Shown here piece after piece: positions 1-64,000 of a stretch of 64,000 nucleotides of DNA. The DNA comes from Pyrobaculum sp. WP30. Lineage in GTDB: Archaea > Thermoproteota > Thermoprotei > Thermoproteales > Thermoproteaceae. Below the pieces are notes generated by a model. The model saw only the letters and a list, made by a program, of their open reading frames with translations. It searched no databases and was not told the origin of the DNA. The DNA lies in contig CP012158.1 of the NCBI GenBank assembly GCA_001189275.1, positions 1,240,001 to 1,304,000 of the forward strand, in the 5' to 3' direction. Position numbers and translations under genes: made by a program. The first letter of the stretch is position 1, and each line of letters starts with the position of its first letter.

Positions 1-578
1 TCCTCATGTCGCTCGCCGCCGTCTCCGCGGCCCGCTACTTCGTGGAGGGCCCGCTTAAGGACCCCGCCAAGAAGGGCTTTATAGCCACCGTGGAGGCTCC
101 CTACATGGAGCCTGTGTTAGCCGCCGTGCTCCTCGCCGGCGTTTTGGCGGGGGTAGTTCTGCTGTATAGAACTAGGGTTGGGCTCACGATGCGCCTCCTC
201 TCCTCGGGGGAGGAGGTTGTGAGATATGCAGGCAAGCAACCTAAGTTATATATCGCGGCGACCCTAGGCCTGAGCGGAATTCTCGCAGGGATAGGCGGAG
301 CCGTGGAGATAATGACCAGAGACGCGGGTCGCTACATGACGTTGCAACAGGTGAGCACCGGCTTCGGCCTCTACGGCATCTCAGCAGCGTGGCTCGGCGG
401 TCTGCACCCCCTAGGCGCAACAGCCGCCTCTCTATACATCGCCTGGCTGTATCAAGTCGCCGTCAATCTAAAAGTGGCGGGGCTCCCCGCGTTAGTCGCA
501 AACGCCCTCGTGGGCACGGCCATGGCCTGGGGGCTGGCGGGCTACGTCATGTATAAGTACAAGGTGGTATGGCGGTAG
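1..578 (+). CDS. ABC transporter permease, nucleoside/BMP type (5' part missing)
   Basis: C-terminal 190 or so residues of a multi-pass inner-membrane permease; the frame is open to the window edge, so the real start lies outside. Hydrophobic segments alternate with short loops, including a long one at about residues 35-55, and glycine/alanine-rich helices follow. The sequence resembles the YufP-type permease of ABC importers that take up nucleosides with a BMP-family lipoprotein (family knowledge). Its last 10 nt overlap the start of a second permease, as expected for the two halves of one transporter. The substrate is inferred only from family resemblance; the binding protein and ATPase are presumably upstream. 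Confidence 0.75.
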   Translation, partial: LMSLAAVSAARYFVEGPLKDPAKKGFIATVEAPYMEPVLAAVLLAGVLAGVVLLYRTRVGLTMRLLSSGEEVVRYAGKQPKLYIAATLGLSGILAGIGGAVEIMTRDAGRYMTLQQVSTGFGLYGISAAWLGGLHPLGATAASLYIAWLYQVAVNLKVAGLPALVANALVGTAMAWGLAGYVMYKYKVVWR

Positions 579-1438
579 ACCAGGTAGCCTCAATAACGCT
601 GGAGGCCTTGAGAAGCGCCACGCCGATGCTCTTAGCTACGCTTGGCGCAGTGGTGGGCCAGCGGGCTGGGGTATTGAACCTGGGACTTGAGGGCGTTGTG
701 TATCTATCTGCGGCGGTGGCCGCCGCAGTGGGCCCGCCTTGGGGCTTCGTGGCGGCCGTAATTGTAGGCACTCTGTATAACCTCCTCTACTATGTATTGT
801 CCAACGACTTCGCGCTGAACCAGATACTGCTGGGCTTCGCCTTCACGATGGTGGGGTACGGAGTCGGGTCGCAGGTGGCCAGAGACGTCGTAGGGAGGCC
901 TATAGAGAAACCTATGGTATACGGCGTCGAGACGTTTGCCGTAGCCGTCGTGGCCGCGGTGGCCGTCTACTTCTTCTTCCTAAGGTCTAGGGTGGGGCTT
1001 GCCATAAAGGCGTCCGGCGACGACCCCGCCTCGCTGGATTTAATGGGGGTCGACGTGTACAACATAAGGAGGGTGGCAGGCCTAGTGGAAGGCGTCTTCG
1101 CCTCAGCCGCAGGCGCCTACCTCGTGCTTCTGTACTACGGGAGCTGGTCGGAGCAACTGGTGATGGGCTGGGGCTCCCTGGCGGTCATCACGGCGATGAT
1201 ATCTCTCTGGTCGCCTCTGCTGGCGATAGCGGCGTCGCTTGTGCCGTCGTTCTTCATATCGCTTGCCTACGTCCTGCAGAGACTCCTACAAGTCTCGCCA
1301 CACCTCCTAAACTTGGTGCCGTACGTTGCGTCTATAGCCGTCCTAGCCACCGTCCAGGTCGCCATGAGAAAAACACGGTTGAAGGCTCTAGCCCCAAGAT
1401 GGCTCGCAAGACCCTACATAAGAGAGGAGCGGACATAA
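569..1438 (+). CDS. ABC transporter permease, nucleoside/BMP type, second subunit
   Basis: 289-residue polytopic membrane protein of about eight hydrophobic segments. Residues 20-45 hold the pattern LATLGAVVGQRAGVLNLGLE, typical of YufQ-like permeases where a conserved G-x-LNLG-x-EG motif follows the first helix. It starts at an ATG inside the end of the preceding permease (10-nt overlap), so the two are almost certainly translated together and form the membrane channel of one importer. The gene ends 31 nt before tRNA-Thr. Nucleoside specificity is a family inference; sugar or other small-molecule uptake is possible. Confidence 0.8.
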   Translation: MAVDQVASITLEALRSATPMLLATLGAVVGQRAGVLNLGLEGVVYLSAAVAAAVGPPWGFVAAVIVGTLYNLLYYVLSNDFALNQILLGFAFTMVGYGVGSQVARDVVGRPIEKPMVYGVETFAVAVVAAVAVYFFFLRSRVGLAIKASGDDPASLDLMGVDVYNIRRVAGLVEGVFASAAGAYLVLLYYGSWSEQLVMGWGSLAVITAMISLWSPLLAIAASLVPSFFISLAYVLQRLLQVSPHLLNLVPYVASIAVLATVQVAMRKTRLKALAPRWLARPYIREERT

Positions 1439-1469
1439 AATTTTTAACACCAGCACTATGTCAACACGG

Positions 1470-1595
1470 GCCCCGGTAGCTCAGCCCGGTCGGAGCGCCC
1501 AGGGGCGGAGCCCCGTATGGGGCCTGCCGCGCGCAAGCCTCGTAGCGACCCCGCGAGACAGCGGGAGGTCCCGGGTTCGAATCCCGGCCGGGGCT
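1470..1595 (+). tRNA. tRNA-Thr(CGT) with two introns
   Basis: Cloverleaf built by eye. Acceptor stem GCCCCGG (1470-1476) pairs with CCGGGGC (1588-1594); D stem GCTC/GAGC (1479-1482/1493-1496); T arm CCGGG-TTCGAAT-CCCGG (1571-1587); variable loop AGGTC (1566-1570). The anticodon stem forms only after removing two introns: CCC (1498-1500) plus GC (1537-1538) pairs with GCGGG (1561-1565). Intron 1 is 1501-1536, position 29/30. Intron 2 is about 1545-1559, at canonical position 37/38. The loop then reads C-T-CGT-A-A with anticodon CGT at 1541-1543. Base 73 is T, as common in archaeal tRNA-Thr. A TATA-like AAAATTTTTAAC is centred 27 nt upstream. CCA is not encoded. Confidence 0.88.
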
Positions 1596-1601
1596 TCGGC
1601 G

Positions 1602-1830
1602 AGGTTTTCCTCAGCCAAATCCGGCAGGTGGCTTCACTTTCTCCCAGACGCAACAAACGACATGTATCTCCCGGGGGCCTCCGCCGTGGAGCTGGCGAGG
1701 TTTTGAAGCGATACGCCACAGGCTAGGTTTCCCGTGGAGCGGCACAGCGTTGTTAACCCGCAGGTGTGAATGCGGATCTGAACATCAAGGAATCGGGGTG
1801 TCAAGCATGTCCTGCTCCTGTGGGCAACCC
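1602..1830 (+). other. Intergenic stretch, possible tnpB relic
   Basis: No intact gene fits here. At 1752-1783 the DNA reads GTTAACCCGCAGGT..GAATGCGGATCTGAAC, which with one 2-nt frameshift translates as VNPQV-NADLN. That string resembles the end of some archaeal TnpB (OrfB) proteins as I recall them. The sequence GGCGAGGTTTT occurs twice (around 1598 and 1694). If real, it is a decayed remnant of a TnpB family different from the one at 62 kb, lying next to a tRNA gene. Support is weak. Confidence 0.3.
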
Positions 1831-1832
1831 GC

Positions 1833-2183
1833 CTAAAACAGTAGCGCTCTTATAATTCTGCGTGCGATCCATCTTTTAATCTGGAGTATGTAGAGTATAA
1901 GCGCCGCTGTGAATAGTATGTTCAAAATCCAGGACACTGGTCTCAGAATCTGCAGGGCTGGGTCTAGGTCTATCGGCGGGTTCAGCGCGCTACGCATGAC
2001 CTGTGTAGCTGTGTCGTAGAGTAGGGGCCCCGCCAGGGGGATTACGGCGAGCACTAGGGATAGGGACAGCATGAACCCCACTACGCCGTTCCACAGCAAC
2101 GGCTCCGGGGCTGTGGTTACGCCTAGCGTAAGTGTTATTGCGTAGACCGTGGTGAAGACCGCGATGCCTAGGTAGAGCTTCAT
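1833..2183 (-). CDS. Small membrane protein of unknown function
   Basis: 116 residues from the ATG at 2183. Three hydrophobic segments are visible: about residues 1-25, 30-55 and 85-105, the last followed by a basic tail (KRWIARRIIRALLF). A start at 2264 would add 27 polar residues, but those codons overlap the 33-codon reading frame upstream, whose TGA overlaps this ATG (ATGA). That overlap argues for 2183 and for translational coupling. I do not recognise a family. It ends about 240 nt from tRNA-Thr and is divergent from polB3. Confidence 0.6.
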   Translation of the reverse strand: MKLYLGIAVFTTVYAITLTLGVTTAPEPLLWNGVVGFMLSLSLVLAVIPLAGPLLYDTATQVMRSALNPPIDLDPALQILRPVSWILNILFTAALILYILQIKRWIARRIIRALLF

Positions 2184-2281
2184 GTATCCCGCAACCTCTC
2201 TATCAACCACTCGATTACGTGGCTGTGGGCGGTGCCAGCTTTCCTGGGCAGTTCCTCTAGGCATTTCTTAAAGGCTTCCAT
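2180..2281 (-). CDS. 33-residue small protein, likely leaderless and coupled to membrane protein
   Basis: Reading frame of 33 codons from ATG at 2281 to TGA at 2180-2182, beginning MEAFKKCLEELPRK. The predicted peptide is polar and largely helical, with one cysteine and a basic-acidic pattern. A TATA-like element lies 23 nt upstream, the normal leaderless spacing for this genome, and the stop codon overlaps the start of the membrane protein gene (ATGA). These two features suggest translation. No family is recognised; it could also be only a leader reading frame. Confidence 0.45.
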   Translation of the reverse strand: MEAFKKCLEELPRKAGTAHSHVIEWLIERLRDT

Positions 2282-2295
2282 GAAGTAGATAGGCG

Positions 2296-2310
2296 ATTTA
2301 TTTATATATT
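2296..2310. promoter_or_regulatory. Shared TATA region for divergent transcripts
   Basis: ATTTATTTATATATT lies between two divergent starts, the minus-strand ATG at 2281 and the polB3 GTG at 2324. Both are 20-25 nt from the element, the usual distance of TATA box to leaderless start here. One A/T tract seems to serve both directions. Confidence 0.55.
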
Positions 2311-2323
2311 TCACATAGGAGAT

Positions 2324-4675
2324 GTGGAGTTGAAGATCTGGCCTCTAGACGCCACCTACACCGTGGTCGGCGGCGTGCCGGAGGTGCGGATTTTCGGCAT
2401 TTCAGAAAGCTCTGAGAGGGTGGTTGTTGTGGACAGGAGCTTCAGGCCGTACTTCTACCTGGACTGCCCCGTCTGCGACGCGGCGGCGGTTAAGGCTTCG
2501 CTCTCCCGCGTCGCTCCGGTGGGGGCTGTGGAGGTTGTGGAGAGGAGGTTTCTGGGCCGCCCCAGGAGGTTCCTCAAGGCGGTTGCCAAAATACCGGAAG
2601 ACATAAGGAAGCTTAGGGAGGCGGCGCTGGCTGTGCCGGGCGTCTCCGGCGTGTACGAGGCCGACATACGTTTCTACATGCGTTACATGATAGACAAGGG
2701 CGTGGTCCCCTGTGGCTGGAACATCGCAGAGGTAGAGGAGGCGGGCAGGCTGGGTCACCTCCCCCAATACGTAGTAAAGGAGTGGAGAGGCATCTCCCCG
2801 GGGTTTCCACCGGCACTCCGCGTCTTGGCGTTTGACATAGAGGTATACAACGAGAGGGGCTCCCCTGACCCAGCCCGGGACCCCGTTATTCTCATCGCTG
2901 TTAAGACCGGCGAGGGCAAGGAGGAGGTTTTCGAAACCTCTGGGGACGATAGGGATGCGCTACGCGGTTTTGTGGAGTTTGTCAGGTCGTATGACCCCGA
3001 CGTGGTTGTTGGGTACAACTCCAACAACTTCGATTGGCCCTACCTAGCAGAGCGCGCGAGGACGGTGGGGGTTCCGCTCAGGTTAGATAGGCTCGGCGGG
3101 TTGCCCCAGCAGAGCGTGTATGGGCACTGGTCTGTGGTTGGCAGGGCCAACGTGGATCTCTACAACATAGTGGAGGAGTTCCCCGAGATCAAGCTCAAGA
3201 CGCTTGACCGCGTCGCGGAGTACTTCGGCGTTATGAAGAGGACGGAGCGCGTCCTCATCCCCGGCCACAAGATCTATGAATACTGGAACGACCCAAGCAA
3301 AAGGCAGTTGCTCAGGCAGTACGTCCTAGACGACGTGAGGTCGACGCTTGGGCTTGCAGATAAGCTCCTGCCGTTTCTGATACAGCTCTCCGCCGTGTCG
3401 GGCCTTCCCCTCGACCAAGTGGCCGCGGCCAGCGTGGGCAACAGGGTGGAGTGGATGCTTCTGCGCTACGCCTACCGCATGGGCGAGGTGGCGCCCAACA
3501 GGGAGGAGCGGGAGTATGAGCCGTATAGAGGCGCAATAGTTCTGGAGCCGCGGCCCGGCTTATACGACGACATTTTGGTGCTGGACTTCTCCTCTATGTA
3601 CCCAAACGTCATGATGAGGTACAACCTCTCGCCGGATACCTACCTAGAGCCGGGGGAGCCGGACCCTCCTGACGGCGTTGTGGTTGCGCCAGAGGTGGGC
3701 CATAAGTTCAGAAAAAGCCCGCCGGGCTTCGTCCCGCAGGTTCTCAGGGAGCTTGTGGCCCTTAGGAAGGTGGTCCGGGAGGAGATGAGGAAATATCCGC
3801 CTCACTCGCCCGGATACCGGGTGCTCGACGAGAGACAGAGAGCACTTAAGGTAATGGCCAACGCCATGTACGGCTACCTGGGCTGGGTGGGGGCGAGGTG
3901 GTATAGGAGGGAGGTGGCGGAGTCCGTAACCGCCTTTGCCAGGGCTATACTGAGGGATGTCATTGAGCAGGCGAGGAAGATGGGCATAGTCGTTATCTAC
4001 GGCGACACGGACAGCCTCTTTATTAAGAGGGGCGGAGACGTCGAGAGGCTTATGAGATATGTGGAGGAGCAGTACGGGATTGAGATCAAGGTGGATAAGG
4101 AATACGTCAAGGTGCTTTTCACCGAGGCCAAGAAGAGGTACGCCGGTTTGCTGAGAGACGGCCGGGTGGACATCGTGGGTTTTGAAGTGGTGAGGGGGGA
4201 CTGGAGCGAACTAGCCAAAGAGGTGCAACTGAAGGTGGTCGAGATTATACTCACGTCTAGAAACGCCGCAGAGGCAAGACAGAACGTAATAAAATACGTA
4301 AAAGACGTCATCACGAAGCTGAAAGGATACCAGTTCGAGATAGATGACCTCATCATATGGAAGACGCTCGATAAGGAGCTTGAGGAGTACAAGGCTCATC
4401 CTCCTCACGTAAGCGCCGCGTTGCTCCTCAAGAAGCGAGGCTACAGGGTGGGGAAGGGAACCACCATAGGGTACGTGGTGGTTAAGGGAGGGGAGAAGGT
4501 GTCTGAGAGGGCCGTGCCGTATATCCTGCTTGACGACCCTAAGAGAATCGACGTGGACTATTACGTGGAGAAGCAGATCATCCCCGCCGCGTTGAGAATC
4601 GCCGAGGTTGTGGGCGTGAAGGAGGGCGACCTCAAAACAGGCAGGGCTGAAAAATCGCTACTGGATTTTTTGTAG
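2324..4675 (+). CDS. polB3: Family B DNA polymerase, PolB3 type
   Basis: 783-residue replicative or repair polymerase with N-terminal 3'-5' exonuclease and C-terminal polymerase domains. Exo I is FDIEV at about residue 168, Exo II is YNSNNFDWPYLAERA near 235, Exo III is YVLDDVRSTLGLAD near 336. Polymerase motif A is DFSSMYPN (about 421), motif B is KVMANAMYGYLG (about 507) and motif C is YGDTDS (about 560). All catalytic acids are present. Length and sequence match the cultured Pyrobaculum polymerases used as proofreading enzymes. The GTG start sits 20-25 nt after a TATA tract. Its end overlaps the convergent dnaG by 18 nt. A second polymerase, PolB1, is at 34.4 kb. Confidence 0.95.
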   Translation: MELKIWPLDATYTVVGGVPEVRIFGISESSERVVVVDRSFRPYFYLDCPVCDAAAVKASLSRVAPVGAVEVVERRFLGRPRRFLKAVAKIPEDIRKLREAALAVPGVSGVYEADIRFYMRYMIDKGVVPCGWNIAEVEEAGRLGHLPQYVVKEWRGISPGFPPALRVLAFDIEVYNERGSPDPARDPVILIAVKTGEGKEEVFETSGDDRDALRGFVEFVRSYDPDVVVGYNSNNFDWPYLAERARTVGVPLRLDRLGGLPQQSVYGHWSVVGRANVDLYNIVEEFPEIKLKTLDRVAEYFGVMKRTERVLIPGHKIYEYWNDPSKRQLLRQYVLDDVRSTLGLADKLLPFLIQLSAVSGLPLDQVAAASVGNRVEWMLLRYAYRMGEVAPNREEREYEPYRGAIVLEPRPGLYDDILVLDFSSMYPNVMMRYNLSPDTYLEPGEPDPPDGVVVAPEVGHKFRKSPPGFVPQVLRELVALRKVVREEMRKYPPHSPGYRVLDERQRALKVMANAMYGYLGWVGARWYRREVAESVTAFARAILRDVIEQARKMGIVVIYGDTDSLFIKRGGDVERLMRYVEEQYGIEIKVDKEYVKVLFTEAKKRYAGLLRDGRVDIVGFEVVRGDWSELAKEVQLKVVEIILTSRNAAEARQNVIKYVKDVITKLKGYQFEIDDLIIWKTLDKELEEYKAHPPHVSAALLLKKRGYRVGKGTTIGYVVVKGGEKVSERAVPYILLDDPKRIDVDYYVEKQIIPAALRIAEVVGVKEGDLKTGRAEKSLLDFL

Positions 4676-5872
4676 TTGTTCAAACGTCAATATTTTCATA
4701 TCTTCAGGGACCTTAGTCAGCGGCCCCACCCTTGCAGTTACAATCAACTTAACGCCCTTCTTAGCCGCTAGGTCGACGATTCTCTGCGTAGTAATTCCGT
4801 CCATGACGACGGCATATACAGAATCGCCTGTGGCGGCTAGGAAGTCGGGTAGTTCTCTGACCGGCATCTTCTTCAGCAACGTCCAGTTGGCGTCGTAGAT
4901 CTCCGCCTCCAGGGTGCCGAGCATCTCCTCTATCTTTTTGGCTATGTCAAAGGGGAACTGCGGCATGGCCTCCTGCGGCTGGGCCGGCGGTTGCGCCGGC
5001 GGCGGAGGAGGGGGGGTCTCTGTCTTCTCTCCAGCCGCCTTCTGTTGCGCCAGCCACTCCTCCAGAGTCATCTTGTTTCTGATGGCTTTAGCTATTTCTT
5101 TGGCTGTTAGTTGCTCCACCTCTTTCCCTGGCGGCGCGCGGGCGACGTAATCTATGTGGGCCACCTTCATCAGCTCCTTCAGCACCAACTCGCCGCCTTT
5201 ATCGCCGTCTATAAACACCGTGACGGACTTCTTTTTGCTGAGGTCTATTATTGTCTGTGGTATCCCTCTGCTTATGCCTTCTAGAGCTATGATGTTTCTG
5301 TATCCGTGCTTGACTAGGTTCACCACGTCGGCTCTTCCCTCTACTATGATTATGGAGTCGGACTTGTCGACGTCTGGGCCTGCCGGAAGCTTCTCGGGTC
5401 CGTATTCCACTACCTCCGCCTTGGCTACGTCCTCCTTCAGCTTGTCGATTATTTCTTTCGTATCTGGCAAGATCTCCTCCTCTATCAGCTTGACGAGCTC
5501 CCTGGCTCTGTCTACAATTCTTTTCCTCTTCTCTTCACGGAGATCTCTGATCTCTAGCACCTTTACCGAGGCGGGGTAGGGCCCCACCCTCTCGACGCTT
5601 TCAATAAGTGCGGCTATTAGGGCGGTTTCGTATCTGTCTAGGTTGCTTGGGATGTATATCTTGGCCTTTGTCTTGCCGTTTTTCTCAACTATGTCGACCT
5701 CTATCCTCCCCACGCGGCCCATCATCTGGAGCTCCCTCAAGTCCATGTCTTTGCCGAGCAGGCCCTCTGTTTGGGAAAACAGCGCGCCTATTATGTCGGA
5801 TTTGTCCACGCCGCCGTTTACCTCCATCTGCGCCACGATCATGTACTTCGCTACTATGGTTAAGGCTCCCAT
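4658..5872 (-). CDS. dnaG: Archaeal DnaG (TOPRIM primase-like, exosome associated)
   Basis: 404 residues. A central TOPRIM domain shows IIIVEGRADVVNLV (about 173-186), with the catalytic glutamate in VEGRADV, and a DGDKGG acidic motif near 220. In crenarchaea DnaG is a stable subunit of the RNA exosome that binds poly(A) RNA and the Rrp4/Csl4 cap, and has been reported to have primase activity (family knowledge). Residues 280-305 form a proline-rich linker to a C-terminal domain. A TATA box (AGTTTTAAAG) lies 25 nt upstream. The exosome core subunits are encoded at 48-50.5 kb in this window. The gene converges on and overlaps polB3. Confidence 0.93.
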   Translation of the reverse strand: MGALTIVAKYMIVAQMEVNGGVDKSDIIGALFSQTEGLLGKDMDLRELQMMGRVGRIEVDIVEKNGKTKAKIYIPSNLDRYETALIAALIESVERVGPYPASVKVLEIRDLREEKRKRIVDRARELVKLIEEEILPDTKEIIDKLKEDVAKAEVVEYGPEKLPAGPDVDKSDSIIIVEGRADVVNLVKHGYRNIIALEGISRGIPQTIIDLSKKKSVTVFIDGDKGGELVLKELMKVAHIDYVARAPPGKEVEQLTAKEIAKAIRNKMTLEEWLAQQKAAGEKTETPPPPPPAQPPAQPQEAMPQFPFDIAKKIEEMLGTLEAEIYDANWTLLKKMPVRELPDFLAATGDSVYAVVMDGITTQRIVDLAAKKGVKLIVTARVGPLTKVPEDMKILTFEQLQKIQ

Positions 5873-5941
5873 GGTTGCCGTCTAGGTTCTTCTTTAAAAC
5901 TGTTTTCCCCAAAAATTTAAACCCCCACCCCGTTTTAGGCG

Positions 5942-6817
5942 ATGCTCAGGTTACTGCGGCAGGTGGGCGACGTGGTGAATAAGGCGCTTAAATACGCACT
6001 TGACTTGGTACAGCCCGATGTCCCAGTTTTGGAAATATGTGAAAAGGTGGAGGCCTTCATCAGGTCCAACGACGCGAGGCCGGCGTTCCCAGTCAACATA
6101 AGCATAAACGAGGTAGCGGCGCACTACACGGCGAAGCGGGGGGACAACCTGCTGGTTCCGAAGACGGGTCTCGTGAAGATCGATGTGGGGGCTCAACGCG
6201 ACGGCTACATCGTCGACGCGGCGGTGACGGTGGCCTTAGGCCCGGTCTTTACAAACTTGGCTAAAGCCGCGAGAGCTGCCCTTGAAGCTGCGTTGAACAC
6301 GGCGAAGCCGGGGGTCAGGGCGTGGCAAGTAGGCGATGTCGTGGAGCGCACTATAAAGAACTACGGCTTCAACCCCATATATAACCTCACCGGGCACAAA
6401 ATTGAGCGGTATCTTCTACATGCCGGCTATGTGATTCCAAATTACCCGGACAAATCGGCGTCTCAAACTCTTTCCCCCGGCGATATCTACGCCATAGAGC
6501 CTTTCTCAACTAACGGAGAAGGCTATGTGGTAGACGGAAAAGAAATTACGATATTCCGTCTCGCGAGAATGCGGCATAAGGTTTTCCAGCCGCTGATAGA
6601 TGTGGTGAGCTCCGAGGCGGGGCCTCTGCCGTTCACGCCTCGTTGGTTTCCACAGATAGACGATAATACAATTGCTATGGCTCTCAAGGCTGGGGTGTTG
6701 CACGGCTACGAAGTTCTTGTCGAAAGGTCAAGAGGCTATGTGGCACAATATGAGGATACCGTATATGTGGGGGAGGATTCCGTGGTGCCCTTGGCTAGGA
6801 CGCTCGACCTGCTCTGA
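5942..6817 (+). CDS. map: Methionine aminopeptidase, type II
   Basis: 291 residues, the usual length of archaeal MetAP2, which removes the initiator methionine from new proteins in the cytoplasm. The pita-bread fold signature is visible: HYTAKRGD near 60, the first metal aspartate in KIDVGAQRDGYIVDAAVTV (about 77-95), and the late histidine/glutamate motifs in LTGHKIERYLLHAG and AIEPFSTNG (about 150-195). TATA AAAAATTTAA is centred 25 nt before the ATG. The stop codon TGA at 6815-6817 is the first part of a transposon-end-like repeat. It shares a 69-nt divergent promoter region with dnaG. Confidence 0.95.
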   Translation: MLRLLRQVGDVVNKALKYALDLVQPDVPVLEICEKVEAFIRSNDARPAFPVNISINEVAAHYTAKRGDNLLVPKTGLVKIDVGAQRDGYIVDAAVTVALGPVFTNLAKAARAALEAALNTAKPGVRAWQVGDVVERTIKNYGFNPIYNLTGHKIERYLLHAGYVIPNYPDKSASQTLSPGDIYAIEPFSTNGEGYVVDGKEITIFRLARMRHKVFQPLIDVVSSEAGPLPFTPRWFPQIDDNTIAMALKAGVLHGYEVLVERSRGYVAQYEDTVYVGEDSVVPLARTLDLL

Positions 6818-6870
6818 CCTCTGCCCTAAGGGGTTCTCCCTGGTTCTGCATCGATGCGCGCCCGGCGTCA
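6814..6870 (-). repeat. Degraded right end of TnpB-type element at map stop codon
   Basis: CTGACCTCTGCCCTAAGGGG followed by TTCTCCCT matches the right end of the TnpB element at 62156 (CTGACCTCC, then GCCCTAA, then GGG and TTCCCT) with a few small gaps. As in the better copies, the leading C-TGA supplies the last base of a sense codon and the stop of the upstream gene (map: CTC TGA). No left end or GTAA is recognisable, so it is a short, decayed copy. It lies between map and the thermosome promoter. Confidence 0.5.
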
Positions 6871-6904
6871 GAAAAGTTTTTATATACACAATTTTTGTCA
6901 AGCC

Positions 6905-8554
6905 ATGAGTCAGGCAGTATTAACCCAAATAGGTGGCGTGCCGGTGCTCGTGTTGAAGGAGGGCACTCAGAGGGCTTTTGGAAAAGAGGCGTTGAGGCTG
7001 AATATAATGATTGCCAGAGCCATAGCCGAGGTTATGAGATCCACGCTTGGCCCGAAGGGCATGGACAAGATGCTCATTGACTCCCTCGGCGACATCACCA
7101 TCACCAACGACGGCGCAACGATCCTGGACGAGATGGACGTCCAGCACCCCATCGCCAAACTGCTGGTAGAGATATCGAAGTCCCAGGAGGAGGAGGCCGG
7201 CGACGGCACAACCTCCGCCGTTGTGCTGGCTGGCGCTCTGCTGGAGGAGGCTGAGAAGCTTCTGGAGAAGAACATCCACCCCACCGTTGTGGTGGGTGGA
7301 TTCAAGAAGGCTCTTGACGTGGCGGCTGAGCACCTCCGAAAGGTTGCGGTCCCGGTGAATAGGACAGACGCGGAGACTTTGAAGAAGATAGCCATGACCT
7401 CGATGGGCGGGAAGATTTCCGAGACTGTGAAGGAGTATTTTGCAGACTTGGCTGTGAAGGCCGTGTTGCAGGTCGCCGAAGAGAGAGACAGTAAGTGGTA
7501 TGTGGATCTTGACAACATCCAGATCGTGAAGAAGCACGGCGGCTCCCTCCTCGACACGCAGCTTGTCTATGGCATAATTGTGGACAAGGAGGTGGTGCAC
7601 GCCGCGATGCCTAAGAGGGTTGTAAATGCGAAGATCGCGCTTCTAGACGCTCCTCTTGAGGTGGAGAAGCCGGAGATCGATGCCGAGATCAGGATCAATG
7701 ACCCCACTCAGATGAGGGCGTTTCTGGAGGAGGAAGAGAAGATCCTCAAGAGCTACGTGGATAAGCTCAAGGCGCTTGGCGTTACTGCCCTGTTTACGAC
7801 GAAGGGTATTGACGACATTGCCCAGTACTACCTCGCCAAAGCCGGCATCCTTGCCGTGAGGCGCGTGAAGCGTAGCGACATTGAGAAGCTTGTTAGGGCG
7901 ACCGGTGCCAGGCTGGTGACAAACATTGAGGACTTGACCGAGGCCGACCTCGGCTTTGCCGGGCTTGTTGAGGAGCGGCGTGTTGGCGATGAGAAGATGG
8001 TGTTTGTGGAGCAGTGTAAGAACCCGAGGGCTGTGTCTATCCTGGTGAGAGGCGGCTTCGAAAGACTTGTTGACGAGGCGGAGCGGAACCTAGATGACGC
8101 GCTGTCTGTGGTGGCCGACGTGGTGGAGGAGCCCTACATCTTGCCTGCTGGCGGCGCCGCCGAGGTTGAGGCGGCTAAGGCCGTTAGGGCGTTTGCGCCT
8201 AAGGTGGGCGGCAGGGAGCAGTACGCCGTGGAGGCTTTTGCAAGGGCGCTTGAGGCCATCCCGAAGGCTCTTGCGGAGAACGCGGGTCTCGACCCCATTG
8301 ATATATTGACTGAGCTGACTCATAAGCATGAGCAACCTGACGGCTGGCGTTACGGCCTTGACGTGTACCAGGGCAAGGTTGTGGAGATGATGGCTCTTGG
8401 GCTCATTGAGCCGCTTACGGTGAAGCTCAACGCGTTGAAAGTCGCTGTTGAGGCGGCTTCCATGATCCTGCGTATCGACGAGATCATTGCCGCCTCTAAG
8501 CTGGAGAAGGAGGAGAAAGAGAAGAAGGAGGAGAAGAAGGAGGAGTTCGACTAG
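6905..8554 (+). CDS. ths: Thermosome subunit (group II chaperonin)
   Basis: 549 residues from ATG 6905; an in-frame codon at 6854 would add 17 residues unlike the family and would begin before the TATA box (TTTTTATATA, 6877-6886). ATP-dependent double-ring chaperonin of the cytoplasm. Nucleotide-binding motifs are clear: TLGPKGMDK near 40, GDGTTSA near 93 and the C-terminal GGGAAE-like PAGGAAEVEAA near 410. The C-terminus is a charged Lys/Glu tail (KEEKEKKEEKKEEFD) rather than the Gly-Met repeats of many chaperonins. Whether it is the alpha or beta subunit cannot be decided. Strong, leaderless promoter. Confidence 0.96.
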   Translation: MSQAVLTQIGGVPVLVLKEGTQRAFGKEALRLNIMIARAIAEVMRSTLGPKGMDKMLIDSLGDITITNDGATILDEMDVQHPIAKLLVEISKSQEEEAGDGTTSAVVLAGALLEEAEKLLEKNIHPTVVVGGFKKALDVAAEHLRKVAVPVNRTDAETLKKIAMTSMGGKISETVKEYFADLAVKAVLQVAEERDSKWYVDLDNIQIVKKHGGSLLDTQLVYGIIVDKEVVHAAMPKRVVNAKIALLDAPLEVEKPEIDAEIRINDPTQMRAFLEEEEKILKSYVDKLKALGVTALFTTKGIDDIAQYYLAKAGILAVRRVKRSDIEKLVRATGARLVTNIEDLTEADLGFAGLVEERRVGDEKMVFVEQCKNPRAVSILVRGGFERLVDEAERNLDDALSVVADVVEEPYILPAGGAAEVEAAKAVRAFAPKVGGREQYAVEAFARALEAIPKALAENAGLDPIDILTELTHKHEQPDGWRYGLDVYQGKVVEMMALGLIEPLTVKLNALKVAVEAASMILRIDEIIAASKLEKEEKEKKEEKKEEFD

Positions 8555-8558
8555 TTTT

Positions 8559-9101
8559 TTAAATTACTTTTCTTGCTAGTAATAATATTGCTATTACTGT
8601 AATTGTTAGTATTATGTCTTTTGTTACTATAAAGTGAGGCAGTATTATCGATAGGGAGGTGGCGGTGATGACGATTTTTGACCTGGTCCTCAGCGCCGCA
8701 TATCTGGCTTTAAAGAAGGGGGCCGAGGCGACTATGGGCTTCTTCTCCTTCTTGGCTACGGGGTCTTCTATTTGGGGCTCCGCCAGCGCTCTGTAGATGA
8801 TCTCATCTGCGGTGTAGAGGTCTTTCAAGGCGGCGAGGTATCTGCGGGCGGCGGCTTCTTTCTCTGGGTTTGACAGGAGCTTTCTCGTTTTTTCCAGGGT
8901 CTTTTTGTGTATCTTTTCTGTTAGGAGAATGCTTGAGGTCAACACAGCTACTGCGAGATATTTAAAGGCGGGGTTCGCCAGCAACGCCAACCCGCTTAGG
9001 AGTACGCTGGCCATGGCAGATGAGGCGAGTACGAGGACCAGCTTATTATACGCCTTCTCATGTATCTCTTGGATTCTGTGCGCTATGTATTCACTTAACA
9101 T
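8559..9101 (-). CDS. Membrane protein, last gene of secretion-ATPase operon
   Basis: 180 residues with two pairs of hydrophobic segments (about 22-45 and 46-62; 140-160 and 163-178) around a charged helical middle of about 75 residues. This layout (helical hairpins flanking a cytoplasmic domain) recalls a reduced type II/IV secretion platform protein (GspF/TadC class), but I cannot show homology. It overlaps the upstream ATPase gene by 11 nt, so the products are probably made together and may act together. It converges with the thermosome gene, 4 nt apart. Confidence 0.65.
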   Translation of the reverse strand: MLSEYIAHRIQEIHEKAYNKLVLVLASSAMASVLLSGLALLANPAFKYLAVAVLTSSILLTEKIHKKTLEKTRKLLSNPEKEAAARRYLAALKDLYTADEIIYRALAEPQIEDPVAKKEKKPIVASAPFFKARYAALRTRSKIVITATSLSIILPHFIVTKDIILTITVIAILLLARKVI

Positions 9102-10134
9102 AGATCTCCACGACCCGCCTCTCTATGACAGCCCCATACCGCTTGGCAAGCTGTACGATGGCTGTGTTTTTCACCTCTGTGTATCTCTCTAGTCTCCTCA
9201 ACGCCTCTTCTACCGTCGCTGAGTGCATAGTTGCGAACGTCTGGAGCCCCATCTCTGTGGCTGTTTTAAACGCATGGAAGTGATCCTCATACTGCAACTC
9301 ACCTATGAAAACCAGATCTATGTTTCTGTTTAGAGATGCGTAGATCTGCCTCGCCTTGTTCACGTCGCGTATCTTGATCTGGTTTTTGTCCGGGTCCTCC
9401 TCAAGCTCATCTGCCTCGTCTATGTAAACCCGTTGCAAGTTGCCGGGAATTACGTCGTCAAGTGCGGCTAGTAGGGTGGTCTTGCCGCTACCCGGCGGCC
9501 CCGCCACCACTATATGCCTCCCCTCCTTTAAAGCTACAAAGATCTCCGCCAGTTGCTCACGCGTTAGGAAGCCGCTCTCCACCAGTTGACGCAAGGTGAT
9601 CTTGCTCCTGTGTATGCGGATGTAAGCTTGTGGGTTCGGGACGATGGGGGGCAGGTCCAGCGATACTCTCATTCTCATCTTGCCAAACCGCAGGCCGTAT
9701 CTAAACGAGGGGTTTGCTGTGGTGAGTTCAATCCCCTTCATCTGAGCGAGCTTTAACAAGCTTTTTATCGTGGCGCCGTCTGCCGTTTTCGAGGTCTTGA
9801 ACTTACCGCTTCTCTTCGTTACGTAGATCGGCCGGCCCGGCACCAGCAGGATATCCTCCACCTCGTCTTCGACTAGGTCGGCGATCCCCTGGAGGCCTAC
9901 TGTGGCCAAAGTTGCTCTCACGGCGATTTCGGCGTTTATTTTTGTGAAGAGCTCGTAGCGCAGTTGCAATGTTGTGTCTACGTCTTTGCTGAAGATTCTT
10001 GACGACAGGGCCACTACGTCTCGCATCTCCTCCTCGGCGAAGACGCAGAGGCCCTTCTCGAGACATGCGTGTTTACACTCAACGCATTCCACTATTCGGG
10101 CCAGGAGATGTGGAAAGTTACTCTTGAGCAACAT
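9091..10134 (-). CDS. Type II/IV secretion system ATPase (GspE/TadA family)
   Basis: 347 residues. Walker A is VAGPPGSGKTTLL (about 210-222), the Walker B region with aspartate box reads VFIGELQYEDH (about 275-285), and the His box is TMHSATVEEALRR (about 302-315). The N-terminus carries a cysteine cluster (CVECKHACLEKGLC, about 17-30), which may bind a metal or Fe-S cluster; this is unusual for the family and is an inference. Such ATPases power archaeal pili and related machines at the membrane. It sits between a TFB-like protein (17-nt overlap) and a membrane protein (11-nt overlap). No prepilin gene is seen nearby. Confidence 0.85.
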   Translation of the reverse strand: MLLKSNFPHLLARIVECVECKHACLEKGLCVFAEEEMRDVVALSSRIFSKDVDTTLQLRYELFTKINAEIAVRATLATVGLQGIADLVEDEVEDILLVPGRPIYVTKRSGKFKTSKTADGATIKSLLKLAQMKGIELTTANPSFRYGLRFGKMRMRVSLDLPPIVPNPQAYIRIHRSKITLRQLVESGFLTREQLAEIFVALKEGRHIVVAGPPGSGKTTLLAALDDVIPGNLQRVYIDEADELEEDPDKNQIKIRDVNKARQIYASLNRNIDLVFIGELQYEDHFHAFKTATEMGLQTFATMHSATVEEALRRLERYTEVKNTAIVQLAKRYGAVIERRVVEIYVK

Positions 10135-10618
10135 GCCGCCTTAGTTTTGTAACCGTGTCTCTTATACTGAACTTACTTATGTTAAGCAGTAGAGCTATCT
10201 GTTGCTTGTGTATGTGGTAACCCGTCTTCTCCGCGGCCATGTAGAAAAGAGCCGCGGCCAGCACCCTCGGGTTTTTGCCCTGGTACACCCGCTTATCTAG
10301 ACCTTGAAAAGTTGACAACGCAACCCGTTCAAGATCTGGGCGGCCCAGCTCCCTCGCTATTTTGGCTACGTAGAACCTCACCAACTCGCTGTATTTCCTT
10401 TTGACCGTCTCCTTCGTTTCTCTCTGGAGAAATACGAGGAGGCGGCTTTCTCTCCTCAGCGGCATTTCAAGTTTCACCCTTGGCAGGACAAGCTCGTATC
10501 CCACCACTGTGCCGCAGTCGGTACACACATACTCGCCGTTCTCATTTAGTATTATTTTGTCAGACTTACAATATGGACAAATCACGTATCGATGGTTTTT
10601 TCGATGTATTAAACTCAT
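10118..10618 (-). CDS. TFB-like protein with zinc ribbon and one cyclin repeat
   Basis: 166 residues, about half a normal TFB. Residues 12-40 form a zinc ribbon (CPYCKSD...YVCTDCGTVV). The rest, about 60-166, aligns with a single cyclin-like repeat ending in a helix-turn-helix (IALLLNISKFSIRDTVTKLRR). Full TFB has two repeats and bridges TBP-DNA to RNA polymerase; this short form could still contact polymerase through its ribbon but is unlikely to clamp TBP in the usual way (inference). It heads a three-gene operon with a secretion ATPase and a membrane protein and may regulate it. An A/T-rich tract lies directly before the ATG. Confidence 0.8.
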   Translation of the reverse strand: MSLIHRKNHRYVICPYCKSDKIILNENGEYVCTDCGTVVGYELVLPRVKLEMPLRRESRLLVFLQRETKETVKRKYSELVRFYVAKIARELGRPDLERVALSTFQGLDKRVYQGKNPRVLAAALFYMAAEKTGYHIHKQQIALLLNISKFSIRDTVTKLRRHVAQE

Positions 10619-10709
10619 AGATTATATCTTATTCTATGAAGAGAGGGTTGGGTCAAAGTTTTTATGAAGTCCTCATCAAAATTTTTATACCGAGCCCAAA
10701 ACATGCGGC

Positions 10710-11024
10710 ATGGAGTTTTCGCTAAAAGTTGACGACGTAACAAGCGGCGCCCCCAACGTAATCACCTTGAAAGGCGATGTAGATGTGGTACTGGAGCTAC
10801 CGCTAGATAGGCTTGGAATAAGCATATCTAAAGGAAATAAAATAAAACTAGTTATACATAAAGAAAAAGACCAAGATCTACACAAGTACAAGATCTATGC
10901 ATGGGGCATCGTGTACTACGTAGGGGAGGGAATAACGCGGATCTCCATAGGAGGCCTGCAACTCGACATCAAGAAAGAACTCCCATTAAAAATCGGCGAA
11001 AAAGTATACGTCGGTCTTATCTGA
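10710..11024 (+). CDS. rpo8: RNA polymerase subunit Rpo8 (RpoG, Rpb8-like)
   Basis: 104 residues, of the length and all-beta pattern of crenarchaeal Rpo8, the orthologue of eukaryotic Rpb8. The diagnostic C-terminal part, YKIYAWGIVYYVGEG then ISIGGLQLDI (about 54-88), parallels the YxxYGxxY and SxGGLL motifs of Rpb8. The N-terminal half is strand-rich with the acidic/hydrophobic pattern VDVVLELPLDRLGI. TATA AATTTTTATACC is centred 26 nt before the ATG. The last codon and stop (ATC TGA) coincide with the end of a transposon-like repeat, so the final residue may have been changed by insertion (predicted ATG TAA before). Confidence 0.8.
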   Translation: MEFSLKVDDVTSGAPNVITLKGDVDVVLELPLDRLGISISKGNKIKLVIHKEKDQDLHKYKIYAWGIVYYVGEGITRISIGGLQLDIKKELPLKIGEKVYVGLI

Positions 11025-11237
11025 CCTCCTCCCCGCCCTAAAGGGCGGAGGTTCCCCCTTTGGGCGGCTCATCAGCGCCCTCGCCCGGCCCTCAACGGCC
11101 CCTCAGACCGGGGTCATGGAGCTACCCGGGCCAGCACCGCGGGTCATCCGCCCCCAGCAGGAGGCCATAGTTGTGAAAACGCCTATTTTAAAGCTTTCTC
11201 CCCATCCCCGCCCTAAAGGGCGGGGCTTTCTCCTGTT
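11021..11237 (-). mobile_element. Internally deleted TnpB element (MITE-like) after rpo8
   Basis: About 217 nt with both ends of the 62-kb TnpB element but no tnpB. The right end, CTGACCTCCTCCCCGCCCTA at 11021, continues with shared blocks TTCCCC, GGGCGG, GCCCTCGCCCGGCC, ACGGCCCCT, GGGGTCATGG and CCCGGGCCAGCAC out to about 11170. The left end, CCCCGCCCTAAAGGGCGGGG then CTTTC, lies at 11208-11232. GTAA (TTAC on the element strand) follows at 11238-11241. The retained right end corresponds to the region that in TnpB elements encodes the guide RNA. It sits between rpo8 and the Sm protein promoter. Confidence 0.75.
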
Positions 11238-11321
11238 GTAAAACCTCAACGGCCGCTGGGTAGCGCTTCTAAAACGGCTGGTGAACCCTACAAATTTTAA
11301 TACTTGGAACTCGCCCCCCTC

Positions 11322-11753
11322 ATGGCTTCAACACTGGCGGAATCCAGCAAACGTTTTGTTGCCGAGCTAAACAACGTAATCGGAAAAGAGGTACAGGTGG
11401 TCTTGTCAAATGGGGAGGTCTACAGAGGAGTCCTCCACGCCGTTGACACCCAACTCAACGTCGTTCTTTCAAACGCAGTGGGCAAAACAGGCGAGAAATA
11501 CGCCAGAGTTTTCATTATGTACAGATACATCGTTCACATAGACAGCATAGAGAAGCGCATAGACATGCGGGAGTTCGCAAAATACGCAGAGAAGGTGTTT
11601 CCGGGCATGGTTAAATACGTAGAGGAGACAAACACTGTTCTAATAGGCGACAAGGTACGCGTCAGCGAAATAGGGGTAGAAGGCGTGGGTCCGGTGGCTG
11701 AGCGGGCGAAGCGGCTCTTCGAGGAGTTTCTGAAGTCTAAAGGCGTTGACTAG
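11322..11753 (+). CDS. Sm-like archaeal protein, SmAP3 type
   Basis: 143 residues. The N-terminal Sm fold shows Sm1 (GKEVQVVLSNGEVYRGVLHA then DTQLNVVL, about 22-50) and Sm2 (VFIMYRYIVHI, about 63-73). About 65 further residues form a second domain (EKVFPGMVKYVEETNTVLIG...), as in SmAP3 of Pyrobaculum aerophilum, which forms large rings; RNA binding is the expected role. I chose ATG 11322 over TTG 11304 because the TATA tract AAATTTTAATA is centred about 24 nt before it. Its end overlaps the convergent lhr gene by 4 nt. Confidence 0.88.
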   Translation: MASTLAESSKRFVAELNNVIGKEVQVVLSNGEVYRGVLHAVDTQLNVVLSNAVGKTGEKYARVFIMYRYIVHIDSIEKRIDMREFAKYAEKVFPGMVKYVEETNTVLIGDKVRVSEIGVEGVGPVAERAKRLFEEFLKSKGVD

Positions 11754-14491
11754 TCCCAAAACGCCTTGGTTGACGCGAACTGTTTTTCCGCGTCTAATAT
11801 AGCGGCCCAGAGGTCATCGCCCTCAAATACCTTGTTGAGGATCTTCACGGCGGTTTTTGGGCCCACGCCGTGTGCCAGCTGGACCACGACGCCGACCTTA
11901 CCGTGTTCAAGCACAAGAGAGGCGCTTTGTTGCAACTTCTCTAGGATCTTCCGCTCCTCCGCACCCATCCTCTGTCTAAGTTTGTATTTGCTCAAAACCT
12001 GCCTCGCCTTTTCCACGTCGATTCCTTTTAAAACCGCCAACGTCCTCACGCCGCACCTCTGGCAGTAAACATCGTCAGGGATCACAGAGACCTTCGCCGC
12101 ATATGACCAGCCGCAGTTGAGACAAAGCAATGTCACGTTTCTGTTCATTATCCTCTTGCGGGCGAGGTCTGCAAGAGCCTCCTTGGAGAGGCCCTTAAAC
12201 GAGAAATCCACCCGCAGAGCCTCCTCTAGAATTGGCTTCTCGAGCGCAGTAGGCTTCGCAAGCCTCTTTACTGTTACGTCCCCCTTGACCAGAGCCTCCA
12301 GCAGGTAAAACAGCGCCTTCACGTCTAGCTTCTCCACAAACACCTCATTAAGCGCCTCCAAGCCCGGCAAGTCGTCCAGATACGCCTCGACAAGCCGGCT
12401 GGGGACCTCCTCGGCGTCTTTAGCCACAAGCCCCGTTCTCCTCGCCACTTGGAAAAACCGGTACCTAAACATCTTCGAGTTCTTCACAGCGTTCCTAAGC
12501 GTCGTGTAGACGTATGACTGAGGCCTCTTGAACACTTCATCTAGGGCTTGCAGAGGGACGTAGTCCCTAAATATCAGCAATACTCTGTACGCATCAGCCC
12601 TGTACCCCACAGGGCCTACGTAGCCAGAAAGCGCGTAGGAGAGGTAAAGACCCAGAGCCTCGTTCCCCTTAGACCCCAGGCAGCTATGAATCACCGCGTA
12701 TCTGTTCCCCACTATATGTACGTGCAACCTCCCAGGCTCCGGTATAAGCCCCTCCTCGATGCCGTCTAGGTCAACCGGCAACTCCGCATCCCCCCTCAGC
12801 GCGTATCTAAGAAGCTCCGCGCGTTTACGACACGCCTCCTGCGCCACCTCATACGGCACAGGTATCTGCTCGCCGACCCACGCGGGCAACGCCCCAACGA
12901 CGTCGTAGTCCGGGTAGAGATAAGCCACGTCGTCTTCACGCCTCGTGAAAACCCACACCCTGCCGGACAACACCATCTTCGTCCCGGGTTCTATGGAGAA
13001 TACAAATTCCCTATCTAACTCACCCACGGACCTGCCGGTGGACTCGTCAACCGCCCTGTATTTCTTCTCGTCGGGTATTGTGGACACATTTTCAAAGTAG
13101 TACCTGAGGCTACCCCTCCTCGGCCCCAGCCCTTTAAGGAGGCGGTGCCTCTCGGCGAAATCCAGCACAAGCCTTAGGTCGTCTTCCGTCAAGTACCTGT
13201 AGGGATGAGCCCGCCGCACCACCCGCAACACGTGCCCCACGTCCACCTCCCTGCCGTCGAGCCTAGCCTCCAGCGCGATCCCCACCACCTGGTGCAGAAG
13301 GACGTCAAGCGCGTTTTCATGGTACTCCACATCGCCCTCCAGCAACCCTTTAAGGGCCCTCTCGGCAATAACCTCAGACTCCAACAAATCCTCCAAATCC
13401 GAAGCCACCACAACCCCCCGGGAGACCTGCCCCAGCCTGTGTCCGCTCCTCCCCACCCTTTGGAGAAGCTTGGAGGTCTGCCGCGGAGAGCCGTACTGCA
13501 CAACCAGGTCGATCTCGCCTACGTCTATCCCCAGCTCCAGACTCGACGTGGCCACAGCAACCTTAAGCTCGCCCCGCTTCAGCCTGTCCTCCACCGAAAT
13601 CCTATGCTCGCGAGACAGCGAAGAGTGATGAACCTCCACCACGTCGCCGAGGAGGCGTTTAAGCCTAGAGGAAAGGAACTCAGCCCCATCTCTCGTGTTT
13701 GTGAAAACCAACACCGCACCCCTGGAGCCCCTTATGTACTCAGCAACCTTCCTTATCCTCGCTACAGCCTCAGGCGTGGCGTCGAGCTCTTCAGCTTTTA
13801 TATAATCCTCATCTGCCGGCGTCGGCAAAACCACGTCTATCTCATACGCCTTCTCCCCCGACACGTCAACCACCTCCACCGCCCTCCCCACGCCGCCCAA
13901 AAACCCAGCAACAAGCCCCCGGTTGCCCACGGTGGCGGAGAGACCAACCCGCTGAAACTCCCCGGCAAGCTCCACAAGTCTCTCAAGCCCGACGGCAAGC
14001 TGAACCCCCCTCTTGCTTCCAACTAGCTCATGAACCTCGTCGACGACGACATAACGCACGTTTCTCAAACTACCCCTAAGCCTCCGGTGCAGCAGCAAAA
14101 TCTGCAACGACTCCGGCGTGGTGATGAGCAGGTCGGGAGGCCTAGACGCCAAAACTCTCCGCTCAGACTCCGCCGTGTCGCTGTGTCTAACCGCCAACGT
14201 GAACCCCAGCCTCTCAGCCAGCCCGTAAAGCCGCCTCAGCAGATCTCTGTTAAGCGACCTAAGAGGGGTGATGTAAAGCGCCCTTACCCCCATCCCAGAC
14301 GCCTCCAACATTTTTGAAAATACAGGAAACAACGCGGCCTCCGTCTTGCCAAACCCCGTAGGCGCTATGATCAAGGTGTGCATGCCAGAGAGCACTTTAG
14401 GTATGGCGGCCACCTGCACCGGCGTTGGGGAGGTGTAGCCAAGCTCCTCTATAGCCTCCCGGAGCTTTGGATGCAACAGTTCAAAAACCAC
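11750..14491 (-). CDS. lhr: Lhr-type ATP-dependent helicase
   Basis: 913 residues. Superfamily 2 motifs: Q-motif region TPVQVAAIPKV (about 23), Walker A APTGFGKTEAA (about 43), DEVHEL (about 150), motif III SATVG (about 185) and motif VI QRVGRSGHR (about 346). The second half holds the winged-helix and Lhr-specific domains, and near residue 797 a zinc finger of the form CLNCGW...YCQRCG. Lhr proteins unwind DNA or RNA:DNA hybrids and are implicated in repair or RNA metabolism in archaea (family knowledge). The C-terminus looks like a helix-hairpin-helix region. Convergent with the Sm protein. Confidence 0.9.
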   Translation of the reverse strand: MVFELLHPKLREAIEELGYTSPTPVQVAAIPKVLSGMHTLIIAPTGFGKTEAALFPVFSKMLEASGMGVRALYITPLRSLNRDLLRRLYGLAERLGFTLAVRHSDTAESERRVLASRPPDLLITTPESLQILLLHRRLRGSLRNVRYVVVDEVHELVGSKRGVQLAVGLERLVELAGEFQRVGLSATVGNRGLVAGFLGGVGRAVEVVDVSGEKAYEIDVVLPTPADEDYIKAEELDATPEAVARIRKVAEYIRGSRGAVLVFTNTRDGAEFLSSRLKRLLGDVVEVHHSSLSREHRISVEDRLKRGELKVAVATSSLELGIDVGEIDLVVQYGSPRQTSKLLQRVGRSGHRLGQVSRGVVVASDLEDLLESEVIAERALKGLLEGDVEYHENALDVLLHQVVGIALEARLDGREVDVGHVLRVVRRAHPYRYLTEDDLRLVLDFAERHRLLKGLGPRRGSLRYYFENVSTIPDEKKYRAVDESTGRSVGELDREFVFSIEPGTKMVLSGRVWVFTRREDDVAYLYPDYDVVGALPAWVGEQIPVPYEVAQEACRKRAELLRYALRGDAELPVDLDGIEEGLIPEPGRLHVHIVGNRYAVIHSCLGSKGNEALGLYLSYALSGYVGPVGYRADAYRVLLIFRDYVPLQALDEVFKRPQSYVYTTLRNAVKNSKMFRYRFFQVARRTGLVAKDAEEVPSRLVEAYLDDLPGLEALNEVFVEKLDVKALFYLLEALVKGDVTVKRLAKPTALEKPILEEALRVDFSFKGLSKEALADLARKRIMNRNVTLLCLNCGWSYAAKVSVIPDDVYCQRCGVRTLAVLKGIDVEKARQVLSKYKLRQRMGAEERKILEKLQQSASLVLEHGKVGVVVQLAHGVGPKTAVKILNKVFEGDDLWAAILDAEKQFASTKAFWD

Positions 14492-14519
14492 GACGACGAA
14501 ACCCTACGTCAATATAACC

Positions 14520-15128
14520 TTAGTGGCGCGGCCACTCGATGGAGTTCAAAATCTCGGGGATCCTCCGCCTGGCCTCCTCGCGTAGCTCATCGTAGAAGTT
14601 GCGCCCAGTGGAATCAATCATAACAGTAAGCGGGCCGAAGTTCTCCACCTCGAAGACCCACATCGCCTCTGCCATGCCCAAGTCAAGCCAATACACGTCA
14701 ACAACACGCTTAATCGCCTTCGCGGCTAGGACGCCCGCGCCGCCTGTAAATATGGCGTATGCCGCCACATGTTTTTTCATCGCCTCAGCAGTCCTCTTAC
14801 CCATGCCGCCCTTCCCCACCACGAGCTTAACCCCCAACTTCTCAATTACATCTGCCTCAAACGCCTCCATCCTAGCCGACGTAGTCGGACCTGCGCTTAT
14901 CACCTCCCACCCCCTCTCGGTCCTCCGGACGACGGGGCCCACGTGATACACCACCCCGCCTCTTAGGTCAACCGGAAGTCTCTCGCCGCGCTCCATGTAC
15001 TCCAGCATCCTCTTATGCGCTGAGTCGCGTGCCGCCACCACGACGCCGCTTATGTAAAGCGTGTCCCCAACCCGGAGCCTCGCCACATCCTCCTCAGAAA
15101 GAGGAGTTTTCAAGTGGTATATGGGCAT
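14520..15128 (-). CDS. fumB: Fumarate hydratase class I, beta subunit
   Basis: 202 residues, matching the C-terminal (beta) half of class I fumarases, which interconvert fumarate and malate in the citric acid cycle. Typical stretches are GDTLYISGVVVAARDSAHKR (about 22-42), SAGPTTSARM (about 78-87) and GKGGMG (about 104-109). The alpha subunit, which carries the Fe-S cluster, is divergently encoded 106 nt away; the two-subunit split is usual in archaea. A TATA-like stretch lies just upstream of the ATG. The related use of such folds in tartrate dehydratase is less likely in an autotroph-type archaeon. Confidence 0.9.
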   Translation of the reverse strand: MPIYHLKTPLSEEDVARLRVGDTLYISGVVVAARDSAHKRMLEYMERGERLPVDLRGGVVYHVGPVVRRTERGWEVISAGPTTSARMEAFEADVIEKLGVKLVVGKGGMGKRTAEAMKKHVAAYAIFTGGAGVLAAKAIKRVVDVYWLDLGMAEAMWVFEVENFGPLTVMIDSTGRNFYDELREEARRRIPEILNSIEWPRH

Positions 15129-15234
15129 GGTTTATTATGTATGTGTATTTTAAAGTTTAGCACACGGCCAGATACGTAGCTCTTTTAGATCGATGAAGCA
15201 ATAAATATATTTTAACACCCATCCACTTAGCCAC

Positions 15235-16101
15235 ATGCTTGAGCAGGTTATCCTCAAGGCCGCCAAGGAGGTTATCATCCGCGCGGCGGTAAGCCCCGCG
15301 TTTGACGTCACAACTTCTCTCAAAAAAGCGCTTGAAACAGAAGAAAACGAGCCGGCCAAGGTCCAGCTGGGGGGCATATTGAAAAACATCGAGCTCTCCA
15401 CCTCTGAAAAAGCCGCGGTGTGTCAAGACACGGGGTTCCCCAACTTCTACATAAAACTCGGCGACCGCTTCCCGCTGAGGAGCAAAATATACGACATACT
15501 GACCCAGGCGATCCGCGAAGTAACAAAGGAGCTACCCCTCAGGCCCAACACAGTCCATCCCTTCACCGAAAAGAACTTGGGCGACAACACCGGGGTGGGC
15601 GCGCCTTGGTTCGAGGTGGAGCTCTTCGACGGCGACTACTTGGAGTTCCACTACGTACCTAAGGGAGGCGGGACGGAGCTCCCCAGCAAAGCCTTCACCC
15701 TGCCGCCCGGCGTCGCCATGAAGGAGCTACCGCGCCTAGTTCTCGAGGCCGTGATAGACGCGGGGCCCATGCCCTGCCCGCCGGTTATAGTAGGCATAGG
15801 CATAGGCCCCTCGGTAGACATCGCCGCGAAGCTTGCAAAAAAGGCGGCGGCGCTCAGGCCCGTCGGGTCCAGACATCCAGAGCCAGAAATCGCAAAGATG
15901 GAGGACGAGTTGCTGAAGGCCATAAACAAGCTCGGCGTGGGCGTGCACGGAATAGGGGGCAAGGTGACGGCGCTGGATGTACACATTGAATACGTCTACA
16001 GGCACCCAGCCACGTTCTCCATAGGCATAGTCTTCTCGTGCTGGGCGACGCGCAGGTCGGGGGCCAGAGTCTACCCCGACGGGAGATACGAGATAATCTA
16101 G
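15235..16101 (+). CDS. fumA: Fumarate hydratase class I, alpha subunit
   Basis: 288 residues, the Fe-S half of the two-subunit class I fumarase. Three cysteines expected to hold the catalytic [4Fe-4S] cluster are seen: VCQDTGFPNF (about 62), MPCPPVIVGIGIG (about 181) and SCWATRRSGARVYPDG (about 268). The oxygen-sensitive cluster fits an anaerobic or microaerobic life. Leaderless start: an A/T tract (ATAAATATATTTTAAC) lies 20-35 nt upstream. Its stop overlaps by 4 nt the convergent gene for a ribbon-helix-helix protein. Confidence 0.93.
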   Translation: MLEQVILKAAKEVIIRAAVSPAFDVTTSLKKALETEENEPAKVQLGGILKNIELSTSEKAAVCQDTGFPNFYIKLGDRFPLRSKIYDILTQAIREVTKELPLRPNTVHPFTEKNLGDNTGVGAPWFEVELFDGDYLEFHYVPKGGGTELPSKAFTLPPGVAMKELPRLVLEAVIDAGPMPCPPVIVGIGIGPSVDIAAKLAKKAAALRPVGSRHPEPEIAKMEDELLKAINKLGVGVHGIGGKVTALDVHIEYVYRHPATFSIGIVFSCWATRRSGARVYPDGRYEII

Positions 16102-16250
16102 CCTTCGTATCTCTTCAACAGCCTCTCGACCGCGTATCTTACGGCGTCTGCGCGGGTTGGAAAAACCCCCTTCGTCACCAGCATGTCTAGCTTCCTCACT
16201 AGGGATTTAGGCAACGTGACGGTGGTAATTACGGCCTTTTCGTACTCCAT
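16098..16250 (-). CDS. Ribbon-helix-helix (CopG-type) protein
   Basis: 50 residues starting MEYEKAVITTVTLPKSL. A beta strand (TTVTLP) followed by two helices (KSLVRKLDMLVTKG and TRADAVRYAVERLLKRY) is the standard RHH DNA-binding fold; such proteins act as dimeric repressors. It starts at ATG 16250, with a TTAAATA element about 20 nt upstream, and lies between the fumarase alpha gene (4-nt convergent overlap) and the flavin reductase-like gene (divergent, 29 nt away). Its target could be this shared promoter; that is inference. Confidence 0.75.
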   Translation of the reverse strand: MEYEKAVITTVTLPKSLVRKLDMLVTKGVFPTRADAVRYAVERLLKRYEG

Positions 16251-16279
16251 GTTTTAAAATTAGCCCGTTATTTAACTCT

Positions 16280-16723
16280 GTGTGTGAAAAGTCGCCGCTA
16301 CCCACGCCCGTATTGGTAGTCGTCGTGGGGGGCCACGGCGCCGTGGTGGGGTGGCCACTGGTCATCCCCGGCGACCCGCCTCTCGTGGGGGTACCGCTCC
16401 ACAGAAGCAGGAGGACCCTGGAGCTCATCAGGCAGGAACGGGCCTTTTCCATAAACCTGGTGAAAAACGCCGAGAGGGCCTACGAAATCTTCGGCAAACC
16501 TGGCGAGCGGAAGCTGGAGAGGTGGGGACATGTGTCTAGGTGCAGATCGGCGCCGTGTCTGGCGCTGGGGGACGCCGCACGGGTCGTCGAATGTGTATAC
16601 AAGGGGGAGGTGGAGGTAGGGGATCACGTGGTGGTTCTATGTCACGCAGTAGCCGGCTACGGTTGCGGCGAATACGCGGTGTGGGACCCCTGCAATGCTA
16701 GCCGCCGGCGGCCGGCGGAATGA
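16280..16723 (+). CDS. Flavin reductase-like (FMN-binding split-barrel) protein
   Basis: 147 residues. The segment PPLVGVPLHRSRRTLELIRQ...FSINLV then a helix (AYEIFGKPGERKLERWG) matches the DIM6/NTAB flavin reductase-like family that binds FMN and passes electrons to partner oxidases or reductases (family knowledge). It contains six cysteines, several in the C-terminal half. The GTG start at 16280 is the best available, but the N-terminus is short for the family. The end overlaps the convergent moaD-like gene by 26 nt. Partner is unknown. Confidence 0.6.
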   Translation: MCEKSPLPTPVLVVVVGGHGAVVGWPLVIPGDPPLVGVPLHRSRRTLELIRQERAFSINLVKNAERAYEIFGKPGERKLERWGHVSRCRSAPCLALGDAARVVECVYKGEVEVGDHVVVLCHAVAGYGCGEYAVWDPCNASRRRPAE

Positions 16724-16979
16724 AGACCACCTCGTCGCCGTTTTTCAGCCGCGTATCTAAGCCGTTAAGCCACTCCACAGCCCTCCCGTTTACCAGTATG
16801 TTGTACATGGGTTTCAAGTTGCCCCCCTCGTCCAGTAGCTCCTCCCTAAGCTTCGCGTACTTCCTAGCCAACACGTCTATCAGCTCCCGTATAGTTAGGC
16901 CGTCCGGCACCTCGACCTCCGTCTTCAACACGCCTGTTAGCTCATAAAGCGACGCCAGGAACTTAACCCTGAGCTTCAC
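16698..16979 (-). CDS. MoaD/ThiS-type ubiquitin-fold sulfur carrier
   Basis: 93 residues ending in the di-glycine PPAAGG, the thiocarboxylated tail of MoaD-class carriers. The ubiquitin-like beta-grasp pattern is complete: MKLRVKFLASLYELTG at the start and LNGLDTRLKNGDEVVFIPPAAGG at the end. These proteins give sulfur to molybdopterin or thiamine, or tag proteins (SAMP) in archaea. It overlaps by 4 nt the upstream PTPS-like gene, so both are probably made from one message. The pairing suggests pterin (molybdenum/tungsten cofactor) work, but this is inference. Confidence 0.88.
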   Translation of the reverse strand: MKLRVKFLASLYELTGVLKTEVEVPDGLTIRELIDVLARKYAKLREELLDEGGNLKPMYNILVNGRAVEWLNGLDTRLKNGDEVVFIPPAAGG

Positions 16980-17389
16980 ATGAGGTGCCGCGTCTCTGTT
17001 TTAAGTATTTTCTTGGCGAAGTAGAAACAGGGCGCGCCGAGCCCGCTTTCGCAGACACGTACCCATGTGGCGTCGAGGAGATCAGCTATGTGCCTAGCGA
17101 GGCACTCCCCGCTGACGCCCGGCACGCCGCAGGGGACCACGTAGACGTCGGACGGTTGCACAGGCGGCTTCTCAAGGGGGGAGGCCAGGTATTTGCCGTC
17201 CATTTCAGCCAACACGCCCCTCAGCCTCTCGGAGGCCTGGGCGGCGTCTACCACCACGTCGGCGTAGCCGTCTCTGCATATAGCCACGGTGATCACGTAG
17301 TCGTGGCCGTGTACGCGGGCCCACCCAGGCGAGAAGGAGGGGTTATGCGCAACCGAGATGCTTCCCCTGAGTTCCACGCATGTCTGCAT
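16976..17389 (-). CDS. 6-pyruvoyl-tetrahydropterin synthase / QueD-like protein
   Basis: 137 residues of the T-fold PTPS family. The zinc histidines are H15 (VAHNP) and H27/H29 (RVHGHDY); a late glutamate lies in VCESGLGAPC. Family members make 6-pyruvoyl- or 6-carboxy-tetrahydropterin from dihydroneopterin triphosphate, in pterin or archaeosine/queuosine synthesis. The catalytic Cys typical of QueD between the first two histidines is not visible at its usual place, so the reaction may differ. Coupled to the MoaD-like gene by a 4-nt overlap and divergent from the glycosylase-like gene, 40 nt away. Confidence 0.78.
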   Translation of the reverse strand: MQTCVELRGSISVAHNPSFSPGWARVHGHDYVITVAICRDGYADVVVDAAQASERLRGVLAEMDGKYLASPLEKPPVQPSDVYVVPCGVPGVSGECLARHIADLLDATWVRVCESGLGAPCFYFAKKILKTETRHLM

Positions 17390-17429
17390 GGCGGCGGCAC
17401 AGCTATATACTTAAATAAATTGAAGCCGC

Positions 17430-18323
17430 ATGGAGGCGATAGACGTGGACAAGGCAGAGGCGGTTGCAGACGTGCTGAAGTCGGTGGGGGTGAGACGCGA
17501 CAGCTATCTCGACCAGCGCCTCTACCCTCCGCCGGACGACCCGCCGGAGGACCAGCTTGCATATTTCGTCTCTATGGTCGCCATAGACCACAGGACGAGC
17601 TTGTGGGAGCCCTTCGAGGGCGTCGTCGGCGGCGAGTTTTTCCACGGCGCCGACGCGCTTTATAGACTCGGCAGGTTGGCCTACGGCCGCGGCTTCTTCA
17701 AGGCGGAGAAACTGGCGGAGCTCGCGCCAAGTGAGGCGGAGCACCTGCTGACCATAGGCGGCAGGCGGGTTTGGGATTTCCACATCCGCGTGTTGTTGCT
17801 ACGCGACGTGGGCAAGAAGGCGCTCCGCAACGGCGGCTTCGAGAGGCTAGTCCCGCGCGACTCGCTGAAGAGGCTTAAGGAGGCCCTCAGGCAGATACGT
17901 GCATATGAAGACCCGGTCGAGAAAAAGGCGCTACTGCTCGCGAAGTTTCTAGACGGCAGGAAGCTGGCCGACTTCAAAGACTTGGAGGAGGCCGACGTGC
18001 CTGTGGACAACCACCTCTCGCGAATAGCCTACCGCCTCGGCATAGCAGACGTAAGCTACGACTTTCTCGAAAGCGGGGTGGAGGTGCCGCGGGAGGAAGA
18101 CGTAAGACTTAGGCAACTTGTAAAAACCGCCTGGAAGATCGTGGCTAAGTTCGCAGATATCCACCCCTTCGCATTAGACGACTACCTGTGGAGCTTCGGC
18201 CGCAGAACATGCACACGTGAACGCCCAAAATGCGACGTCTGCCCGTTCAGAGAAATCTGCAAGGCGCACGCCCTACAGCGCTATCCCCCGGAACATCTAC
18301 ACCTCATCACGTGGTACTACTAG
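17430..18323 (+). CDS. HhH-GPD / [4Fe-4S] DNA glycosylase-like protein
   Basis: 297 residues. C261-x6-C268-x2-C271-x5-C277 is the exact iron-sulfur loop of endonuclease III and MutY. PVDNHLSRIAYRLGI (D193) parallels the catalytic VDTHxxR segment of EndoIII. The usual helix-hairpin-helix and its catalytic lysine are not clear, and the N-terminal half (FHGADALYRLGRLAYG) is unlike EndoIII. It may therefore be a repair glycosylase of altered specificity or a nucleic-acid-binding relative. It differs from AGOG, which lacks an Fe-S cluster. Leaderless: TATATAC about 25 nt upstream. Role unproven. Confidence 0.7.
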   Translation: MEAIDVDKAEAVADVLKSVGVRRDSYLDQRLYPPPDDPPEDQLAYFVSMVAIDHRTSLWEPFEGVVGGEFFHGADALYRLGRLAYGRGFFKAEKLAELAPSEAEHLLTIGGRRVWDFHIRVLLLRDVGKKALRNGGFERLVPRDSLKRLKEALRQIRAYEDPVEKKALLLAKFLDGRKLADFKDLEEADVPVDNHLSRIAYRLGIADVSYDFLESGVEVPREEDVRLRQLVKTAWKIVAKFADIHPFALDDYLWSFGRRTCTRERPKCDVCPFREICKAHALQRYPPEHLHLITWYY

Positions 18324-18339
18324 TACCCAACCACAAGCC

Positions 18340-18525
18340 CTAAACCTTCTCCTCTTCTTTATCCTCGGCACACTTCTTGCCGACACCTTCTCGGCGTAAT
18401 TCTCCGTAGCGGAAGAAATCTTGAAGTTCACTGCAGGTTGCGCCGGGGCGTTTCGCGGCTTGCGCCGCGGCGCGGTCTGACGGCGTTGTAGGTATATAAA
18501 ACTTGGCACTTGTCCGTTTAGCCAT
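18340..18525 (-). CDS. Possible 61-residue basic/acidic small protein
   Basis: Open frame of 61 codons starting MAKRTSAKFYIPTT and ending KKCAEDKEEEKV. It fills the 200-nt gap between two genes, and its ATG overlaps the start of the divergent DUF711 gene (shared CATG). Against it: no TATA box sits at the usual distance, and the TATA box of the DUF711 gene lies inside it, encoding KFYIP. Arginine codons are mostly CGC, unlike the neighbours. It may be chance. Confidence 0.3.
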   Translation of the reverse strand: MAKRTSAKFYIPTTPSDRAAAQAAKRPGATCSELQDFFRYGELRREGVGKKCAEDKEEEKV

Positions 18526-19492
18526 GCGGATCCGGGCAGTCACCTTACATCTGATGTGGAACGACGACTTCTCCGTCGTGGATATGTTCCTGCAGGAGGC
18601 TGAGGGCGTCAAGCCTGCGACTGTGCGCGTTTCTGTATCTCCCCCGCCGCCGGACAAAGCGGAGAGAGTTATCTCGGCCCTCAGAGACCGCGGGGTGAAG
18701 TACATCTCAGCCCTGCATCTCTACTACGGCGCGGATGAGGTGTATAGATACGTCTCTCAATTCGGCGTCTTCTCCTCCTTTTTAGACGCGGCCGAGTACA
18801 TAAAGTTCCTCAAAACTATATACACAAAGGGAGAGGTCCACCTGTCTAGATACGTCGCCCTCCTCCTAGGCGGCGCCGTATACAACTCGCCATATTTCCC
18901 CGCCTCCGTCACCACCCAGAGGGGCATCTCCATCTCCCTGCTGTACCCCAACGACCTGCAGGCTATTAACGACGTGGCACACGTGTTGAGACGCGGCGAG
19001 GAGGTGGGCAGGCACCTCGCCTCTACTCTCGGCCTGGAGTTTTTAGGCGTAGACGCCTCCCTATCGCCTTGGGGCGAGGAAAGCGTGGCTAAGGCGGTGC
19101 AAAGGCTGTTTGGGGTCAGGCTAGGCGAGGCGGGCTCGCACCACGCTATCTACCAGCTAAACAAGGCCATAGAGGCCGCAGACGTCAAGAAGGTTGGGTT
19201 CAACGAGGTCATGCTTCCCCTGGCCGAGGACGAAGAGCTGAAGCGCCTTGTGCGGGATGGGCTCCTCGACCTAGGCCACTTCGTGAGCTACACCTCTGTC
19301 TGCATCCCCGGCCTCGACATGGCGCCTGTAAAGATGGGGGGCTGGGAGGTGCTTAAGCGCTTGCTCCACGACCTAGCGGCGATATCATACGTCAAGAGGC
19401 GTCCAATAGGTGTGCGGATATTCCCGGTGGACGTGGAGGAGTACGAGGTGGAGGGGTTCGGCAAGACCCCGGCGCTACGGCTAGCGCCGTGA
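18524..19492 (+). CDS. DUF711 (UPF0210) family protein
   Basis: 322 residues from ATG 18524, chosen because TATA GTATATAAAAC is centred 27 nt upstream; the frame extends further but would begin before the TATA. The sequence matches the DUF711 family, which has a pyruvate formate-lyase-like fold; recognisable parts are YFPASVTTQRGISISLLYPNDL, LGVDASLSPW and SYTSVCIPGLDMAPVKMG. No glycyl-radical motif was seen. Function is unknown. Next is an ASCH-HTH gene whose GTG overlaps this stop (GTGA), then a radical SAM gene, suggesting one operon. Confidence 0.85.
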   Translation: MRIRAVTLHLMWNDDFSVVDMFLQEAEGVKPATVRVSVSPPPPDKAERVISALRDRGVKYISALHLYYGADEVYRYVSQFGVFSSFLDAAEYIKFLKTIYTKGEVHLSRYVALLLGGAVYNSPYFPASVTTQRGISISLLYPNDLQAINDVAHVLRRGEEVGRHLASTLGLEFLGVDASLSPWGEESVAKAVQRLFGVRLGEAGSHHAIYQLNKAIEAADVKKVGFNEVMLPLAEDEELKRLVRDGLLDLGHFVSYTSVCIPGLDMAPVKMGGWEVLKRLLHDLAAISYVKRRPIGVRIFPVDVEEYEVEGFGKTPALRLAP

Positions 19493-20049
19493 TTAGACAC
19501 CTGATGCTCTCCCCCAGGTACCTAAAGGCTCTTTACGAGGGGCGGAAGAAGTCCACCATAAGGCCGGGCGTCCTCCGCGTAGGTGACAAGGTGTACATCC
19601 ACAGCAAAGGCCGCATAGTCGCCGTAGCCCACGTGGAGCAGGTGCTCTACAAGCGGGTTAAGGAGCTGACAGACGAAGATGCCGTCTTAGACGGCTTCAA
19701 ATCCCGGGAGGAGTTCGTCGCATATCTTAAGAAGAGGTACCCGGGGCTGAGGGACGGCGCCATAGTGACAATAGTGAGGTTTGGGAAGGTGGAGAAGGTG
19801 GATATGCCCGAGGACCTCCAATATGGGGGTTTGACGCCGGTGGAAATTGCCGCCCTGGCTTTAAACAAGCTCAAGCTCACTAAGCGAGAGCAGGAGATAC
19901 TGAGGGCGGTGGTGGAGGCGGGGAGCTTGAGGAAGGCGGCGGTAAAGCTGTTTGGCACCATAGACAAGAGGGTTGCGATACGGCGGGTCCTGAGACGCGT
20001 GTTGAAGAGACTCCATGGAGGCGTGGAGGGCGAGGCAGAGGGTAATTAA
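19489..20049 (+). CDS. ASCH domain protein with C-terminal helix-turn-helix
   Basis: 186 residues. The N-terminal ~100 form an ASCH (PUA-like) domain: LSPRYLKALYEGRKKSTIRPG then VGDKVYIHSKGRIVAVAHV, typical of RNA-binding or coactivator-related folds. After a linker, residues 130-180 are helical and basic (LTKREQEILRAVVEAGSLRKAA...RVLRRVLKRLHGG), like a sigma-type or FIS-type HTH. This joining of ASCH to a DNA-binding helix set suggests a regulator or RNA-guided function (inference). Start GTG overlaps the DUF711 stop; the end overlaps the radical SAM gene by 35 nt. Confidence 0.8.
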   Translation: MIRHLMLSPRYLKALYEGRKKSTIRPGVLRVGDKVYIHSKGRIVAVAHVEQVLYKRVKELTDEDAVLDGFKSREEFVAYLKKRYPGLRDGAIVTIVRFGKVEKVDMPEDLQYGGLTPVEIAALALNKLKLTKREQEILRAVVEAGSLRKAAVKLFGTIDKRVAIRRVLRRVLKRLHGGVEGEAEGN

Positions 20050-21085
20050 GACGCTGGAGGAGGAGCTCAGCGAAGAGGAGAGGAGAGAGGCCAGGCAAGA
20101 TCACCACGCCAGGAGGCCGCCGCGGCCCTGCGGCATCACCATACACACCGGGGTAGGTTGTCCCTTGGCCTGCGCCTACTGCTACATCTACGACATGGGA
20201 TTTCCGGGCTCGGCCAAGCCCTACAAGCTATCTCCGCTTCAGCTGGCGTATGCAGTTGCCACAAACCCACACGTGGCCGTGGGGCCTTGGGGCACCCTCG
20301 TGGCTGTGGGGTCTGTCACCGAGCCCTTCCTTCCGCAGACCAGAGAGCTAGCGCTGGGCTACATGAAGGCCATCGCCGCATATCTCGGCAACCCGCTACA
20401 GGTCTCCACAAAGATGCCGCCGCCTCCTGAGCTCGCCGAGGTGCAGGGAGGTCTCGACGTGTTGATAAGCGTCACCGATCTCTCGGGCAAGCTGGAGCCC
20501 AGGGCCCCGCCCCCCTTGGAGAGGCTGAGGGCGGGCGCCGAGCTTATCAAACGAGGCATCAGCGCCACGCTTTTTGTACGCCCCATTGTGCCTGGCGTTA
20601 CTGATGGGGAGCTGACGCGGCTTTTGGCGCTGGCGGCGGAGTTGGGCTACAGGAGGGTCGTGTTCGGAACTCTACGCGTGACGAAGGGCATAGTCGCGCG
20701 GCTGAGGGCCTTCGGAGTAGACGTAGCCCCCTACGTACGTGAGTTGCATGAAAGACGGCAGACACCTATTAGATATCCTAAGGAGAAGTTCGCCGCCGTC
20801 GCTAGGCAGATGGGGTTTGAGGTTCTGCCGGCTTCCTGCGCAGCCAACGTAGTTGCGCACGGCCAGGCATGTGCATTGTGTGGCTGGGGTCCCTGCGGCG
20901 ATGTCAAAAAACTTAAGGTGGACGTCCGCGACGTAGAGGAGTATCTAGAGACGCGTGGCTATAAGTCGGTGGAGGTGTCTGTAGTAGAAGGTTTGAAGAT
21001 CCGCATAAATAAGCGGCTTAAGCCAATCGACAAGATATTTCTTGAACAAGCCACGCGTCTGCCTATTTCAGAACCTGCCCGCTAG
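20015..21085 (+). CDS. Radical SAM protein, SPL-like
   Basis: 356 residues. The radical SAM cluster motif CPLACAYCYIYD (about 50-61) is C-x3-C-x2-C. The barrel follows (VGSVTEPFLPQTRELALGY, VLISVTDLSG, LFVRPIVPGVTD), resembling spore photoproduct lyase-type proteins. A second cysteine group near 285-300 (CAANVVAHGQACALCGWGPC) may hold another cluster. It cleaves S-adenosylmethionine to start radical chemistry; the substrate is unknown. It overlaps the ASCH-HTH gene and converges on nurA with an 18-nt overlap. Operon context offers no further hint. Confidence 0.82.
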   Translation: MEAWRARQRVIKTLEEELSEEERREARQDHHARRPPRPCGITIHTGVGCPLACAYCYIYDMGFPGSAKPYKLSPLQLAYAVATNPHVAVGPWGTLVAVGSVTEPFLPQTRELALGYMKAIAAYLGNPLQVSTKMPPPPELAEVQGGLDVLISVTDLSGKLEPRAPPPLERLRAGAELIKRGISATLFVRPIVPGVTDGELTRLLALAAELGYRRVVFGTLRVTKGIVARLRAFGVDVAPYVRELHERRQTPIRYPKEKFAAVARQMGFEVLPASCAANVVAHGQACALCGWGPCGDVKKLKVDVRDVEEYLETRGYKSVEVSVVEGLKIRINKRLKPIDKIFLEQATRLPISEPAR

Positions 21086-22234
21086 TCTCTTCTGCATGTT
21101 TGTAGGCCAGAGGAGGTGGGTGAGGGGCTCGGGAGTTTTCGAGAGAAGCGCCGTCAGCACCGCCTCGACGAAGTCGGGGCTGACCCTCACGTATTGATCC
21201 ACGGCGTCCAGCACCTGCGGGTAGCCCGTCACCGACGACGTCGTGGAGGCTAGGTAGGACACTATCTCGTCCACGCCAAGGTTCCCCAAGTCCAGCACCT
21301 CCACCCTCACTGCCACCTTGTGTCCATACGGCCTGTAGAAAACCACCTCGACATCGCCTAGGAGGCGGAGGTAGGGATGCTCGGAGGACTCCAGCACCCT
21401 CTTGAAGTTTATGTCGAACTCCCTAAGCCGTCTACACAGCCTCTCGCCCCTTGCGCTTAGCTTCGCTGGCTCGCCTCTGTAGCAACGCAGGATGGACTCC
21501 CTCTCGGAGCCGCCTTCGCAGTCTGCGTAATGTATAGCGACGTATCTGGGCAGGAGATCCCTCAGCTTGCCGAGGCTGAAGTACTCCCCGGTCCTCAGGA
21601 AGGTAGACGCCGCGATCTTGTCGTTGACGGGCAGACACCTGCCGGCGAGCACCGAGATGTACCTAGACCTCACCCTCTTGGCGACGCCGACTATGCTCGT
21701 CCTGCCTGCCGAGGCGGCCCTCAGCATGTTGTTGACCGCCTTGTTCACCTCCTCGTACTTCCCGCCCCTCACCGCCAAATTGAAGGGCAAAGGATGCAAC
21801 GCTATTTCGCCGTCTAGAACGAGGAGGTCCATCTTCTTCTCCCCCCTCAGCCTGGCCTCGAGAAGCCTTGTGGCCATACGCTTCTCCAACAGCGCCGAGA
21901 AGAGCGACACGTCCGCCTCCCTGGTGTCGCTGAAGAAGAGGGCGCCGGTTACGAACTTGTCCTGCAACCCGTCGCTCAGCCCCACGTAGCCGTAGGCCAC
22001 CACAGTGAAGACCCCACCGATGAGCTCAAGCGGCGGGGAGCCGTAGGAGGAGTCGACCGCATAGACGTTGAAGCTTCTAGATGCGCCTATCCGTCTGATC
22101 TCCACCTTCTCCCTCAACGACGCGAGCTCCTCCACCACCCTGCGGAGCCGCATTATCTTCTCCGCGTGCCGCTCAACCTCATGCCTTACGGCAACCACCA
22201 AGTCGGGCTCAAGCCAGTAGTCTAACGTCTCCAC
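21068..22234 (-). CDS. nurA: NurA 5'-3' nuclease
   Basis: 388 residues. NurA is the nuclease that works with HerA (and Mre11-Rad50) to resect DNA ends in recombination. The metal-binding aspartates expected are in NVYAVDSSYGSPPLELIGG (about 52-71) and LLVLDGEIALHP (about 141-152). It starts 22 nt after herA, which lies just upstream, as in most crenarchaea. The C-terminal segment EIVSYLASTTSSVTGYPQVLDAVDQY fits the family. Mre11 and Rad50 genes are not in this window. Confidence 0.9.
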   Translation of the reverse strand: METLDYWLEPDLVVAVRHEVERHAEKIMRLRRVVEELASLREKVEIRRIGASRSFNVYAVDSSYGSPPLELIGGVFTVVAYGYVGLSDGLQDKFVTGALFFSDTREADVSLFSALLEKRMATRLLEARLRGEKKMDLLVLDGEIALHPLPFNLAVRGGKYEEVNKAVNNMLRAASAGRTSIVGVAKRVRSRYISVLAGRCLPVNDKIAASTFLRTGEYFSLGKLRDLLPRYVAIHYADCEGGSERESILRCYRGEPAKLSARGERLCRRLREFDINFKRVLESSEHPYLRLLGDVEVVFYRPYGHKVAVRVEVLDLGNLGVDEIVSYLASTTSSVTGYPQVLDAVDQYVRVSPDFVEAVLTALLSKTPEPLTHLLWPTNMQKRLAGRF

Positions 22235-22256
22235 GCAGCTATAAGAGATTCCCTAT

Positions 22257-23615
22257 TTAAGGAACCTCCTTCGTCTTGATCAAGATGGGCCGCCTGAGGG
22301 GGTTCATGAGGCCAGCGACGAAGAACTCCCTTGGTTGCAACTGCGCAAGGACGCTTTCGTTTATATCCGCCAGGTCTAGGTAGGTAGATATCTCCCTGAT
22401 GTCGGTGGGGGCGGTCAGCCGGGAGAAGAATATGGTACCTAGATTCGCCCTTATGGAGGGGTCTATGTCGCCTACGATGCGTTGACTTGCTAGAATCATC
22501 GAGAGACCCCATTTGCGGCCTTCTCTCACTGTGGTCTCTATGGCGTCTTTGGAGATGGTCCAGGTCTGGGGGGCGTAGTTCTGCGCCTCGTCCACGACGA
22601 AGACGATCTTAGCTTGGGTTTTCTCGCGCTTAACCTGTGCCCAAGCCGCCTCTATCACCGACGCCACGATGGCCTGCTTGACTGAGAGGTCCGTGTCGAA
22701 GCTGAGGTCTATGACCACCGGCGTCGCCTCTATGGAGAGTATGTCCTCCGGCGATTTTATGCGGCTGTTGAGCTCCTCGAAGAAGGAGCTGTTTACAAGC
22801 TGTTTCAGGTAGAGCTCCACCTTCTCTATGGTGGAGTCGCGGGCGTTGAGCCTCTTCATAACCCGCCTTAAATGGGCTATAAAGCCCTCCTTGGTCCACC
22901 TCCCCTCGTAGGTCATCGTTGCTATCTCTAGGTATTCTCCGTGGGTCTGCCACTGTAGTTGCGCCACCTTAGCGATCACCGATGCCAGGATGTTCGGCGG
23001 AATCTTCACCTCCGTCGACTTCACCACCGTGTTGTAATACGGCGCGTAGTCCACGCCCGTGTGGTCAAACACCACCACCCTAAACCCCTTAGCCGCGAGC
23101 TCGTTGATAAGCGCCTTCACGAGCCTCGACTTGCCCATGCCCGTAGCTCCGAAGACCCCCACGTGGTGGGTGACGTATCTTACATCGAGGGGGAGGGCCC
23201 AGCCGGAGTACTTGTGGACGCCTACGTATATGTAGTCGCCTCGGAAGGCGTTCTCCAACGCAGAGGCGTCAAGCAGATACACCTTGGAGCCGGGCGTAAC
23301 CACATTTGTGACCTCGCCTATCCTCCCCTCCCTAATCGCGACGTAGGGCTTCACGATCGCCGAGGTATACGGCAGAAGTATGCCGTAGTCCACCATCTCG
23401 GGCCTGTCCACATACGGGGTCCTCACCCTATCTCTCATCACGGGCTCCAGCTTCGTTATCCTGCGAAGAAAACCCACCACCACCTCCCCCGGGTTCTCCC
23501 TATCTACAACGCCGACTAGCTGCTCCTCCACGGCGTGGCGCTCCGCCGAACGGTAGATCTGGACAGGTATAGAGCCTATGGTCGCGCCGCTCACCACGAT
23601 GCCGAGCTCGGCCAT
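22257..23615 (-). CDS. herA: HerA bipolar DNA helicase
   Basis: 452 residues of the FtsK/VirB4-like HerA family, a hexameric ATP-driven DNA translocase. An N-terminal HAS-barrel region is followed by Walker A FGATGMGKSRLVKAL (about 156-170) and Walker B KIVFVVDEAQNYAP (about 348-361). A late arginine-rich motif (REGRKWGLSMILASQR) is also in place. It feeds DNA ends to NurA, encoded next. It lies 15 nt after the riboflavin kinase gene in a run of five closely spaced minus-strand genes. Confidence 0.93.
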   Translation of the reverse strand: MAELGIVVSGATIGSIPVQIYRSAERHAVEEQLVGVVDRENPGEVVVGFLRRITKLEPVMRDRVRTPYVDRPEMVDYGILLPYTSAIVKPYVAIREGRIGEVTNVVTPGSKVYLLDASALENAFRGDYIYVGVHKYSGWALPLDVRYVTHHVGVFGATGMGKSRLVKALINELAAKGFRVVVFDHTGVDYAPYYNTVVKSTEVKIPPNILASVIAKVAQLQWQTHGEYLEIATMTYEGRWTKEGFIAHLRRVMKRLNARDSTIEKVELYLKQLVNSSFFEELNSRIKSPEDILSIEATPVVIDLSFDTDLSVKQAIVASVIEAAWAQVKREKTQAKIVFVVDEAQNYAPQTWTISKDAIETTVREGRKWGLSMILASQRIVGDIDPSIRANLGTIFFSRLTAPTDIREISTYLDLADINESVLAQLQPREFFVAGLMNPLRRPILIKTKEVP

Positions 23616-23629
23616 AGACGTCCGAACCC

Positions 23630-24262
23630 CTAGAGATAAATCTCTATCTCCACCTTGTCGCCGTCTCTTAGGCCTAGGACGTCCCGTAACTTGACGGACG
23701 CCACCACCTCTATCACGTCTGTGGGGTGATGCGTGCGTTCAGGCATCACCACGGCGCCTTCAACACCTCTTATCCTGGCTCTGAAGGCCTTCACAGCTCC
23801 GTAGGTCCTCATGCCGTTGGTGAAGCCAGGTATCAATATGCCGGGCAGACTTTCCAGATACCTCCTATACGGCAGAGACTGCGGATCGAGCTTGACGTTT
23901 AACGTGCCTGGATAAGGCACAAACCCAAGCAACTCCTCCATAACCCTCCTGTACCCCTCAAGCGATATGTAAAACGCGCCCTCGCCGAGGCCGCTGACCA
24001 CGACGCCCACCACCCTGATGGAGGCTATGTTGAAGTAGCTCAGCAGTTCCCTAAGCGCCGCGCTGAGGATGTCCCTCCCCCTCTGGCTCAGCTTAACCAC
24101 GGGGCCCTCCTCCACGTATCCCCTCTCTCTTAGAGACCGCAGTATTTTGTAAAGCCCCTGCCGCGTCATGCACAACCTGCCCGCAGCCTCGGCGACCGGA
24201 AGCCCCTCCACTCTAGACAAGGCTAGGAGGTCCCCCACCAGCCTGCGATCAACGCACTCCAC
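23630..24262 (-). CDS. ribK: CTP-dependent riboflavin kinase with HTH domain (RbkR type)
   Basis: 210 residues. The N-terminal winged HTH (LPVAEAAGRLCMTRQGLYKILRSLRERGYVEE, about 21-52) is followed by a CTP-dependent riboflavin kinase domain: GLGEGAFYISLEGYRR (about 93-108), PGTLNVKLDP (about 118-127) and MPERTHHPTDVIEVVAS (about 172-188). Such fusions both phosphorylate riboflavin to FMN and repress riboflavin genes (RbkR, family knowledge). No riboflavin genes are seen in this window, so any target is elsewhere. It lies between a class II aldolase and herA, with 9- and 14-nt gaps. Confidence 0.9.
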   Translation of the reverse strand: MECVDRRLVGDLLALSRVEGLPVAEAAGRLCMTRQGLYKILRSLRERGYVEEGPVVKLSQRGRDILSAALRELLSYFNIASIRVVGVVVSGLGEGAFYISLEGYRRVMEELLGFVPYPGTLNVKLDPQSLPYRRYLESLPGILIPGFTNGMRTYGAVKAFRARIRGVEGAVVMPERTHHPTDVIEVVASVKLRDVLGLRDGDKVEIEIYL

Positions 24263-24271
24263 ACAGCTGAT

Positions 24272-24841
24272 TCAACCCCTTTTTATAGCTGATAGGACAG
24301 CGGCGTAGAAAGTCGCATTCGCCAGATCTGCGACGACCTCTATCCGGTTCACCGCCTCCGCCAGGTCTCTTCCCACAGCGACGAGGCCGTGCCGCTTGAG
24401 GACGGCGACGTTGCTCCTCTCAAGAGCCGACGCGACAGCCTCGGCGAGCTCGGCCGTGCCCGGCTGTATATACGGCACTACGGCGATGCCGGAGCCCAGA
24501 TACGCCTCCGTCTCCGAAAGAACAGAGGGGTCAATCCCATCGGCCAGCACCGTGGGCAACACGTCGTGTGTGTGCACCACGGCGCCCACGTCAGGCCTCC
24601 TCTTGTAGATCGCCACGTGCATGCGCCACTCGCTCGTGGGCTTCAAAAAACCGCGTAGCACCCTGCCCTCTAGGTCTATCCACGCCAGCTCCTCCGGCGT
24701 GAGAAAGGGCTTGGGGCGGCTGGTAGGTGTGATCAGAACCTCGCCGCCGACACGCATCGAGACGTTGCCCGATAGCAACGTGAGGTGGCCCCTGTGGTAC
24801 AGGAGGTGGACGTATTTGAGAAACTCTGCCTCTGTGGACAT
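24272..24841 (-). CDS. Class II aldolase/adducin family protein
   Basis: 189 residues. Zinc-binding motif HTHD (VVHTHDVLPTV, about 94) and a later histidine in VLKRHGLVAVG (about 150) match the fuculose-1-phosphate aldolase / RhaD family. The residue acting as the first catalytic base is the glutamate in TSEWRMHVAIYKRRPD (about 72). Likely substrates include sugar phosphates or methylthioribulose phosphate; this cannot be settled from sequence. Gaps of 6 nt to the GGR gene and 9 nt to ribK suggest an operon. Confidence 0.85.
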   Translation of the reverse strand: MSTEAEFLKYVHLLYHRGHLTLLSGNVSMRVGGEVLITPTSRPKPFLTPEELAWIDLEGRVLRGFLKPTSEWRMHVAIYKRRPDVGAVVHTHDVLPTVLADGIDPSVLSETEAYLGSGIAVVPYIQPGTAELAEAVASALERSNVAVLKRHGLVAVGRDLAEAVNRIEVVADLANATFYAAVLSAIKRG

Positions 24842-24847
24842 GCCGGT

Positions 24848-26209
24848 TTAAGCCGCCGGCAGGGGGCCCAGCCCTATCTTCTCCCTATATTCGTTGTACT
24901 TAGCCACAACCTGGGCATGCCACCGCTCCAGCCCGGACCTGTCTGAGGGGTAGGCGAGGTATAAATCGCCGATCTCCTTGGCGTATTGAATCGACGTGCT
25001 GAGCTTCCTAAGCAGGCCAGGTCTGCCGATGAACTGCATCATTACCCTGAACTTGTCTGTGAGCGATATGTTTGTGCCCTTGGCGGCTAGGTGGTAGATC
25101 TCGTCTTCCGTAAGGATTTTACGAGACAGGCCGAAGTTTAGGTCGTCGTTGTCTAGCGTCTGGAGCATCAGCCTAAGGACATCCAGCTGCGCCTGTCTGT
25201 AGCCCCACTCCTTCATGTAGAGCAGGTTGTATTCCCACAGCGTCTTTTCGGAGAAGTCCCCGACCTCAAACGCCTTTGTGATGACCTTGGAGGAGAGCTC
25301 GGCTGAAAGCAAGGCCTGTCCTATCCCGCCACCGTGGATGGGGTTCACGGCGGCGGCCGCATCTCCAAGCGCGACTATGCCGTTGCCCACGAGCGACTTA
25401 AGCGGCCTCCTCGTCGGTATGAAGCCGCCGCCTATGTGGTACTTGCTCTTAACCCTGAACCTTGGTAGGATGTACTGGTCGTAGTTTGTGCGGGGGTTCT
25501 GCTTCAGCACGCCCCATATGCCGAGCCCAACGTTTAGCATGGTGGCGTTGCGGGGGAAGATCCACCAGTAGCCGCCGGGCGCCACCGTCATGTCGAGATA
25601 TATCTTGATGTACTGGGGGTTCTCCAGCGGCTCCTCCACGTATAAGATCTCCCTATAGGCGTGGGAGACGTCCTCCGGGTGCAACGGCTCCGAGATGAGC
25701 CACCCCAGCAACTTCGTCCTCAGAACCGCGGCCGAACCCGACGAGTCGATCACCACCTTGGCCCTGAACTCCTTGGCGGCGCCGGTCCGCCTCTCCACGG
25801 CCTTTACGCCGACCACCGAGCCGTTTTCCACTATCGGGCTTGTGGCGGTGTGGCCCTCGTAGAGCGCCGCGCCAGCCCTCACCGCCTCCTCCACTAGCCA
25901 CTTGCCCCACCCGAACCTGTCGAGCACGTAGCCCTCCCCCCGGATCAACAACCTAGTTCTTTCGTCTGGGCTTATCAGCTCCACGCCTTCGATCCTGTTC
26001 TGAAACACCTTGGGGTTCGGCGTGATGTGGCGGGACATCCTCTCGACGTGATGCAAGCCCAAGCCGTCGCCGCAGGTCTTGACGCCTATTTCGCCCCCGC
26101 TCTTGGACTCGAGGAGCGCCACCTTGAACCCCGCCTTAGCTAAGAGGTAAGAGGCATACGCGCCGGCGGTGCCGGCACCTGCCACCACCACGTCGAATCT
26201 TTCAGACAT
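24848..26209 (-). CDS. Geranylgeranyl reductase family flavoprotein
   Basis: 453 residues. FAD-binding Rossmann motif VAGAGTAGAYASYLLAKAGF (about 8-27) and the second flavin motif VALGDAAAAVNPIHGGGIGQAL (about 280-301) identify the digeranylgeranylglycerophospholipid reductase group. It saturates the isoprenoid chains of archaeal membrane lipids (family knowledge). It leads the operon that continues into aldolase, ribK, herA and nurA; the flavin link with ribK is notable but may be accidental. Good family length. Confidence 0.88.
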   Translation of the reverse strand: MSERFDVVVAGAGTAGAYASYLLAKAGFKVALLESKSGGEIGVKTCGDGLGLHHVERMSRHITPNPKVFQNRIEGVELISPDERTRLLIRGEGYVLDRFGWGKWLVEEAVRAGAALYEGHTATSPIVENGSVVGVKAVERRTGAAKEFRAKVVIDSSGSAAVLRTKLLGWLISEPLHPEDVSHAYREILYVEEPLENPQYIKIYLDMTVAPGGYWWIFPRNATMLNVGLGIWGVLKQNPRTNYDQYILPRFRVKSKYHIGGGFIPTRRPLKSLVGNGIVALGDAAAAVNPIHGGGIGQALLSAELSSKVITKAFEVGDFSEKTLWEYNLLYMKEWGYRQAQLDVLRLMLQTLDNDDLNFGLSRKILTEDEIYHLAAKGTNISLTDKFRVMMQFIGRPGLLRKLSTSIQYAKEIGDLYLAYPSDRSGLERWHAQVVAKYNEYREKIGLGPLPAA

Positions 26210-26240
26210 GAAAAACCTCGGAAATGTCCATTAAAAAATG

Positions 26241-26918
26241 TTAGATCTTTAAGACGTCGCCCGGCTTCATTATGTACACCTTAGACCTCGAAACCGCCTC
26301 GACGCGTGCCTTGAAATCCTCCGGATCTTGTTTAATCAGCGGGAAGGTGTTGTAATGTATCGGCACCACCCTCCGCGGCCTCAAGAACTGCGTGGCTATG
26401 GCTGCCTCGCGCGGACCCATGGTGAAGACGCTACCGATGGGGAGGAGGGCCACGTCTATGTCGTATAGCTCCGCGATGAGCTCCATGTCTCTAAACAACG
26501 CGGTGTCGCCCGCGTGGTACACTGTGCCCTCGGGGGTCGCTATGACGAAGCCGGAGGGCGCGCCTCTGTTGGCTGTGTGAAGCGCAGGCGTCATGTAGAT
26601 CTCGACGCCGTCTCCCAGCTTGATCGTGCCGCCTATGTTCATGGGCATCGTCTGGGCCTCCGGGATGCCCTTCTCCGCCACCTCCAGCGTCAGCTCAAAG
26701 GTGCCGACTATGGGGGCCCCCGTGGCCTTTGCGATGTCTACAGATTCGCCTAGGTGGTCGAAGTGGTCATGTGTGATTAGTATGTGTGTGGGCTTTGCGT
26801 TTATGACGTCTTGAGGAGCCGCCGGGGAGAGAGGGTTGGAGATCCAGGGATCTATCAGCAACTTCGCGCCTCCCGTATCCACCATAAACGCCGCATGTCC
26901 GTACCATCTGATCTGCAT
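26241..26918 (-). CDS. Metallo-beta-lactamase fold hydrolase, UPF0173 type
   Basis: 225 residues from the ATG at 26918; the longer frame to 27059 overlaps the neighbouring gene and adds no family-like sequence. Motif THDHFDHLGE (about 52) is the metal-binding HxHxDH, with later ligands in LHTANRGAPSG, YHAGDTAL and PIHYNTFPL. Members are zinc-dependent hydrolases with poorly known substrates. The last gene of a run that begins at TBP. Spacing to the preceding 77-residue gene is 35 nt. Confidence 0.9.
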   Translation of the reverse strand: MQIRWYGHAAFMVDTGGAKLLIDPWISNPLSPAAPQDVINAKPTHILITHDHFDHLGESVDIAKATGAPIVGTFELTLEVAEKGIPEAQTMPMNIGGTIKLGDGVEIYMTPALHTANRGAPSGFVIATPEGTVYHAGDTALFRDMELIAELYDIDVALLPIGSVFTMGPREAAIATQFLRPRRVVPIHYNTFPLIKQDPEDFKARVEAVSRSKVYIMKPGDVLKI

Positions 26919-26953
26919 ATGCCGCAGTGATCTGGTGGTTATAACATTTCCGC

Positions 26954-27187
26954 CTACTTCCTCTTGAGGTCGAGCCGTAACGCGCGGGCGTGCGGCGCGT
27001 ATATCTTCACTGAGAAGCTCCTCTCCAGTTCTTTTACCAGCTCCGCCAACGCCCTCCACTCAATGGGCTTCACGAGATATATCTTCACGTGGTAGGTGTC
27101 TGTGGCTGGCGTGTAGCTGTACTTGACATATTTCACAGATCCGGCGCCCAGCCTCTTCGCCATCTCGGCGATTTTTCCAAGCTCCAC
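26954..27187 (-). CDS. 77-residue conserved-looking protein, unknown function
   Basis: Small basic protein beginning MELGKIAEMAKRLGAG. Predicted strands and helices alternate (VKYVKYSYTPATDTYHVKIYLV then WRALAELVKELERSF), an alpha/beta pattern like a small RNA-binding or ferredoxin-like fold. It lies 20 nt after the hjc gene and 35 nt before the metallo-hydrolase gene, so it belongs to the same run. No family recognised. Confidence 0.7.
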   Translation of the reverse strand: MELGKIAEMAKRLGAGSVKYVKYSYTPATDTYHVKIYLVKPIEWRALAELVKELERSFSVKIYAPHARALRLDLKRK

Positions 27188-27207
27188 AGACGCGGTAAAT
27201 TGTCAAT

Positions 27208-27609
27208 TTAAAAATACTGGTCTATCTTTGCCGAGAGGAGGGACTCCATGAAGGCCCTGAGCTCCACGGCCTTCTCGTACTCCTCCCTGCCCACCCGCTC
27301 GGCCGCGTCTAGCACCTTCCAAGGCTCTCTGCCGTATTTCACGAGGATATATGCCCTCCCCCCCGCCCTCTCCGCAAAGGCGATGAGCTTCTCCAGCTTA
27401 TCCGTCTCGATTTTTATGGGGGCGTATCTAGACCTGTATTTCACCTCAAACACCAGGACCCGCCCTCTGCATATGGCGACTACGTCAGGGACGTATCTCT
27501 TCCTGACTCCGCCGCCCGACGAGCAACCTCTCAAAACGGCGCATCCCCTCTCCCAGAAGAAGTTGGCCAGTTCTCTCTCCTTCGCCGAGCCCTTGCGTTT
27601 CACGCTCAT
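27208..27609 (-). CDS. hjc: Holliday junction resolvase Hjc
   Basis: 133 residues. The catalytic site of the Hjc nuclease fold is clear: E in KERELANFFWERG (about 11), PDVVAICRGRVLVFEVKYR (about 40-58) supplying D and the E-x-K pair. It cuts four-way DNA junctions during recombination. It overlaps the preceding 162-residue gene by 4 nt, a sign of translational coupling. Downstream is the 77-residue unknown gene. Its co-transcription with TBP is unusual-looking. Confidence 0.93.
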   Translation of the reverse strand: MSVKRKGSAKERELANFFWERGCAVLRGCSSGGGVRKRYVPDVVAICRGRVLVFEVKYRSRYAPIKIETDKLEKLIAFAERAGGRAYILVKYGREPWKVLDAAERVGREEYEKAVELRAFMESLLSAKIDQYF

Positions 27610-28094
27610 AGCACCTCCACCTCCCTGTACCAGTTACACAGCAGCCTCTCGGCTACGTCGCACCGCACACAGTCGCATCTCAGCTCGCCCTTTACGGCGA
27701 GCTCCACCGCCCGGGGGTCGAAGCCCCTCGCGTCGAGGAGGATGCCGTCGACGGTCTTGCCCACCAGCGCGCGGAGGTCGTGCCGGTTTTTCACGTAGTA
27801 AACCGCCGGACCCCGGTACTCGGCGGCTGGGTATATCGGTATTACGCCCCTTCTCCTTAGGGGCAAGCCCCAGACGTAGATTGTGAGGTCAGCCCTAAGT
27901 TCTCTGGCGAGGGATATCCACAGCCTGCTCCTGGTCTTCAGCACGACTCCGCGGCTGGCTTTCCGCAGGGCGCTGTGAAGACACTGGAGGTCCTCGCCGA
28001 CGAGGGGGATCACCCTGGCGTCGAAGCTTTCACATGTAGGTATCACTTGGGGGAGGTCCACGTCTGTGAATTTTTCGTCATATAGGAGGATCAC
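27606..28094 (-). CDS. 162-residue protein of unknown function between TBP and Hjc
   Basis: No family recognised. The N-terminal half looks like alternating strands and helices (MILLYDEKFTDVDL...GVVLKTRSRLWISLA), and the C-terminus has a tight cysteine group, LRCDCVRCDVAERLLCNWY, of the form C-x-C-x2-C-x7-C, that could bind zinc. It overlaps both neighbours by 4 nt: the end of TBP and the start of hjc. The coupled position hints at a DNA or transcription role, but this is inference. Confidence 0.75.
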   Translation of the reverse strand: MILLYDEKFTDVDLPQVIPTCESFDARVIPLVGEDLQCLHSALRKASRGVVLKTRSRLWISLARELRADLTIYVWGLPLRRRGVIPIYPAAEYRGPAVYYVKNRHDLRALVGKTVDGILLDARGFDPRAVELAVKGELRCDCVRCDVAERLLCNWYREVEVL

Positions 28095-28696
28095 AACTCC
28101 TCTTCGAATTCTTCTCCTAGTTCCTCTTCGCCGCCTTCCTCGACGTATAACACGCCGAGTTCCTTGAGCTGGTTATACAGCTTCTGAACAGCGGACGCCA
28201 CGTCTTTCTCCGACTTGGCGCCTGTGCATACTATCTTGCCTGAGCCGAATATCAGGATAACAACACGTGGGGAGGACATCCTGTATATCAAGCCGGGGAA
28301 CTGCTCAGGCTCGTACATCGCGTTTTCAAGCATTAGCACCGCCTGTTCTAGGTCTACCTCGGCGTGGAGGTTGCCGCTGGCCACTATGTTCTGTATCTGC
28401 ACCTCGGGGTCGAAGGGGACCTCGGCCCCGTGGTCTCTGAGCAACTTTACCAAGGCCCTCACGGCGTTTTTGAGATCCTCCTCGTTCTTGGCCCCAGTAG
28501 CCACCATCTTGCCCGTGCGGAAGATCAACGCGGAGATTCTGGGCTTAGTGAGGCGGAGTATTAAGCCGGGGAACTGGTCGGGGTTGTACTCGGCCATAGT
28601 CAGCCTCTCGGCGAGTCTCTCCAAGTCGAGCTCCACCCCCAGATTCACAGTGGCCACGATGTTCTCAATGCGATATGCGGGTCCGCTGGAAGACAT
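28091..28696 (-). CDS. tbp: TATA-binding protein (TBP)
   Basis: 201 residues from ATG 28696; the longer frame to 28792 starts upstream of the promoter. Two imperfect direct repeats of about 85 residues are obvious: NIVATVNLGVELDLERLAERL and NIVASGNLHAEVDLEQAVLML, each with FPGLI.R and IF.(T/S)GK(M/I)V motifs. It recruits TFB and RNA polymerase. The C-terminus is acidic (EEGGEEELGEEFEEEL), as in other archaeal TBPs. A/T-rich TTTAAATA about 25 nt upstream suggests a leaderless, perhaps self-bound promoter. Divergent from S25e. Confidence 0.97.
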   Translation of the reverse strand: MSSSGPAYRIENIVATVNLGVELDLERLAERLTMAEYNPDQFPGLILRLTKPRISALIFRTGKMVATGAKNEEDLKNAVRALVKLLRDHGAEVPFDPEVQIQNIVASGNLHAEVDLEQAVLMLENAMYEPEQFPGLIYRMSSPRVVILIFGSGKIVCTGAKSEKDVASAVQKLYNQLKELGVLYVEEGGEEELGEEFEEEL

Positions 28697-28806
28697 ATGA
28701 CAGTTTATAAACCCGTATTTAAATATGCCTGATGCGAAATACTCTGATACGTAAACCAAGACTCCGGGCCGGAGAAATCTTTTAAACACCACACACCCAT
28801 GTCCCT

Positions 28807-29139
28807 ATGGGAGGAAAGAAGCGTCCCACGCTGAGTCAGCTTGCTAAAAAAGCCGAGAAGGAAAAGGCTCAGCAACCCCAGAAAGGTAAGAAGGAGGCGA
28901 AGAAGGAGGAGGCTCCAGCTAAGAGGACTATCCAGACCCTCGACGAGAAGGTGTTTCAGACCATTGCCAAGGAGGTGCAGGGCATGAAGGCCGTCACCCC
29001 CTATGAAGTCGCGTCTAAATACGGCATAAAAATGTCTGTGGCCTTTAAGGTGTTGAGGAATCTACGCGACAGGGGGGACTTGGTGCTGGTCGCCAAGGGG
29101 CACAGGACTGAGATATATGTACCTGCTAAGAGGGGTTAA
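28807..29139 (+). CDS. rps25e: 30S ribosomal protein S25e
   Basis: 110 residues. Lysine-rich N-terminus (KKAEKEKAQQPQKGKKEAKK) then a winged-helix domain (VFQTIAKEVQGMKAVTPYEVASKYGIKMSVAFKVLRNLRDRGDLVLVAKG), the standard S25e form. Start ATG 28807, not the out-of-frame ATG at 28800; TATA CTTTTAAACAC is 24 nt upstream. The last 4 nt overlap the convergent gene at 29136. Confidence 0.95.
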   Translation: MGGKKRPTLSQLAKKAEKEKAQQPQKGKKEAKKEEAPAKRTIQTLDEKVFQTIAKEVQGMKAVTPYEVASKYGIKMSVAFKVLRNLRDRGDLVLVAKGHRTEIYVPAKRG

Positions 29140-29750
29140 AGAGGCAGGCCCTCACGCCTAACTGCACGTTTTAAATTAACCACCCCTTCTTCTCTCATCT
29201 CCACAACATCTGACGACCTCAGGATCTCAAGCGCCGTCCTCACCGTCCTCTGGTCGGCTTTAGACATCCTCGCAACGTCGTCGATGAATCTCAGCACCCC
29301 GGCGCTGGGGTAGGTCGCCAAGTAGTTAAATATGGTGTTTAGGATGGACTCGGCCTTCGTCCTCTCGATTTTTGTCTCCTCGGCAAGTAGAGACACCAGC
29401 CTATCCCAGCTGGCTTCCTCCTTTTTCGCCTCTCCGACCTCCTTCTTCTGCGGCTCCTTCAAGGGGGTCGTCCCCGGCGGCATCTGCGGCTTCGGGGGCT
29501 GGGGACTGGGGGGCTTTTCGGGTTTCAGTTGCGGCTGGCGGAACGGCAACTTTTCTTGCCTAGTCTCTTTGGCGGGCTTCGGTCTGGGGGCCGGGGCTAC
29601 GGCGTCTGTTAGTTGCAACGTCACGTTGCCGACGACGACCTCCGGGCCTGACGCGAGGCATCCAGTTTTTGCACATATCACCGTCTTGGCTAAGACGCCC
29701 AACGCCTCTTGTTTGGTCTTTCCGGCTTTGTACAGCTCAGAAATCACCAC
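29136..29750 (-). CDS. 204-residue protein with Pro-rich linker and winged-helix end
   Basis: Function unknown. N-terminal ~55 residues are a small folded region with two cysteines (TVICAKTGCLASG). Residues 55-105 form a long proline-rich linker (PKPEKPPSPQPPKPQMPPG-like composition). The C-terminal 95 residues are helical with a winged-helix look (SKADQRTVRTALEILRSSDVVEMREEGVVNL). The plan suggests a DNA- or RNA-bound adaptor, by inference. It overlaps S25e convergently by 4 nt and is 26 nt downstream of the small HTH gene at 29777. Confidence 0.7.
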   Translation of the reverse strand: MVISELYKAGKTKQEALGVLAKTVICAKTGCLASGPEVVVGNVTLQLTDAVAPAPRPKPAKETRQEKLPFRQPQLKPEKPPSPQPPKPQMPPGTTPLKEPQKKEVGEAKKEEASWDRLVSLLAEETKIERTKAESILNTIFNYLATYPSAGVLRFIDDVARMSKADQRTVRTALEILRSSDVVEMREEGVVNLKRAVRREGLPL

Positions 29751-29776
29751 TGCTATGGTTGCCTGTTTTTAAAAAG

Positions 29777-30001
29777 TTAGGCCTCTTTTGCCTCCACTAG
29801 TTTCCAGTAGGCTATCTTCCCCCTCTTCACCTCTTTGACGAGGTTCTCCTTCTCCAAGAGCTTGAGGATGTAGAATATCTGCGAGTGGCTAAGCCCCGTC
29901 ATCTGTATAAGCCGGCTGGTGGTGAGCTCTCCATATGTCTTGAGGTACTCTATGACCTGTTCTTTACGCTCAAAAACTTTGTCGGTCTGCCTTTTCGGCA
30001 T
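29777..30001 (-). CDS. Small winged-helix DNA-binding protein
   Basis: 74 residues, essentially one winged HTH: KEQVIEYLKTYGELTTSRLIQMTGLSHSQIFYILKLLEKENLVKEVKRGKIAYWKL. Helix 3 is SHSQIFYILKLL and the wing is VKRGKIAYW. It probably regulates a nearby promoter. The gene ahead is HMG-CoA synthase (49 nt apart, same strand), so it might sense or control that cluster, but no operator could be recognised. Confidence 0.8.
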   Translation of the reverse strand: MPKRQTDKVFERKEQVIEYLKTYGELTTSRLIQMTGLSHSQIFYILKLLEKENLVKEVKRGKIAYWKLVEAKEA

Positions 30002-30049
30002 GTATAGGAAGAGGCACGACTTTTTTTGCTGGTGTTTAAAGGGGCTGTA

Positions 30050-31102
30050 TTATTCGAATAGTTTTATCATTTTACGCATTTTGAGATACTGCGCGTAGTC
30101 GACGTATATCTTGTCGCGTAGCATCTCCTCAACCGTGGGCACACCTGTTTTCTGCCTCTCAGCTATTAGGTCGGTTACCGTGAACACAAAGGCGTTGGAG
30201 CCTGCGCCGCTTCCAAACGGCACCAGCAGGATCTTGTCGCCTGGCTTGGCCGTGTCCAGCACCCTCGCGAAGCCCATAAGCGCGGAGGCGTTGTATGTGT
30301 TTCCGATGTGCGTAACGACTATGCCCGGCTTGATCTTTTCCATCGGGATGTTTAGCATGGAGGCGGCGCGGACGGGGAACCTGCCGTTTGGCTGGTGGAA
30401 CACCACATAGGTGAAGTCGCTCGGCTTGTAGCCGTATTTCTCCATGAGCCCCTTGGCCGCCCCCACTATGTGTCTAAAATAGGCGGGCTCGCCTGTGAAG
30501 CCCTCGCCGTGCATGGGATACGGCGACCCCTCTCTGCGCCAGAAGTCGGGCGTGTCTGAAACGAAGGAATACATGGCCTCAAGCTCCGCGGCTACGCCGT
30601 CTTTCCCCACTATGAGGGCCGCACCGCCGCTACTTGCTGAGTACTCTAGGTGTTCACCGGGCTCTCCCTGCGACGTGTCCGTGCCGACGGTCATTCCGTA
30701 TTCCGCCCTCCCGGAGTCCACAAGTCCTATGGCCGCCACGAGACCCTCGCTACCGGCCTTGCATGCGAACTCCATGTCTACGGCAAACACGTTGTTGCTG
30801 AGCCCCAGCGCGTCGACAAGTATGGAGGAGATGGGCTTAACCGCGTACGGCTTAGACTCGGTGCCTGCGTAGACAGCCCCTATACGCCTCGGGTCGATCC
30901 CAGCCCTCCTGATGGCCCGTCTGGCGGCCTCCACCGCGATTGTCACGGCGTCTTCGTCTAAGCCCTCGACGCTTTTCTCGTCCACTAGGTACACATCTAC
31001 TATGCGGAGGGGGTCGTCGCCCCATATCCTAGCCACCTCCTCGGTCCTTATGCGGTACTTAGGGATGTAGGCCCCCCAGCTGACTACGCCTACGCGGCTC
31101 AT
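30050..31102 (-). CDS. Hydroxymethylglutaryl-CoA synthase
   Basis: 350 residues. Thiolase-fold enzyme that condenses acetyl-CoA and acetoacetyl-CoA to HMG-CoA, the second step of the mevalonate pathway. Catalytic cysteine is in [11 protein letters not shown] (about 110), with the glutamate near 79-82 ([14 protein letters not shown]) and histidine in [11 protein letters not shown] (about 233). It overlaps by 4 nt the DUF35 gene; archaeal HMG-CoA synthase, thiolase and DUF35 protein form one channelled complex (family knowledge), and all three are encoded together here. Confidence 0.95.
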
Positions 31103-31503
31103 ATTCCACCCACCGGCCTGAACTTGTACCCGTACATAACCAAGCCGTGTTTCCCGTCGGCGATCACCCTCCGAAACACCACCTCCATCTTGGCCCCCGG
31201 CGCGAGTTTATCCGGCTGGGCGTCGACTATCTGCCCCGCCACTCTTACGCCGTTGGAGAGCTCCACAAGCCCCACAATCAGAGGCTTCTGCTTCAAGAAG
31301 TCAGTCCCGACTTGGTGCAACACGGTATACTCCACCAACCTGCCCTCGCGGGGGAGCTCGACGTTTTCAAGCTCCGTGGAGCCGCACCTACACTTCGCCA
31401 CGGGCGGGAAGTACACAGCCCCGCACCTCTTGCACCGCCTGGCGACCAGACGGTAGTAATGGGGGATGTTCCTCCAGTAGATCGGCACCGACTCGTGTCT
31501 CAT
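31099..31503 (-). CDS. DUF35 OB-fold protein with zinc ribbon
   Basis: 134 residues. An N-terminal zinc ribbon ([19 protein letters not shown], about 19-37) precedes an OB-fold ([17 protein letters not shown]...[10 protein letters not shown]). In archaea this protein bridges thiolase and HMG-CoA synthase so that acetoacetyl-CoA is passed directly on (family knowledge). Position between the two enzyme genes, with a 4-nt overlap to HMG-CoA synthase and 32 nt from thiolase, supports that role. Confidence 0.92.
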
Positions 31504-31535
31504 GTCCCTACCCTAAAACGAGTTTTTATGCTTTG

Positions 31536-32642
31536 TCATACCCCCACAACGACAACTGTCGAAACTTTGTCGACGCCGCCCATGCTGTGCACCACCCCGT
31601 AGCTCCCGTCTACGCGCCTAAACTCCCTGCCTATCAGTTGCCAAGCCACCTCCACGAGCTGGTAAACCCCCGCGGCCCCCAGCATGTTTCCCCTAGATTT
31701 AAAGCCGCCGCTTAGGTTCACGGGCAGGTCGCCGTCTTTCATCGCGGCGAGGGCGCCGCCCCTCCTCACCAAGCCCAGCGACTCCACCGCAAGAACCCCG
31801 AAGATGGAAAAGGAGTCGTGTACCTCGGCTGTCGCCACGTCTCTTGGGGTGATTTTGGCCTTCTCGAAGGCGCGCCTCGCCGCCTCGTTTAGGCTATAAA
31901 GCGTGTCGTAGTCCGGCCTTAGGTTAAAAGCCGCCGTGTTTGTAGAGGTGGCGACAGACAGTATACGCGGCCCTTCTTTCCTGCTGTTGCAGAGCACCGC
32001 AGCCGCAGCGCCGTCTGCGAGGGGGCCTATGTCGTAAAGCCGCAGAGGCTCGCTTACTACTTCACTGTTGACCGCGTCCTCCAGCTTTATCTGCCTCCTG
32101 AAGTATGCGTAGGGATTCCCCGCGCCGTGGCTGTGCATCAAAACAGCCCACTGGGCTAGGTCTTCGTATTTGTATTCATACTTCTTGAGGTACATCTTTG
32201 CCATGAGCGCTGCATAGGACAGAGGCGTTATGCCGAAGTACCGCTCGAAATACGTGTCGAGGGTGGCGGCGTATATGTCCTGTTGCTGGTTGCTTAAGAC
32301 GTCGTTGGGCTTGTCGACGCCCACCACGGCGACGCAGTTATGCTCCTCAGACCTCAGCGCGTGGTAGGCAAGAGCCACGGCGGCGCCTCCGGACCCGTCC
32401 CCGTTTTCCACCCTGTACACCGGGATTTTGTCTAGGCCCAGGGCCTCCAACACGTAGGCCCCCAAGATTTGTTGCTTGTTGGCGAGCTCGGTGGTTGAGG
32501 AGGCGACGAACAACGCGTCTATGTCGGCCTTGGCGTCTGAAAGAGCCTTGTCGAGGACCTCGGCGGCTATGTCGTCGATGTTTTTTCCGTAGTGCCTGCC
32601 TGCTTGATAAAGTGCAGCCCCGGCTAGGAATACGTCTTTCAT
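31536..32642 (-). CDS. Acetyl-CoA C-acetyltransferase (thiolase)
   Basis: 368 residues of the archaeal SCP2-thiolase-like group. Typical stretches are VENGDGSGGAAVALAYHALRS (about 79-98), SYAALMAKMYLKKYEY, the HDSFS histidine region (EVHDSFSIF near 272) and GAAGVYQLVEVAWQL. The active-site cysteine of classical thiolases is replaced here by GDGSG around residue 84; many archaeal members of this complex show the same and their cysteine position needs alignment. First gene of the mevalonate operon, divergent from HMG-CoA reductase. Confidence 0.88.
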   Translation of the reverse strand: MKDVFLAGAALYQAGRHYGKNIDDIAAEVLDKALSDAKADIDALFVASSTTELANKQQILGAYVLEALGLDKIPVYRVENGDGSGGAAVALAYHALRSEEHNCVAVVGVDKPNDVLSNQQQDIYAATLDTYFERYFGITPLSYAALMAKMYLKKYEYKYEDLAQWAVLMHSHGAGNPYAYFRRQIKLEDAVNSEVVSEPLRLYDIGPLADGAAAAVLCNSRKEGPRILSVATSTNTAAFNLRPDYDTLYSLNEAARRAFEKAKITPRDVATAEVHDSFSIFGVLAVESLGLVRRGGALAAMKDGDLPVNLSGGFKSRGNMLGAAGVYQLVEVAWQLIGREFRRVDGSYGVVHSMGGVDKVSTVVVVGV

Positions 32643-32670
32643 CGAAAGGTTATAAAGCCAACTTATTAAA

Positions 32671-33864
32671 ATGTTTCTAATGGAACCTAAACTTCACGAG
32701 TTCGAGAAGATATACGGAGATGCCAACAAGGCGGCTGAGGCGCGGCGCCAGTACCTAGAGAAGGCGACTGGCGCGAGACTGGAGAACATCGGCAAGACCA
32801 TAATAGACCTAAACACTGTGGTGGGCAGAAACATAGAGAACGTAATCGGCGCCGTGCAGATCCCCGTCGGCGTTGCGGGGCCTCTGCTTATAAGGGGCGA
32901 CTACGCCAACGGCCACTACTACGTCCCGCTGGCCACCACCGAGGGGGCTCTGGTGGCTTCGGTAAACAGGGGAGCCAAGTTCGTCACGGAATCAGGCGGC
33001 GCAAGGGTCAAGGTGCTAAAGGACGGAATGGCGAGGGCCCCGCTGTTTAGGCTACCTTCGCTTATAGACGCGGTGGAGTTCGTGGAGTGGGTACATCAAC
33101 ACTTCGACGAGTTGAAAAAAGCCGCGGAGTCTACGACTAGACACGGGAGGCTTAAGGAGGCGCAACCCTTCGTCGTGGGCAACTACGTGTGGCTGAGGCT
33201 GGTGTACTTCACGGGGGACGCCATGGGCATGAACATGGCGACTATAGCATCTGAGGCCGTGGCGAGGTACATCCATGAGCATTTCCCAAAGGCGAGGCTC
33301 GTCGCGCTCAGCGGCAATATGTGCGTAGATAAGAAGGCCAACACCGTAAACTTCCTGCTGGGCCGGGGGAAGACAGTTGTGGCGGAGGCCGTAATAAAGA
33401 AAGAGATTTTGGAGAGGCTCGGCATAACTGCGGAGGACGTCCACAACGTAAACGTGAGGAAGAACCTCATAGGCTCCGCCTTAGCCCATTCATACGGCTT
33501 CAACGCCCACTTCGCCAACATAGTAGCCGCCGTATTCATAGCGACGGGACAAGACGCGGCCCAGGTGGTGGAGTCCAGCATGGGCATAACCTCCACCGAG
33601 CCTAGGGAAGACGGGCTCTACATCTCGGTCTTCCTGCCGAGCTTGGAGGTCGGCACGGTAGGCGGAGGCACCGGCCTGCCCACCCAGAGGGAGGCGTTGG
33701 CGCTTCTCGGCATTGCGGGCCCCGGCGATCCGCCGGGGACCAACGCGTTGAAGTTCGCGGAAATAGTGGCCGCGGCCGTGCTCGCCGGCGAGCTGAACCT
33801 GTTAATCGCGCTGGCAAGAAACGAGCTGGCTTCGGCTCACCAGAGGCTGGGGAGGGCTAAGTGA
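32671..33864 (+). CDS. HMG-CoA reductase
   Basis: 397 residues from ATG 32671 (alternative ATG 32680, slightly better with the TTATAAAG TATA box, centred near 32651). Class I-type reductase that makes mevalonate from HMG-CoA with NADPH. Motifs: ENVIGAVQIPVGVAGPLLI (about 51-69), GDAMGMNM (about 183) for cofactor binding, VNVRKNLIGSALA (near 264) and the C-terminal catalytic histidine region LASAHQRLGRAK. It is divergent from the thiolase gene, 28 nt away, with a shared promoter region. Ends overlapping the next convergent gene by 8 nt. Confidence 0.95.
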   Translation: MFLMEPKLHEFEKIYGDANKAAEARRQYLEKATGARLENIGKTIIDLNTVVGRNIENVIGAVQIPVGVAGPLLIRGDYANGHYYVPLATTEGALVASVNRGAKFVTESGGARVKVLKDGMARAPLFRLPSLIDAVEFVEWVHQHFDELKKAAESTTRHGRLKEAQPFVVGNYVWLRLVYFTGDAMGMNMATIASEAVARYIHEHFPKARLVALSGNMCVDKKANTVNFLLGRGKTVVAEAVIKKEILERLGITAEDVHNVNVRKNLIGSALAHSYGFNAHFANIVAAVFIATGQDAAQVVESSMGITSTEPREDGLYISVFLPSLEVGTVGGGTGLPTQREALALLGIAGPGDPPGTNALKFAEIVAAAVLAGELNLLIALARNELASAHQRLGRAK

Positions 33865-34273
33865 CGCTTTGGCTTATCCTGTGGGCGAACTGACGAATTT
33901 TCGGCAACAGGTTTTCTATATGCCACAGCGGATTGACAAATACTATGAGCCAGCCCTTCTTGTTGGGTAACTCAAATATGCCGACTTTGTAGTTGGCGTA
34001 TTTCACGGTGACGTAGTGGAAGTCGCCGAGGTTCTCATCTTGGTTCTGCCTGATGATGTTAATTATTTCAATTAGGTTGGTGACTTGTCTCAGCGTCTTC
34101 GCGGTTAATGTGCTGGGGAGGTGATGTATGAGGGGCACGCCTCGCTCGTCGAGAATCGTCACGCCTTGTATAGCCTCGTTTATGATCTCAGTTACGATAA
34201 TTCGCTTGAGGTCCGTGGCCGCCGAGGTCTTGTTGTCTGTCCTATGTGGCGAAACGTAAATTACCACGAACAT
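33857..34273 (-). CDS. 138-residue protein, Roadblock/LC7-like
   Basis: Alternating strand/helix pattern: GVTILDERGVPLIHHLP then a long helix (TAKTLRQVTNLIEIINII) and DFHYVTVKYANYKVGIFELPN/KGWLIVFVNP. This resembles Roadblock/LC7 folds that partner with small GTPases (inference from pattern, not from a clear motif). It is divergent from polB1; a TATA box CTTATAAAG is 20-25 nt upstream. The start could also be the in-frame GTG at 34267. Confidence 0.5.
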   Translation of the reverse strand: MFVVIYVSPHRTDNKTSAATDLKRIIVTEIINEAIQGVTILDERGVPLIHHLPSTLTAKTLRQVTNLIEIINIIRQNQDENLGDFHYVTVKYANYKVGIFELPNKKGWLIVFVNPLWHIENLLPKIRQFAHRISQSVT

Positions 34274-34353
34274 CCATGTAGGAATACTTTATAAGCTTTA
34301 ACGCCGGCGATATTACCGCCAATTTCGTTTTTAACCCTCACCCACTAATAGAC

Positions 34354-36918
34354 GTGGGCGAGTTCGAGGAGGAGTTTGAAGAATTTGAGGAAGAGGTTAA
34401 GGAATACGAGGGCGAGGCGATCGAGGAAAGCCGGATTAAAGGCGTCATCTCTAACACCATACCCCCATCTGTTGTTTTATCCATTGTCTACGACGGAGCT
34501 GAGGGGAAGGCCCTCGTGAAGCTCTATGACCCAGTCGGCGATACTGTGTATTACTGGTACGACAACACGGGACACCGGCCTTACCTCATCACCAACAAGA
34601 CGCCTGAAGAGATAGCGGAAAAGATGCCCGAGGTGCTACGCCGCCCGGGCTTCAGCCACTTCGACGTGGAGGAGAAATACGACGCTTTACACGACAAAAA
34701 AATCCTAGTTACGAAGGTATATGCCAAAGACCCGCTCTCCGTCGGCGGCGGGAAGAACTCGTTGAGAGACATATTGAGAGAGACTTGGGAGTCTAGGATA
34801 AAGTACCACCACAGCTACCTCTTCGACCGCAACATCATCCCAGGGATGTGGTACCGGTCAAACGGCAATGGGCTGACCCCCGTGGAGATCTCCATCCCGC
34901 CGGAGATCAAGTCGACACTCGGCAACGTGTTCCAGCCAGAATACGGCAAAATCGCCGAGGAGTGGATCCCGCTGTTCCAAGCGCCGGTGCCCCACATCCG
35001 GAGAGTGGCCATAGACGTCGAGGTGTACACGCCTCAGGAGAACAAGATACCCGATCCGCGGGAGGCGGAGTATGAGGTCATCTCGGTGGCGCTTGTAGGC
35101 AGCGACGGGCTTAGACGCGTATTAATGCTACGCAGGCCGGGCAACGACGCAGAATTGAGATACAGACCGGACTACGAGGTAATATTTTTCGATAGCGAAT
35201 ACGAGCTGATTAGAGAAGTGTTGAAGACGATTACGCAGTACCCCGTAGTTGTGACGTTCAACGGCGACAACTTCGACTTGCCCTACATCTACAACAGGGC
35301 TCTAGCCCTGGGAATATCCAAGGAGGAGATACCTATAGCGGCTAAGAGAGACTACGTCAGCGTGGCGCCCGGCGTCCACATAGACATGTACAAGTTTTTC
35401 GCGATTAAGGCGATAGAGGCGTATGCGTTCGGCGGGGTCTACAGGGGGGAGAGGGGACTTGACGGCATTGCGTATGCTATCCTAGGCGTGGGCAAGCTTG
35501 AGAGGCAGAAAAACGTCTCTAGGATGGGCTACTGGGAGCTTGCCGAGTATAACTACAGAGACGCGTTGATAACGCTCTACTTCACCCTGTACAACGGCGA
35601 GATGGTCATGAAGCTCATCTTGCTCCTCTCAAGAATCGCCAAGATGCCTATTGAAGACATCACCAGGTCGCAGGTCTCTGCGTGGATTCGGAACATGCTC
35701 TACTACGAACACAGAAGGAGGGGCTGGCTCATACCCAACAAGGAGGATATCTTGAAGGAAAAGGGGTCTGTGCACACCAAGGCCATCATAAAGGGCAAGA
35801 AATACGCCGGTGCTGTCGTGTTGGACCCGCCGCTGGGCATATTTTTCGACGTGTATGTGCTAGACTTCGCCTCTCTGTACCCCACAATAATAAGCAAGTG
35901 GAACCTGTCTTACGAAACCGTCAACTGCAAGCCCGACGCCGAGAGGCCCTTACCCGAGCTCCCACACACCGTGTGTCGCGACAAGCCCGGCCTCACAAGC
36001 ACGCTTGTCGGCATTTTGAGAGATCTTAGAGTTCATGTCTACAAGAAGCTAGCTAAAAAAGCGCCGACCCCCGCCGAGAGACAGCTCTACGACGTGGTGC
36101 AGAGCGCCATGAAGGTTTTTATAAACGCGTCATACGGCGTCTTCGGCGCAGAGACTTTCCCGCTGTATTGTCCACCTGTGGCGGAGCTCACCACGGCGCT
36201 GGCCAGATACATCATGACCAGCACAGTTCTGAAAGCCACGGAGCTGGGGTTGATACCTGTATATGGCGATACGGACTCGCTGTTTCTATGGAACGTTACA
36301 GAGGATAAAATCAAAAAACTTATTGAATACACAGAGAATATTGGTATAGATATAGAGCTAGATAAAATATATAAATTTGTGATGTTTAGCGGACGGAAGA
36401 AGAACTACCTAGGCGTAACCAAAGACGGCGGCATCATTGTCAAGGGCATAGTGGCTAAGAAACGCAACGCGCCACCCTTTGTAAAAGAATTAGTGGAAGA
36501 TATTATAAACAACTTGAAAAATATAAATTCGGGAGATGATATAGTAAAAACAAGAGATATAATAATAGCAATGGTGAAAGAGGCCGAGACCAAGATAAAA
36601 GAGAAGAAGATCACGTTAGACAAACTCGGCATAAAAATGGTCCTAAGCAAAAACATAGAAGAATACACCAAAAACAAGCCTCAACACGTGAAAGCCGCCG
36701 AGCAACTCATGAAATACGGCATCAATGTGGGCAAGGGCGACGCAATAATCATAATAAAAACCAAGGACTCCGCGGGGGTCAAGCCAATCCAGCTTGCGAG
36801 GATAGACGAAATAGACGAGAAGAAATATCTAGAATACGTCAGCACGTCTCTTGAACAGATACTTGAGGCGATGGGCGTATCTATCGAGGAGCTTAGAGGC
36901 GCGACACGTCTAATCTAA
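34354..36918 (+). CDS. polB1: Family B DNA polymerase, PolB1 type (replicative)
   Basis: 854 residues, GTG start. Acidic N-terminus (EFEEEFEEFEEEVKEYEGEA, about 3-22), then exonuclease: AIDVEVYTP (about 220), FNGDNFDLPYIYNRAL (about 305), YNYRDALITLYF (about 409). Polymerase motifs: DFASLYPTIISKWNLSYE (about 504), KVFINASYGVFGAE (about 587) and YGDTDS (about 636). Catalytic acids intact. Sequence matches the crenarchaeal PolB1, the main replicative enzyme. No intein. The DNA for residues ~650-810 is clearly richer in A and T (AUA, AAA codons) than the rest of the gene, corresponding to the thumb. Confidence 0.95.
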   Translation: MGEFEEEFEEFEEEVKEYEGEAIEESRIKGVISNTIPPSVVLSIVYDGAEGKALVKLYDPVGDTVYYWYDNTGHRPYLITNKTPEEIAEKMPEVLRRPGFSHFDVEEKYDALHDKKILVTKVYAKDPLSVGGGKNSLRDILRETWESRIKYHHSYLFDRNIIPGMWYRSNGNGLTPVEISIPPEIKSTLGNVFQPEYGKIAEEWIPLFQAPVPHIRRVAIDVEVYTPQENKIPDPREAEYEVISVALVGSDGLRRVLMLRRPGNDAELRYRPDYEVIFFDSEYELIREVLKTITQYPVVVTFNGDNFDLPYIYNRALALGISKEEIPIAAKRDYVSVAPGVHIDMYKFFAIKAIEAYAFGGVYRGERGLDGIAYAILGVGKLERQKNVSRMGYWELAEYNYRDALITLYFTLYNGEMVMKLILLLSRIAKMPIEDITRSQVSAWIRNMLYYEHRRRGWLIPNKEDILKEKGSVHTKAIIKGKKYAGAVVLDPPLGIFFDVYVLDFASLYPTIISKWNLSYETVNCKPDAERPLPELPHTVCRDKPGLTSTLVGILRDLRVHVYKKLAKKAPTPAERQLYDVVQSAMKVFINASYGVFGAETFPLYCPPVAELTTALARYIMTSTVLKATELGLIPVYGDTDSLFLWNVTEDKIKKLIEYTENIGIDIELDKIYKFVMFSGRKKNYLGVTKDGGIIVKGIVAKKRNAPPFVKELVEDIINNLKNINSGDDIVKTRDIIIAMVKEAETKIKEKKITLDKLGIKMVLSKNIEEYTKNKPQHVKAAEQLMKYGINVGKGDAIIIIKTKDSAGVKPIQLARIDEIDEKKYLEYVSTSLEQILEAMGVSIEELRGATRLI

Positions 36919-36928
36919 CGCCCAGCCC

Positions 36929-37342
36929 CTACTCAAACGCCTCTTCCTCTTCAGGCGCCGAGAGGCTCTGCACCACGCCTCTGAGAACCTCCTCGGTGGT
37001 GGCGTCGTCTATATACGGAAACACAACCGTGGCGTCGCCAACTTGGAGGCTCTCCCCGGCCCACTGCGCTCCGTGGACGATCTCGAAAATCGGCAACGCG
37101 ACCTCCACCCTGTTCTCCACCCTCTTCGGGGAGTACTTCCTAATCTTCTCCAGCAACTCCCTCGTCAGAGGCGCTGGGTACGACACCGAGTAGTAATCCC
37201 TAAGGATGATGAAATCTGACGACGAGGGATCCCAGGACTTTATCAGTTCTACGGCCACGTCCTTAACCGCCTCCATGACATCCTTATTCACAACCTCCCT
37301 CTTCACCACGCTACTTTTAGAGACCTTAGCAACTACGCTCAC
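36929..37342 (-). CDS. 137-residue protein, unknown, acidic C-terminus
   Basis: Function not recognised. N-terminal half is helical and basic (KSSVVKREVVNKDVMEAVKDVAVELIK), the middle is strand-rich (DFIILRDYYSVSYPAPLTRELLEKI), and the C-terminus is acidic (SAPEEEEAFE). It converges with polB1, 10 nt apart, so it is probably transcribed with the gene behind it. PolB1 of Sulfolobus has small accessory proteins with acidic tails; I note the similarity of plan only. Confidence 0.6.
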   Translation of the reverse strand: MSVVAKVSKSSVVKREVVNKDVMEAVKDVAVELIKSWDPSSSDFIILRDYYSVSYPAPLTRELLEKIRKYSPKRVENRVEVALPIFEIVHGAQWAGESLQVGDATVVFPYIDDATTEEVLRGVVQSLSAPEEEEAFE

Positions 37343-37361
37343 TATGCGCCAACCAGACCCA

Positions 37362-37922
37362 CTATTTAAAACTTAGCCTTCTAAACACAGCGAAGCCTCT
37401 GTAGAGAGCCGCCGCGCTCACCAACGCCGTGTATAGATAGAGAAGAGGCGAGACAAGGAGGGGAAAGGCGGAGGCCGCGACTGCAACCAGGAAAAGGTAG
37501 GCAACCCTCTCGCCGCGTTCCATAAACCCGACGCCCCTAACCTCTACGCCGAGCGCCTCCCCTCTGCACCGTGCGTAGCTTATCGCGTAGGTCCCCACCA
37601 AAGCGACGTAGGTCACCAACGGATCCACGCGTCCCCAGAAGTAGGCTAAATACGCGGCGTCGGAATATCTGTCAAGGAACGAGTCCAGAAAAGCCCCCCC
37701 TCTGGAGGCTACGCCTCTGCCTCTGGCTACTGCGCCGTCTAGCCCGTCTAGCAGACCAGAGACCAATATGAATAGCCACGGCGGGAAGCCGTAGATCAGC
37801 ACCAGAGGCACGCCGCCCCAAGCGACTAGCCCAGACGCCAACGTGAGCAGGTTTGGGCTCAGGGGGATGCGTCTCCCTACCCTGTCCAAGTTCACAACCC
37901 TCCTCAGCTTCTCGGAAACCAC
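37362..37922 (-). CDS. CDP-alcohol phosphatidyltransferase family protein
   Basis: 186 residues with about six hydrophobic segments. The signature DGLDGAVARGRGVASRGGAF then DSFLDRYSD (about 57-86) is the D-G-x2-A-R-x8-G-x3-D-x3-D metal-binding motif. It makes phospholipids from CDP-lipids and an alcohol, probably archaetidylinositol phosphate or archaetidylglycerol phosphate here (family inference). It lies 19 nt downstream of trmY and 20 nt before the next minus gene. Confidence 0.88.
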   Translation of the reverse strand: MVSEKLRRVVNLDRVGRRIPLSPNLLTLASGLVAWGGVPLVLIYGFPPWLFILVSGLLDGLDGAVARGRGVASRGGAFLDSFLDRYSDAAYLAYFWGRVDPLVTYVALVGTYAISYARCRGEALGVEVRGVGFMERGERVAYLFLVAVAASAFPLLVSPLLYLYTALVSAAALYRGFAVFRRLSFK

Positions 37923-37941
37923 TGACGATTATACCCGTTAA

Positions 37942-38421
37942 TTAAGATAGCCTCTTAAGCACATACGCCACATACGCCGCGGCTTGCCAAGACATATACG
38001 GCAACGGCCCAAGCGAGATCCACACGGCGCGTCTAGACAGAAGCTCCTCGTCCTCCGGCGAAAGGCCGTCGTGGTCGCCGAAGATAAACAAGCCGCCGCC
38101 CTCCAGACGCACATCTGAGATGTCTCTACCGCTTTCATGTAGATAGTACACATGTCTGTACCTGGCCAAGATGGCGCGTAAATCGGCCTTAAACGACTCC
38201 TGCGTTAGGAGCCAAGAGGCAACCACGCGCGCCCGGCCGGAGGGCACGGACGTTATGCGGTATGTCGTCCCTTCGCACAGCATTACATACACCTCGCTCA
38301 CGCCGCCGCGGAGAGACTCCACTACAAAATCCACAAGGACGTCGAACCTGCTCTTGACTAGGCTATTGACGTCAATAGACCAAGGACACGCGACGTCGCT
38401 TTTTATCAAAAAAGCACTCAA
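37942..38421 (-). CDS. trmY: tRNA (pseudouridine-54 N1)-methyltransferase TrmY
   Basis: 159 residues from the TTG at 38421 (overlapping the S26e stop). Knot-type SPOUT methyltransferase that methylates pseudouridine 54 in the T loop of archaeal tRNA. The C-terminal SAM knot is seen as LFIFGDHDGLSPEDEELL then VWISLGPLPYMSWQAAAYVAY. A longer start at 38499 would overlap S26e heavily and has no family counterpart. Note that the tRNA-Arg in this window has an intron in that very loop. Confidence 0.88.
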   Translation of the reverse strand: MSAFLIKSDVACPWSIDVNSLVKSRFDVLVDFVVESLRGGVSEVYVMLCEGTTYRITSVPSGRARVVASWLLTQESFKADLRAILARYRHVYYLHESGRDISDVRLEGGGLFIFGDHDGLSPEDEELLSRRAVWISLGPLPYMSWQAAAYVAYVLKRLS

Positions 38422-38714
38422 ATGACTTGTTGAAGCGGCACCCTCTTCTTCCGCTCCTCCCTGGGACGCACCTTGATTATGCCGAAGAACACGGCGCAAT
38501 TAATGCAGTAGCGCTTAGTTACCAAGTACCGCGATATGATGACACCCTGCTTCTCAAGCTCTCTGGCCAAGTCAGGCGGCACGGGGGAGTAGGGGACGGT
38601 CAACCTCACCGACTTAGACCTCGGCGTTACCTTTCCACAGTTATCGCAATATACATACGGCTCTCGTCCCTTGCCGCCCTTCTTACGGCCTCTGTTTTTG
38701 CGCTTTTTCGGCAC
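38418..38714 (-). CDS. rps26e: 30S ribosomal protein S26e
   Basis: 98 residues from GTG 38714, chosen because a TATA box (AAATTTAAAAACC) is centred 24 nt upstream; the longer frame has no family match. Basic N-terminus PKKRKNRGRKKGGKG, then zinc ribbon CDNCGK (about 24) and CINCAVFFG (about 67), giving the C-x2-C...C-x2-C pair of S26e. Stop overlaps the TTG start of trmY. Confidence 0.93.
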   Translation of the reverse strand: MPKKRKNRGRKKGGKGREPYVYCDNCGKVTPRSKSVRLTVPYSPVPPDLARELEKQGVIISRYLVTKRYCINCAVFFGIIKVRPREERKKRVPLQQVI

Positions 38715-38751
38715 AACCCCTTTATTAGAACGGTTTTTAAATTTTTCTTGT

Positions 38752-40218
38752 TCAATAGCGTTGAGACAGCCTAAGCCAATTCTCGGCGCGTTTCTCTCTA
38801 CACGCCAAGTCGCGCAGGTCGTATCCGCCCACCGACGCGTCTTCATCCAGGGGGATACCTAAGCTCTCCGCGCCTATGAGCTCTTGGATCTTGACGCCAC
38901 ACTCGTTGTCGCCGCTCCACGGCACCTCTACCACCTTCCCGCTGTTGATGGCGTTTTTCGCGGCCTCCACGTCCACCACCTGCACAATTCTGTTTTTCAG
39001 CTCGTCCCAGGCCCTCCTCCGCAGGCTATCTCCCACAGCCCTCATCAAGGCCCCCACGGCGTCTACAAGCTCGTCGAGTTTTACGGCGTATTTCTCGAGG
39101 GTGTCTCTACGCGTGACGACCACCTGCCTCTTCTCAACGTCGCGCTTCCCTATCTCCACCCTGAGGGGCACGCCCTTGAGCTCCCAGTAGTAGAACTTCC
39201 AGCCCGGGGTCTTGTCTCTTCTGTCATCGACATAGACGCGGATGCCGGCGCCCGTGAGCGCCTTCGCCGCCTCCTCCACCGTAGGCATTATCGTAGGCAG
39301 CTCCTCCTCGCCGTAGAATATCGGCACAACAACCGCCTGTATCGGGGCCAGATTAGGCGGCAACGTGGTGCCTGCGTCGTCGCCGTGTGTGATGAGCATG
39401 GCGGCGATGCTCCTCTCCGATATGCCGTAGGACGTGGTGTGGGCAAGCTTCCTAACGCCGTCGGCGTCTAGATACTCCAACTCGAAAACACGCGTGAAGT
39501 TAGTCCCCAGGTAGTGTACCGTGCCTATCTGCAACGTCCTGCCGTCGGGAAGGACCGTGTCGAAGGCAATTGTGTACTCAGCCCCGGCGAACTTGTCCCA
39601 GTCGGGCCGCTTATTTATCATATACGCCAGACACATCTCGTCAAAAATCCGCCTGTATATCTCCACGGCCTCGCGCACCTGTCTCTCGGCGTCTTCCTTA
39701 TCTACGTGTACTGTATGCGCCTCTTTAAACATGCTGATCTCCCTCAGCCGGATCATGGGATGCGTCATCTTAGTCTCCGCCCTAAATACGCTGACGATTT
39801 GATACAGCCTAAGCGGGAGGTCCTTGTAGTCCTGCACCCACAGCTTAACCATGGGCATTATGGCTGTTTCCGACGTGGGCCTCAGCACAAGCCTCTCGCC
39901 GGCCTCGCCGCCTTTAGAGACCCAAAACACCTCCTTCTCGAAACCCCGTATGTGTTGCGATTCCTTACCGAAAAACTCGTAGGGGATAAACACGGGAAAC
40001 AACACCTCCTCGTGACCAGTCTCGTCGTGGAGACGACGGATTAAATTCTCTACATTTCGCCGAAGCTTCATGCCGTAGGGCCGCCACACGTACGCGCCCT
40101 TTACGGGGTAACGCACGTCGTAGAGCTCCGCCTCGCGCAGAAGCCAGTGAAACCACTCCATCAAGTTCTCCCCAAGCTTCTCCCTGCGGTGAGGCCTCGC
40201 CTCTCTGATAAGCTCCAT
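38752..40218 (-). CDS. proS: Prolyl-tRNA synthetase, archaeal/eukaryotic type
   Basis: 488 residues of a class II aminoacyl-tRNA synthetase. Visible parts: [22 protein letters not shown] (about 40), motif 2-like [27 protein letters not shown] (about 145-171), motif 3 region ([14 protein letters not shown], about 280) and the C-terminal anticodon domain ([10 protein letters not shown]...[17 protein letters not shown]). It ends in a small zinc-type C-terminal domain (CGVKI...). The S26e promoter begins just past its stop. Confidence 0.95.
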
Positions 40219-40247
40219 GCCGCTACCTTAAGAAATCTAAATAAAAA

Positions 40248-41012
40248 TTATCCCCGCCTAGCCGACAGGAGCCAGCCGGTGTGCACCACGTCGAAAGTCT
40301 CCGGCCTCAGCTCGCCCGCCACCGGCTTCCAACGGCGCAGAAACACCTCATAAATAGAGACGTCGTAGAAACCAGCCCTTTTCAGCCCCTCTACGCTCTT
40401 GCTCATGTGTTCAACCGTAGTCGAGAAGATCACGACAGCGCCCCCCGGCTTCAACACCTCCACGGCGTGGTCCAGAGCGTTCCAGGGGTCGCCCATGTCC
40501 AGGACAACTGCGTCAACCCGCACCGAGCCGAAGCCAAACTTCACAACATCTCTCAACTGAAGATCTACGTAGTCCATAAGGCCTACGTTTTTAATGTTCC
40601 TCACGGCGATGCGCAGATGTTCAGCCCTCTTTTCAAAACTGTAGACAAGCCCCCAAGGCCTCACGTACCAAGCCAAGACGGCTGTTAAGAACCCCGAGCC
40701 CGTCCCCGCCTCAGCAACCACCGAGCCGGGGCCCACCGCCGCGGCCTTGACTATGTAAACGGCGTCTTTGGGATATATGGCCTGGGCCCCCAGGCGGAAC
40801 CTGTGCTCAATAACATCAAACACGGAGGCAGGCACTGCCCTAAACCTCACGCCAATCGACGAAACCACCGAGGCCCCATGCGGCGTCCCAACCAAGGCGT
40901 CGGTGTCTACATACCCCCTAATAGTCTGAACACTCCCCTGGCCCGCCCTCACCACGGCCTTATACCCCCCACGCTCTTCAATTAACAAAACCCAGTCCCC
41001 ACGCCTAAACAC
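40248..41012 (-). CDS. trmI: tRNA (adenine-58/57 N1)-methyltransferase TrmI
   Basis: 254 residues. N-terminal small barrel, then SAM-binding fold: motif I VVAEAGTGSGFLTAVLAW (about 98-115), acidic motif II YSFEKRAEHLRIAVRNI (about 123-139) and VDAVVLDMGDPWNALDHAVEVLKPGG (about 158-184). TrmI methylates adenosines 57/58 of the T loop and stabilises hyperthermophile tRNA. A gap of 29 nt separates it from proS downstream. Confidence 0.92.
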   Translation of the reverse strand: MFRRGDWVLLIEERGGYKAVVRAGQGSVQTIRGYVDTDALVGTPHGASVVSSIGVRFRAVPASVFDVIEHRFRLGAQAIYPKDAVYIVKAAAVGPGSVVAEAGTGSGFLTAVLAWYVRPWGLVYSFEKRAEHLRIAVRNIKNVGLMDYVDLQLRDVVKFGFGSVRVDAVVLDMGDPWNALDHAVEVLKPGGAVVIFSTTVEHMSKSVEGLKRAGFYDVSIYEVFLRRWKPVAGELRPETFDVVHTGWLLSARRG

Positions 41013-41032
41013 GAGGGTGGCTTCAACCCTAT

Positions 41033-41521
41033 TTAAAACCTAGCCGCCACGTACCACCTCCGGAAGTATTTCATAACTGCGGCGACGTCTCTATCCCTCC
41101 TAGTTACAACCGCCCGGTAGCTGGTTAACAACACGTCGCCCTCCTCAAACCCGGCGGCCGAGGCGGAAATCGCCAGCGGCATAACCACGTCAGACATCAC
41201 CTTATACAGAGGCTCCCTCCCCCTAGTCTTCAGCACCAGACACAGCCTGTAGAGCTCCGGCAACACGTCAGAAAGCAACTCACACCTAGGAACACCCCCA
41301 AGCCGCATCCCCAACATGGAATTCGCCAACACGTCGGGCACATCCCCCCCGATCCTTACAGCTAGGTAAGACACCATCTCCGGCGTAACCACCCTAGCAA
41401 GCCGAAGCCTGAGGAGACTCCGCGGCGGCAGGATCGAAGTGCCGACAATGGCTAAGTAGGCAAACTCCGCAGCAAGCCCCCACAACACCCACCTCACCTT
41501 GCTGTCCAACGCAGACAACAC
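41033..41521 (-). CDS. 162-residue protein of unknown function
   Basis: No family recognised. One hydrophobic segment near the N-terminus (WVLWGLAAEFAYLAIVG, about 11-27) could be a membrane anchor, and a second weaker one lies near 112 (SDVVMPLAISASAAGF). The C-terminal part is basic (VVTRRDRDVAAVMKYFRRWYVAARF). It is 20 nt upstream of trmI on the same strand, so probably co-transcribed, and divergent from tRNA-Arg. Confidence 0.6.
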   Translation of the reverse strand: MLSALDSKVRWVLWGLAAEFAYLAIVGTSILPPRSLLRLRLARVVTPEMVSYLAVRIGGDVPDVLANSMLGMRLGGVPRCELLSDVLPELYRLCLVLKTRGREPLYKVMSDVVMPLAISASAAGFEEGDVLLTSYRAVVTRRDRDVAAVMKYFRRWYVAARF

Positions 41522-41619
41522 GACGAAGAGAGATAAACCCCATAAATAGCCGACATGTAGCGCAGAAGGCGTAAACGCCGCTCAAAAAACTTAAAAACAG
41601 CCACATTAAAACTACGCAA

Positions 41620-41741
41620 GGGCCCGTAGCTCAGTCAGGATAGAGCGGCGGAGGACCCAGCCTCCGGTCCGCCGTGCCTCCTAAGCCGTAGGTCGTGGGT
41701 TCACGGCGAGAGCCGGCCTACGAATCCCACCGGGCCCGCCA
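41620..41741 (+). tRNA. tRNA-Arg(CCT) with introns in anticodon stem and T loop
   Basis: Acceptor GGGCCCG (41620-41626) pairs with CGGGCCC (41731-41737); discriminator G and CCA encoded at 41738-41741. D stem GCTC/GAGC (41629-41632/41643-41646). Anticodon stem forms as GCGG (41648-41651) plus C41677 against GCCGT (41685-41689), so an intron of 25 nt occupies 41652-41676 (position 30/31). The loop reads C-T-CCT-A-A, anticodon CCT at 41680-41682. T stem GTGGG (41695-41699) pairs with CCCAC (41726-41730); the loop TTC..GAAT is split by a second intron of about 19 nt (41703-41721), near position 56/57. TATA-like ACTTAAAAAC is 26 nt upstream; T5 tract (41743-41747) follows. Confidence 0.88.
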
Positions 41742-41742
41742 G

Positions 41743-41747
41743 TTTTT
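41743..41747 (+). terminator. Oligo-T terminator after tRNA-Arg
   Basis: A run of five T directly after the encoded CCA, the usual archaeal termination signal on the non-template strand. Confidence 0.5.
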
Positions 41748-41773
41748 ATCAAAGCCCCAACGGCGTACTTCGG

Positions 41774-41977
41774 TTACGTGGCCGCTGGCTCTCCGTGCGG
41801 CCTTTTGAGGCGGGGGTATGTTTTTAGGAGGATGTAGTGGGCTAGTAGCGCCGTCGACACGGCGACGAGGACGTTAATCCAGAGGATTTGAGGCAGAGGG
41901 CTGGAGAGGGGTGCTGGCGTGGTTGTTGCGCCGGCGGAGGCGGCGGTGGATGTGTAGGTTGGATTTGCTGGCTGGGG
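41774..41977 (-). pseudogene. Orphan C-terminal Pro/Thr linker and membrane anchor
   Basis: 67 sense codons and a TAA, in the same frame as bud32 and directly after its TAG. No start codon precedes the hydrophobic part (only a GTG inside it). The peptide is a Pro/Thr/Ser/Ala-rich linker (TTTPAPLSSPLPQ) then a transmembrane segment (ILWINVLVAVSTALLAHYIL) and a basic end (LKTYPRLKRP). Such tails are found on archaeal cell-surface binding proteins. Either it is a left-over of such a gene beside the tRNA, or bud32 is extended by stop read-through. The first is more likely. Confidence 0.5.
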
Positions 41978-42607
41978 CTATGTTCGTTCTGCGTAGCGGC
42001 CTGATGCTCTTATTTTCGCCACTTCTTTTTCCACGGCGTTTGCCCTTTGGCCCATTTCTTCCCTGTAGCCTGTCCAGAAGAGGTTTCTCAGCTTCTCGGC
42101 TTTGTCCCCGTAGAGGTCCAGCGTCCTCAGCAGGACGTTTACGTCTCTTGCCATTAATATGGCTGTCCTGCGGGTCCACCCCCGCCGTATGTCGCCCAGT
42201 CCGAAGTCTATGAAGTGGAGGTCTCCCCGCGACAGTATGATGTTTGTGGGGGCTAGGTCTCCGTGTATCAGCCCGGCGCGGTGCATCCTGCCCACCAACA
42301 TGCCCACGTCTCTCAGGTGGCTGTAGTCGCCGCGGTTGAGCAACTCGCGTAGGTTTTCTCCGGCTACGTACTCCATTATTATTACGGTTTTTTCGGGGTC
42401 GAAGAAGTACACGGCGGGCGTCTTGACGCCTATTGTGTGGGCCATGTACATATTCCGCACCTCGTTTATGGTCCTCCGCCTCCTTATCTGGTAGTCCAGG
42501 GCGGGGTCTCGGTATCTCTTCGGCTTGCGCCACTTCAAAACTGCCCTCATCCCGAACCAATCTACGACGTATATCTCGGCCTCTGCGCCCTTGGCCAGGA
42601 GGTCCAC
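41978..42607 (-). CDS. bud32: Bud32/PRPK-type kinase of the KEOPS complex
   Basis: 209 residues. Reduced RIO-like kinase: glycine loop LAKGAEAEIYVVDW (about 4-17), lysine in RAVLKWRKPKRYR, catalytic loop LIHGDLAPTNIIL (about 113-125) and metal motif FIDFGLGD (about 132-139). KEOPS makes threonylcarbamoyl-adenosine-37 in tRNA. The family's usual end (KIRASGRYAER) is reached just before the TAG. Pcc1, another KEOPS subunit, is at 47.1 kb; Kae1 and Cgi121 are not in the window. The next 67 codons in frame encode a membrane-anchor-like tail (see separate entry). Confidence 0.92.
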   Translation of the reverse strand: MDLLAKGAEAEIYVVDWFGMRAVLKWRKPKRYRDPALDYQIRRRRTINEVRNMYMAHTIGVKTPAVYFFDPEKTVIIMEYVAGENLRELLNRGDYSHLRDVGMLVGRMHRAGLIHGDLAPTNIILSRGDLHFIDFGLGDIRRGWTRRTAILMARDVNVLLRTLDLYGDKAEKLRNLFWTGYREEMGQRANAVEKEVAKIRASGRYAERT

Positions 42608-42649
42608 GGCGCCTCCTAAAAAGGTATTAAAAATACGTGTAGGAGGTAC

Positions 42650-43771
42650 GTGTACTGGGAGCTCTACAGGCCAGATGCGGTGGTGGTCTGGGAAAGCCCC
42701 GTAGTGAGGGAGAGGTTGCGTTGGTACTACTCAGTTATGCGCGGCTCGGCGCCGGCGAAGTTCCACATAGCCGCGAGGATGGAGGCGCCGCCGGATTACG
42801 CCTCGATGGGCGACGAAGAGCTGTGGAGGCTTCACGAGAGGCTAGGCGAAGTCTTCGACGATGAGTGGCGCCGCCAGAAGGAGAAGCCAGACGTAAGCCT
42901 AGTCAAGAAGGAGTTGCCGAGGGTCTCTTTCCTCGACGTGAAGATAGAACTAGGCAGGCGTCAACTTAGGCGTTGTATGCTTTGCGAGAGGCAGTGCGGC
43001 GTAGACAGGACGACGAGGAGGGGGGCTTGCCTCCTGGACCACAAGCCGCGGGTGGCAAGCTTCTTCCACCACCTAGGAGAAGAGGCGCCCTTGGTCCCCT
43101 CCGGCACTGTGTTTTTCTCTGGCTGCAACTTCCGCTGTGTTTACTGCCAAAACTGGGATATTTCACAGCATCCCGAAGCTGGCGTAGAGACGACGTCCCA
43201 GGCGCTCGCCGCAATACAGATCAGGCTAAGAGAAGAGGGGGCGCGCAACATAAATTGGGTAGGGGGCGAGCCGACCCCCAATATCCCGCACATACTTGAG
43301 TCGTTGAAGATACTAGCCGCGAGGGGTGTCAACGTGCCTCAGCTGTGGAACTCCAACATGTACCTAACGCCGGGGGGCCTCTCTCTGATTCTTCACGTCA
43401 TTGACATTTGGTTGCCAGACTTTAAATACGGCAACGACAAATGTGCTTTGAAGTACTCGGTGGCGCCGCGGTATTGGGAGGTTACGACGCGGAACTTCTC
43501 GGTTATATGTAGCAGGGGCGAGGACATAATCGTGCGGCATCTGGTGTTGCCGGGGCATGTGGAGTGTTGCACAAAGCCGGTCTTGAGGTGGCTTGCGGAG
43601 AACTGCCGACATGTCTTGGTGAACGTGATGGATCAGTACAGACCCGACCACCTCGTCCCGAAGATGGATAGGTATAGGGAGATCAGGCGGAGGGTCTCAG
43701 AGGGGGAGATGGAGGAGGCCTATAGATACGCCGACGAGCTCGGTTTGGCGTGGAGAGAGGTTACCAACTGA
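42650..43771 (+). CDS. Radical SAM protein, PflX-like (COG1313)
   Basis: 373 residues. N-terminal cysteine cluster CMLCERQCGVDR (about 107-118) is followed by the radical SAM motif FFSGCNFRCVYCQNW (about 152-166; C-x3-C-x2-C), GGEPTPNIPHILE (about 206) and the barrel. Related proteins are activators or maturases of unknown target. The GTG start at 42650 follows bud32 divergently. The stop TGA (AAC TGA) is formed by a transposon-end repeat; before insertion it probably ended AAG TAA, which changes one residue (Lys to Asn). Confidence 0.85.
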   Translation: MYWELYRPDAVVVWESPVVRERLRWYYSVMRGSAPAKFHIAARMEAPPDYASMGDEELWRLHERLGEVFDDEWRRQKEKPDVSLVKKELPRVSFLDVKIELGRRQLRRCMLCERQCGVDRTTRRGACLLDHKPRVASFFHHLGEEAPLVPSGTVFFSGCNFRCVYCQNWDISQHPEAGVETTSQALAAIQIRLREEGARNINWVGGEPTPNIPHILESLKILAARGVNVPQLWNSNMYLTPGGLSLILHVIDIWLPDFKYGNDKCALKYSVAPRYWEVTTRNFSVICSRGEDIIVRHLVLPGHVECCTKPVLRWLAENCRHVLVNVMDQYRPDHLVPKMDRYREIRRRVSEGEMEEAYRYADELGLAWREVTN

Positions 43772-43810
43772 CCTCCTCCCCGCCTTAAAGGGCGAGGCTT
43801 TCGATTATTT
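43768..43810 (-). repeat. Minimal copy of TnpB-element ends at radical SAM stop codon
   Basis: About 43 nt starting CTGACCTCCTCCCCGCC and continuing TTAAAGGGCGAGGCTTTCGA up to GTAA at 43811-43814. The first 17 nt match the right end of the 62-kb element; the rest matches its left end (GGGYGAGGCTTTCRATTATYTG). Everything between is lost. The hairpin CCCCGCC/GGGCGAGG could also act as a terminator between the convergent genes. The gene on the minus strand ends just after, at 43815. Confidence 0.65.
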
Positions 43811-43814
43811 GTAA

Positions 43815-44702
43815 TTATCTAAGGGTGTATATCCTGATCCCCATTTCGTGCCTTACGTCTATCTTTCCCGTCAGCATGAGGATCGCGGGTATATACGGCG
43901 AGTCCTCGATCCGTCTCCTCGTCTGAGGCTCCTTGAGGGCGGCGCGCCACTCCTCGTGGATCTTCGCCGGCGGGGCAAGCCTAAGCGCTCTTTCTAGTAG
44001 CTTCGCAGTGGTCTTAATGCATCTCCCCTGGGGGCAGTCTTGTCCGCCTGCCACGACCTTTACCCCGTAGTAGACCATTGGTATCGTTATGCCGAGCCCC
44101 GTGTGGGGTTCTCTAAACAGAACCGCGGATCTGTTCCTCCGCCGCGACGCCAGCCGCCAGAGCTGTTGCGAAATTGTGTCAAGGTCGTCAATGCCGAAGA
44201 CGCCGCTACGGATTACCCTGTCGGCGACCTCCTCCTCGTCCTCCCCCTTAACCTGTAAGGACCTGAGCTGAACCACTAGGTCGAAGTCGTTGCCGTCTCC
44301 GCCGCCGCCGAGGATCTTGGAGCTTAGGGTCTCTATAGGCTTCCCATTGGTTAGTAGCTTCTCGACTCCTTCTACCTTCGTGCATGTATACACCGAGAGA
44401 GAGGTGGAGTTCCCCGCGACGACGGACCTCACCAGGGGAGGTCCCGCGACCCAGCACTCCTTCTCCCCCACCAGCTTGTATATAGACGTGTGGAGGCGCG
44501 GGGCGTATTTCACCTCCGCTCCGTAGTTGTCCACAGCCTCCAACACCGCGATTTTGTTGAAGACGGGGCCTGAGGTGAGGACCGACAGCTTGGTCTGCCT
44601 AGCCAGGTTGAGTACCCCGAGCCCTCCCAGCGGCGACGAGATCGCCAATATGTGGCGGGGCTTTAGGGTCTCTAGGCACTCTGGAAGAGATGTGCAGAGC
44701 AT
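43815..44702 (-). CDS. 295-residue protein of unknown function
   Basis: No family recognised. It may be Rossmann-like at the start (HILAISSPLGGLGVLNLARQ), has a glycine-rich stretch ILGGGGDGNDFDLVVQL (about 141) and a C-terminal helical part. Seven or so cysteines are scattered, including GQDCPQGRCIK (about 225-235). A TATA box (TATTTTTATACC) is about 25 nt before the ATG. The gene converges on the radical SAM gene across a transposon remnant, with no other neighbour on its strand in the first 40 nt. Confidence 0.65.
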   Translation of the reverse strand: MLCTSLPECLETLKPRHILAISSPLGGLGVLNLARQTKLSVLTSGPVFNKIAVLEAVDNYGAEVKYAPRLHTSIYKLVGEKECWVAGPPLVRSVVAGNSTSLSVYTCTKVEGVEKLLTNGKPIETLSSKILGGGGDGNDFDLVVQLRSLQVKGEDEEEVADRVIRSGVFGIDDLDTISQQLWRLASRRRNRSAVLFREPHTGLGITIPMVYYGVKVVAGGQDCPQGRCIKTTAKLLERALRLAPPAKIHEEWRAALKEPQTRRRIEDSPYIPAILMLTGKIDVRHEMGIRIYTLR

Positions 44703-44744
44703 GTCGGTTCCGTACTGGCTGGTATAAAAATAATGCGCGGCGCC

Positions 44745-44909
44745 CTACTTCGCCCCCTTCTTTGCCAGATACTGCGCATATATGGGGCAACCGCTACCGC
44801 CGTTGTTGCAGTACTTCTCCAGCTGTTGCCTCCTCATGCGCCACTCCTCCGGGGGCATCAACACGCATCTAAGGCCGTCTGCGGTTGGGCGGAACATTAG
44901 ACAGCGCAC
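44745..44909 (-). CDS. 54-residue four-cysteine protein
   Basis: From GTG 44909 (TATAAAAAC box centred 25 nt upstream) to TAG at 44745. The sequence starts MRCLMFRPTADGLRCVL and later has YCNNGGSGCPIYAQYL, giving C3, C15, C34 and C41. The spacing suggests a small metal or Fe-S binding protein. Family not recognised. An internal ATG (44897) would give 50 residues and lose the first cysteine. Confidence 0.65.
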   Translation of the reverse strand: MRCLMFRPTADGLRCVLMPPEEWRMRRQQLEKYCNNGGSGCPIYAQYLAKKGAK

Positions 44910-44927
44910 TGAACTACTTCACTAAGT

Positions 44928-44937
44928 GTTTTTATAC
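44928..44937. promoter_or_regulatory. Shared TATA box between divergent genes
   Basis: TTTTTATACT on the plus strand is centred 24 nt before the GTG at 44956 and, read on the minus strand (AGTATAAAAA), about 24 nt before the GTG at 44909. One element appears to serve both leaderless genes. Confidence 0.6.
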
Positions 44938-44955
44938 TTTGGCGTTCCGGTTGCC

Positions 44956-45498
44956 GTGGAGTGCGACGCCGTTGCGGGGTACCTCAAGGAACGCGGTCTA
45001 GAGGCCAAGCGTAGAGGGCTCGATTTTTTGGTCGCCTCCGTGGGGTCTCTGAGGCTGGGCTTCTGGTGCCCGCGGGAGGAGTTCCCCGGTTTCGACGACG
45101 TGGAGGACCTCAAGAAGGTCTTGGGGCTTGATGCGCTGGATGTGTTGGTCGTCGTCTCATACAGGCCGTACGTCTTGGTGGACTACATAAACTCGCTCCT
45201 AGAAAGGGCACACAGGTGGTACGGCGTCAAGCTAGACATAAAGCTCCTAGGCGTAAGCTCAGTCGAGCTGGAGACGGGTCTAGAGGAGGCGCTCGGCCGC
45301 GCCTTGGTGGAGAAGCCTCAAAAGCTTGGCCCAGGCGTCGAGACCGAGTACCGCTGTCCTCAATGTGGAAAAGACGTGCTACGTCTGTATAGGCAGGAGA
45401 GGTTCTTCTCCAAGAAATACCGGGGGAGAGTCGTTGAGAGCATATACGCATGTCCCGCCTGTAGCTTCAAAGCCAGGAGGATTGACCTACTGGACTAA
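44956..45498 (+). CDS. 180-residue zinc-ribbon protein of unknown function
   Basis: Start GTG 44956, preferred over GTG 44926 because the latter lies in the TATA box. The C-terminal ~55 residues form a zinc ribbon: YRCPQCGKDVLR (about 131) and YACPACSFKARR (about 163). The first ~120 residues look like an alpha/beta domain (LDVLVVVSYRPYVLVDYINSLLERAHRWYG). Family not recognised. It overlaps the convergent DHH gene by 12 nt. Confidence 0.65.
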   Translation: MECDAVAGYLKERGLEAKRRGLDFLVASVGSLRLGFWCPREEFPGFDDVEDLKKVLGLDALDVLVVVSYRPYVLVDYINSLLERAHRWYGVKLDIKLLGVSSVELETGLEEALGRALVEKPQKLGPGVETEYRCPQCGKDVLRLYRQERFFSKKYRGRVVESIYACPACSFKARRIDLLD

Positions 45499-46380
45499 GG
45501 GCTCGGCGTTTGCGTCTATCTGCCTAACGATCCTCCTAAGTAGACGGGGCAGTTGTGTCTTTGCGACATCTTCGCGTATTATGGCCACGGCCGCCTCTTT
45601 GTGGCCGCCGCCGGTCCCCAGAGACTTAGCTAATGTAGCCACGTCGAAGCCGCGGGACCTCATTACCACGTGTACGCCGTCTTCCTTCCGCGAAGCCACT
45701 AGGGCGATGCTACACCCGATGGACAACAGAAGCGACGCCACGTCGGCCTCGTAGGCGCCCACGTGCGATGTACATATCACGCCGAGGGAGGACCTATAAG
45801 CCTCTAGCCTCTTCATCCCTTTCAACAACGCCACGACTCTCTGCGGCTCTTCCGCTTTCTCCTCTTCTCTTATTAAATCGCCGAGAGTGCCTCCGGTCTT
45901 TTCAAGCAACTTCGCCAACAGCTTGAGGGTCTCTGCGTCGGCTCTCTTCAGCCTCACGGTGTCGGCATATATGCCCAGCACCGCCAATTTGGCCACCTCA
46001 GGCGTCAATTCCACGCCTGCCTCTTCAGCGAGTTTTAAGGCGATCTCTGTACAGCTGGGCCTCTGCACCACAATGCCGGGTATGTCGTCGCCGACGTGAT
46101 GATGATCTATTTTGAAATATCTCCCTCGCAACGGAGGTACCTGGCTCAACGACGCGACGTCAACCAACACGTACAAGTCAACGTCGTTTGGCAACTCCCT
46201 AGTGCAGCCCTCAAGCTGAGGCCCCTCTGGACATACAACCGCCGCCACCGTGACTCCTAGCCTCTCCAGCACCAGTTGTAACACCTTTGCGCACGCCAAC
46301 GCGTCTGCGTCGGCCCGCCTATGCGTCACTACGGCGGCCCTCTTAACCCCGCTAAGCAACTCGCTCACTTGGCGAAGCAT
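45487..46380 (-). CDS. DHH/DHHA1 family phosphoesterase
   Basis: 297 residues. Motifs of the DHH fold: VVTHRRADADALACAKVL (about 17-34), VLVDVASL (about 72-79), and FKIDHHHVGDD (about 89-99), which is the DHH motif. The C-terminal DHHA1 part is GTGGGHKEAAVA (about 261-272). Archaeal members act as RecJ-like or nanoRNase exonucleases. It overlaps the DUF3194 gene by 16 nt at the end of the exosome superoperon. The first DHH motif has RRADADA in place of the usual HxNPDGDA. Confidence 0.85.
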   Translation of the reverse strand: MLRQVSELLSGVKRAAVVTHRRADADALACAKVLQLVLERLGVTVAAVVCPEGPQLEGCTRELPNDVDLYVLVDVASLSQVPPLRGRYFKIDHHHVGDDIPGIVVQRPSCTEIALKLAEEAGVELTPEVAKLAVLGIYADTVRLKRADAETLKLLAKLLEKTGGTLGDLIREEEKAEEPQRVVALLKGMKRLEAYRSSLGVICTSHVGAYEADVASLLLSIGCSIALVASRKEDGVHVVMRSRGFDVATLAKSLGTGGGHKEAAVAIIREDVAKTQLPRLLRRIVRQIDANAEPLVQ

Positions 46381-46637
46381 CTGGCGATCTCGCTACGCTC
46401 TATCGGCCAACCCCTCTCGCGTATCACGTCGGCTATGCACACGCCCAGCTCCGCAGCCTCGTCAGCAACCTTCTGTAGATAGGAATCGTCGACCAAGACG
46501 CCCGCCTCTATATCCACATCCACCTCAACCCCCTCCTCTGAAAAAGAGACAGAGACTGTGACGTGTTTCGCGGCGTCGCCCAGCCTTTTCTCCACGTACC
46601 TAGCCACCTCGGAAGCAATAAAGTCAATTCTCTCCAC
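46365..46637 (-). CDS. DUF3194 family protein
   Basis: 90 residues beginning MERIDFIASEVARYVEKRLG. Strand and helix pattern fits DUF3194, an archaeal family encoded next to prefoldin beta in many genomes. It lies 9 nt after prefoldin and overlaps the DHH gene by 16 nt. Function unknown; the conserved location suggests a link to translation or RNA processing. Confidence 0.75.
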   Translation of the reverse strand: MERIDFIASEVARYVEKRLGDAAKHVTVSVSFSEEGVEVDVDIEAGVLVDDSYLQKVADEAAELGVCIADVIRERGWPIERSEIARCFAK

Positions 46638-46646
46638 CTCGCTCCG

Positions 46647-47033
46647 CTATCCTCCGCCCTTGGCGGCTTCGGGGGAGCCGCCCCTCAATTTGGCCAGCTC
46701 TCTGTTGATCTCGTCCTTCAGCTTCTCGATCTGCTCCCTCAGCATGGACTCTTGCTTAGTCAAGGTCTTCACGTGTAGCTCCAGCAACTCCTTCCTGTCT
46801 TTCAGCTCCTGAAGCGCCGCGTCTCTGGTCTGCGGAACCAGGAAGTTCCCAACGCTTTTATATATCCTAGCCTCCTGCGGAAGCTTCTCGATTTCTGAAA
46901 GGGCTTTCTCAACCTCCCTCAGCTCAGCCTCGTACTGTTGCTTCCTCAACAACACGCTCTGTAGCTGGGCTTGTGCCTGGTTAAACCTGTTGGCGAGGTC
47001 CTGCAGAGACGGTGGGATCTGCGCCATCGGCAA
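46647..47033 (-). CDS. pfdB: Prefoldin beta subunit
   Basis: 128 residues, almost wholly coiled coil in two arms (SLQDLANRFNQAQAQLQSVLLRKQ and LLELHVKTLTKQESMLREQIEKLKDE) joined by a short beta turn (ARIYKSVGNFLVPQTRDAAL). Prefoldin delivers unfolded proteins to the thermosome. Part of the exosome superoperon. The C-terminus is a short glycine-rich tail. Confidence 0.94.
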   Translation of the reverse strand: MPMAQIPPSLQDLANRFNQAQAQLQSVLLRKQQYEAELREVEKALSEIEKLPQEARIYKSVGNFLVPQTRDAALQELKDRKELLELHVKTLTKQESMLREQIEKLKDEINRELAKLRGGSPEAAKGGG

Positions 47034-47058
47034 AGTACTTAAGCTCCTATATAAATAT

Positions 47059-47268
47059 TTAGAGTGCGGCCACGTGCTCTACGACGTACAAAACGCGGAA
47101 TACCGTGTGTAACAACGACCTAAGGCTTGAGGCGTCGGCGGCCTCCGCCACTATCTTCCCGTCTTCAACATATACGCGGCCCCGGGCGAAGCGAACCTCC
47201 CCCTCCAGTATCTTAAACACCTGAACCGCGAGGTCGCCTCCCCCCACCTCTACCTCTAGCCTATACAT
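47059..47268 (-). CDS. pcc1: Pcc1-like subunit of KEOPS
   Basis: 69 residues, a small two-layer sheet protein. Strand EVRFARGRVYVEDGKIVAEAADASSLRSLLHTVFRVLYVVEHV resembles the Pcc1 family, in which a DA-x-x-LR helix follows the sheet. Pcc1 dimerises the KEOPS complex. It overlaps the Brix gene by 8 nt. Bud32 of the same complex is at 42 kb. Confidence 0.8.
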   Translation of the reverse strand: MYRLEVEVGGGDLAVQVFKILEGEVRFARGRVYVEDGKIVAEAADASSLRSLLHTVFRVLYVVEHVAAL

Positions 47269-47800
47269 GCCTATACAGCACCTTCCTTATTTTAAGCGAT
47301 AAAGCCCTCGGCCCGAGGTCGGGGCCTAGAAGCTCAACCACGTAGCCCTCCCCCCTCCTGACCAAAACCACCGTGTCAAAACGCCCCCTAACAGCGCCCA
47401 AGTCGTAGACGAGGGGATAGTGAAACACCTCTGCGAAGATGTCGCCCAGCTCGCCCCCCGCCAAGTCCACGATCACGGCACTTCTGGCCCGAGGTCTCCT
47501 CGCCACAAAAACAGGAAAGTCCCTCCTCGTCCTCACGCCAGATATCAACAACATATACGGCTTCCACCCCCCGAGACCTACGTCGTAGAACAACAGAGCA
47601 GACGGCATCCCGCGTCTGTCCCATATAAACGCGATGTACCGAGCCCCACAAGACACAGCCTCCTCCAGCAAAGCTGTAAACGACTTCTTACCCCTAACAA
47701 CTTTCGCGGTGCCCGGAAGCGAGTTCACGAAGTCATTAACCAGCTCAAGAGTTATCTTGGAGGGGCCCCTAGAGGTGGTGATCGCCACGCGGCATGCCAT
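47261..47800 (-). CDS. Brix domain (Imp4-like) ribosome-biogenesis protein
   Basis: 179 residues. The Brix start TTSRGPSKITLELVNDFVNSLPG (about 8-30) is diagnostic; IAFIWDRRGMPSALLFYDV follows. Archaeal Brix proteins bind rRNA and aid ribosome assembly, like Imp4 in eukaryotes. It overlaps pcc1 by 8 nt and follows eL43 by 52 nt, in which no further gene (such as Rpo12) fits. Confidence 0.88.
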   Translation of the reverse strand: MACRVAITTSRGPSKITLELVNDFVNSLPGTAKVVRGKKSFTALLEEAVSCGARYIAFIWDRRGMPSALLFYDVGLGGWKPYMLLISGVRTRRDFPVFVARRPRARSAVIVDLAGGELGDIFAEVFHYPLVYDLGAVRGRFDTVVLVRRGEGYVVELLGPDLGPRALSLKIRKVLYRHV

Positions 47801-47852
47801 AGAGCCACCGCAACAACGAGGCGCCGATGTTCTGCTTAATATGCTGAGGCGG

Positions 47853-48158
47853 TTACCTGCTCTCCTCCCTCCAACGCGCCTTCTGGGCCTCTACCTCCTT
47901 CAGCTCCTCAGGCGCCAAAGCCTTACCCATTATAGTCTGGGGCGTCCACGCGCCGCCTGCAAAGACAAAACCGCACTTAGGGCATCTCCAAATCCCAAAG
48001 GCAAGCCTCTCCAACCTCACCAAAGACCTGCAACTGGGACACCTATGTTTACCCCTTTGCTTAACCTCTATAGCCGTCACCTTGCGGCGTAGCCCCATGC
48101 CGTATCTAGCTCCGTATCTGCCCGCCGGCCCCGCAATTTTTGTATGGCTGAAAGGCAT
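47853..48158 (-). CDS. rpl37ae: 50S ribosomal protein eL43 (L37Ae)
   Basis: 101 residues from ATG 48158 (a TATA-like GTTTTTAAGG is 26 nt upstream; GTG 48164 is the alternative). Zinc ribbon HRCPSCRSLVRLERLAFGIWRCPKCGFVFAGGAWTP is typical of L37Ae. Basic N-terminus GRYGARYGMGLRRKV also matches. Start of a new promoter within the exosome superoperon, 32 nt after rrp42. Confidence 0.95.
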   Translation of the reverse strand: MPFSHTKIAGPAGRYGARYGMGLRRKVTAIEVKQRGKHRCPSCRSLVRLERLAFGIWRCPKCGFVFAGGAWTPQTIMGKALAPEELKEVEAQKARWREESR

Positions 48159-48189
48159 AAGCACCCCTTGATCTAAGGCCTTAAAAACT

Positions 48190-49011
48190 TTATCCCAAAA
48201 CGTCTTTCAAAGCCGACGCGAATCTCTCTCTGCCTCTCCAGGCCAAGTCCAGCGCGGTTTCCAGCTCAGCTTGGGTGAAGTGGCCGGCCGACTTCTGCAG
48301 AGCCACGATTCTGTCCTCGGAGAATGTGAAGGTGATGCGGCCGTCTAGGCTGAGCTCCTCCTCAAACGTCGGGTCTAGGAGCAACACGCCTCCTATCTTG
48401 CCGACTGAGACGGCGACCGGGACCTTGGCGACTTCCACCTGCAGAGGCGACTTGTTGTTGCGGCCAAGCTTAATCCCCGTCTCGTCTTTAACGACGGCTG
48501 GCAGTTGCGTGTTTCTCAAAGCGGCGACGGCGGCGAGGTTCGCCGCATCTACCAAGTTGCCGTCGTCGTTGATCACGTATAGATCAACCCACAGCACGTA
48601 GGCCTTGCCGCCCTCTACCGCCAGTTTTTTGAAATCCACATACCCGCAGTGTCTAATTCCGCGGTCTACCACCCTCGCAAGCTCTATGGCTGATTCATCC
48701 GGAGGCCCCACCTCGGTGTAAGGCGAGGCGTGGGGCAGGACCTCCGCGCTCACCACCAACACGCCCTCGTCGGGGGCGTCGGGAAACGGCTGGCCCAGAC
48801 CCACCTTGACGCCGGCAACGACATGTGTCCTCCCAAGCCTCACCTCCGCGGAGCCATCTGCCGTCTTCACAACGCCGACTTTTACCTCCACGTCTCTAAC
48901 CTGCTCCGGCCCCCTCCCGTCCACCCTGTACCTCGTGGAGAGTAGTCTCTTTATCTGCTCCCGGCGCAGATAGCTGATGAAACGCTTCCCGTATGGGGAT
49001 ATGGATGCCAT
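48190..49011 (-). CDS. rrp42: Exosome subunit Rrp42
   Basis: 273 residues of the RNase PH fold. It lacks the catalytic aspartates of Rrp41 but helps form the hexameric ring and bind RNA; recognisable are DGRGPEQVRDVEVKVGVV (about 28), RTHVVAGVKVGLGQP and LLLDPTFEEELSLDGRITFTF (about 210-230). Its ATG overlaps the rrp41 stop by one base. Part of the 3'-5' RNA degradation/tailing complex. Confidence 0.95.
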   Translation of the reverse strand: MASISPYGKRFISYLRREQIKRLLSTRYRVDGRGPEQVRDVEVKVGVVKTADGSAEVRLGRTHVVAGVKVGLGQPFPDAPDEGVLVVSAEVLPHASPYTEVGPPDESAIELARVVDRGIRHCGYVDFKKLAVEGGKAYVLWVDLYVINDDGNLVDAANLAAVAALRNTQLPAVVKDETGIKLGRNNKSPLQVEVAKVPVAVSVGKIGGVLLLDPTFEEELSLDGRITFTFSEDRIVALQKSAGHFTQAELETALDLAWRGRERFASALKDVLG

Positions 49012-49751
49012 TACCTCCCGTAGATCTCCTCAGCTATTGACATGTATCTATTTTTCAAGGCGTCGCGCGCCTTCTGGTAGACGTACTCAGCGCCCTTCAC
49101 CGCCAAGCCTATGGCCTCTAGGAATTTATCTCTTGTCCAGGCGCCGTCTAGTTGAAGCAGAGTAAACCGCTTAAGATTCGGCATATAGCCAACGGGGAGG
49201 TCGCCCTCGCCGTATTGATCCTCTAGGCCGTTTAAGTCCAGCACTACTGTGTTATCCACGAGACCTACGGAGACCCCTATTACTAGGTCTCGCATATATA
49301 TGCCGGCGTCGGCCAAAGCCAGCGAGGCAGCTGTAAGCGAGGCCACGCGTGTCGAGCCGTCTGCTTGCAGGATCTCTATAAACACGTCGATTCTGGACCT
49401 GGGGTACTGCTCAAGCACCACGGCCGGCTCCAGCGCCTCCCTTAACACCTTGCTTATCTCGATCTCGCGCCTGGAGGGCGTCGGGCTTTTACGCTCGTCC
49501 TTGGTGCTAAAAGGCGCCATGTGGTAGCGGACCCGCATAATGCCGCGATCCGGCAGAGCGAGGTGGCGCGGGTGGGCCTCCCTAGGCCCATACACCGCCG
49601 CGACGGCCGTCGTCAGCCCGTAGGAAACCACGGCGGACCCGTCTGCGTTGCTCACAACCCCCACCGCCATGTTAACCTCGCGCATCTGGTCCGGCGCTCT
49701 GCCATCAGCCCTCAAGCCGTTTTGAAGCAGAGGCACAGGAGATTTCTTCAT
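49011..49751 (-). CDS. rrp41: Exosome catalytic subunit Rrp41
   Basis: 246 residues, RNase PH fold with catalytic residues in LDLNGLEDQYGEGDLPVG (about 172-189; the two acidic positions match D of archaeal Rrp41). RADGRAPDQMREVNMAVGVV near 14 and MAPFSTKDERKSPTPSRREIEISKVL (about 80-105) supply the RNA and phosphate sites. With Rrp42 it makes the phosphorolytic ring. Overlaps rrp4 by 4 nt. Confidence 0.96.
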   Translation of the reverse strand: MKKSPVPLLQNGLRADGRAPDQMREVNMAVGVVSNADGSAVVSYGLTTAVAAVYGPREAHPRHLALPDRGIMRVRYHMAPFSTKDERKSPTPSRREIEISKVLREALEPAVVLEQYPRSRIDVFIEILQADGSTRVASLTAASLALADAGIYMRDLVIGVSVGLVDNTVVLDLNGLEDQYGEGDLPVGYMPNLKRFTLLQLDGAWTRDKFLEAIGLAVKGAEYVYQKARDALKNRYMSIAEEIYGR

Positions 49752-50455
49752 ACAGCCGCCTGTTGCTTCGTTTTCTTATAGTTTTCTATCTCCGCCTTTA
49801 CCCTGTCTGTGAGGCCCATGACGTGGCTCTCCGTCTCAATCTTCTTTATGAGCGAGGCTAGGAACACCTCGTCACGTGGGTCTTTACACCTAGCCCAGAC
49901 CCGCCCGTTTTGGCCAACCACGATGTCGCACCCCAGCTCCATCAACGTGTTTAACATGGTCCCCTTCTTCCCTATCACCCGCGGCACCTTTACTGGCGCT
50001 ATCTCAGCAACTGTGCCTCTCTCCACCTTCCCGACCCTCTCCTCCTTGAGTGTCAGTATGATGGGGTACTCGTCCGTCAGATCTACGTCTTTCACCTTAG
50101 CCACAACGACATCGCCTATGTTGAGAAACGTGGTCAGGGGCGTGGTTTCCAGGTCCACGTGTTTGTGCAGGGCCTCGCCTACGGGTAGATACGCAGGCAT
50201 AAACGACTTGACGTCTACCTCCCACCCAGTTGCCAAGACGTCTGTGACGTAGCCCACGACGAGGTCCCCCCTCTTCGGCTTGTACACGCCCTCCAGCGGC
50301 ACTATAACCACGCCGTCGTCTCTAAACTCCACGAGGCCCACGACCAAGCTTCTGTATTTCCCGTTGTCGAGATACACCGGCCCCTCAACTCTGCTGTCGG
50401 CTGTGGCCACTGCGTCGCCTGGGAATATCAGCTGACGAGGTGTGACGAAGTACAT
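49748..50455 (-). CDS. rrp4: Exosome cap subunit Rrp4
   Basis: 235 residues with N-terminal domain (MYFVTPRQLIFPGDAVA), S1 domain (GDLVVGYVTDVLATGWEVDVKS, about 66-88) and KH domain (VPRVIGKKGTMLNTLMELGCDIVVGQNG, about 150-178). It caps the Rrp41/42 ring and guides RNA. Stop overlaps rrp41 by 4 nt; start abuts the SBDS stop by one base. DnaG, the other cap partner, is at 4.7 kb. Confidence 0.95.
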   Translation of the reverse strand: MYFVTPRQLIFPGDAVATADSRVEGPVYLDNGKYRSLVVGLVEFRDDGVVIVPLEGVYKPKRGDLVVGYVTDVLATGWEVDVKSFMPAYLPVGEALHKHVDLETTPLTTFLNIGDVVVAKVKDVDLTDEYPIILTLKEERVGKVERGTVAEIAPVKVPRVIGKKGTMLNTLMELGCDIVVGQNGRVWARCKDPRDEVFLASLIKKIETESHVMGLTDRVKAEIENYKKTKQQAAV

Positions 50456-51153
50456 CAGTACACAATCTCTATTATCCTTATATCAACATCTCCATGTGTG
50501 GCGTCGTTAACTCTGGAGATCAAGACGTCTTGAAGACCTGCCGGTAGCTCTAACAGGGCTTCCCATGAGCCGTCGGGTCTGTATTTCTCATTCACTATTT
50601 TTGCCATCTTAGCCACAAGCCCCTTGACCTTTTGGGCGTAGGTGGACGATACCGACACGGCGACTCTAGCCGTGGCCACCTTAATTGGCAACACCCTCTG
50701 GAGCTCCTTTAAGATTCCCTGTACCTGCTCCTCCACGGACTTGAAGGGGTCTATGGCCACCCTTGCTTGTTCGAGGGCGTTTTCCACCCTTTGCGGAGGC
50801 ACTGGGGTCTTTGTCCTCACGTCGATGCAGTTGCGCGAGATCCATTCGACAATTTGTCTCTTTTTCTCGTCTATTAGCTTCTTCCTCTGTTCCGCGGTAA
50901 GCGGGATCTCCCCCTCCTTGATTATCGTCTCGGCGATTTTCCTGACATCTGTGGTGCCGAAGACCTTTTTTAAGGTCTGCTCGGAGGCGCGGAGGCCCTT
51001 TTTGGCGTCTTTGTAGATCTCCTCGTGTATGAGGATTTTGTCTATGCCGAGGGGCTTGCCCGTCTTGTAGTCAAGCGCGGCGTCTGGGTCGATCAAGATC
51101 TCGAAGTGTTCTCCCCCCTTGTCAAGCTTGGCGACGGCGACCTTCTTAGTCAT
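50455..51153 (-). CDS. sbds: Ribosome maturation protein SBDS (Sdo1)
   Basis: 232 residues with the three SBDS domains: N-terminal fold (FEILIDPDAALDYKTGKPLGIDKILIHEEIY), a helical middle (LIDEKKRQIVEWISRNCIDVRT), and C-terminal ferredoxin-like domain (LPIKVATARVAVSVSSTYAQKV). It releases anti-association factor from the large subunit late in ribosome maturation. First gene of the exosome run; TATA-like TATTTATAAC lies just upstream. Confidence 0.95.
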   Translation of the reverse strand: MTKKVAVAKLDKGGEHFEILIDPDAALDYKTGKPLGIDKILIHEEIYKDAKKGLRASEQTLKKVFGTTDVRKIAETIIKEGEIPLTAEQRKKLIDEKKRQIVEWISRNCIDVRTKTPVPPQRVENALEQARVAIDPFKSVEEQVQGILKELQRVLPIKVATARVAVSVSSTYAQKVKGLVAKMAKIVNEKYRPDGSWEALLELPAGLQDVLISRVNDATHGDVDIRIIEIVY

Positions 51154-51182
51154 CGCGAAGCTCTCTGGACGTATTTATAACT

Positions 51183-52055
51183 TTACTCCAGACACTGCGC
51201 CACCTCCACGATCTTCGTGGCCACGTCTATGGCGTCGGCGCCGAATACATAGGCGTTGGGCTCTACGCCGCTACCGCCCGAGTCGTACACCACGTCGAAA
51301 ACGCCGCTTCTAAACGCGGCAGCTACGTTAGACACGATCTCGTCCTCGCTGTTGCTGGGCCCCACCTCGGCCACAGCCATTTTTCTCTCAACGCACTCCT
51401 TGGCGACGTATGCAATGTTGGCAACCGCTTTTATCTCTGGACGCAACCTGTTCACCTCCTCCACAAGTCTCGCCAGGAACCGCGACCCGCCGGGCCGCGG
51501 CCTTTCTCTAGCCACAATCCGGCTCCCCTCCACATATATCCTCCCGGGGAAGCCGATGCCGCCCTCGGGCCCCAGCTCCACCACGTTAGATAAGACCTTG
51601 GGCACCAGCTTGTGGCAGTTCTGGCACCTCTTTAAGACTTCAAGCGCGACTTCTACCCTCCTGGCGGTTTCTGTGTAGACCGCCAGATCTCTGCAGATCT
51701 CGCAACTCTGCAGGGTGGGGTATGCGGATCTGTGGAGGGGGCACAGCCTTAAAGAGGATAGGAGGGTCACGGCGTAGTTGTTTATGTAGCGGAGCATCTC
51801 GTCCACAGCCACCGAGTCCGCCAGCGCCAGCACAGACCTCGTCAAGCTCTCCAGCTCCCTCCTCCCAACCGCCCTGAGTAGCTTCTCCTCGTAGTAAGTC
51901 TTTGGGTTCTTAAGGTATGTGCTAACTGCAGGTTGCGAAATGCCTAGGAGCTGTCCTATGCGGCTCTGTGAATACCCCCTCTCGGCCAGCTCGTGGGCTA
52001 TAAAGCCCTTCAGCGGCGATATAAACACCTCAACGACGAATTCAAGCGGCAACAC
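51183..52055 (-). CDS. HTH-ThiN thiamine regulator (ThiR-like)
   Basis: 290 residues. HTH (YSQSRIGQLLGISQPAVSTYLKNP, about 28-51), a cysteine-containing middle (LRLCPLHRS...SCEICRD and RCQNCHK, about 100-150, likely zinc-binding) and a ThiN domain at the end (GIGFPGRIYVEG...AVAEVGPSNSEDEIVSNVAAAF). ThiN-type thiamine phosphate synthase domains joined to an HTH are reported to act as thiamine repressors in archaea (ThiR). It sits in the exosome superoperon region, 30 nt before SBDS, with no thiamine genes beside it. Confidence 0.85.
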   Translation of the reverse strand: MLPLEFVVEVFISPLKGFIAHELAERGYSQSRIGQLLGISQPAVSTYLKNPKTYYEEKLLRAVGRRELESLTRSVLALADSVAVDEMLRYINNYAVTLLSSLRLCPLHRSAYPTLQSCEICRDLAVYTETARRVEVALEVLKRCQNCHKLVPKVLSNVVELGPEGGIGFPGRIYVEGSRIVARERPRPGGSRFLARLVEEVNRLRPEIKAVANIAYVAKECVERKMAVAEVGPSNSEDEIVSNVAAAFRSGVFDVVYDSGGSGVEPNAYVFGADAIDVATKIVEVAQCLE

Positions 52056-52092
52056 AGAACTACATTTTTAATTATTTTAGAGTTTAGCCGCC

Positions 52093-53013
52093 ATGATAGA
52101 ATACGTAGAGGTGGGGGTAGGCAGTAGAAAGGTCTCCGTCCGACTTGCAGAGGCGACCTTTCTGGTGGGGACCGGCAAATCGCTCTTCCTCGAAATCCTA
52201 CACAAGGTGGTCTCAGGCGTGGGGAAGAAGCTCCCCAGGCTGGGCGGCGACTGGGGTCTTTACATACAAAGCGGCGACGTGTCCTACTCCGTGGCCGCCA
52301 GCAGGAGGCGCATCAGGCAAAGTATCTCTGTAAAGGGCGAGGAGGCGGTGTTTGAATACATCCCGGCCAAGCCGGCACACAGGCTGATAAAGCCGATAGA
52401 TATGGCTATTGCGTCGGCCGACGTCATAATGCCGGAGGTGAAGACCGAGGAACACGTATCTGTGGTGGCTGAGGAGGACATAGAGCGTCTGAACAGACTC
52501 GTAGAGGTCGCCAGGAAGAGGCTTGGCGTCAAGACGCAGATGCTGGGGCCCTACATAAGCCCCCGGTCTCTCATAGATGCAAACGCTAGGCTGACGTCGC
52601 TGGACCGCCACGGCAGAAACCTGGCGGGGGTCCTCTCCTACCTGTCGCTCCGCAAACCCACGTCGTACGACGCGGTAAAAACGGCCTTCAGGAAAATAGG
52701 CTTCTCAGTAGCCGTGGGCCTGGCCAAGCCCGGCAAAATCGGCGTAGTGGTCTCCACCAGAGACCTCAAGATGCCGCTGTCGAAAGCCCCGTGCTCCGCC
52801 AAGAGCTTCCTAGTCATAGCAACAGCGCTGGAGCTCAAGCCGGACCTCCTCCTGGTCGACAACTTCGACTACTGCCTCACCCGCAAGACAGCGGAGGCGC
52901 TGGCGGCGCTCCTGAGGCAAAAGCCCACCAAGCTAATAGCGGAGATACACAACGAGGAGGTGGCAGAGTGGTTGGATATCCCTAACAAGTCTGTTGTGGA
53001 GGTTAGGCTGTAA
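52093..53013 (+). CDS. ABC/SMC-like ATPase with degenerate motifs
   Basis: 306 residues. A reduced P-loop EATFLVGTGKSLFLEIL (about 19-35) and Walker B-like PDLLLVDNFDYCLTRK (about 255-270), where the catalytic glutamate after D is replaced by Asn. A late AEIHNEEV (about 287) resembles the H-loop. It lacks the long coiled coils of Rad50 and SMC. So it probably binds ATP but hydrolyses it poorly, or is a structural relative (inference). It lies divergently 37 nt from the thiamine regulator. Family not recognised with certainty. Confidence 0.6.
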   Translation: MIEYVEVGVGSRKVSVRLAEATFLVGTGKSLFLEILHKVVSGVGKKLPRLGGDWGLYIQSGDVSYSVAASRRRIRQSISVKGEEAVFEYIPAKPAHRLIKPIDMAIASADVIMPEVKTEEHVSVVAEEDIERLNRLVEVARKRLGVKTQMLGPYISPRSLIDANARLTSLDRHGRNLAGVLSYLSLRKPTSYDAVKTAFRKIGFSVAVGLAKPGKIGVVVSTRDLKMPLSKAPCSAKSFLVIATALELKPDLLLVDNFDYCLTRKTAEALAALLRQKPTKLIAEIHNEEVAEWLDIPNKSVVEVRL

Positions 53014-53028
53014 ACGTAAAGTATACGT

Positions 53029-53253
53029 CTACGTCACTAGAGTCTTAAGTTCGCCTAGGATCTTCAGCACTTGTCTCAGCTCCTCGATTTCGCGTTTCGC
53101 CATCTCTTCGGCCTCCTCCAAAACCTCGAGGGAAGGCCCCCCTACGTCGAATTCATATATGACGTAATTCATGATGGACCGAGCTCCCAGCCCCTCCAGC
53201 TCCTGGACAAACTCCCTCAGCCTCCTGGCTGTGTCTTCAGGTAGGCGTTCCAT
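53029..53253 (-). CDS. 74-residue coiled-coil protein
   Basis: Mostly helical, acidic: TARRLREFVQELEGLGAR then VLEEAEEMAKREIEELRQVLKILGELKTL. A short strand pair (NYVIYEFDVGG) separates the helices. Unknown family. It is 14 nt downstream of the DUF54 gene, so likely in one message. Confidence 0.65.
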   Translation of the reverse strand: MERLPEDTARRLREFVQELEGLGARSIMNYVIYEFDVGGPSLEVLEEAEEMAKREIEELRQVLKILGELKTLVT

Positions 53254-53267
53254 GCCGGGGCAAACAT

Positions 53268-53687
53268 CTATCTTTTTAACGCTTCTCTTAGAGATGTCAG
53301 AAACGTCCTCATGTCTCCTCTCATGGCCAGCGTCTTCCCCCTAACCTCTACGTATACAACGTCGTCTCCATGCGAAACCTTTAACACGCCTCGGTACGCC
53401 TGTTGTTTATCGAACTTCACATATAGCCTTGACTCCTCGATTCCTGAAAGCATGAGGAGGAACTCGACGTCGTCGAGCCGCGTTATTATGGACCTTAAGG
53501 CCTCGAAGGCATCGCATTCCGTCAACTTGACCTCGACGATATGTATTACGTTGCCGTGGTGCCCCCGCGTGGATTTCATGACGTATCGCCCCTCTACAAC
53601 GTTTCTCAGAGCCTTCATTACCTTGTCGGGGTCCTCAGTGGCGTGGACGTACACACGGGCTATGAGCATAGAGACGGGGCATGACAC
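53268..53687 (-). CDS. RNA-binding protein, DUF54 (exosome-associated) family
   Basis: 139 residues from GTG 53687; the alternative ATG 53669 drops six residues. The body MLIARVYVHATEDPDKVMKALRNVV then TRGHHGNVIHIVEVKLTECDAFEAL matches the archaeal DUF54/COG1325 family, predicted exosome-associated RNA-binding proteins usually next to proteasome and exosome genes. The symmetry of the upstream TATA element (53706-53717) with the divergent gene at 53735 supports the GTG. Sits between psmA and the SBDS run. Confidence 0.75.
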   Translation of the reverse strand: MSCPVSMLIARVYVHATEDPDKVMKALRNVVEGRYVMKSTRGHHGNVIHIVEVKLTECDAFEALRSIITRLDDVEFLLMLSGIEESRLYVKFDKQQAYRGVLKVSHGDDVVYVEVRGKTLAMRGDMRTFLTSLREALKR

Positions 53688-53705
53688 AGAAGGCGCGCGG
53701 CTTAA

Positions 53706-53717
53706 GTTTATAAATAA
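53706..53717. promoter_or_regulatory. Symmetric TATA box shared by two divergent genes
   Basis: GTTTATAAATAA, with palindromic core TTTATAAA, is centred at 53711.5. The plus-strand GTG at 53735 and the minus-strand GTG at 53687 are each about 24 nt away, so both leaderless transcripts may start from this single element. Confidence 0.65.
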
Positions 53718-53734
53718 GCAGAGAACCAACCGCC

Positions 53735-53989
53735 GTGAGCATATACGTGCTCCAAAGCGGCGAGGCGGTGCTGGAGTGCGACATGGAATACGGCGAGGGC
53801 AAGGAGATCACGTGTGTCGTGAGCGGCGTGAGCCGCGAATGCGTGGAGGAGGCTGTGAAAAGAACGGGGTACGGCGGCTACATGACGCTGGAGGGGAGCC
53901 GGCTTTACATATCGACCTCCATCTTCAGGGCTGGGAAGACGCCTGGGGAGCTGATAAAAGAACTGGCTACGTTGCTCCGCCTCTGTTAA
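53735..53989 (+). CDS. 84-residue protein of unknown function
   Basis: Beta-strand-rich, with four cysteines (ECDMEYGEGKEITCVVSGVSRECVEEA and a C-terminal Cys). It overlaps the convergent psmA gene by 4 nt. GTG start 24 nt after the shared TATA. Family not recognised. Confidence 0.65.
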   Translation: MSIYVLQSGEAVLECDMEYGEGKEITCVVSGVSRECVEEAVKRTGYGGYMTLEGSRLYISTSIFRAGKTPGELIKELATLLRLC

Positions 53990-54717
53990 GCCTTCTTGGG
54001 CACCTTAGCCAGAAGCGTAGCAACCTCGTCGGCGGTCATTTTCCTCATCTTCTTCTCCTCCACAGTGGCGTAGGCTACCTCTATGCTGTTGCTGTCGGTG
54101 ATCTCAACTGCGGAGGCTAATGCCCTCACGGCCAGCTCCACACATTCACCGATCTCCAGGTCGTGTTTGTAATTCTTCTCTAGGTATTCGGTGATGGTCC
54201 CCGACTCAGCGCCTATCGCGGTTGCTAAGTAGCCGATGTACACGCCGGAGGGGTCCGTCTGGAAGAGACGGGCTCCGTGTCTATCTATGCCGGCAACTAT
54301 GAGGGCCACGCCGAAGGGCCTCGCGCCGCCAAACTGGGTGTACTGCTGCTTCAGGTTGCAGATGGCCTTCGTGAGAAACTCGACGTCGATTGGCTCGTCA
54401 TATATGAACCTGTGGCTCAGCGTCACGTCGCGGGCGTAGTCTATCAAGATCCGGGCATCTGCCAACAGCCCAGACGGCGAGGCGGCCACATGCTCGTCGA
54501 TTAGGTAGATCTTCTCCAGAGAAGAGGGGTCGAACAACGCAGATATCTTCCTCTTCTCGGCGGCCAACACGACGCCGCTTTTACATTTCACGCCGACCGT
54601 AGGCCACCCCCTCTTTACGGCCTCGCCGGCGTACTCCACCTGGTATATCTTACCCTCGGGGGAGAATATGGTTATAGCTCTGTCGTAGCCCGCCATAGCT
54701 GGTGGGAACATAGGCAA
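53986..54717 (-). CDS. psmA: Proteasome alpha subunit
   Basis: 243 residues. Alpha-subunit start GYDRAITIFSPEGKIYQVEYAGEAVKRG (about 9-36) and later GVALIVAGIDRHGARLFQTDPSGVY are diagnostic; no catalytic Thr expected in this type. It forms the outer rings of the 20S proteasome. In many archaea psmA heads the exosome superoperon; here three unknown genes, a regulator and an ATPase come between psmA and SBDS. TATA on the minus strand (ATATTTTTAAAG) is about 20 nt upstream. Confidence 0.96.
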   Translation of the reverse strand: MPMFPPAMAGYDRAITIFSPEGKIYQVEYAGEAVKRGWPTVGVKCKSGVVLAAEKRKISALFDPSSLEKIYLIDEHVAASPSGLLADARILIDYARDVTLSHRFIYDEPIDVEFLTKAICNLKQQYTQFGGARPFGVALIVAGIDRHGARLFQTDPSGVYIGYLATAIGAESGTITEYLEKNYKHDLEIGECVELAVRALASAVEITDSNSIEVAYATVEEKKMRKMTADEVATLLAKVPKKA

Positions 54718-54810
54718 GCCAAGATGCGACTTTAAAAATATGCCGGTTGATCACACAACGCCGTAGTTGCGGGGAGGCGCAGTAATATTATAAACTCCGC
54801 GGGTTTCTTC

Positions 54811-55608
54811 GTGGAGCGCGCCATCTATGGGGTTGCAGTGGGGCGTAGGCGCGACATAGTGCTTCTTTTGCAGAGGGAGGGGCCCTTATCGCTTGCCAAG
54901 TTGCGGTCGTCGCTGGGGATCTCGGCGTCTACCCTCTTGTTTGAGCTCTCGGCGCTGGAGAGCCTGGGGGTCATTAGGCGGGAGGACTCCCTTGTGTATC
55001 TCACGGAGCTGGGGGAGAAGGTGGCGTCCATCATATCGACCATGGAGCCTCTCAAGTCTCTGAGCTTCCTCTCCGTCGTCGGCCTTAGGCCGTTGGTGGT
55101 GTGGCTCCTCATGTCTCCATTTCTACACATAGCCGCGTCGGTTTTACTGATGGGCTGGGTTGCCGCCCTCATGTTTGGAGCCCTGCAGAACCCCCCGCTT
55201 GCGCTACTCGGCGTCGCGTATGTGGGGTACTACCTACCCCTCTCTCTGAGGCTCCCTCTTCACTACGCGCTAGCTCTTTCGCTGATCTCGGCGGCGGCGC
55301 TGGTGGTTGCGTCGCATCTCTTGACGAGGAGAAGGGTTACGCCGCTTAAAGCCGCCGTGGGGCTGGCGCCGCTTGCGCTCTTCCCGGCTGTCCACCTGAC
55401 GCTTGTCTATCTGGCGCACACGTGGGAGTTCCCCTACCTGGTCACTTTGTCGCAGGTTTTGCTTTTCCTAGCCTTGTTGCTTACGGCTACTATGTACGCC
55501 GCGGTGCACTCGCTGGAGGTGGGCACAACCTACGAACACGCACTCATCCGCACGCTACTCATCTTCTTCGTGCTTCCGGCCTTGGTCTACCTAGCCCCCC
55601 TCCGCTGA
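54811..55608 (+). CDS. Winged-helix membrane protein
   Basis: 265 residues. N-terminal winged HTH (GRRRDIVLLLQREGPLSLAKLRSSLGISASTLLFELSALESLGVIRRED, about 11-59) joined to about six transmembrane segments from residue 85 to 260. HTH joined directly to a membrane domain suggests a one-component membrane sensor (inference). GTG start, TATA ATATTATAAAC about 20 nt upstream. Its TGA overlaps the ATG of the methyltransferase gene (TGATG). Confidence 0.75.
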   Translation: MERAIYGVAVGRRRDIVLLLQREGPLSLAKLRSSLGISASTLLFELSALESLGVIRREDSLVYLTELGEKVASIISTMEPLKSLSFLSVVGLRPLVVWLLMSPFLHIAASVLLMGWVAALMFGALQNPPLALLGVAYVGYYLPLSLRLPLHYALALSLISAAALVVASHLLTRRRVTPLKAAVGLAPLALFPAVHLTLVYLAHTWEFPYLVTLSQVLLFLALLLTATMYAAVHSLEVGTTYEHALIRTLLIFFVLPALVYLAPLR

Positions 55609-56141
55609 TGCCCTACACGCCGGCAGAGGACAGCTACCTAACTCTGGAGGCGCTGGAGGAGCTCAGCTCTGGGGATCTCTGCGTAGACGTGGGGACGGGG
55701 TCCTGCATGCTGGCTGAAGCGTTGCTAGGCAAGTGTAGACAGGTGGTGGCCTTAGATGTAGATCTGGAGGCCTGTAGATCCTGCCCCCGGGAGGTAGATG
55801 TGGTGTGTGGCGACGCTGCGGAGGCGTTGAGGAGGTGCGACGTATTGGTGTCAAACCTCCCATATCTGCCGCCCGAGGAGCCCCTAGACATTGCCATACA
55901 CGACCTTGGCATTGTGCCGAAGTTGTTGAGGTGGGTGGCGGCTCACAGGCCGCGGGTCGTCGTGTTTACCTTCAGCTCGCTGGGAAGGATGGAGCATTTG
56001 ATGGATGCGTTGAGGGCCATGTGCCGCGTGACGAGAATATCGAAGCTCCACATGTTCTTCGAAGACATAATCACAGTTGTCGCCACCTGTCCCCAGGCTG
56101 ACGCTCAAAACGAGAACGGAGCTGGTCCTACCCCACCCTAA
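55608..56141 (+). CDS. HemK/PrmC-like N5 or N6 methyltransferase
   Basis: 177 residues from ATG 55608. SAM motif I LCVDVGTGSCMLAEALLG (about 24-41), acidic ALDVDLEAC (about 48), and NLPY catalytic motif DVLVSNLPYLPP (about 76-87), a variant of NPPY. This group methylates glutamine in release factors or nucleobases. The last ~6 codons run into the degraded TnpB remnant and stop at a TAA within its hairpin, so the native end may have been altered. Overlaps the membrane protein stop. Confidence 0.8.
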   Translation: MPYTPAEDSYLTLEALEELSSGDLCVDVGTGSCMLAEALLGKCRQVVALDVDLEACRSCPREVDVVCGDAAEALRRCDVLVSNLPYLPPEEPLDIAIHDLGIVPKLLRWVAAHRPRVVVFTFSSLGRMEHLMDALRAMCRVTRISKLHMFFEDIITVVATCPQADAQNENGAGPTPP

Positions 56142-56536
56142 GGAGTTCCCCTGGGCGGAAGGCACCCCCGTCTTCATCGGCTCTCGTGGGGCCCGGACCG
56201 GCGCCGCGGGTCACTGGGGGTTGCAGACAAGGTCTTGACATACACAACGGGCTGTGGAAATTCGTCTTCTTCGTAGGCTCATCCGACAAATCCCCAAGCC
56301 CTCTTTTCATCTCCTCCACATTCTACCACGCCGCCCCGTTGGGGTGGTTTTCCACAGCTTGTCCAGCCCTCTCTCCGCCGCGTAAACAGCCCCCTCCACA
56401 GTCCTCCGATACGCTTTCTCCACGGCGTTCAGGCGGCGGAACCCAGCCCGACCACCACCCTCCTCAGGCGTCCCATGGATCCGCCTTCTATTGATGAACC
56501 AACAAACCCAACCTCCTAAAGGGCAAGGCTCGTTTT
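56122..56536 (-). mobile_element. Degraded TnpB element with internal deletion (tnpB relic)
   Basis: Right end CTGGTCCTACCCCACCCTAA at 56122 aligns with CTGACC.. CCCGCCCTAA of the intact copy; shared internal blocks include CTTCATCGGC, GGGGTGGTTTTCCACAGC (about 56341-56358, matching about 62444-62462) and the left-end hairpin CCTCCTAAAGGGCAAGGCT (about 56514). GTAA follows at 56537-56540. Only the last ~80 codons of tnpB can be traced, with frameshifts and stops, so no protein is made. No other gene is seen in this 440-nt stretch. Confidence 0.7.
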
Positions 56537-56581
56537 GTAAGCGCCGGAGGGAGGTCGGCTGAAAACTTATAATGTCCGAAT

Positions 56582-58183
56582 ATGTGTGGCGACGTGTCGT
56601 CTATGTATGCTTATGAGGCTCTCCCGGTGGCTGAGTGGTTTCGACGTAATAGGGAACTTGCCGGCTTCCACAACCCCACTAGGGCGTTGTACCAGACGGT
56701 TAGGGAGCTGGTGGAGAACTCTCTCGACGCCACGGAGACCTACGGGATACTTCCCACGATTTACCTGAGGATAAACATAGAGGATGAGCAGAAGAGCTGG
56801 GTGTCTGTGTACGCTGAGGATAACGGAATCGGAATTCCCGGCGCCGAGATACCAAACGTCTTTGGCCGCGTCTTTTACAGTAGCAAGTACAGGATAAAAC
56901 AACATAGAGGCGTCTTCGGGCTAGGCCTCAAGATGGTGGTTTTATACGCCCAAAGCACGACAAATAAGCCGGTATACGTCAGATCCGCCGCGTTGAAATC
57001 CGACAAGATATATGAGTACCAGATAATGATAGACACAAACAGCAACAGCCCCATCATACTCGACAGGAAGGAGTACCCCAATAAGTACAGATGGCACGGC
57101 ACCGCGGTCAAGGTCTACCTAGAGGGGAGCTGGCTGGCGGCTAAGAAGAGGATAGAGGACTACCTTAAAAGGACTGCGATTATAGCCCCATACGCCGAGA
57201 TAGCGTTTAAAGGCCCCGACATGGAGCTTTGGCTAAAGAGGCGCACCACCAAACTTCCCCCGGCGCCTAAGGAGGGGTTGCCGCATCCAAAGAGCGTTGA
57301 TGTGGATACGTTGAAGCAGATGGTGGCTGAAAGCAGAGGCATGACCCTCCTCGAGTTCTTGATGGAGAGCTTCGACGCCGTGGGCGAAGGCACGGCTAAG
57401 GTGTTCCTCGAGTGGGCAGGCTTCAACCCAAACATGAAAGTCACAGCTATGACGCCGGAGGAAATGGTGAAGCTTGTGGAGAAGATGAAGCAGTACGGCG
57501 GCTGGAGGAGGCCGCGTTCCGAGTGGCTCTCCCCCGTAGGGGCTGAACTTCTGGAAATAGGCGCCAAGGCCATCCTCGGCGCCGAGGCGGTCTTCGCGGT
57601 GACGCGGAAGCCCGAGTCCTACGGCGGCCACCCATTTATAGTAGAGGCCGCGGTGGCGTGGGGCGGCCAGATACCTCCCTCAGACAAGCCGGTTCTGTTG
57701 CGTTACGCCAACAAAATCCCGTTGCTATACGACGAGGGTGCCGACGTCGCGAGGAAGGTCGTGGACGAGTTCAACTGGCAGAATTATAAAGTGAAGTTCC
57801 CCGCCTCTCTGGCCGTGATCATCCACGTCTGCTCCACCAAGATACCATACGCCTCGGCGGGGAAGGAGGCCATAGCCGAGGTGCCCGAAATAGAGAAGGA
57901 GATGCGCTTAGCGCTTAGAGACGCGGCGAAGAAGCTGAGACTATACCTCTCCAGGAAGGAGAAGGAGATGGAGATGTTTAACAGGTACGTGTCTCTCGCG
58001 AAGTACGTGGACGAGATAGCACACAACTTGGCGATAACTTCAAGGCTCGACAAAGATAAGCTTGCTAAACACCTCCACAAGCTGATTGAAACGAAGATAG
58101 GCCTCACCGTTGAGGAACTGGTCAAGCACACTCTTTCCCTTTCAGCGGCGCCGCAGGAGGCAGAGGAGACGGCCGCCCAGTAG
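56582..58183 (+). CDS. top6B: DNA topoisomerase VI subunit B
   Basis: 533 residues. GHKL ATPase: RALYQTVRELVENSLDATE (about 37-55), AEDNGIGIPGAEIPNVFG (about 78-95), HRGVFGLGLKMVVLYAQ (about 105-121). The transducer domain and C-terminal helices follow. With subunit A it relaxes and decatenates DNA by double-strand cleavage. ATG 56582 is annotated, but the TATA ACTTATAATG at 56565-56574 is 25 nt before the in-frame GTG 56594, a better leaderless start (529 residues). Confidence 0.95.
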   Translation: MCGDVSSMYAYEALPVAEWFRRNRELAGFHNPTRALYQTVRELVENSLDATETYGILPTIYLRINIEDEQKSWVSVYAEDNGIGIPGAEIPNVFGRVFYSSKYRIKQHRGVFGLGLKMVVLYAQSTTNKPVYVRSAALKSDKIYEYQIMIDTNSNSPIILDRKEYPNKYRWHGTAVKVYLEGSWLAAKKRIEDYLKRTAIIAPYAEIAFKGPDMELWLKRRTTKLPPAPKEGLPHPKSVDVDTLKQMVAESRGMTLLEFLMESFDAVGEGTAKVFLEWAGFNPNMKVTAMTPEEMVKLVEKMKQYGGWRRPRSEWLSPVGAELLEIGAKAILGAEAVFAVTRKPESYGGHPFIVEAAVAWGGQIPPSDKPVLLRYANKIPLLYDEGADVARKVVDEFNWQNYKVKFPASLAVIIHVCSTKIPYASAGKEAIAEVPEIEKEMRLALRDAAKKLRLYLSRKEKEMEMFNRYVSLAKYVDEIAHNLAITSRLDKDKLAKHLHKLIETKIGLTVEELVKHTLSLSAAPQEAEETAAQ

Positions 58184-58220
58184 CCATATAAAGCTTTTAT
58201 TCTAGCCACTCTCATACGCC

Positions 58221-59324
58221 GTGACCACCAGAGCCGAGTTCCTAAAGCGGCTGGAGAGCTGGGGCGTCAAGCTGGCAAAAGATGTCTTGGAGCTGAAGGA
58301 GCCCGTCATGGAGATTCCAGCCAGGACCCTTGGCAACACTATTTGGGATGAGAAGGCAAGGATGTTGAAGCTAGGCCCCGAGAAGATGCATAGAAGGTTC
58401 CTCGACATGAAGGAGGCGCGCCGCTTCATGCAGACGGTTCTTATGCTCCGCCTCATCGTGGAGGCCATTAGGGAAGACGTGTACCCCACAATACGTGACC
58501 TGTACTACAACGGCAAACACACAATAAGCTTCAAAGACCCGCTGAGCAGGGTCCATAGGGAGAACACCTGGGATGAGCAGTCCGAGTCTAACGCCGTGAT
58601 AGAGGACATAGAGGTGGCGACAAACGTGCTCCGCGAGGAGATGGGGGTTTCGGCCGATGTCAAGGGCAAGATCGTCGGTCCTATAGTGGTTAGGTCGCAG
58701 GGCTATGAGCTGGACGCGTCTAAATTCGGCGAGACGGCGCTCAGCCTGCCTGTAAACGTCGACGGACTTGAGATCGTGAAGGTCGAGGCGGCGTATGTCC
58801 TCGTGGTGGAGAAAGACGCCATCTTCCAGAGGCTGGTTAGGGAGAAGTACTGGAGCCAGGAAAACGCCATATTGGTAACGGCTAAGGGCATGCCTGATAG
58901 GGCCACGCGGCGCTTCGTGAGGAGGCTGAACGAGGAGTATAAACTGCCGGTGTACGTCCTCACAGACGGCGACCCGTATGGATGGTATATATATTCGGTC
59001 TACAAAAGCGGCTCGATCAAGCTTAGCTACGAGAGCGAGCGCCTCGCCACTCCAGACGCCAAATTCCTCGGGCTAACCGCAACGGACATAGACGCGTACA
59101 AGATTTCGGACAACTACGTCATAGCGGCAAACGACCGGGACGTAAAGAGGGCACAGGAGCTGTTGCGCTACCCCTGGTTCCAGAAGCCTGAGTGGACACG
59201 TGAGGTGAATCTTTTCTTGAAGAAGAAAAAGAAGGTGGAGATTGAGGCGTTGTCGACACACGGCCTTAAGTTCCTCCACGACTACCTAAAGGACAAGATA
59301 CGCGGCAAGAAGTTCATCGACTAG
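58221..59324 (+). CDS. top6A: DNA topoisomerase VI subunit A (Spo11-like)
   Basis: 367 residues. Active-site tyrosine in YPTIRDLYYNGKH (about 92-104) and TOPRIM acids in VYVLTDGDPYGWYIYS (about 249-264). It is 37 nt after subunit B with its own TATA (AGCTTTTATTC) about 25 nt before the GTG. Same fold as meiotic Spo11 (family knowledge). Confidence 0.95.
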   Translation: MTTRAEFLKRLESWGVKLAKDVLELKEPVMEIPARTLGNTIWDEKARMLKLGPEKMHRRFLDMKEARRFMQTVLMLRLIVEAIREDVYPTIRDLYYNGKHTISFKDPLSRVHRENTWDEQSESNAVIEDIEVATNVLREEMGVSADVKGKIVGPIVVRSQGYELDASKFGETALSLPVNVDGLEIVKVEAAYVLVVEKDAIFQRLVREKYWSQENAILVTAKGMPDRATRRFVRRLNEEYKLPVYVLTDGDPYGWYIYSVYKSGSIKLSYESERLATPDAKFLGLTATDIDAYKISDNYVIAANDRDVKRAQELLRYPWFQKPEWTREVNLFLKKKKKVEIEALSTHGLKFLHDYLKDKIRGKKFID

Positions 59325-59394
59325 TATATAGAGCCGCCGAGGCCTCCTTTAGTTTTACTAAAAATATATTTATATATGTTGTCTATTTAGACCT

Positions 59395-60405
59395 ATGCGC
59401 GGCGAAACGAGGAAGGTCCAGCTCACAGGTGGGGCCACCCTCATCGTGAGCTTGCCCAAGGAGTGGGCTAGGAGGATTGCTCTTTCTCCCGGCGACGAGG
59501 TCATAGTAGTGACGCAACCGGACGACACGTTGGTCGTCATACCGAAGAAGCTGGGTAAGAGGGCCGGCGTCGTGGCGGAGCTCGCGATAAACCAGCCAGT
59601 TGCGGTGGAGGAGGTGGAGAAGCTTTTCATGACGCTTTACATAGGCGGCGCCGAGACGATTGTGGTCAGATTCTCGCCGCAGGCCATGGGTTTGCGGAGG
59701 CAGATCAAGGACTTCATCAGGAGGAGGGTGGTGGACATGGAGATAGTGGAGGAGGCCAGCGATAGGCTGGTGGTGCAGTCTATGGTATCCGCCACGGAGC
59801 TCGCCGTGAGCGATATTGCGGGGAAGATGATGCGGCTTGTGGGTAACATGTTAGGCGATCTGCTGGCTGGGCTTGAGAGAGACGACGTGGCGCTTCTGAA
59901 GGATGTGATCGAGCGAGACGACGAGGTTGACAGGCTGTATTGGCTTATGGAGCGGCAGCTCAAAAGGGCGGCTATGTCGAGGTATGTGATGCTTGAGCTG
60001 AAGATCGACGACCCTAGAGACATCGTGGAGTTTGTGATAATATCAAAGTCCATTGAGCGCATGGCGGATCACATATGTAGAATAGCTTACGTAAACCAAG
60101 AGGAGAAGGTCGATATGCGCGTCTTGTCGCCTATACTGACCAATGTGGCTGAGTTCCTAAAGCAGGCTGAGACGCTTCTGGTTGGCGAGTCAACTCCGCG
60201 GAAGATAGCGGAGCTCCAAGGCGAAATTACGGCATGGAGCCAGAGGGTTAGGAAAGAGGAGGTGCTGTCGGACCCCTCAACTTCCATAGCCAAGGAAAGC
60301 GCGGTGAGAATAGGCGAATACATAGGCGACATAGTGGAGTCCCTCGGCAGAATAATGCTGAAGGACAAGACAATAGTCTTAGGAGAAGTCATGCCGCAGC
60401 AGTAA
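59395..60405 (+). CDS. PhoU-like regulator with AbrB-type DNA-binding domain
   Basis: 336 residues. N-terminal swapped-hairpin AbrB (RKVQLTGGATLIVSLPKEWARRIALSPGDEVIVV, about 6-39), then two PhoU helical domains (DVALLKDVIERDDEVDRLYWLMERQL, then EEKVDMRVLSPILTNVAEFLKQAETL). Such fusions are linked to phosphate transport control in archaea. ATG 59395, with TATA-like AAATATATTTATATATG 20-35 nt upstream. No phosphate transporter is seen nearby. Confidence 0.85.
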   Translation: MRGETRKVQLTGGATLIVSLPKEWARRIALSPGDEVIVVTQPDDTLVVIPKKLGKRAGVVAELAINQPVAVEEVEKLFMTLYIGGAETIVVRFSPQAMGLRRQIKDFIRRRVVDMEIVEEASDRLVVQSMVSATELAVSDIAGKMMRLVGNMLGDLLAGLERDDVALLKDVIERDDEVDRLYWLMERQLKRAAMSRYVMLELKIDDPRDIVEFVIISKSIERMADHICRIAYVNQEEKVDMRVLSPILTNVAEFLKQAETLLVGESTPRKIAELQGEITAWSQRVRKEEVLSDPSTSIAKESAVRIGEYIGDIVESLGRIMLKDKTIVLGEVMPQQ

Positions 60406-60546
60406 ACCCAGTTTTCTACGCCGCGGTAACGTCAGGAACATGTTGCAGTCTCCTGCCGGCTAGCAACACCACGTCGTTTCTAGATTCCGGCGAGCTCCGT
60501 GGGTTGCGGGGCGTACGTCAGGGCGCTTGTCGGGGCTTGGGCGAAA
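60406..60546. other. Intergenic stretch without a recognisable feature
   Basis: Between the PhoU-like gene and the Alba promoter. No small reading frame, C/D-box pattern or repeat end was found. Confidence 0.4.
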
Positions 60547-60578
60547 ATGTTAAAAACCCCTCCGGTCAAGGCTCACCC

Positions 60579-60857
60579 ATGGCAACCGAACAAACAATAC
60601 TAGTGGGCAAAAAGCCGGCCACAAACTACGTAATTGCGACAGTAATGGCGTTCAACGCCGGCGTTAAGAAAGTTGTGTTGAAGGCCAGAGGCGCAGCCAT
60701 ATCCAAGGCTGTGTCGACAGCCGTTATGGTGAGAGATAGATTCCTGCCTGGCAAGGTGCAGATTAGAGACGTAAAGTTGCTGAGCGACAAGGTCCAGGGC
60801 CAGGCCGGCAGAGAGCGCACAGTGGCGGCGGTAGAGATCGTCATCGAAATGGCGTAA
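60579..60857 (+). CDS. alba: DNA/RNA-binding protein Alba
   Basis: 92 residues from ATG 60579; the longer frame starts upstream of the TATA box (GTTAAAAACCC, 26 nt before the ATG). Alba fold: ILVGKKPATNYVIATVMAFNAGVKKVVLKARGAAISKAVSTAVMVRDRFLPG. The lysine of the acetylation site region is K11/K12 (VGKKP). Abundant chromatin protein of crenarchaea. Confidence 0.95.
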   Translation: MATEQTILVGKKPATNYVIATVMAFNAGVKKVVLKARGAAISKAVSTAVMVRDRFLPGKVQIRDVKLLSDKVQGQAGRERTVAAVEIVIEMA

Positions 60858-60884
60858 TTTTTTCCGCGTTGACGCCTCTTTTTG

Positions 60885-62159
60885 ATGTCGCTCGCCGGCG
60901 TCGCGCAGGATCTTTCTGATCTACGCTTCCACGACCCTCCCTACGGGGAGTTTACCATTGCCCGTATTTTGAAGGAGTCGGAGGGCCGGTGGACCCCCCT
61001 CTTTAGGGGAGTCCGCAGGGGTTTCGCCGGCATTGGCAACATCTTGGATAGCCGATCTAAGCTTTATAGATATCTGGGCGTCGGAAGCGACGAGGAGGCG
61101 TACGAAAAGCTTCTTAACGCGTTGGAGAGACCTGGGGGGCTGGAGAGGGTTTCCGCCTGGAGGGATGTGTACAGGGAGGTTGAATCGCTTTACGACCTGC
61201 CCATGGTTCGGTACTACGAGAAAGAGGCGCGGCCCTACGTAACATCTGGGGTGGTTGTCGGCGTTGGCGTGGACGGGACTATGAACGCCTCCATCCACAG
61301 GTTTTCGCCCATTGCCGCGAGGAGGGCTGTTGTGAGGCTGGTTCCCCGCCACCTCTACCATATATACAAAGCCGGCGTGGAGGCGGGGAGGGAGGTTCCT
61401 ATCGCCGTGGCGTGGGGGGTGCACCCGCTGGTGTTGCTGGCGGCCGCCTCCTCTCCTCCTTTTGGCGTTTTTGAGCTGGGAGTTGCCTCTAGCCTAATGG
61501 GTGGGTTGAAGGTGATGGAGCTGGACAACGGCGCGGTGGCGCCTTTTATGGCGTCTGTGGTCATAGAGGGACATCTGACCAGGGAACTGGCTGAGGAGGG
61601 CCCGTTTGTCGACATCGTGGGTGTTTACGACCGCGTGAGGAGGCAACCCGTGGTCAAGGTGGAGAAGATATATGTGCTCCGGGACGACGCCGTTGTTCAT
61701 TACCTGTTGCCCGCCGGCTTGGAGCACATGTTGTTGATGGGCTTCGAGAGGGAGGCCAAGATATGGCGCGCCGCGAGGTCCGCGGTGCCGAGGGTTAAGA
61801 AGGTTAGGCTCACCAGGGGCGGGTTCGGCTGGCTTGTGGCCGTGATTTCGCTGGCAAAGTCCGTAGAGGGCGACGCCAAAAACGCCCTCTTGGCGGCTTT
61901 CGCCGCGCATCCAAGCCTAAAGATAGCGATAGCGGTAGACGAAGACATTGACCCAGACGACCCCGTGTCTGTGGAGTGGGCCATCGCGACGAGGCTCAGA
62001 GCAGATAGAGGCATCTTTGTTGTGCCTTACGTCAGGGGGTCTACCCTAGACCCTGTTGCGCTCAACGAAGAGGGGCTGACGCATAAGATGGGGATAGACG
62101 CAACGCGGCCTCTCGACGCAGACCCCACGCTCTTTGAGCGGGCGAGGATACCGGACTGA
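60885..62159 (+). CDS. UbiD-family decarboxylase, probably anhydromevalonate phosphate decarboxylase
   Basis: 424 residues from ATG 60885 (TTG 60882 also possible). UbiD features: FRGVRRGFAGIGNILDSRSKLYRYLG (about 40-65), TSGVVVGVGVDGTMNASIHRFSPIAARRAVVRL (about 123-155) and ELDNGAVAPFMASVVIEGHLT (about 204-226), with the prenyl-FMN-binding arginine/glutamate positions. In crenarchaea a UbiD homologue decarboxylates trans-anhydromevalonate 5-phosphate, after AcnX (family knowledge); AcnX is encoded just beyond the transposon. The stop (GAC TGA) is made by the transposon end. Confidence 0.88.
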   Translation: MSLAGVAQDLSDLRFHDPPYGEFTIARILKESEGRWTPLFRGVRRGFAGIGNILDSRSKLYRYLGVGSDEEAYEKLLNALERPGGLERVSAWRDVYREVESLYDLPMVRYYEKEARPYVTSGVVVGVGVDGTMNASIHRFSPIAARRAVVRLVPRHLYHIYKAGVEAGREVPIAVAWGVHPLVLLAAASSPPFGVFELGVASSLMGGLKVMELDNGAVAPFMASVVIEGHLTRELAEEGPFVDIVGVYDRVRRQPVVKVEKIYVLRDDAVVHYLLPAGLEHMLLMGFEREAKIWRAARSAVPRVKKVRLTRGGFGWLVAVISLAKSVEGDAKNALLAAFAAHPSLKIAIAVDEDIDPDDPVSVEWAIATRLRADRGIFVVPYVRGSTLDPVALNEEGLTHKMGIDATRPLDADPTLFERARIPD

Positions 62160-62300
62160 CCTCCTCCTCGCCCTAAAGGGCGGGAGTTCCCTCTGGGCGG
62201 GGAGGTGCCCTCGCCCGGCCTTCATCGGCCCCTCTGGCGGGGGTCATGGGGGCGGCCCGGGCCAGCACTGCGGGCCACTGGGAGCTGGCCATCAGCGCCT
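62156..62300 (-). ncRNA. Putative omega-RNA (TnpB guide RNA) region
   Basis: The last ~145 nt of the element are conserved in the tnpB-less copy at 11021 and partly at 56122, although little or no protein is coded there. In IS605-type elements the right end encodes the guide RNA, with the guide being flanking DNA beyond the right end (here the complement of the ubiD 3' end, below 62156). Conserved blocks are GCCCTAAAGGGCGG, GCCCTCGCCCGGCC and CGGCCCGGGCCAGCAC. RNA ends are not known. Confidence 0.5.
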
Positions 62301-63678
62301 TGAGCGAGGTCCACGCGGCGTGTACAATAGGCCGTGGAATGATGGGATTCGCCTTCCCCACAGCTTCCCTCGGCACGATCTCCTTCTTCAACCTCTTCCC
62401 TATCTCCTTCACGTCCCACCAAACTGCTTTCACCCACCCCGTGGGGGTGGTTTTCCACAGCATGTTAAGGACGGCCGCCGCGTCTCTATCCACGGCGTGG
62501 CCGCGGGGGCAGTGCAAATCATGCCAACCACCGCCGTTTTTCAACAAGGCGAAATGGGTGGGACACACCCGGCTGTTGCGATACGGCGAGACGTAAACTA
62601 CTACAGAGCCGACCTCTCTCGCCTTGTCCTCTATTGTCTTAAGCAACTTCTTAAACGGCGTCTGCTTGACGCGATGCCTCAGTTCTCTTTTCTTCACCTT
62701 CTTCTTCTCGACGCCGATCATCTCTTCCTGCGGGTTTTTGCTAAGCTCCTCCGTTATAATCAAGGCAGGGCTTTTCGTCATTTCGCGGGCGATTTGCCTC
62801 ACCCGGCCCTCCTTCCGCCTCCTCTCCCTAAGCCTCCTCGCGAATTTTCTAAACTCCCTCGTGTCTGTGACATTTTGCACTTTTTCTTCGTCGTCTCTCC
62901 CCGCGTATGGATATTTCCGCTTCAGCTCCTCCAGCTTTGCGTTTCTGACGGCCTCGTACCGCTTGGCAAGCCTGCCGAAGTCTGTTCTTATGGAGTAGAC
63001 GGCTGGATTAAGGTATTGCCTATTCCACTGTGCAACAGCGTCTACCGTGGCCAAGAGACTCACCTTGGCGACTGCTACCGAGTTTTCGTTTACGTCGAAG
63101 GCGACAGCCTCCGCCGGAGGCTCCCTCTTAGGCACTACATCAAAGACGAATATCGCAAACCACCTGCCCCTCCGCCGCTTCAGCACCAACGTAGATGCCA
63201 GCTCGACCTCTCTCCTCAGCATCTTCCACCAGTAGAGCCAGAACCTCCTATGCGGCTTTATCCAAATCTCTCTCCTCCCGCCTGGGAGAGACAGCCCCAG
63301 CCGGACGGGGGCTACAGAGCTGATAGCTTTCTTATAGCTCCAGCTGTCTTTAGCGAATCTTATCGAAACCCGCCGAACCTCGGGGCGGGGTTTGTGGACT
63401 CGGCCGTCTCTCTTCAGTTCCAGAAACGACTTGCCGGTCTCGACGCCTTGGTTCATCGCCTGCTGGATCAGTTGGGCGGGTAGGGGGTACTGCTTTCTGA
63501 AGCGGCGGTACAGCTCGTTGTACCTCTCCCTCTCCAGCGTCCTCCTCTCTGCGACGTAGGCGGCTACCTCTTCCACGATCTTCCGATATGGCTCCTCCAC
63601 GGCGTATAGCTCAGGCGGCGGGCGCTCAAGCTCTACGGCAACAGCCCTCCTCACACACTCCATGCCCCCACCACCCAT
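62173..63678 (-). CDS. tnpB: TnpB RNA-guided nuclease
   Basis: 501 residues (or 496 from ATG 63663). RuvC-like active site: D195 in AVAFDVNENSVAVA, E310/E311 in ALIITEELSKN, and D397/D399 in HAVDRDAAAVLN. The zinc finger is altered: C372-x2-H375 (VCPTHFALL) and C390-x3-H394 (HCPRGHAVD) instead of four cysteines. About 90 C-terminal residues beyond the active site are encoded by the guide-RNA region and are Pro/Ala/Arg-rich at the end. The family cuts DNA next to a short target motif under guide RNA control. All three acidic positions present. Confidence 0.9.
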   Translation of the reverse strand: MGGGGMECVRRAVAVELERPPPELYAVEEPYRKIVEEVAAYVAERRTLERERYNELYRRFRKQYPLPAQLIQQAMNQGVETGKSFLELKRDGRVHKPRPEVRRVSIRFAKDSWSYKKAISSVAPVRLGLSLPGGRREIWIKPHRRFWLYWWKMLRREVELASTLVLKRRRGRWFAIFVFDVVPKREPPAEAVAFDVNENSVAVAKVSLLATVDAVAQWNRQYLNPAVYSIRTDFGRLAKRYEAVRNAKLEELKRKYPYAGRDDEEKVQNVTDTREFRKFARRLRERRRKEGRVRQIAREMTKSPALIITEELSKNPQEEMIGVEKKKVKKRELRHRVKQTPFKKLLKTIEDKAREVGSVVVYVSPYRNSRVCPTHFALLKNGGGWHDLHCPRGHAVDRDAAAVLNMLWKTTPTGWVKAVWWDVKEIGKRLKKEIVPREAVGKANPIIPRPIVHAAWTSLKALMASSQWPAVLARAAPMTPARGADEGRARAPPRPEGTPAL

Positions 63679-63762
63679 AAAAACTTTGACGTACTACATC
63701 CCCGCCCTAAGGGGTGAGGCTTTCAATTATCTGCAAAGATATATAGTAAATACGCATCTCTG

Positions 63763-64000
63763 GTGGTGTCTCGCGAGTATGCGAGGGAGGTGGTTCTCAA
63801 AATCGCCGATGCGGTGGCTGGGGGGCAGGTGGTGTCTGTGGAGACTGCGCACGTCTCCGGCGTCTCGTACCTCACCATAGGGGACTACGGGGCCGAGTTT
63901 TTGGAATTCCTGGCGTCTACGGGCGCCAAGGTTTCAGTCTTCACCACGTCTAACCCCGCCGCGGTGGATCTCGGCGGTGTGTTGACAGTCAGCGACGAGG
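63763..64000 (+). CDS. Aconitase X large subunit, phosphomevalonate dehydratase (3' part missing)
   Basis: About 79 residues before the window ends. The sequence DAVAGGQVVSVETAHVSGVS then YLTIGDYGAEFLEFLASTGAKVSVFTTSNPAAVDL matches the start of the AcnX (DUF521) catalytic domain. In crenarchaea it dehydrates mevalonate 5-phosphate to trans-anhydromevalonate phosphate (family knowledge). GTG 63763 or 63766; TATA-like AGATATATAG is about 25 nt upstream. Originally it lay some 30 nt after ubiD if the transposon is removed. Confidence 0.82.
   Translation, partial: MVSREYAREVVLKIADAVAGGQVVSVETAHVSGVSYLTIGDYGAEFLEFLASTGAKVSVFTTSNPAAVDLGGVLTVSDE

Follow-up and report, generated by a model that had tools for sequence, protein, structure and literature searches.

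Three overlapping genes in Pyrobaculum sp. WP30 encode a shortened TFB, a secretion-type ATPase and a small membrane protein, and they raise the question of whether such a set can build a surface filament and, if so, from which pilin. We studied them in a stretch of 64,000 nucleotides (the window; G000:C1:1240001-1304000 within the 1.99 Mb genome) and in related genomes. A preliminary description had reported a TFB-like protein with a zinc ribbon and a single cyclin repeat, whose frame overlaps that of a GspE/TadA-type ATPase, which in turn overlaps a four-helix membrane protein. All three genes were found on the minus strand as described. The half-size TFB (arCOG05559-like) lies at positions 10118-10618 with 166 residues from the listed start, the GspE/TadA/VirB11-type ATPase of T4P subclade 4D at 9091-10134 (347 residues), and the membrane protein at 8559-9101 (180 residues). 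The overlap is 17 nt between the TFB and ATPase frames and 11 nt between the ATPase and membrane protein frames.

The trio had also been taken, tentatively, for a minimal membrane machine with its own transcription factor and without a known description. The half-TFB, ATPase and small membrane protein do form a conserved operon, but one of a kind already described as T4P subclade 4D, which comprises the arCOG05558 ATPase, the arCOG05557/13890 membrane protein and the arCOG05559 TFIIB variant, with a neighbouring rpo8-type gene called RPB8 (Makarova et al. 2016, PMC4858521). These authors found "no potential pilins" in the subclade, gave its function as not known, and considered either that unidentified pilins are supplied from elsewhere or that the pilus role was lost. 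The single-cyclin TFIIB variant was said to be limited to Pyrobaculum-Thermoproteus, and a two-cyclin TFIIB (arCOG01981) is present in many other T4P loci (PMC4858521), so that a link between a TFB and a pilus locus is not new in itself. Within the literature searched, arCOG05557, arCOG05558 and arCOG05559 are named by this paper alone. Our trio resembles subclade 4D in its ATPase without a C-terminal domain and with N-terminal cysteines, its protein of the 4-5 transmembrane (TM) helix class, its single-cyclin TFIIB and the adjacent rpo8. It differs in having a candidate pilin, in the two-repeat TFBs of orthologous loci in other families and orders, and in that the retained repeat is repeat 2. 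The identity of the kept repeat, a longer version of the locus in sister families and orders, and a dispersed minipilin that matches the ATPase in distribution go beyond the 2016 census.

The ATPase matched the Pfam family T2SSE with 52.5 bits (cut-off 24.9) and its motifs are intact; it has a Walker A motif (GPPGSGKTT), a His box and no C-terminal extension, and CpaF was among its matches in solved structures. The four-cysteine cluster noticed earlier at its N-terminus is real and reads C17-x2-C20-x3-C24-x5-C30. This motif occurs in the window's genus, with related motifs in family f3 and in G001, and is missing in the next genus; five sister-order ATPases that we examined have no such pattern. 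By kinship, we read the window's genus as Pyrobaculum-like and the next one as Thermoproteus-like. A putative cytoplasmic metal site would suit the cysteines better than the disulfides proposed in 2016. The TFB-linked ATPases, including those of sister orders, formed one clade (100/99) when compared to 18 other T4P ATPases from the same genomes, and the ATPases of window-type and sister-order loci are therefore orthologous. A scan of genome contigs for ATPases gave distant ones among the matches listed. The trio ATPase is not the sole T4P-type ATPase of any genome in the family, since PF00437 finds another in every one of them.

The TFB-like protein matched the TFIIB zinc ribbon with 40.1 bits (cut-off 29) and a single TFIIB repeat with 27.6 bits (cut-off 23.6) in Pfam. 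Because most homologous TFBs begin one residue ahead of the first Cys, translation more likely starts from the GTG at 10585, which would give a protein of 155 residues. To identify the repeat, profiles of repeat 1 and repeat 2 were built on three sets of sequences: canonical TFBs, two-repeat TFBs (family f3 and G001), and both sets combined. Repeat 2 outscored repeat 1 in 13 of 13 short TFBs; with the f3 profiles, P0001 scored 46.3 bits for repeat 2 vs. 1.0 bits for repeat 1. The half-TFB also matched PDB 1ais_B at its second repeat, and the gap in its alignment removes the B-reader/linker and repeat 1. Thus, of the canonical features, the zinc ribbon is present, the B-reader/B-linker is missing, and the pair of cyclin repeats is represented by repeat 2 only. 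Recognition of the BRE, which lies upstream of TATA, is a role of repeat 2 in TFB generally (PMC7289017). Shortening by a sequencing error, which would have undone the preliminary description, is ruled out, as the half-size form was seen in all related genomes of the genus and of the next genus.

The membrane protein has two TM helices, a cytoplasmic stretch and two further TM helices. It gave no Pfam match, and profile comparisons found no tie to TadB/TadC. It sits where platform-like proteins sit in relatives, and its position and topology fit a GspF/TadC platform, from which we infer that it may serve as one. In the genomes of g6, TFB and ATPase are retained but have no membrane protein next to them, and in G007, G008 and G011 (L083, L171, L172) TFB and ATPase occur with no membrane protein gene directly adjacent.

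The neighbourhood of the trio is conserved as well. A chaperonin gene (6854-8554, plus strand) flanks it on one side. On the other side there are an rpo8-like RNA polymerase subunit gene (10710-11024, plus strand; RNA_pol_RpbG 20.0 bits, under the cut-off of 27) and an Lsm protein gene (11319-11753, plus strand). The same flanks, chaperonin on one side and rpo8/Lsm on the other, were found in most trio loci of the genus and the next genus. The rpo8-like gene is divergent from the trio in the window and co-directional in Thermoproteus-like genomes. Upstream of the TFB gene, on the minus strand, a block at 10638-10662 (AAAACTTTGACCCAACCCTCTCTTC; AAACTTTTAG..AACTCTCTC in relatives) is, judged by eye, conserved in the window's genus and more loosely in the next genus despite the different rpo8 orientation there. 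It is a possible promoter or control element.

The three genes are conserved as a set in nearly all Pyrobaculum- and Thermoproteus-like genomes. The trio was present in 10 of 11 genomes of the window's genus, split across contig ends in G034, and G033 has none of the three genes. In the next genus, all six genomes have TFB and ATPase, with a membrane protein at the same place. Identities within the genus are 47-74% for TFB, 62-76% for ATPase and 44-63% for the membrane protein; to the next genus they are 39-45%, 44-49% and, where a membrane protein was found, 19-29%, respectively. This side-by-side conservation is far beyond chance.

Some TFBs occur apart from the other two genes. In G043 and G044, a TFB of 225-226 residues (L221:6890-7567, L096:8755-9435) stands between chaperonin and rpo8, and the ATPase, the membrane protein and the minipilin described below are gone; this TFB looks like an intermediate that retains part of repeat 1. 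Its persistence without the other genes indicates that the TFB serves some purpose independent of them. G032 has a second half-TFB (L091:8964-9464), 46-47% identical, which adjoins a permease-like protein with four membrane helices, and two further broken half-TFB copies at other places. G028 has an extra TFB-like frame of 184 residues (L218:5808-6362) next to a 934-residue protein that has one membrane helix close to either terminus. Because the TFB outlives the machine in G043 and G044, and extra half-TFBs occur in G032 and G028, TFB and machine are not strictly bound.

A longer form of the locus was found outside the two genera. Genomes of genus g8 in family f3 have, at the same place, a two-repeat TFB of about 275 residues, an ATPase of 500-525 residues and a membrane protein of about 255 residues. 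Searching with the g8 TFBs yielded further variants from sister orders, several of which adjoin an ATPase. The gene order in these sister-order loci is chaperonin, minipilin, membrane protein(s), ATPase, TFB, (rpo8) and Lsm. Their TFB is full-length and their membrane proteins are larger. Pilin-like genes are present, as is a conserved minipilin carrying a class III prepilin motif, and several further small proteins with an N-terminal membrane helix are often encoded. Compared to these loci, the trio of the window appears reduced, with the minipilin relocated, the other pilin-like genes lost, the ATPase and membrane protein shortened and the TFB halved. We infer reduction rather than growth because the long form spans several families.

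The absence of a prepilin, which had been noted earlier, holds at the locus; for the genome as a whole it probably does not. A profile built from four sister-order minipilins matched short relatives in family f3 and, weakly, in the window's family. A second profile, made without the sequences of G000, G027-G032, G034, G035, G037 and G040, found the minipilin of the window's genome with an E-value of 1.4e-19. Most other genomes of the order have one too, almost invariably in a single copy. The candidate of the window's genome has 62 residues and lies outside the window on the plus strand at about G000:C1 1863308-1863496 (L282:6309-6497). Its N-terminus reads MRG|AVLVEEVLLLL, and its gene is flanked by genes of siroheme/heme synthesis (HemD-like and NAD-binding neighbours). 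Every minipilin that we read has the pattern [RKA][GA]|[SADT]xxxEE followed by a hydrophobic helix, with Glu at +5/+6, and those of the window's family keep an N-x-S/T sequon past the helix. In 10 of the 13 sister-order genomes that carry both genes, a few kb at most separate the minipilin from the ATPase; in the window's family it is unlinked to the trio and surrounded by unrelated genes. The sister-order minipilins gave no Pfam match, and the minipilin profile gave no meaningful match to solved structures and matched no solved pilin. By motif, linkage and distribution, we consider the minipilin a candidate pilin. A four-helix gene near the minipilin was considered as a platform and ruled out, since it encodes an M48 peptidase.

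We compared the distributions of ATPase and minipilin in 81 genomes, with the border of the 4D-type ATPase clade set at the gap between 237.9 and 179.8 bits. Both were present in 42 genomes and neither in 34, giving agreement in 76 of 81. All five mismatches were in genomes that are 54-87% complete, and the two genes agreed in 44 of 44 genomes with at least 90% completeness. Fisher's test gave 5e-13, a value that ignores kinship, which the pattern follows in part. Joint absence was found in G033, g3, g5, g7 and G049, as well as in families with neither gene. Another T4P ATPase of the family as partner of the minipilin is ruled out by distribution: G033, G043 and G044 have both of the two other common types yet lack the minipilin, and G032, G036 and G037 have the minipilin though one of these types is missing.

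These data led us to the view that the trio is quite probably the reduced core of a Tad-like type IV filament machine (T4P 4D) with a dispersed minipilin, and that it is probably regulated by its own TFB. That the machine is probably not pilin-free follows from the pilin-like genes in sister-order operons and the candidate pilin encoded elsewhere in the window's genome. In such a machine, the ATPase would act through the four-helix protein, which would stand in for the platform, and drive minipilins of about 60 residues, encoded far from the trio, out of the membrane and into a pseudopilus or thin filament. The genome's prepilin peptidase presumably cuts the minipilin after the glycine; prepilin-peptidase-like proteins were found in 17 of 19 family genomes, all under the Pfam cut-off. 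The half-TFB could reach the RNA polymerase dock via its zinc ribbon and DNA via cyclin repeat 2. Since the B-reader/linker and repeat 1 are missing, it should not start transcription alone, and would most likely adjust transcription of the pilus regulon in trans beside TFB1, modulating initiation by TFB1. Plausible targets are its own operon, through the block at 10638-10662, and the minipilin gene. A fuller version of this proposal is more tentative and falls somewhat short of probable. In it, a Tad-like archaeal pilus is complete but scattered and is built from a minipilin with about 60 residues; the operon with its own TFB predates the split of the orders in the class, and in Pyrobaculum and Thermoproteus this TFB was pared to a zinc ribbon and one DNA-reading repeat acting on the pilus regulon.

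Makarova et al. favoured a "transcription-related pathway" (PMC4858521). Close to it is the possibility that the pilus role was lost, and that the ATPase together with the membrane protein acts as a switch tethered to the membrane, holding or releasing the half-TFB and so coupling a membrane or redox signal (the Cys cluster) to transcription. The overlapping frames, which suggest coupled synthesis, the TFB next to rpo8, the lack of pilins at the locus throughout the window's order and the Cys motif in the ATPase are consistent with such a switch. We find it improbable, because orthologous sister-order loci hold the minipilin and other pilin-like genes, the ATPase co-occurs with the minipilin, and the Cys motif is missing in Thermoproteus-like ATPases.

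The half-TFB might instead work independently as a general regulator that activates or blocks RNA polymerase, its position near the pilus genes reflecting no more than an ancient shared neighbourhood. That it accompanies the ATPase in all other lineages with a full ATPase locus, across several families and orders and often with overlapping frames, makes this rather unlikely, although the machine was lost and the TFB kept in G043 and G044, G032 has an extra half-TFB (L091) at a separate place, and the surrounding genes belong to information processing. The last alternative concerns the minipilin, which could be another small membrane protein whose pattern arose from kinship or chance. Its gene is unlinked in the window's order with unrelated neighbours, and neither Pfam (for the sister-order members) nor solved structures recognise it. 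Against this, every member read has the prepilin motif with Glu at +5/+6, the linkage in 10 of 13 sister-order genomes includes membrane genes as well as the ATPase, and the co-occurrence covers isolated absences such as G033 and g3; a non-pilin is thus very unlikely.

The proposed filament machine can be compared with three known systems. Flp pilins are very short, are cleaved at a Gly and have Glu near +5. Like bacterial Tad/Flp pili, the system here has a TadA/CpaF-type ATPase and a very short candidate pilin with these features; unlike them, its minipilin matches no known pilin family, TadB/TadC matches are missing and a TFB lies inside the operon. Sulfolobus TFB3 is likewise a shortened TFB paralogue tied to pilus genes, in this case those of Ups pili, and aids TFB1 in trans (PMC5817253, PMC7289017). 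However, TFB3 lies outside the ups operon and is said to be without a DNA-binding domain (PMC5817253), whereas our half-TFB overlaps the ATPase gene and keeps repeat 2 with its helix-turn-helix. On this domain content, with TFB3 known by description (PMC5817253), we ruled out that the half-TFB is its orthologue. The Ted conjugation-type pili of Pyrobaculum share the organisms and a small helical pilin, but their ATPase is of the VirB4 type and their pilin is cleaved by signal peptidase I (PMC9905601). The system here has a T2SSE/VirB11-type ATPase and a minipilin with a class III motif in place of a VirB4-type ATPase and a VirB2/CedA1-like pilin. A part in Ced/Ted DNA import is ruled out by the ATPase type, the class III motif and the lack of a solved-pilin match (PMC9905601).

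The 2016 census left the pilus status of 4D open (PMC4858521), and a candidate pilin together with a series of intermediate loci makes this question directly testable. If our proposal is true, it offers an archaeal example of a surface machine accompanied by a general transcription factor, together with a naturally minimal TFB (zinc ribbon and repeat 2) for dissecting the roles of TFB parts.

Two minor observations were made in single genomes. The G034 minipilin (L246:2261-2458) is identical to that of G038, a member of the next genus, and may be on a stray or mixed contig. At the trio locus of G032, and in this genome only, a prepilin-peptidase-like gene (L090:11946-12536) lies two genes from rpo8.

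Follow-up and report, generated by a model that had tools for sequence, protein, structure and literature searches.

The window, a stretch of 64,000 nucleotides (bases 1240001-1304000 of a closed 1,993,257-bp archaeal genome), carries a full-length TnpB-only element of the IS200/IS605 type at the 3' end of a UbiD-family decarboxylase gene, together with shorter relatives at the ends of rpo8, a radical-SAM gene and map, and a degenerate tnpB fragment (Table 1). Comparison of the copies fixes the right end, read on the plus strand, as CTGACCTCCTCCCCGCCCTAAAGGG, and the left end as ...GGCTTTCnATTATTT, after which most copies have GTAA.

Table 1. The element, its relatives and the adjoining genes, in positions of the window
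Feature	Position	Strand	Basis or remark
Full-length TnpB-only IS200/IS605-type element (right end 62156, left end 63732)	62156..63732	-	ends from comparison of genomic copies and joined flanks
tnpB, 501 aa	62173..63678	-	Pfam PF07282, TIGR01766; RuvC-type residues
Right end and predicted omega-RNA scaffold	62156..62280	-	kept in full and miniature copies; consensus fold; sub-threshold HgcC match
C-TGA at the element's end, opposite the right cleavage site TCAG; serves as the stop of ubiD	62156..62159	+	sequence
Left end: hairpin with guide AAAG (CTTT on +)	63700..63732	-	sequence; layout common to most copies
What remains of the target: GCAA on +, where most copies have GTAA (complement TTAC)	63733..63736	-	sequence
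Gene for a UbiD-family decarboxylase; its stop is the TGA of the element	60882..62159	+	Pfam UbiD; orthologues end at most 2 codons away
217-bp miniature copy at the rpo8 (RpoG) stop	11021..11237	-	empty site ATG TAA
43-bp single-hairpin copy at the radical-SAM gene stop	43768..43810	-	empty site AAG TAA
Right-end remnant at the map (M24 peptidase) stop, left end lost	6814..6843	-	sequence, Pfam
Degenerate tnpB fragment, same family as the element's tnpB	56331..56439	-	sequence comparison

Two hallmarks of the IS200/IS605 group are present. Insertion occurs 3' of a short target without target duplication, GTAA (TTAC) being found once, at the left flank, and the joined sites being contiguous with the gene frames; furthermore, subterminal hairpins are accompanied by guide tetranucleotides that match the cleavage sites, AAAG on the left and GAAN on the right. 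In IS608 (ISHp608 of Helicobacter pylori), AAAG is the left guide for the target TTAC, and GAAT is the guide for the right cleavage site TCAA, so that the complements of the two sites are likewise G-TAA and T-TGA (PMC5934647). The window element similarly retains TTAC at the left flank, AAAG before the left hairpin and a TCAN right end with a GAAN guide, but differs from IS608 in lacking tnpA and in the fourth base of the right end, which is G (TCAG paired with GAAC).

The translation of tnpB contains the RuvC-type residues D (AFDVNEN), E (ITEEL) and D (DRD) as well as a zinc-finger-like segment (C..H/C..GH), and scores above the cut-off for PF07282 and TIGR01766 and below it for NF040570; a look-up of close relatives by name yielded two loci only. 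Among the four genomic copies of tnpB, dN/dS is 0.17-0.21, and TnpB is maintained by purifying selection. The TnpB of ISDra2 works with a right-end RNA that takes its guide from the flanking DNA (PMC8612924), and the TnpB in the window is a predicted RNA-guided nuclease of this kind, with TTAC as its putative TAM; ISDra2 differs in its target, TTGAT, the complement of which contains no stop codon.

Neither the element nor the rest of this genome, nor any of 18 other Thermoproteaceae genomes searched, yielded a Y1 HUH transposase TnpA (PF01797), and the element is accordingly classed as a non-autonomous IS200/IS605 (IS608-type) derivative only. With no Y1 enzyme found in these 19 genomes, we infer the mobilizer from a related family of the same order, in which three intact Y1-bearing IS605-type elements (L183, L184 and L185) have the same right end, consisting of a hairpin, GGAGGAGGTCAG and the guide GAAC. 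The left end of L185 is also the same as that of the window element (TTAC, AAAG and the CCTCGCCCC hairpin). Unlike the window element, these three carry tnpA along with a tnpB of different sequence, and the target of L183 is seemingly TTAT. Two of the three are located on in-frame stops: the intact tnpA-tnpB element of L185 (1364-3165) sits on the end of a CcdA-like antitoxin gene, where AGG TAA became AGC TGA, and the joined end of the gene in L183 reads AAA TAA, in keeping with the TTAT target. The simplest reading is that the window element would be moved in trans by such a Y1 transposase.

A sequence-only reading of the window had noticed that the C-TGA at the right end of four copies coincides with the in-frame stop of the abutting gene, and this holds for all four, namely, rpo8 (11022-11024), the radical-SAM gene (43769-43771), ubiD (62157-62159) and map (6815-6817). 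That reading had further joined the flanks of two copies and proposed that GTAA, the complement of the target, overlaps a G-TAA stop, which the TCAG end of the element replaces with an in-frame C-TGA. Removal of the element indeed restores ATG TAA at rpo8 and AAG TAA at the radical-SAM gene, and joined flanks outside the window agree: GTG TAA became GTC TGA in a thiolase gene, CTG TAA became CTC TGA in the gene for ribosomal protein uL30, and GAG TAA became GAG TGA, that is, a G-TGA end, in the gene for a PD-(D/E)XK nuclease-like protein. Thus, the empty sites of five copies in this genome yield an in-frame G-TAA. The present left flank at ubiD reads GCAA instead of GTAA, so that the joined frame reads through; this change probably reflects drift after insertion, the stop having become dispensable for the copy. 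At map, the left end has been lost, only the right end remains, and accordingly the empty site cannot be reconstructed. The exchange of TAA for TGA at host stops is confirmed as real and recurrent.

Orthologues were sought in 10 relatives within the genus. The element-free 3' ends that were fetched terminate with TAA, TAG or TGA at the same place or within two codons of it, which fits insertion onto a pre-existing stop, and none of the fetched orthologous sites contains the element. The expectation that element-free genes end in G-TAA was borne out by three uL30 orthologues (TTG TAA), whereas others end in TAA, TAG or TGA up to two codons away. An element-free orthologue ending in C-TGA, which the sequence-only reading had named as contrary evidence, was encountered once, the uL30 gene of genome G008 (CTC TGA), beside the three that end in G-TAA.

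The genome contains 17 right ends at 3 or fewer mismatches, and map has a further, degenerate one. Full-length copies number four, the other three being 80-82% identical to that in the window; several miniature copies measure about 200 bp, and some with one hairpin are only 33-43 bp long. To judge from their sequences, these single-hairpin copies (43768-43810 and those in L037, L042 and L047) are apparently fusions of the right and left hairpins across shared hairpin sequence. Elsewhere in the order, a single genome, G031 (L221-L280), harbours about 84 right ends, mostly of a variant with the left end ..TTTGCCGTTCGTTTT adjoining ATCA (target TGAT), many of them only about 45 bp long.

Not all copies sit on stops, an option that was considered and rejected: 6 of the 17 right ends do (7 of 18 with map included), and the other 11 are intergenic or disrupt genes. 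At least four copies break or truncate genes; one interrupts vapC, another a permease gene that was damaged already, and an M20 peptidase gene and a reductase-like gene are truncated. In the vapC (PIN-domain) toxin gene of L031, a miniature copy lies after about 25-30 codons. The existence of gene-breaking copies implies that strict aiming is absent and that the element does not avoid genes. With about 60% of the copies off stops, these four genes included, the suggestion that insertion is harmless by design goes too far. Scattering without regard to stop codons, which the sequence-only reading had named as contrary evidence, is seen in part, with 11 of the 17 right ends elsewhere.

The background for this enrichment consisted of the window and 19 further stretches, 444 kb of the same genome, in which 28 of 1523 GTAA/TTAC sites (1.8%) are exact in-frame stops according to gene calls from our own model. 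Of the two-ended copies, which are few, 6 of 16 are on an exact in-frame stop (P 2.6e-7, with ubiD and its drifted target counted). The copies in the window prompted the finding; those outside it, taken alone, give 3 of 13 (P 0.0015). If only stops and intergenic sites are assumed to be tolerated, 8.8% would be expected on stops compared with 6 of 12 seen (P 2.7e-4); P is 0.007 if just half of the intergenic sites are tolerated, and 0.04 if tolerance is limited to the 100 nt that follow the 3' end of a gene, on the strand of that gene. Strict automatic detection of left ends yields 3 of 12 (P 0.05), a weak signal because drifted ends are missed. The flanks of the copies in this genome have no apparent motif beyond GTAA.

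Related right ends were also collected across the genus, family and order. Copies with an intact TGA and a recognizable TTAC-type left end were scored for position on a stop, 100 codons being the minimum length of the open frame; the statistics assume that copies are independent, and the ORF criteria are our own. On these terms, 11 of 40 TTAC-target copies are on in-frame stops, against a score of 21 of 703 for ordinary GTAA sites of those loci (Fisher P 1.5e-7), and the excess persists in genomes other than that of the window (7 of 27, P 1.1e-5). By contrast, among copies of the order that combine this right end with a TGAT-type left end, most of which come from a single genome rich in copies, 0 of 29 are on stops (P 0.0013). 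For the pooled set, 3.5 of 40 would be expected if stops and all intergenic sites were tolerated (11 seen, P 0.0005) and 6.5 of 40 if stops and half of the intergenic sites were (P 0.05). Genes hit across the order include those for ribosomal protein uL22, a SufB/D protein, NurA, an MptE-like protein and a GNAT acetyltransferase. Most of the excess can be attributed to selection against gene disruption, perhaps not all, and a residual bias of targeting or retention may exist beyond selection.

Most copies retain TGA and differ in the base before it, and this pattern can be traced to the cleavage sites of IS608-type elements. Among relatives, the right-end site and its guide pair as TCAG:GAAC (13), TCAT:GAAA (5) and TCAC:GAAG (1), with two exceptions; hence, the fourth right-end base covaries with the DNA guide, and TCA is constant. 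In the consensus fold of the right end, the terminal GGTCA pairs with an upstream TGACC. Nearly all GGTCA/TGACC pairs are invariant, and covariation support for the omega-RNA fold is therefore absent. TCA would thus be fixed by cleavage-site recognition and by the predicted omega-RNA pairing, reasons unrelated to translation. A site T[TC]AN is N-TRA on the other strand, so that a TTAC lying across a stop yields TAA before insertion and TGA after it, in register.

We consider it very probable that IS608-type chemistry combined with selection against gene disruption, without a special aiming device, accounts for both the exchange of stops and their enrichment. An IS608-like Y1 transposase would move the non-autonomous, TnpB-carrying element in trans and insert it 3' of TTAC on single-stranded DNA. 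The target, TTAC, and the right end, TCAN, both conform to T-pyrimidine-A-N because each is recognized by a short DNA guide (AAAG on the left and GAAN on the right), and the opposite strand reads G-TAA and N-TGA, respectively. Where TTAC lies across a G-TAA stop, TAA is swapped for the TGA of the element in the same codon, and the last codon changes at the wobble base at most; in TCAT-ended relatives, NNG becomes NNA, usually a synonymous change. Insertions at stops would be close to neutral and persist in a gene-dense genome, with intragenic ones mostly purged, leading to strong over-representation at stops.

A modest active bias or retention through TnpB may add to chemistry and selection. 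An active preference, whereby the machinery, or single-stranded DNA exposed at the ends of transcription or translation, would favour stop-spanning TTAC beyond selection, could draw on the excess over all tolerated sites (about 3-fold across the order and about 6-fold in this genome) and on the 6:1 ratio of exact stops to sense 3'-intergenic insertions in this genome. This excess, however, vanishes if the tolerated sites are those just 3' of genes, some 60% of the copies in this genome lie off stops and several break genes, and the flanks lack an apparent motif beyond GTAA; we regard such a preference as quite unlikely. Retention through TnpB also seems unlikely. At position 62156, the omega-RNA guide would consist of the adjoining bases, antisense to the 3' end of ubiD, and with a guide antisense to a conserved gene end, TnpB might cut element-free alleles, so that insertions at stops persist or home better. 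The purifying selection on TnpB with its catalytic residues retained in a genome without a transposase, the omega-RNA end kept in miniature copies, and the gene-drive action of TnpB in favour of IS+ copies in plasmids (PMC11870625) are in line with this scenario; against it, all fetched orthologous sites are devoid of the element, so that homing to a shared site across species is not in evidence, and any flank, gene end or not, would serve as a guide.

Two further readings concern the TGA itself. Selection of the right end for carrying a stop would explain why TGA is kept and the base before it varies, but TCA already appears fixed by cleavage-site recognition and omega-RNA pairing, bacterial IS608 combines TCAA with TTAC, and the TGAT-target variant has the same TGA with none of its 29 copies on stops; this reading is highly improbable. 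The idea that the genes ended in C-TGA before insertion, the match being coincidental, can point to uL30 of G008. It is nevertheless refuted by the joined sites at rpo8, the radical-SAM gene, thiolase and uL30, in-frame TAA being obtained at several independent genes, and moreover, the TGA belongs to the element, occurring also in copies far from genes, and the enrichment is strong (P 2.6e-7 and 1.5e-7); its chance of being correct is negligible. Beyond the explanation by chemistry and selection, there is a modest chance that, for TTAC-target IS608-type elements, stops are a recurrent and partly preferred safe harbour, in which host reliance on the TGA and guarding by an antisense omega-RNA would hold copies in place.

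Through this exchange, a transposon can enter essential genes, such as those for an RNA polymerase subunit, uL30, uL22 and SufB/D, without breaking them, and known cleavage-site rules explain how, since the other strand of T[TC]AN is always N-TRA, a stop. The rule is applicable to other TTAC-target elements, for example IS608, and the literature searched contained no description of IS200/IS605 elements, IS608 included, exchanging stop codons. Annotators will meet element ends acting as host stop codons, and precise excision brings back the original stop.

The right end, the predicted omega-RNA portion that miniature copies keep, matches the Rfam HgcC RNA (RF00062) over its full length (62146-62278, minus strand; 32.4 bits, E 3.5e-5), a score below the gathering score of 50 that does not establish membership. 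On the strength of this match, HgcC RNAs may be omega-RNAs of TnpB.
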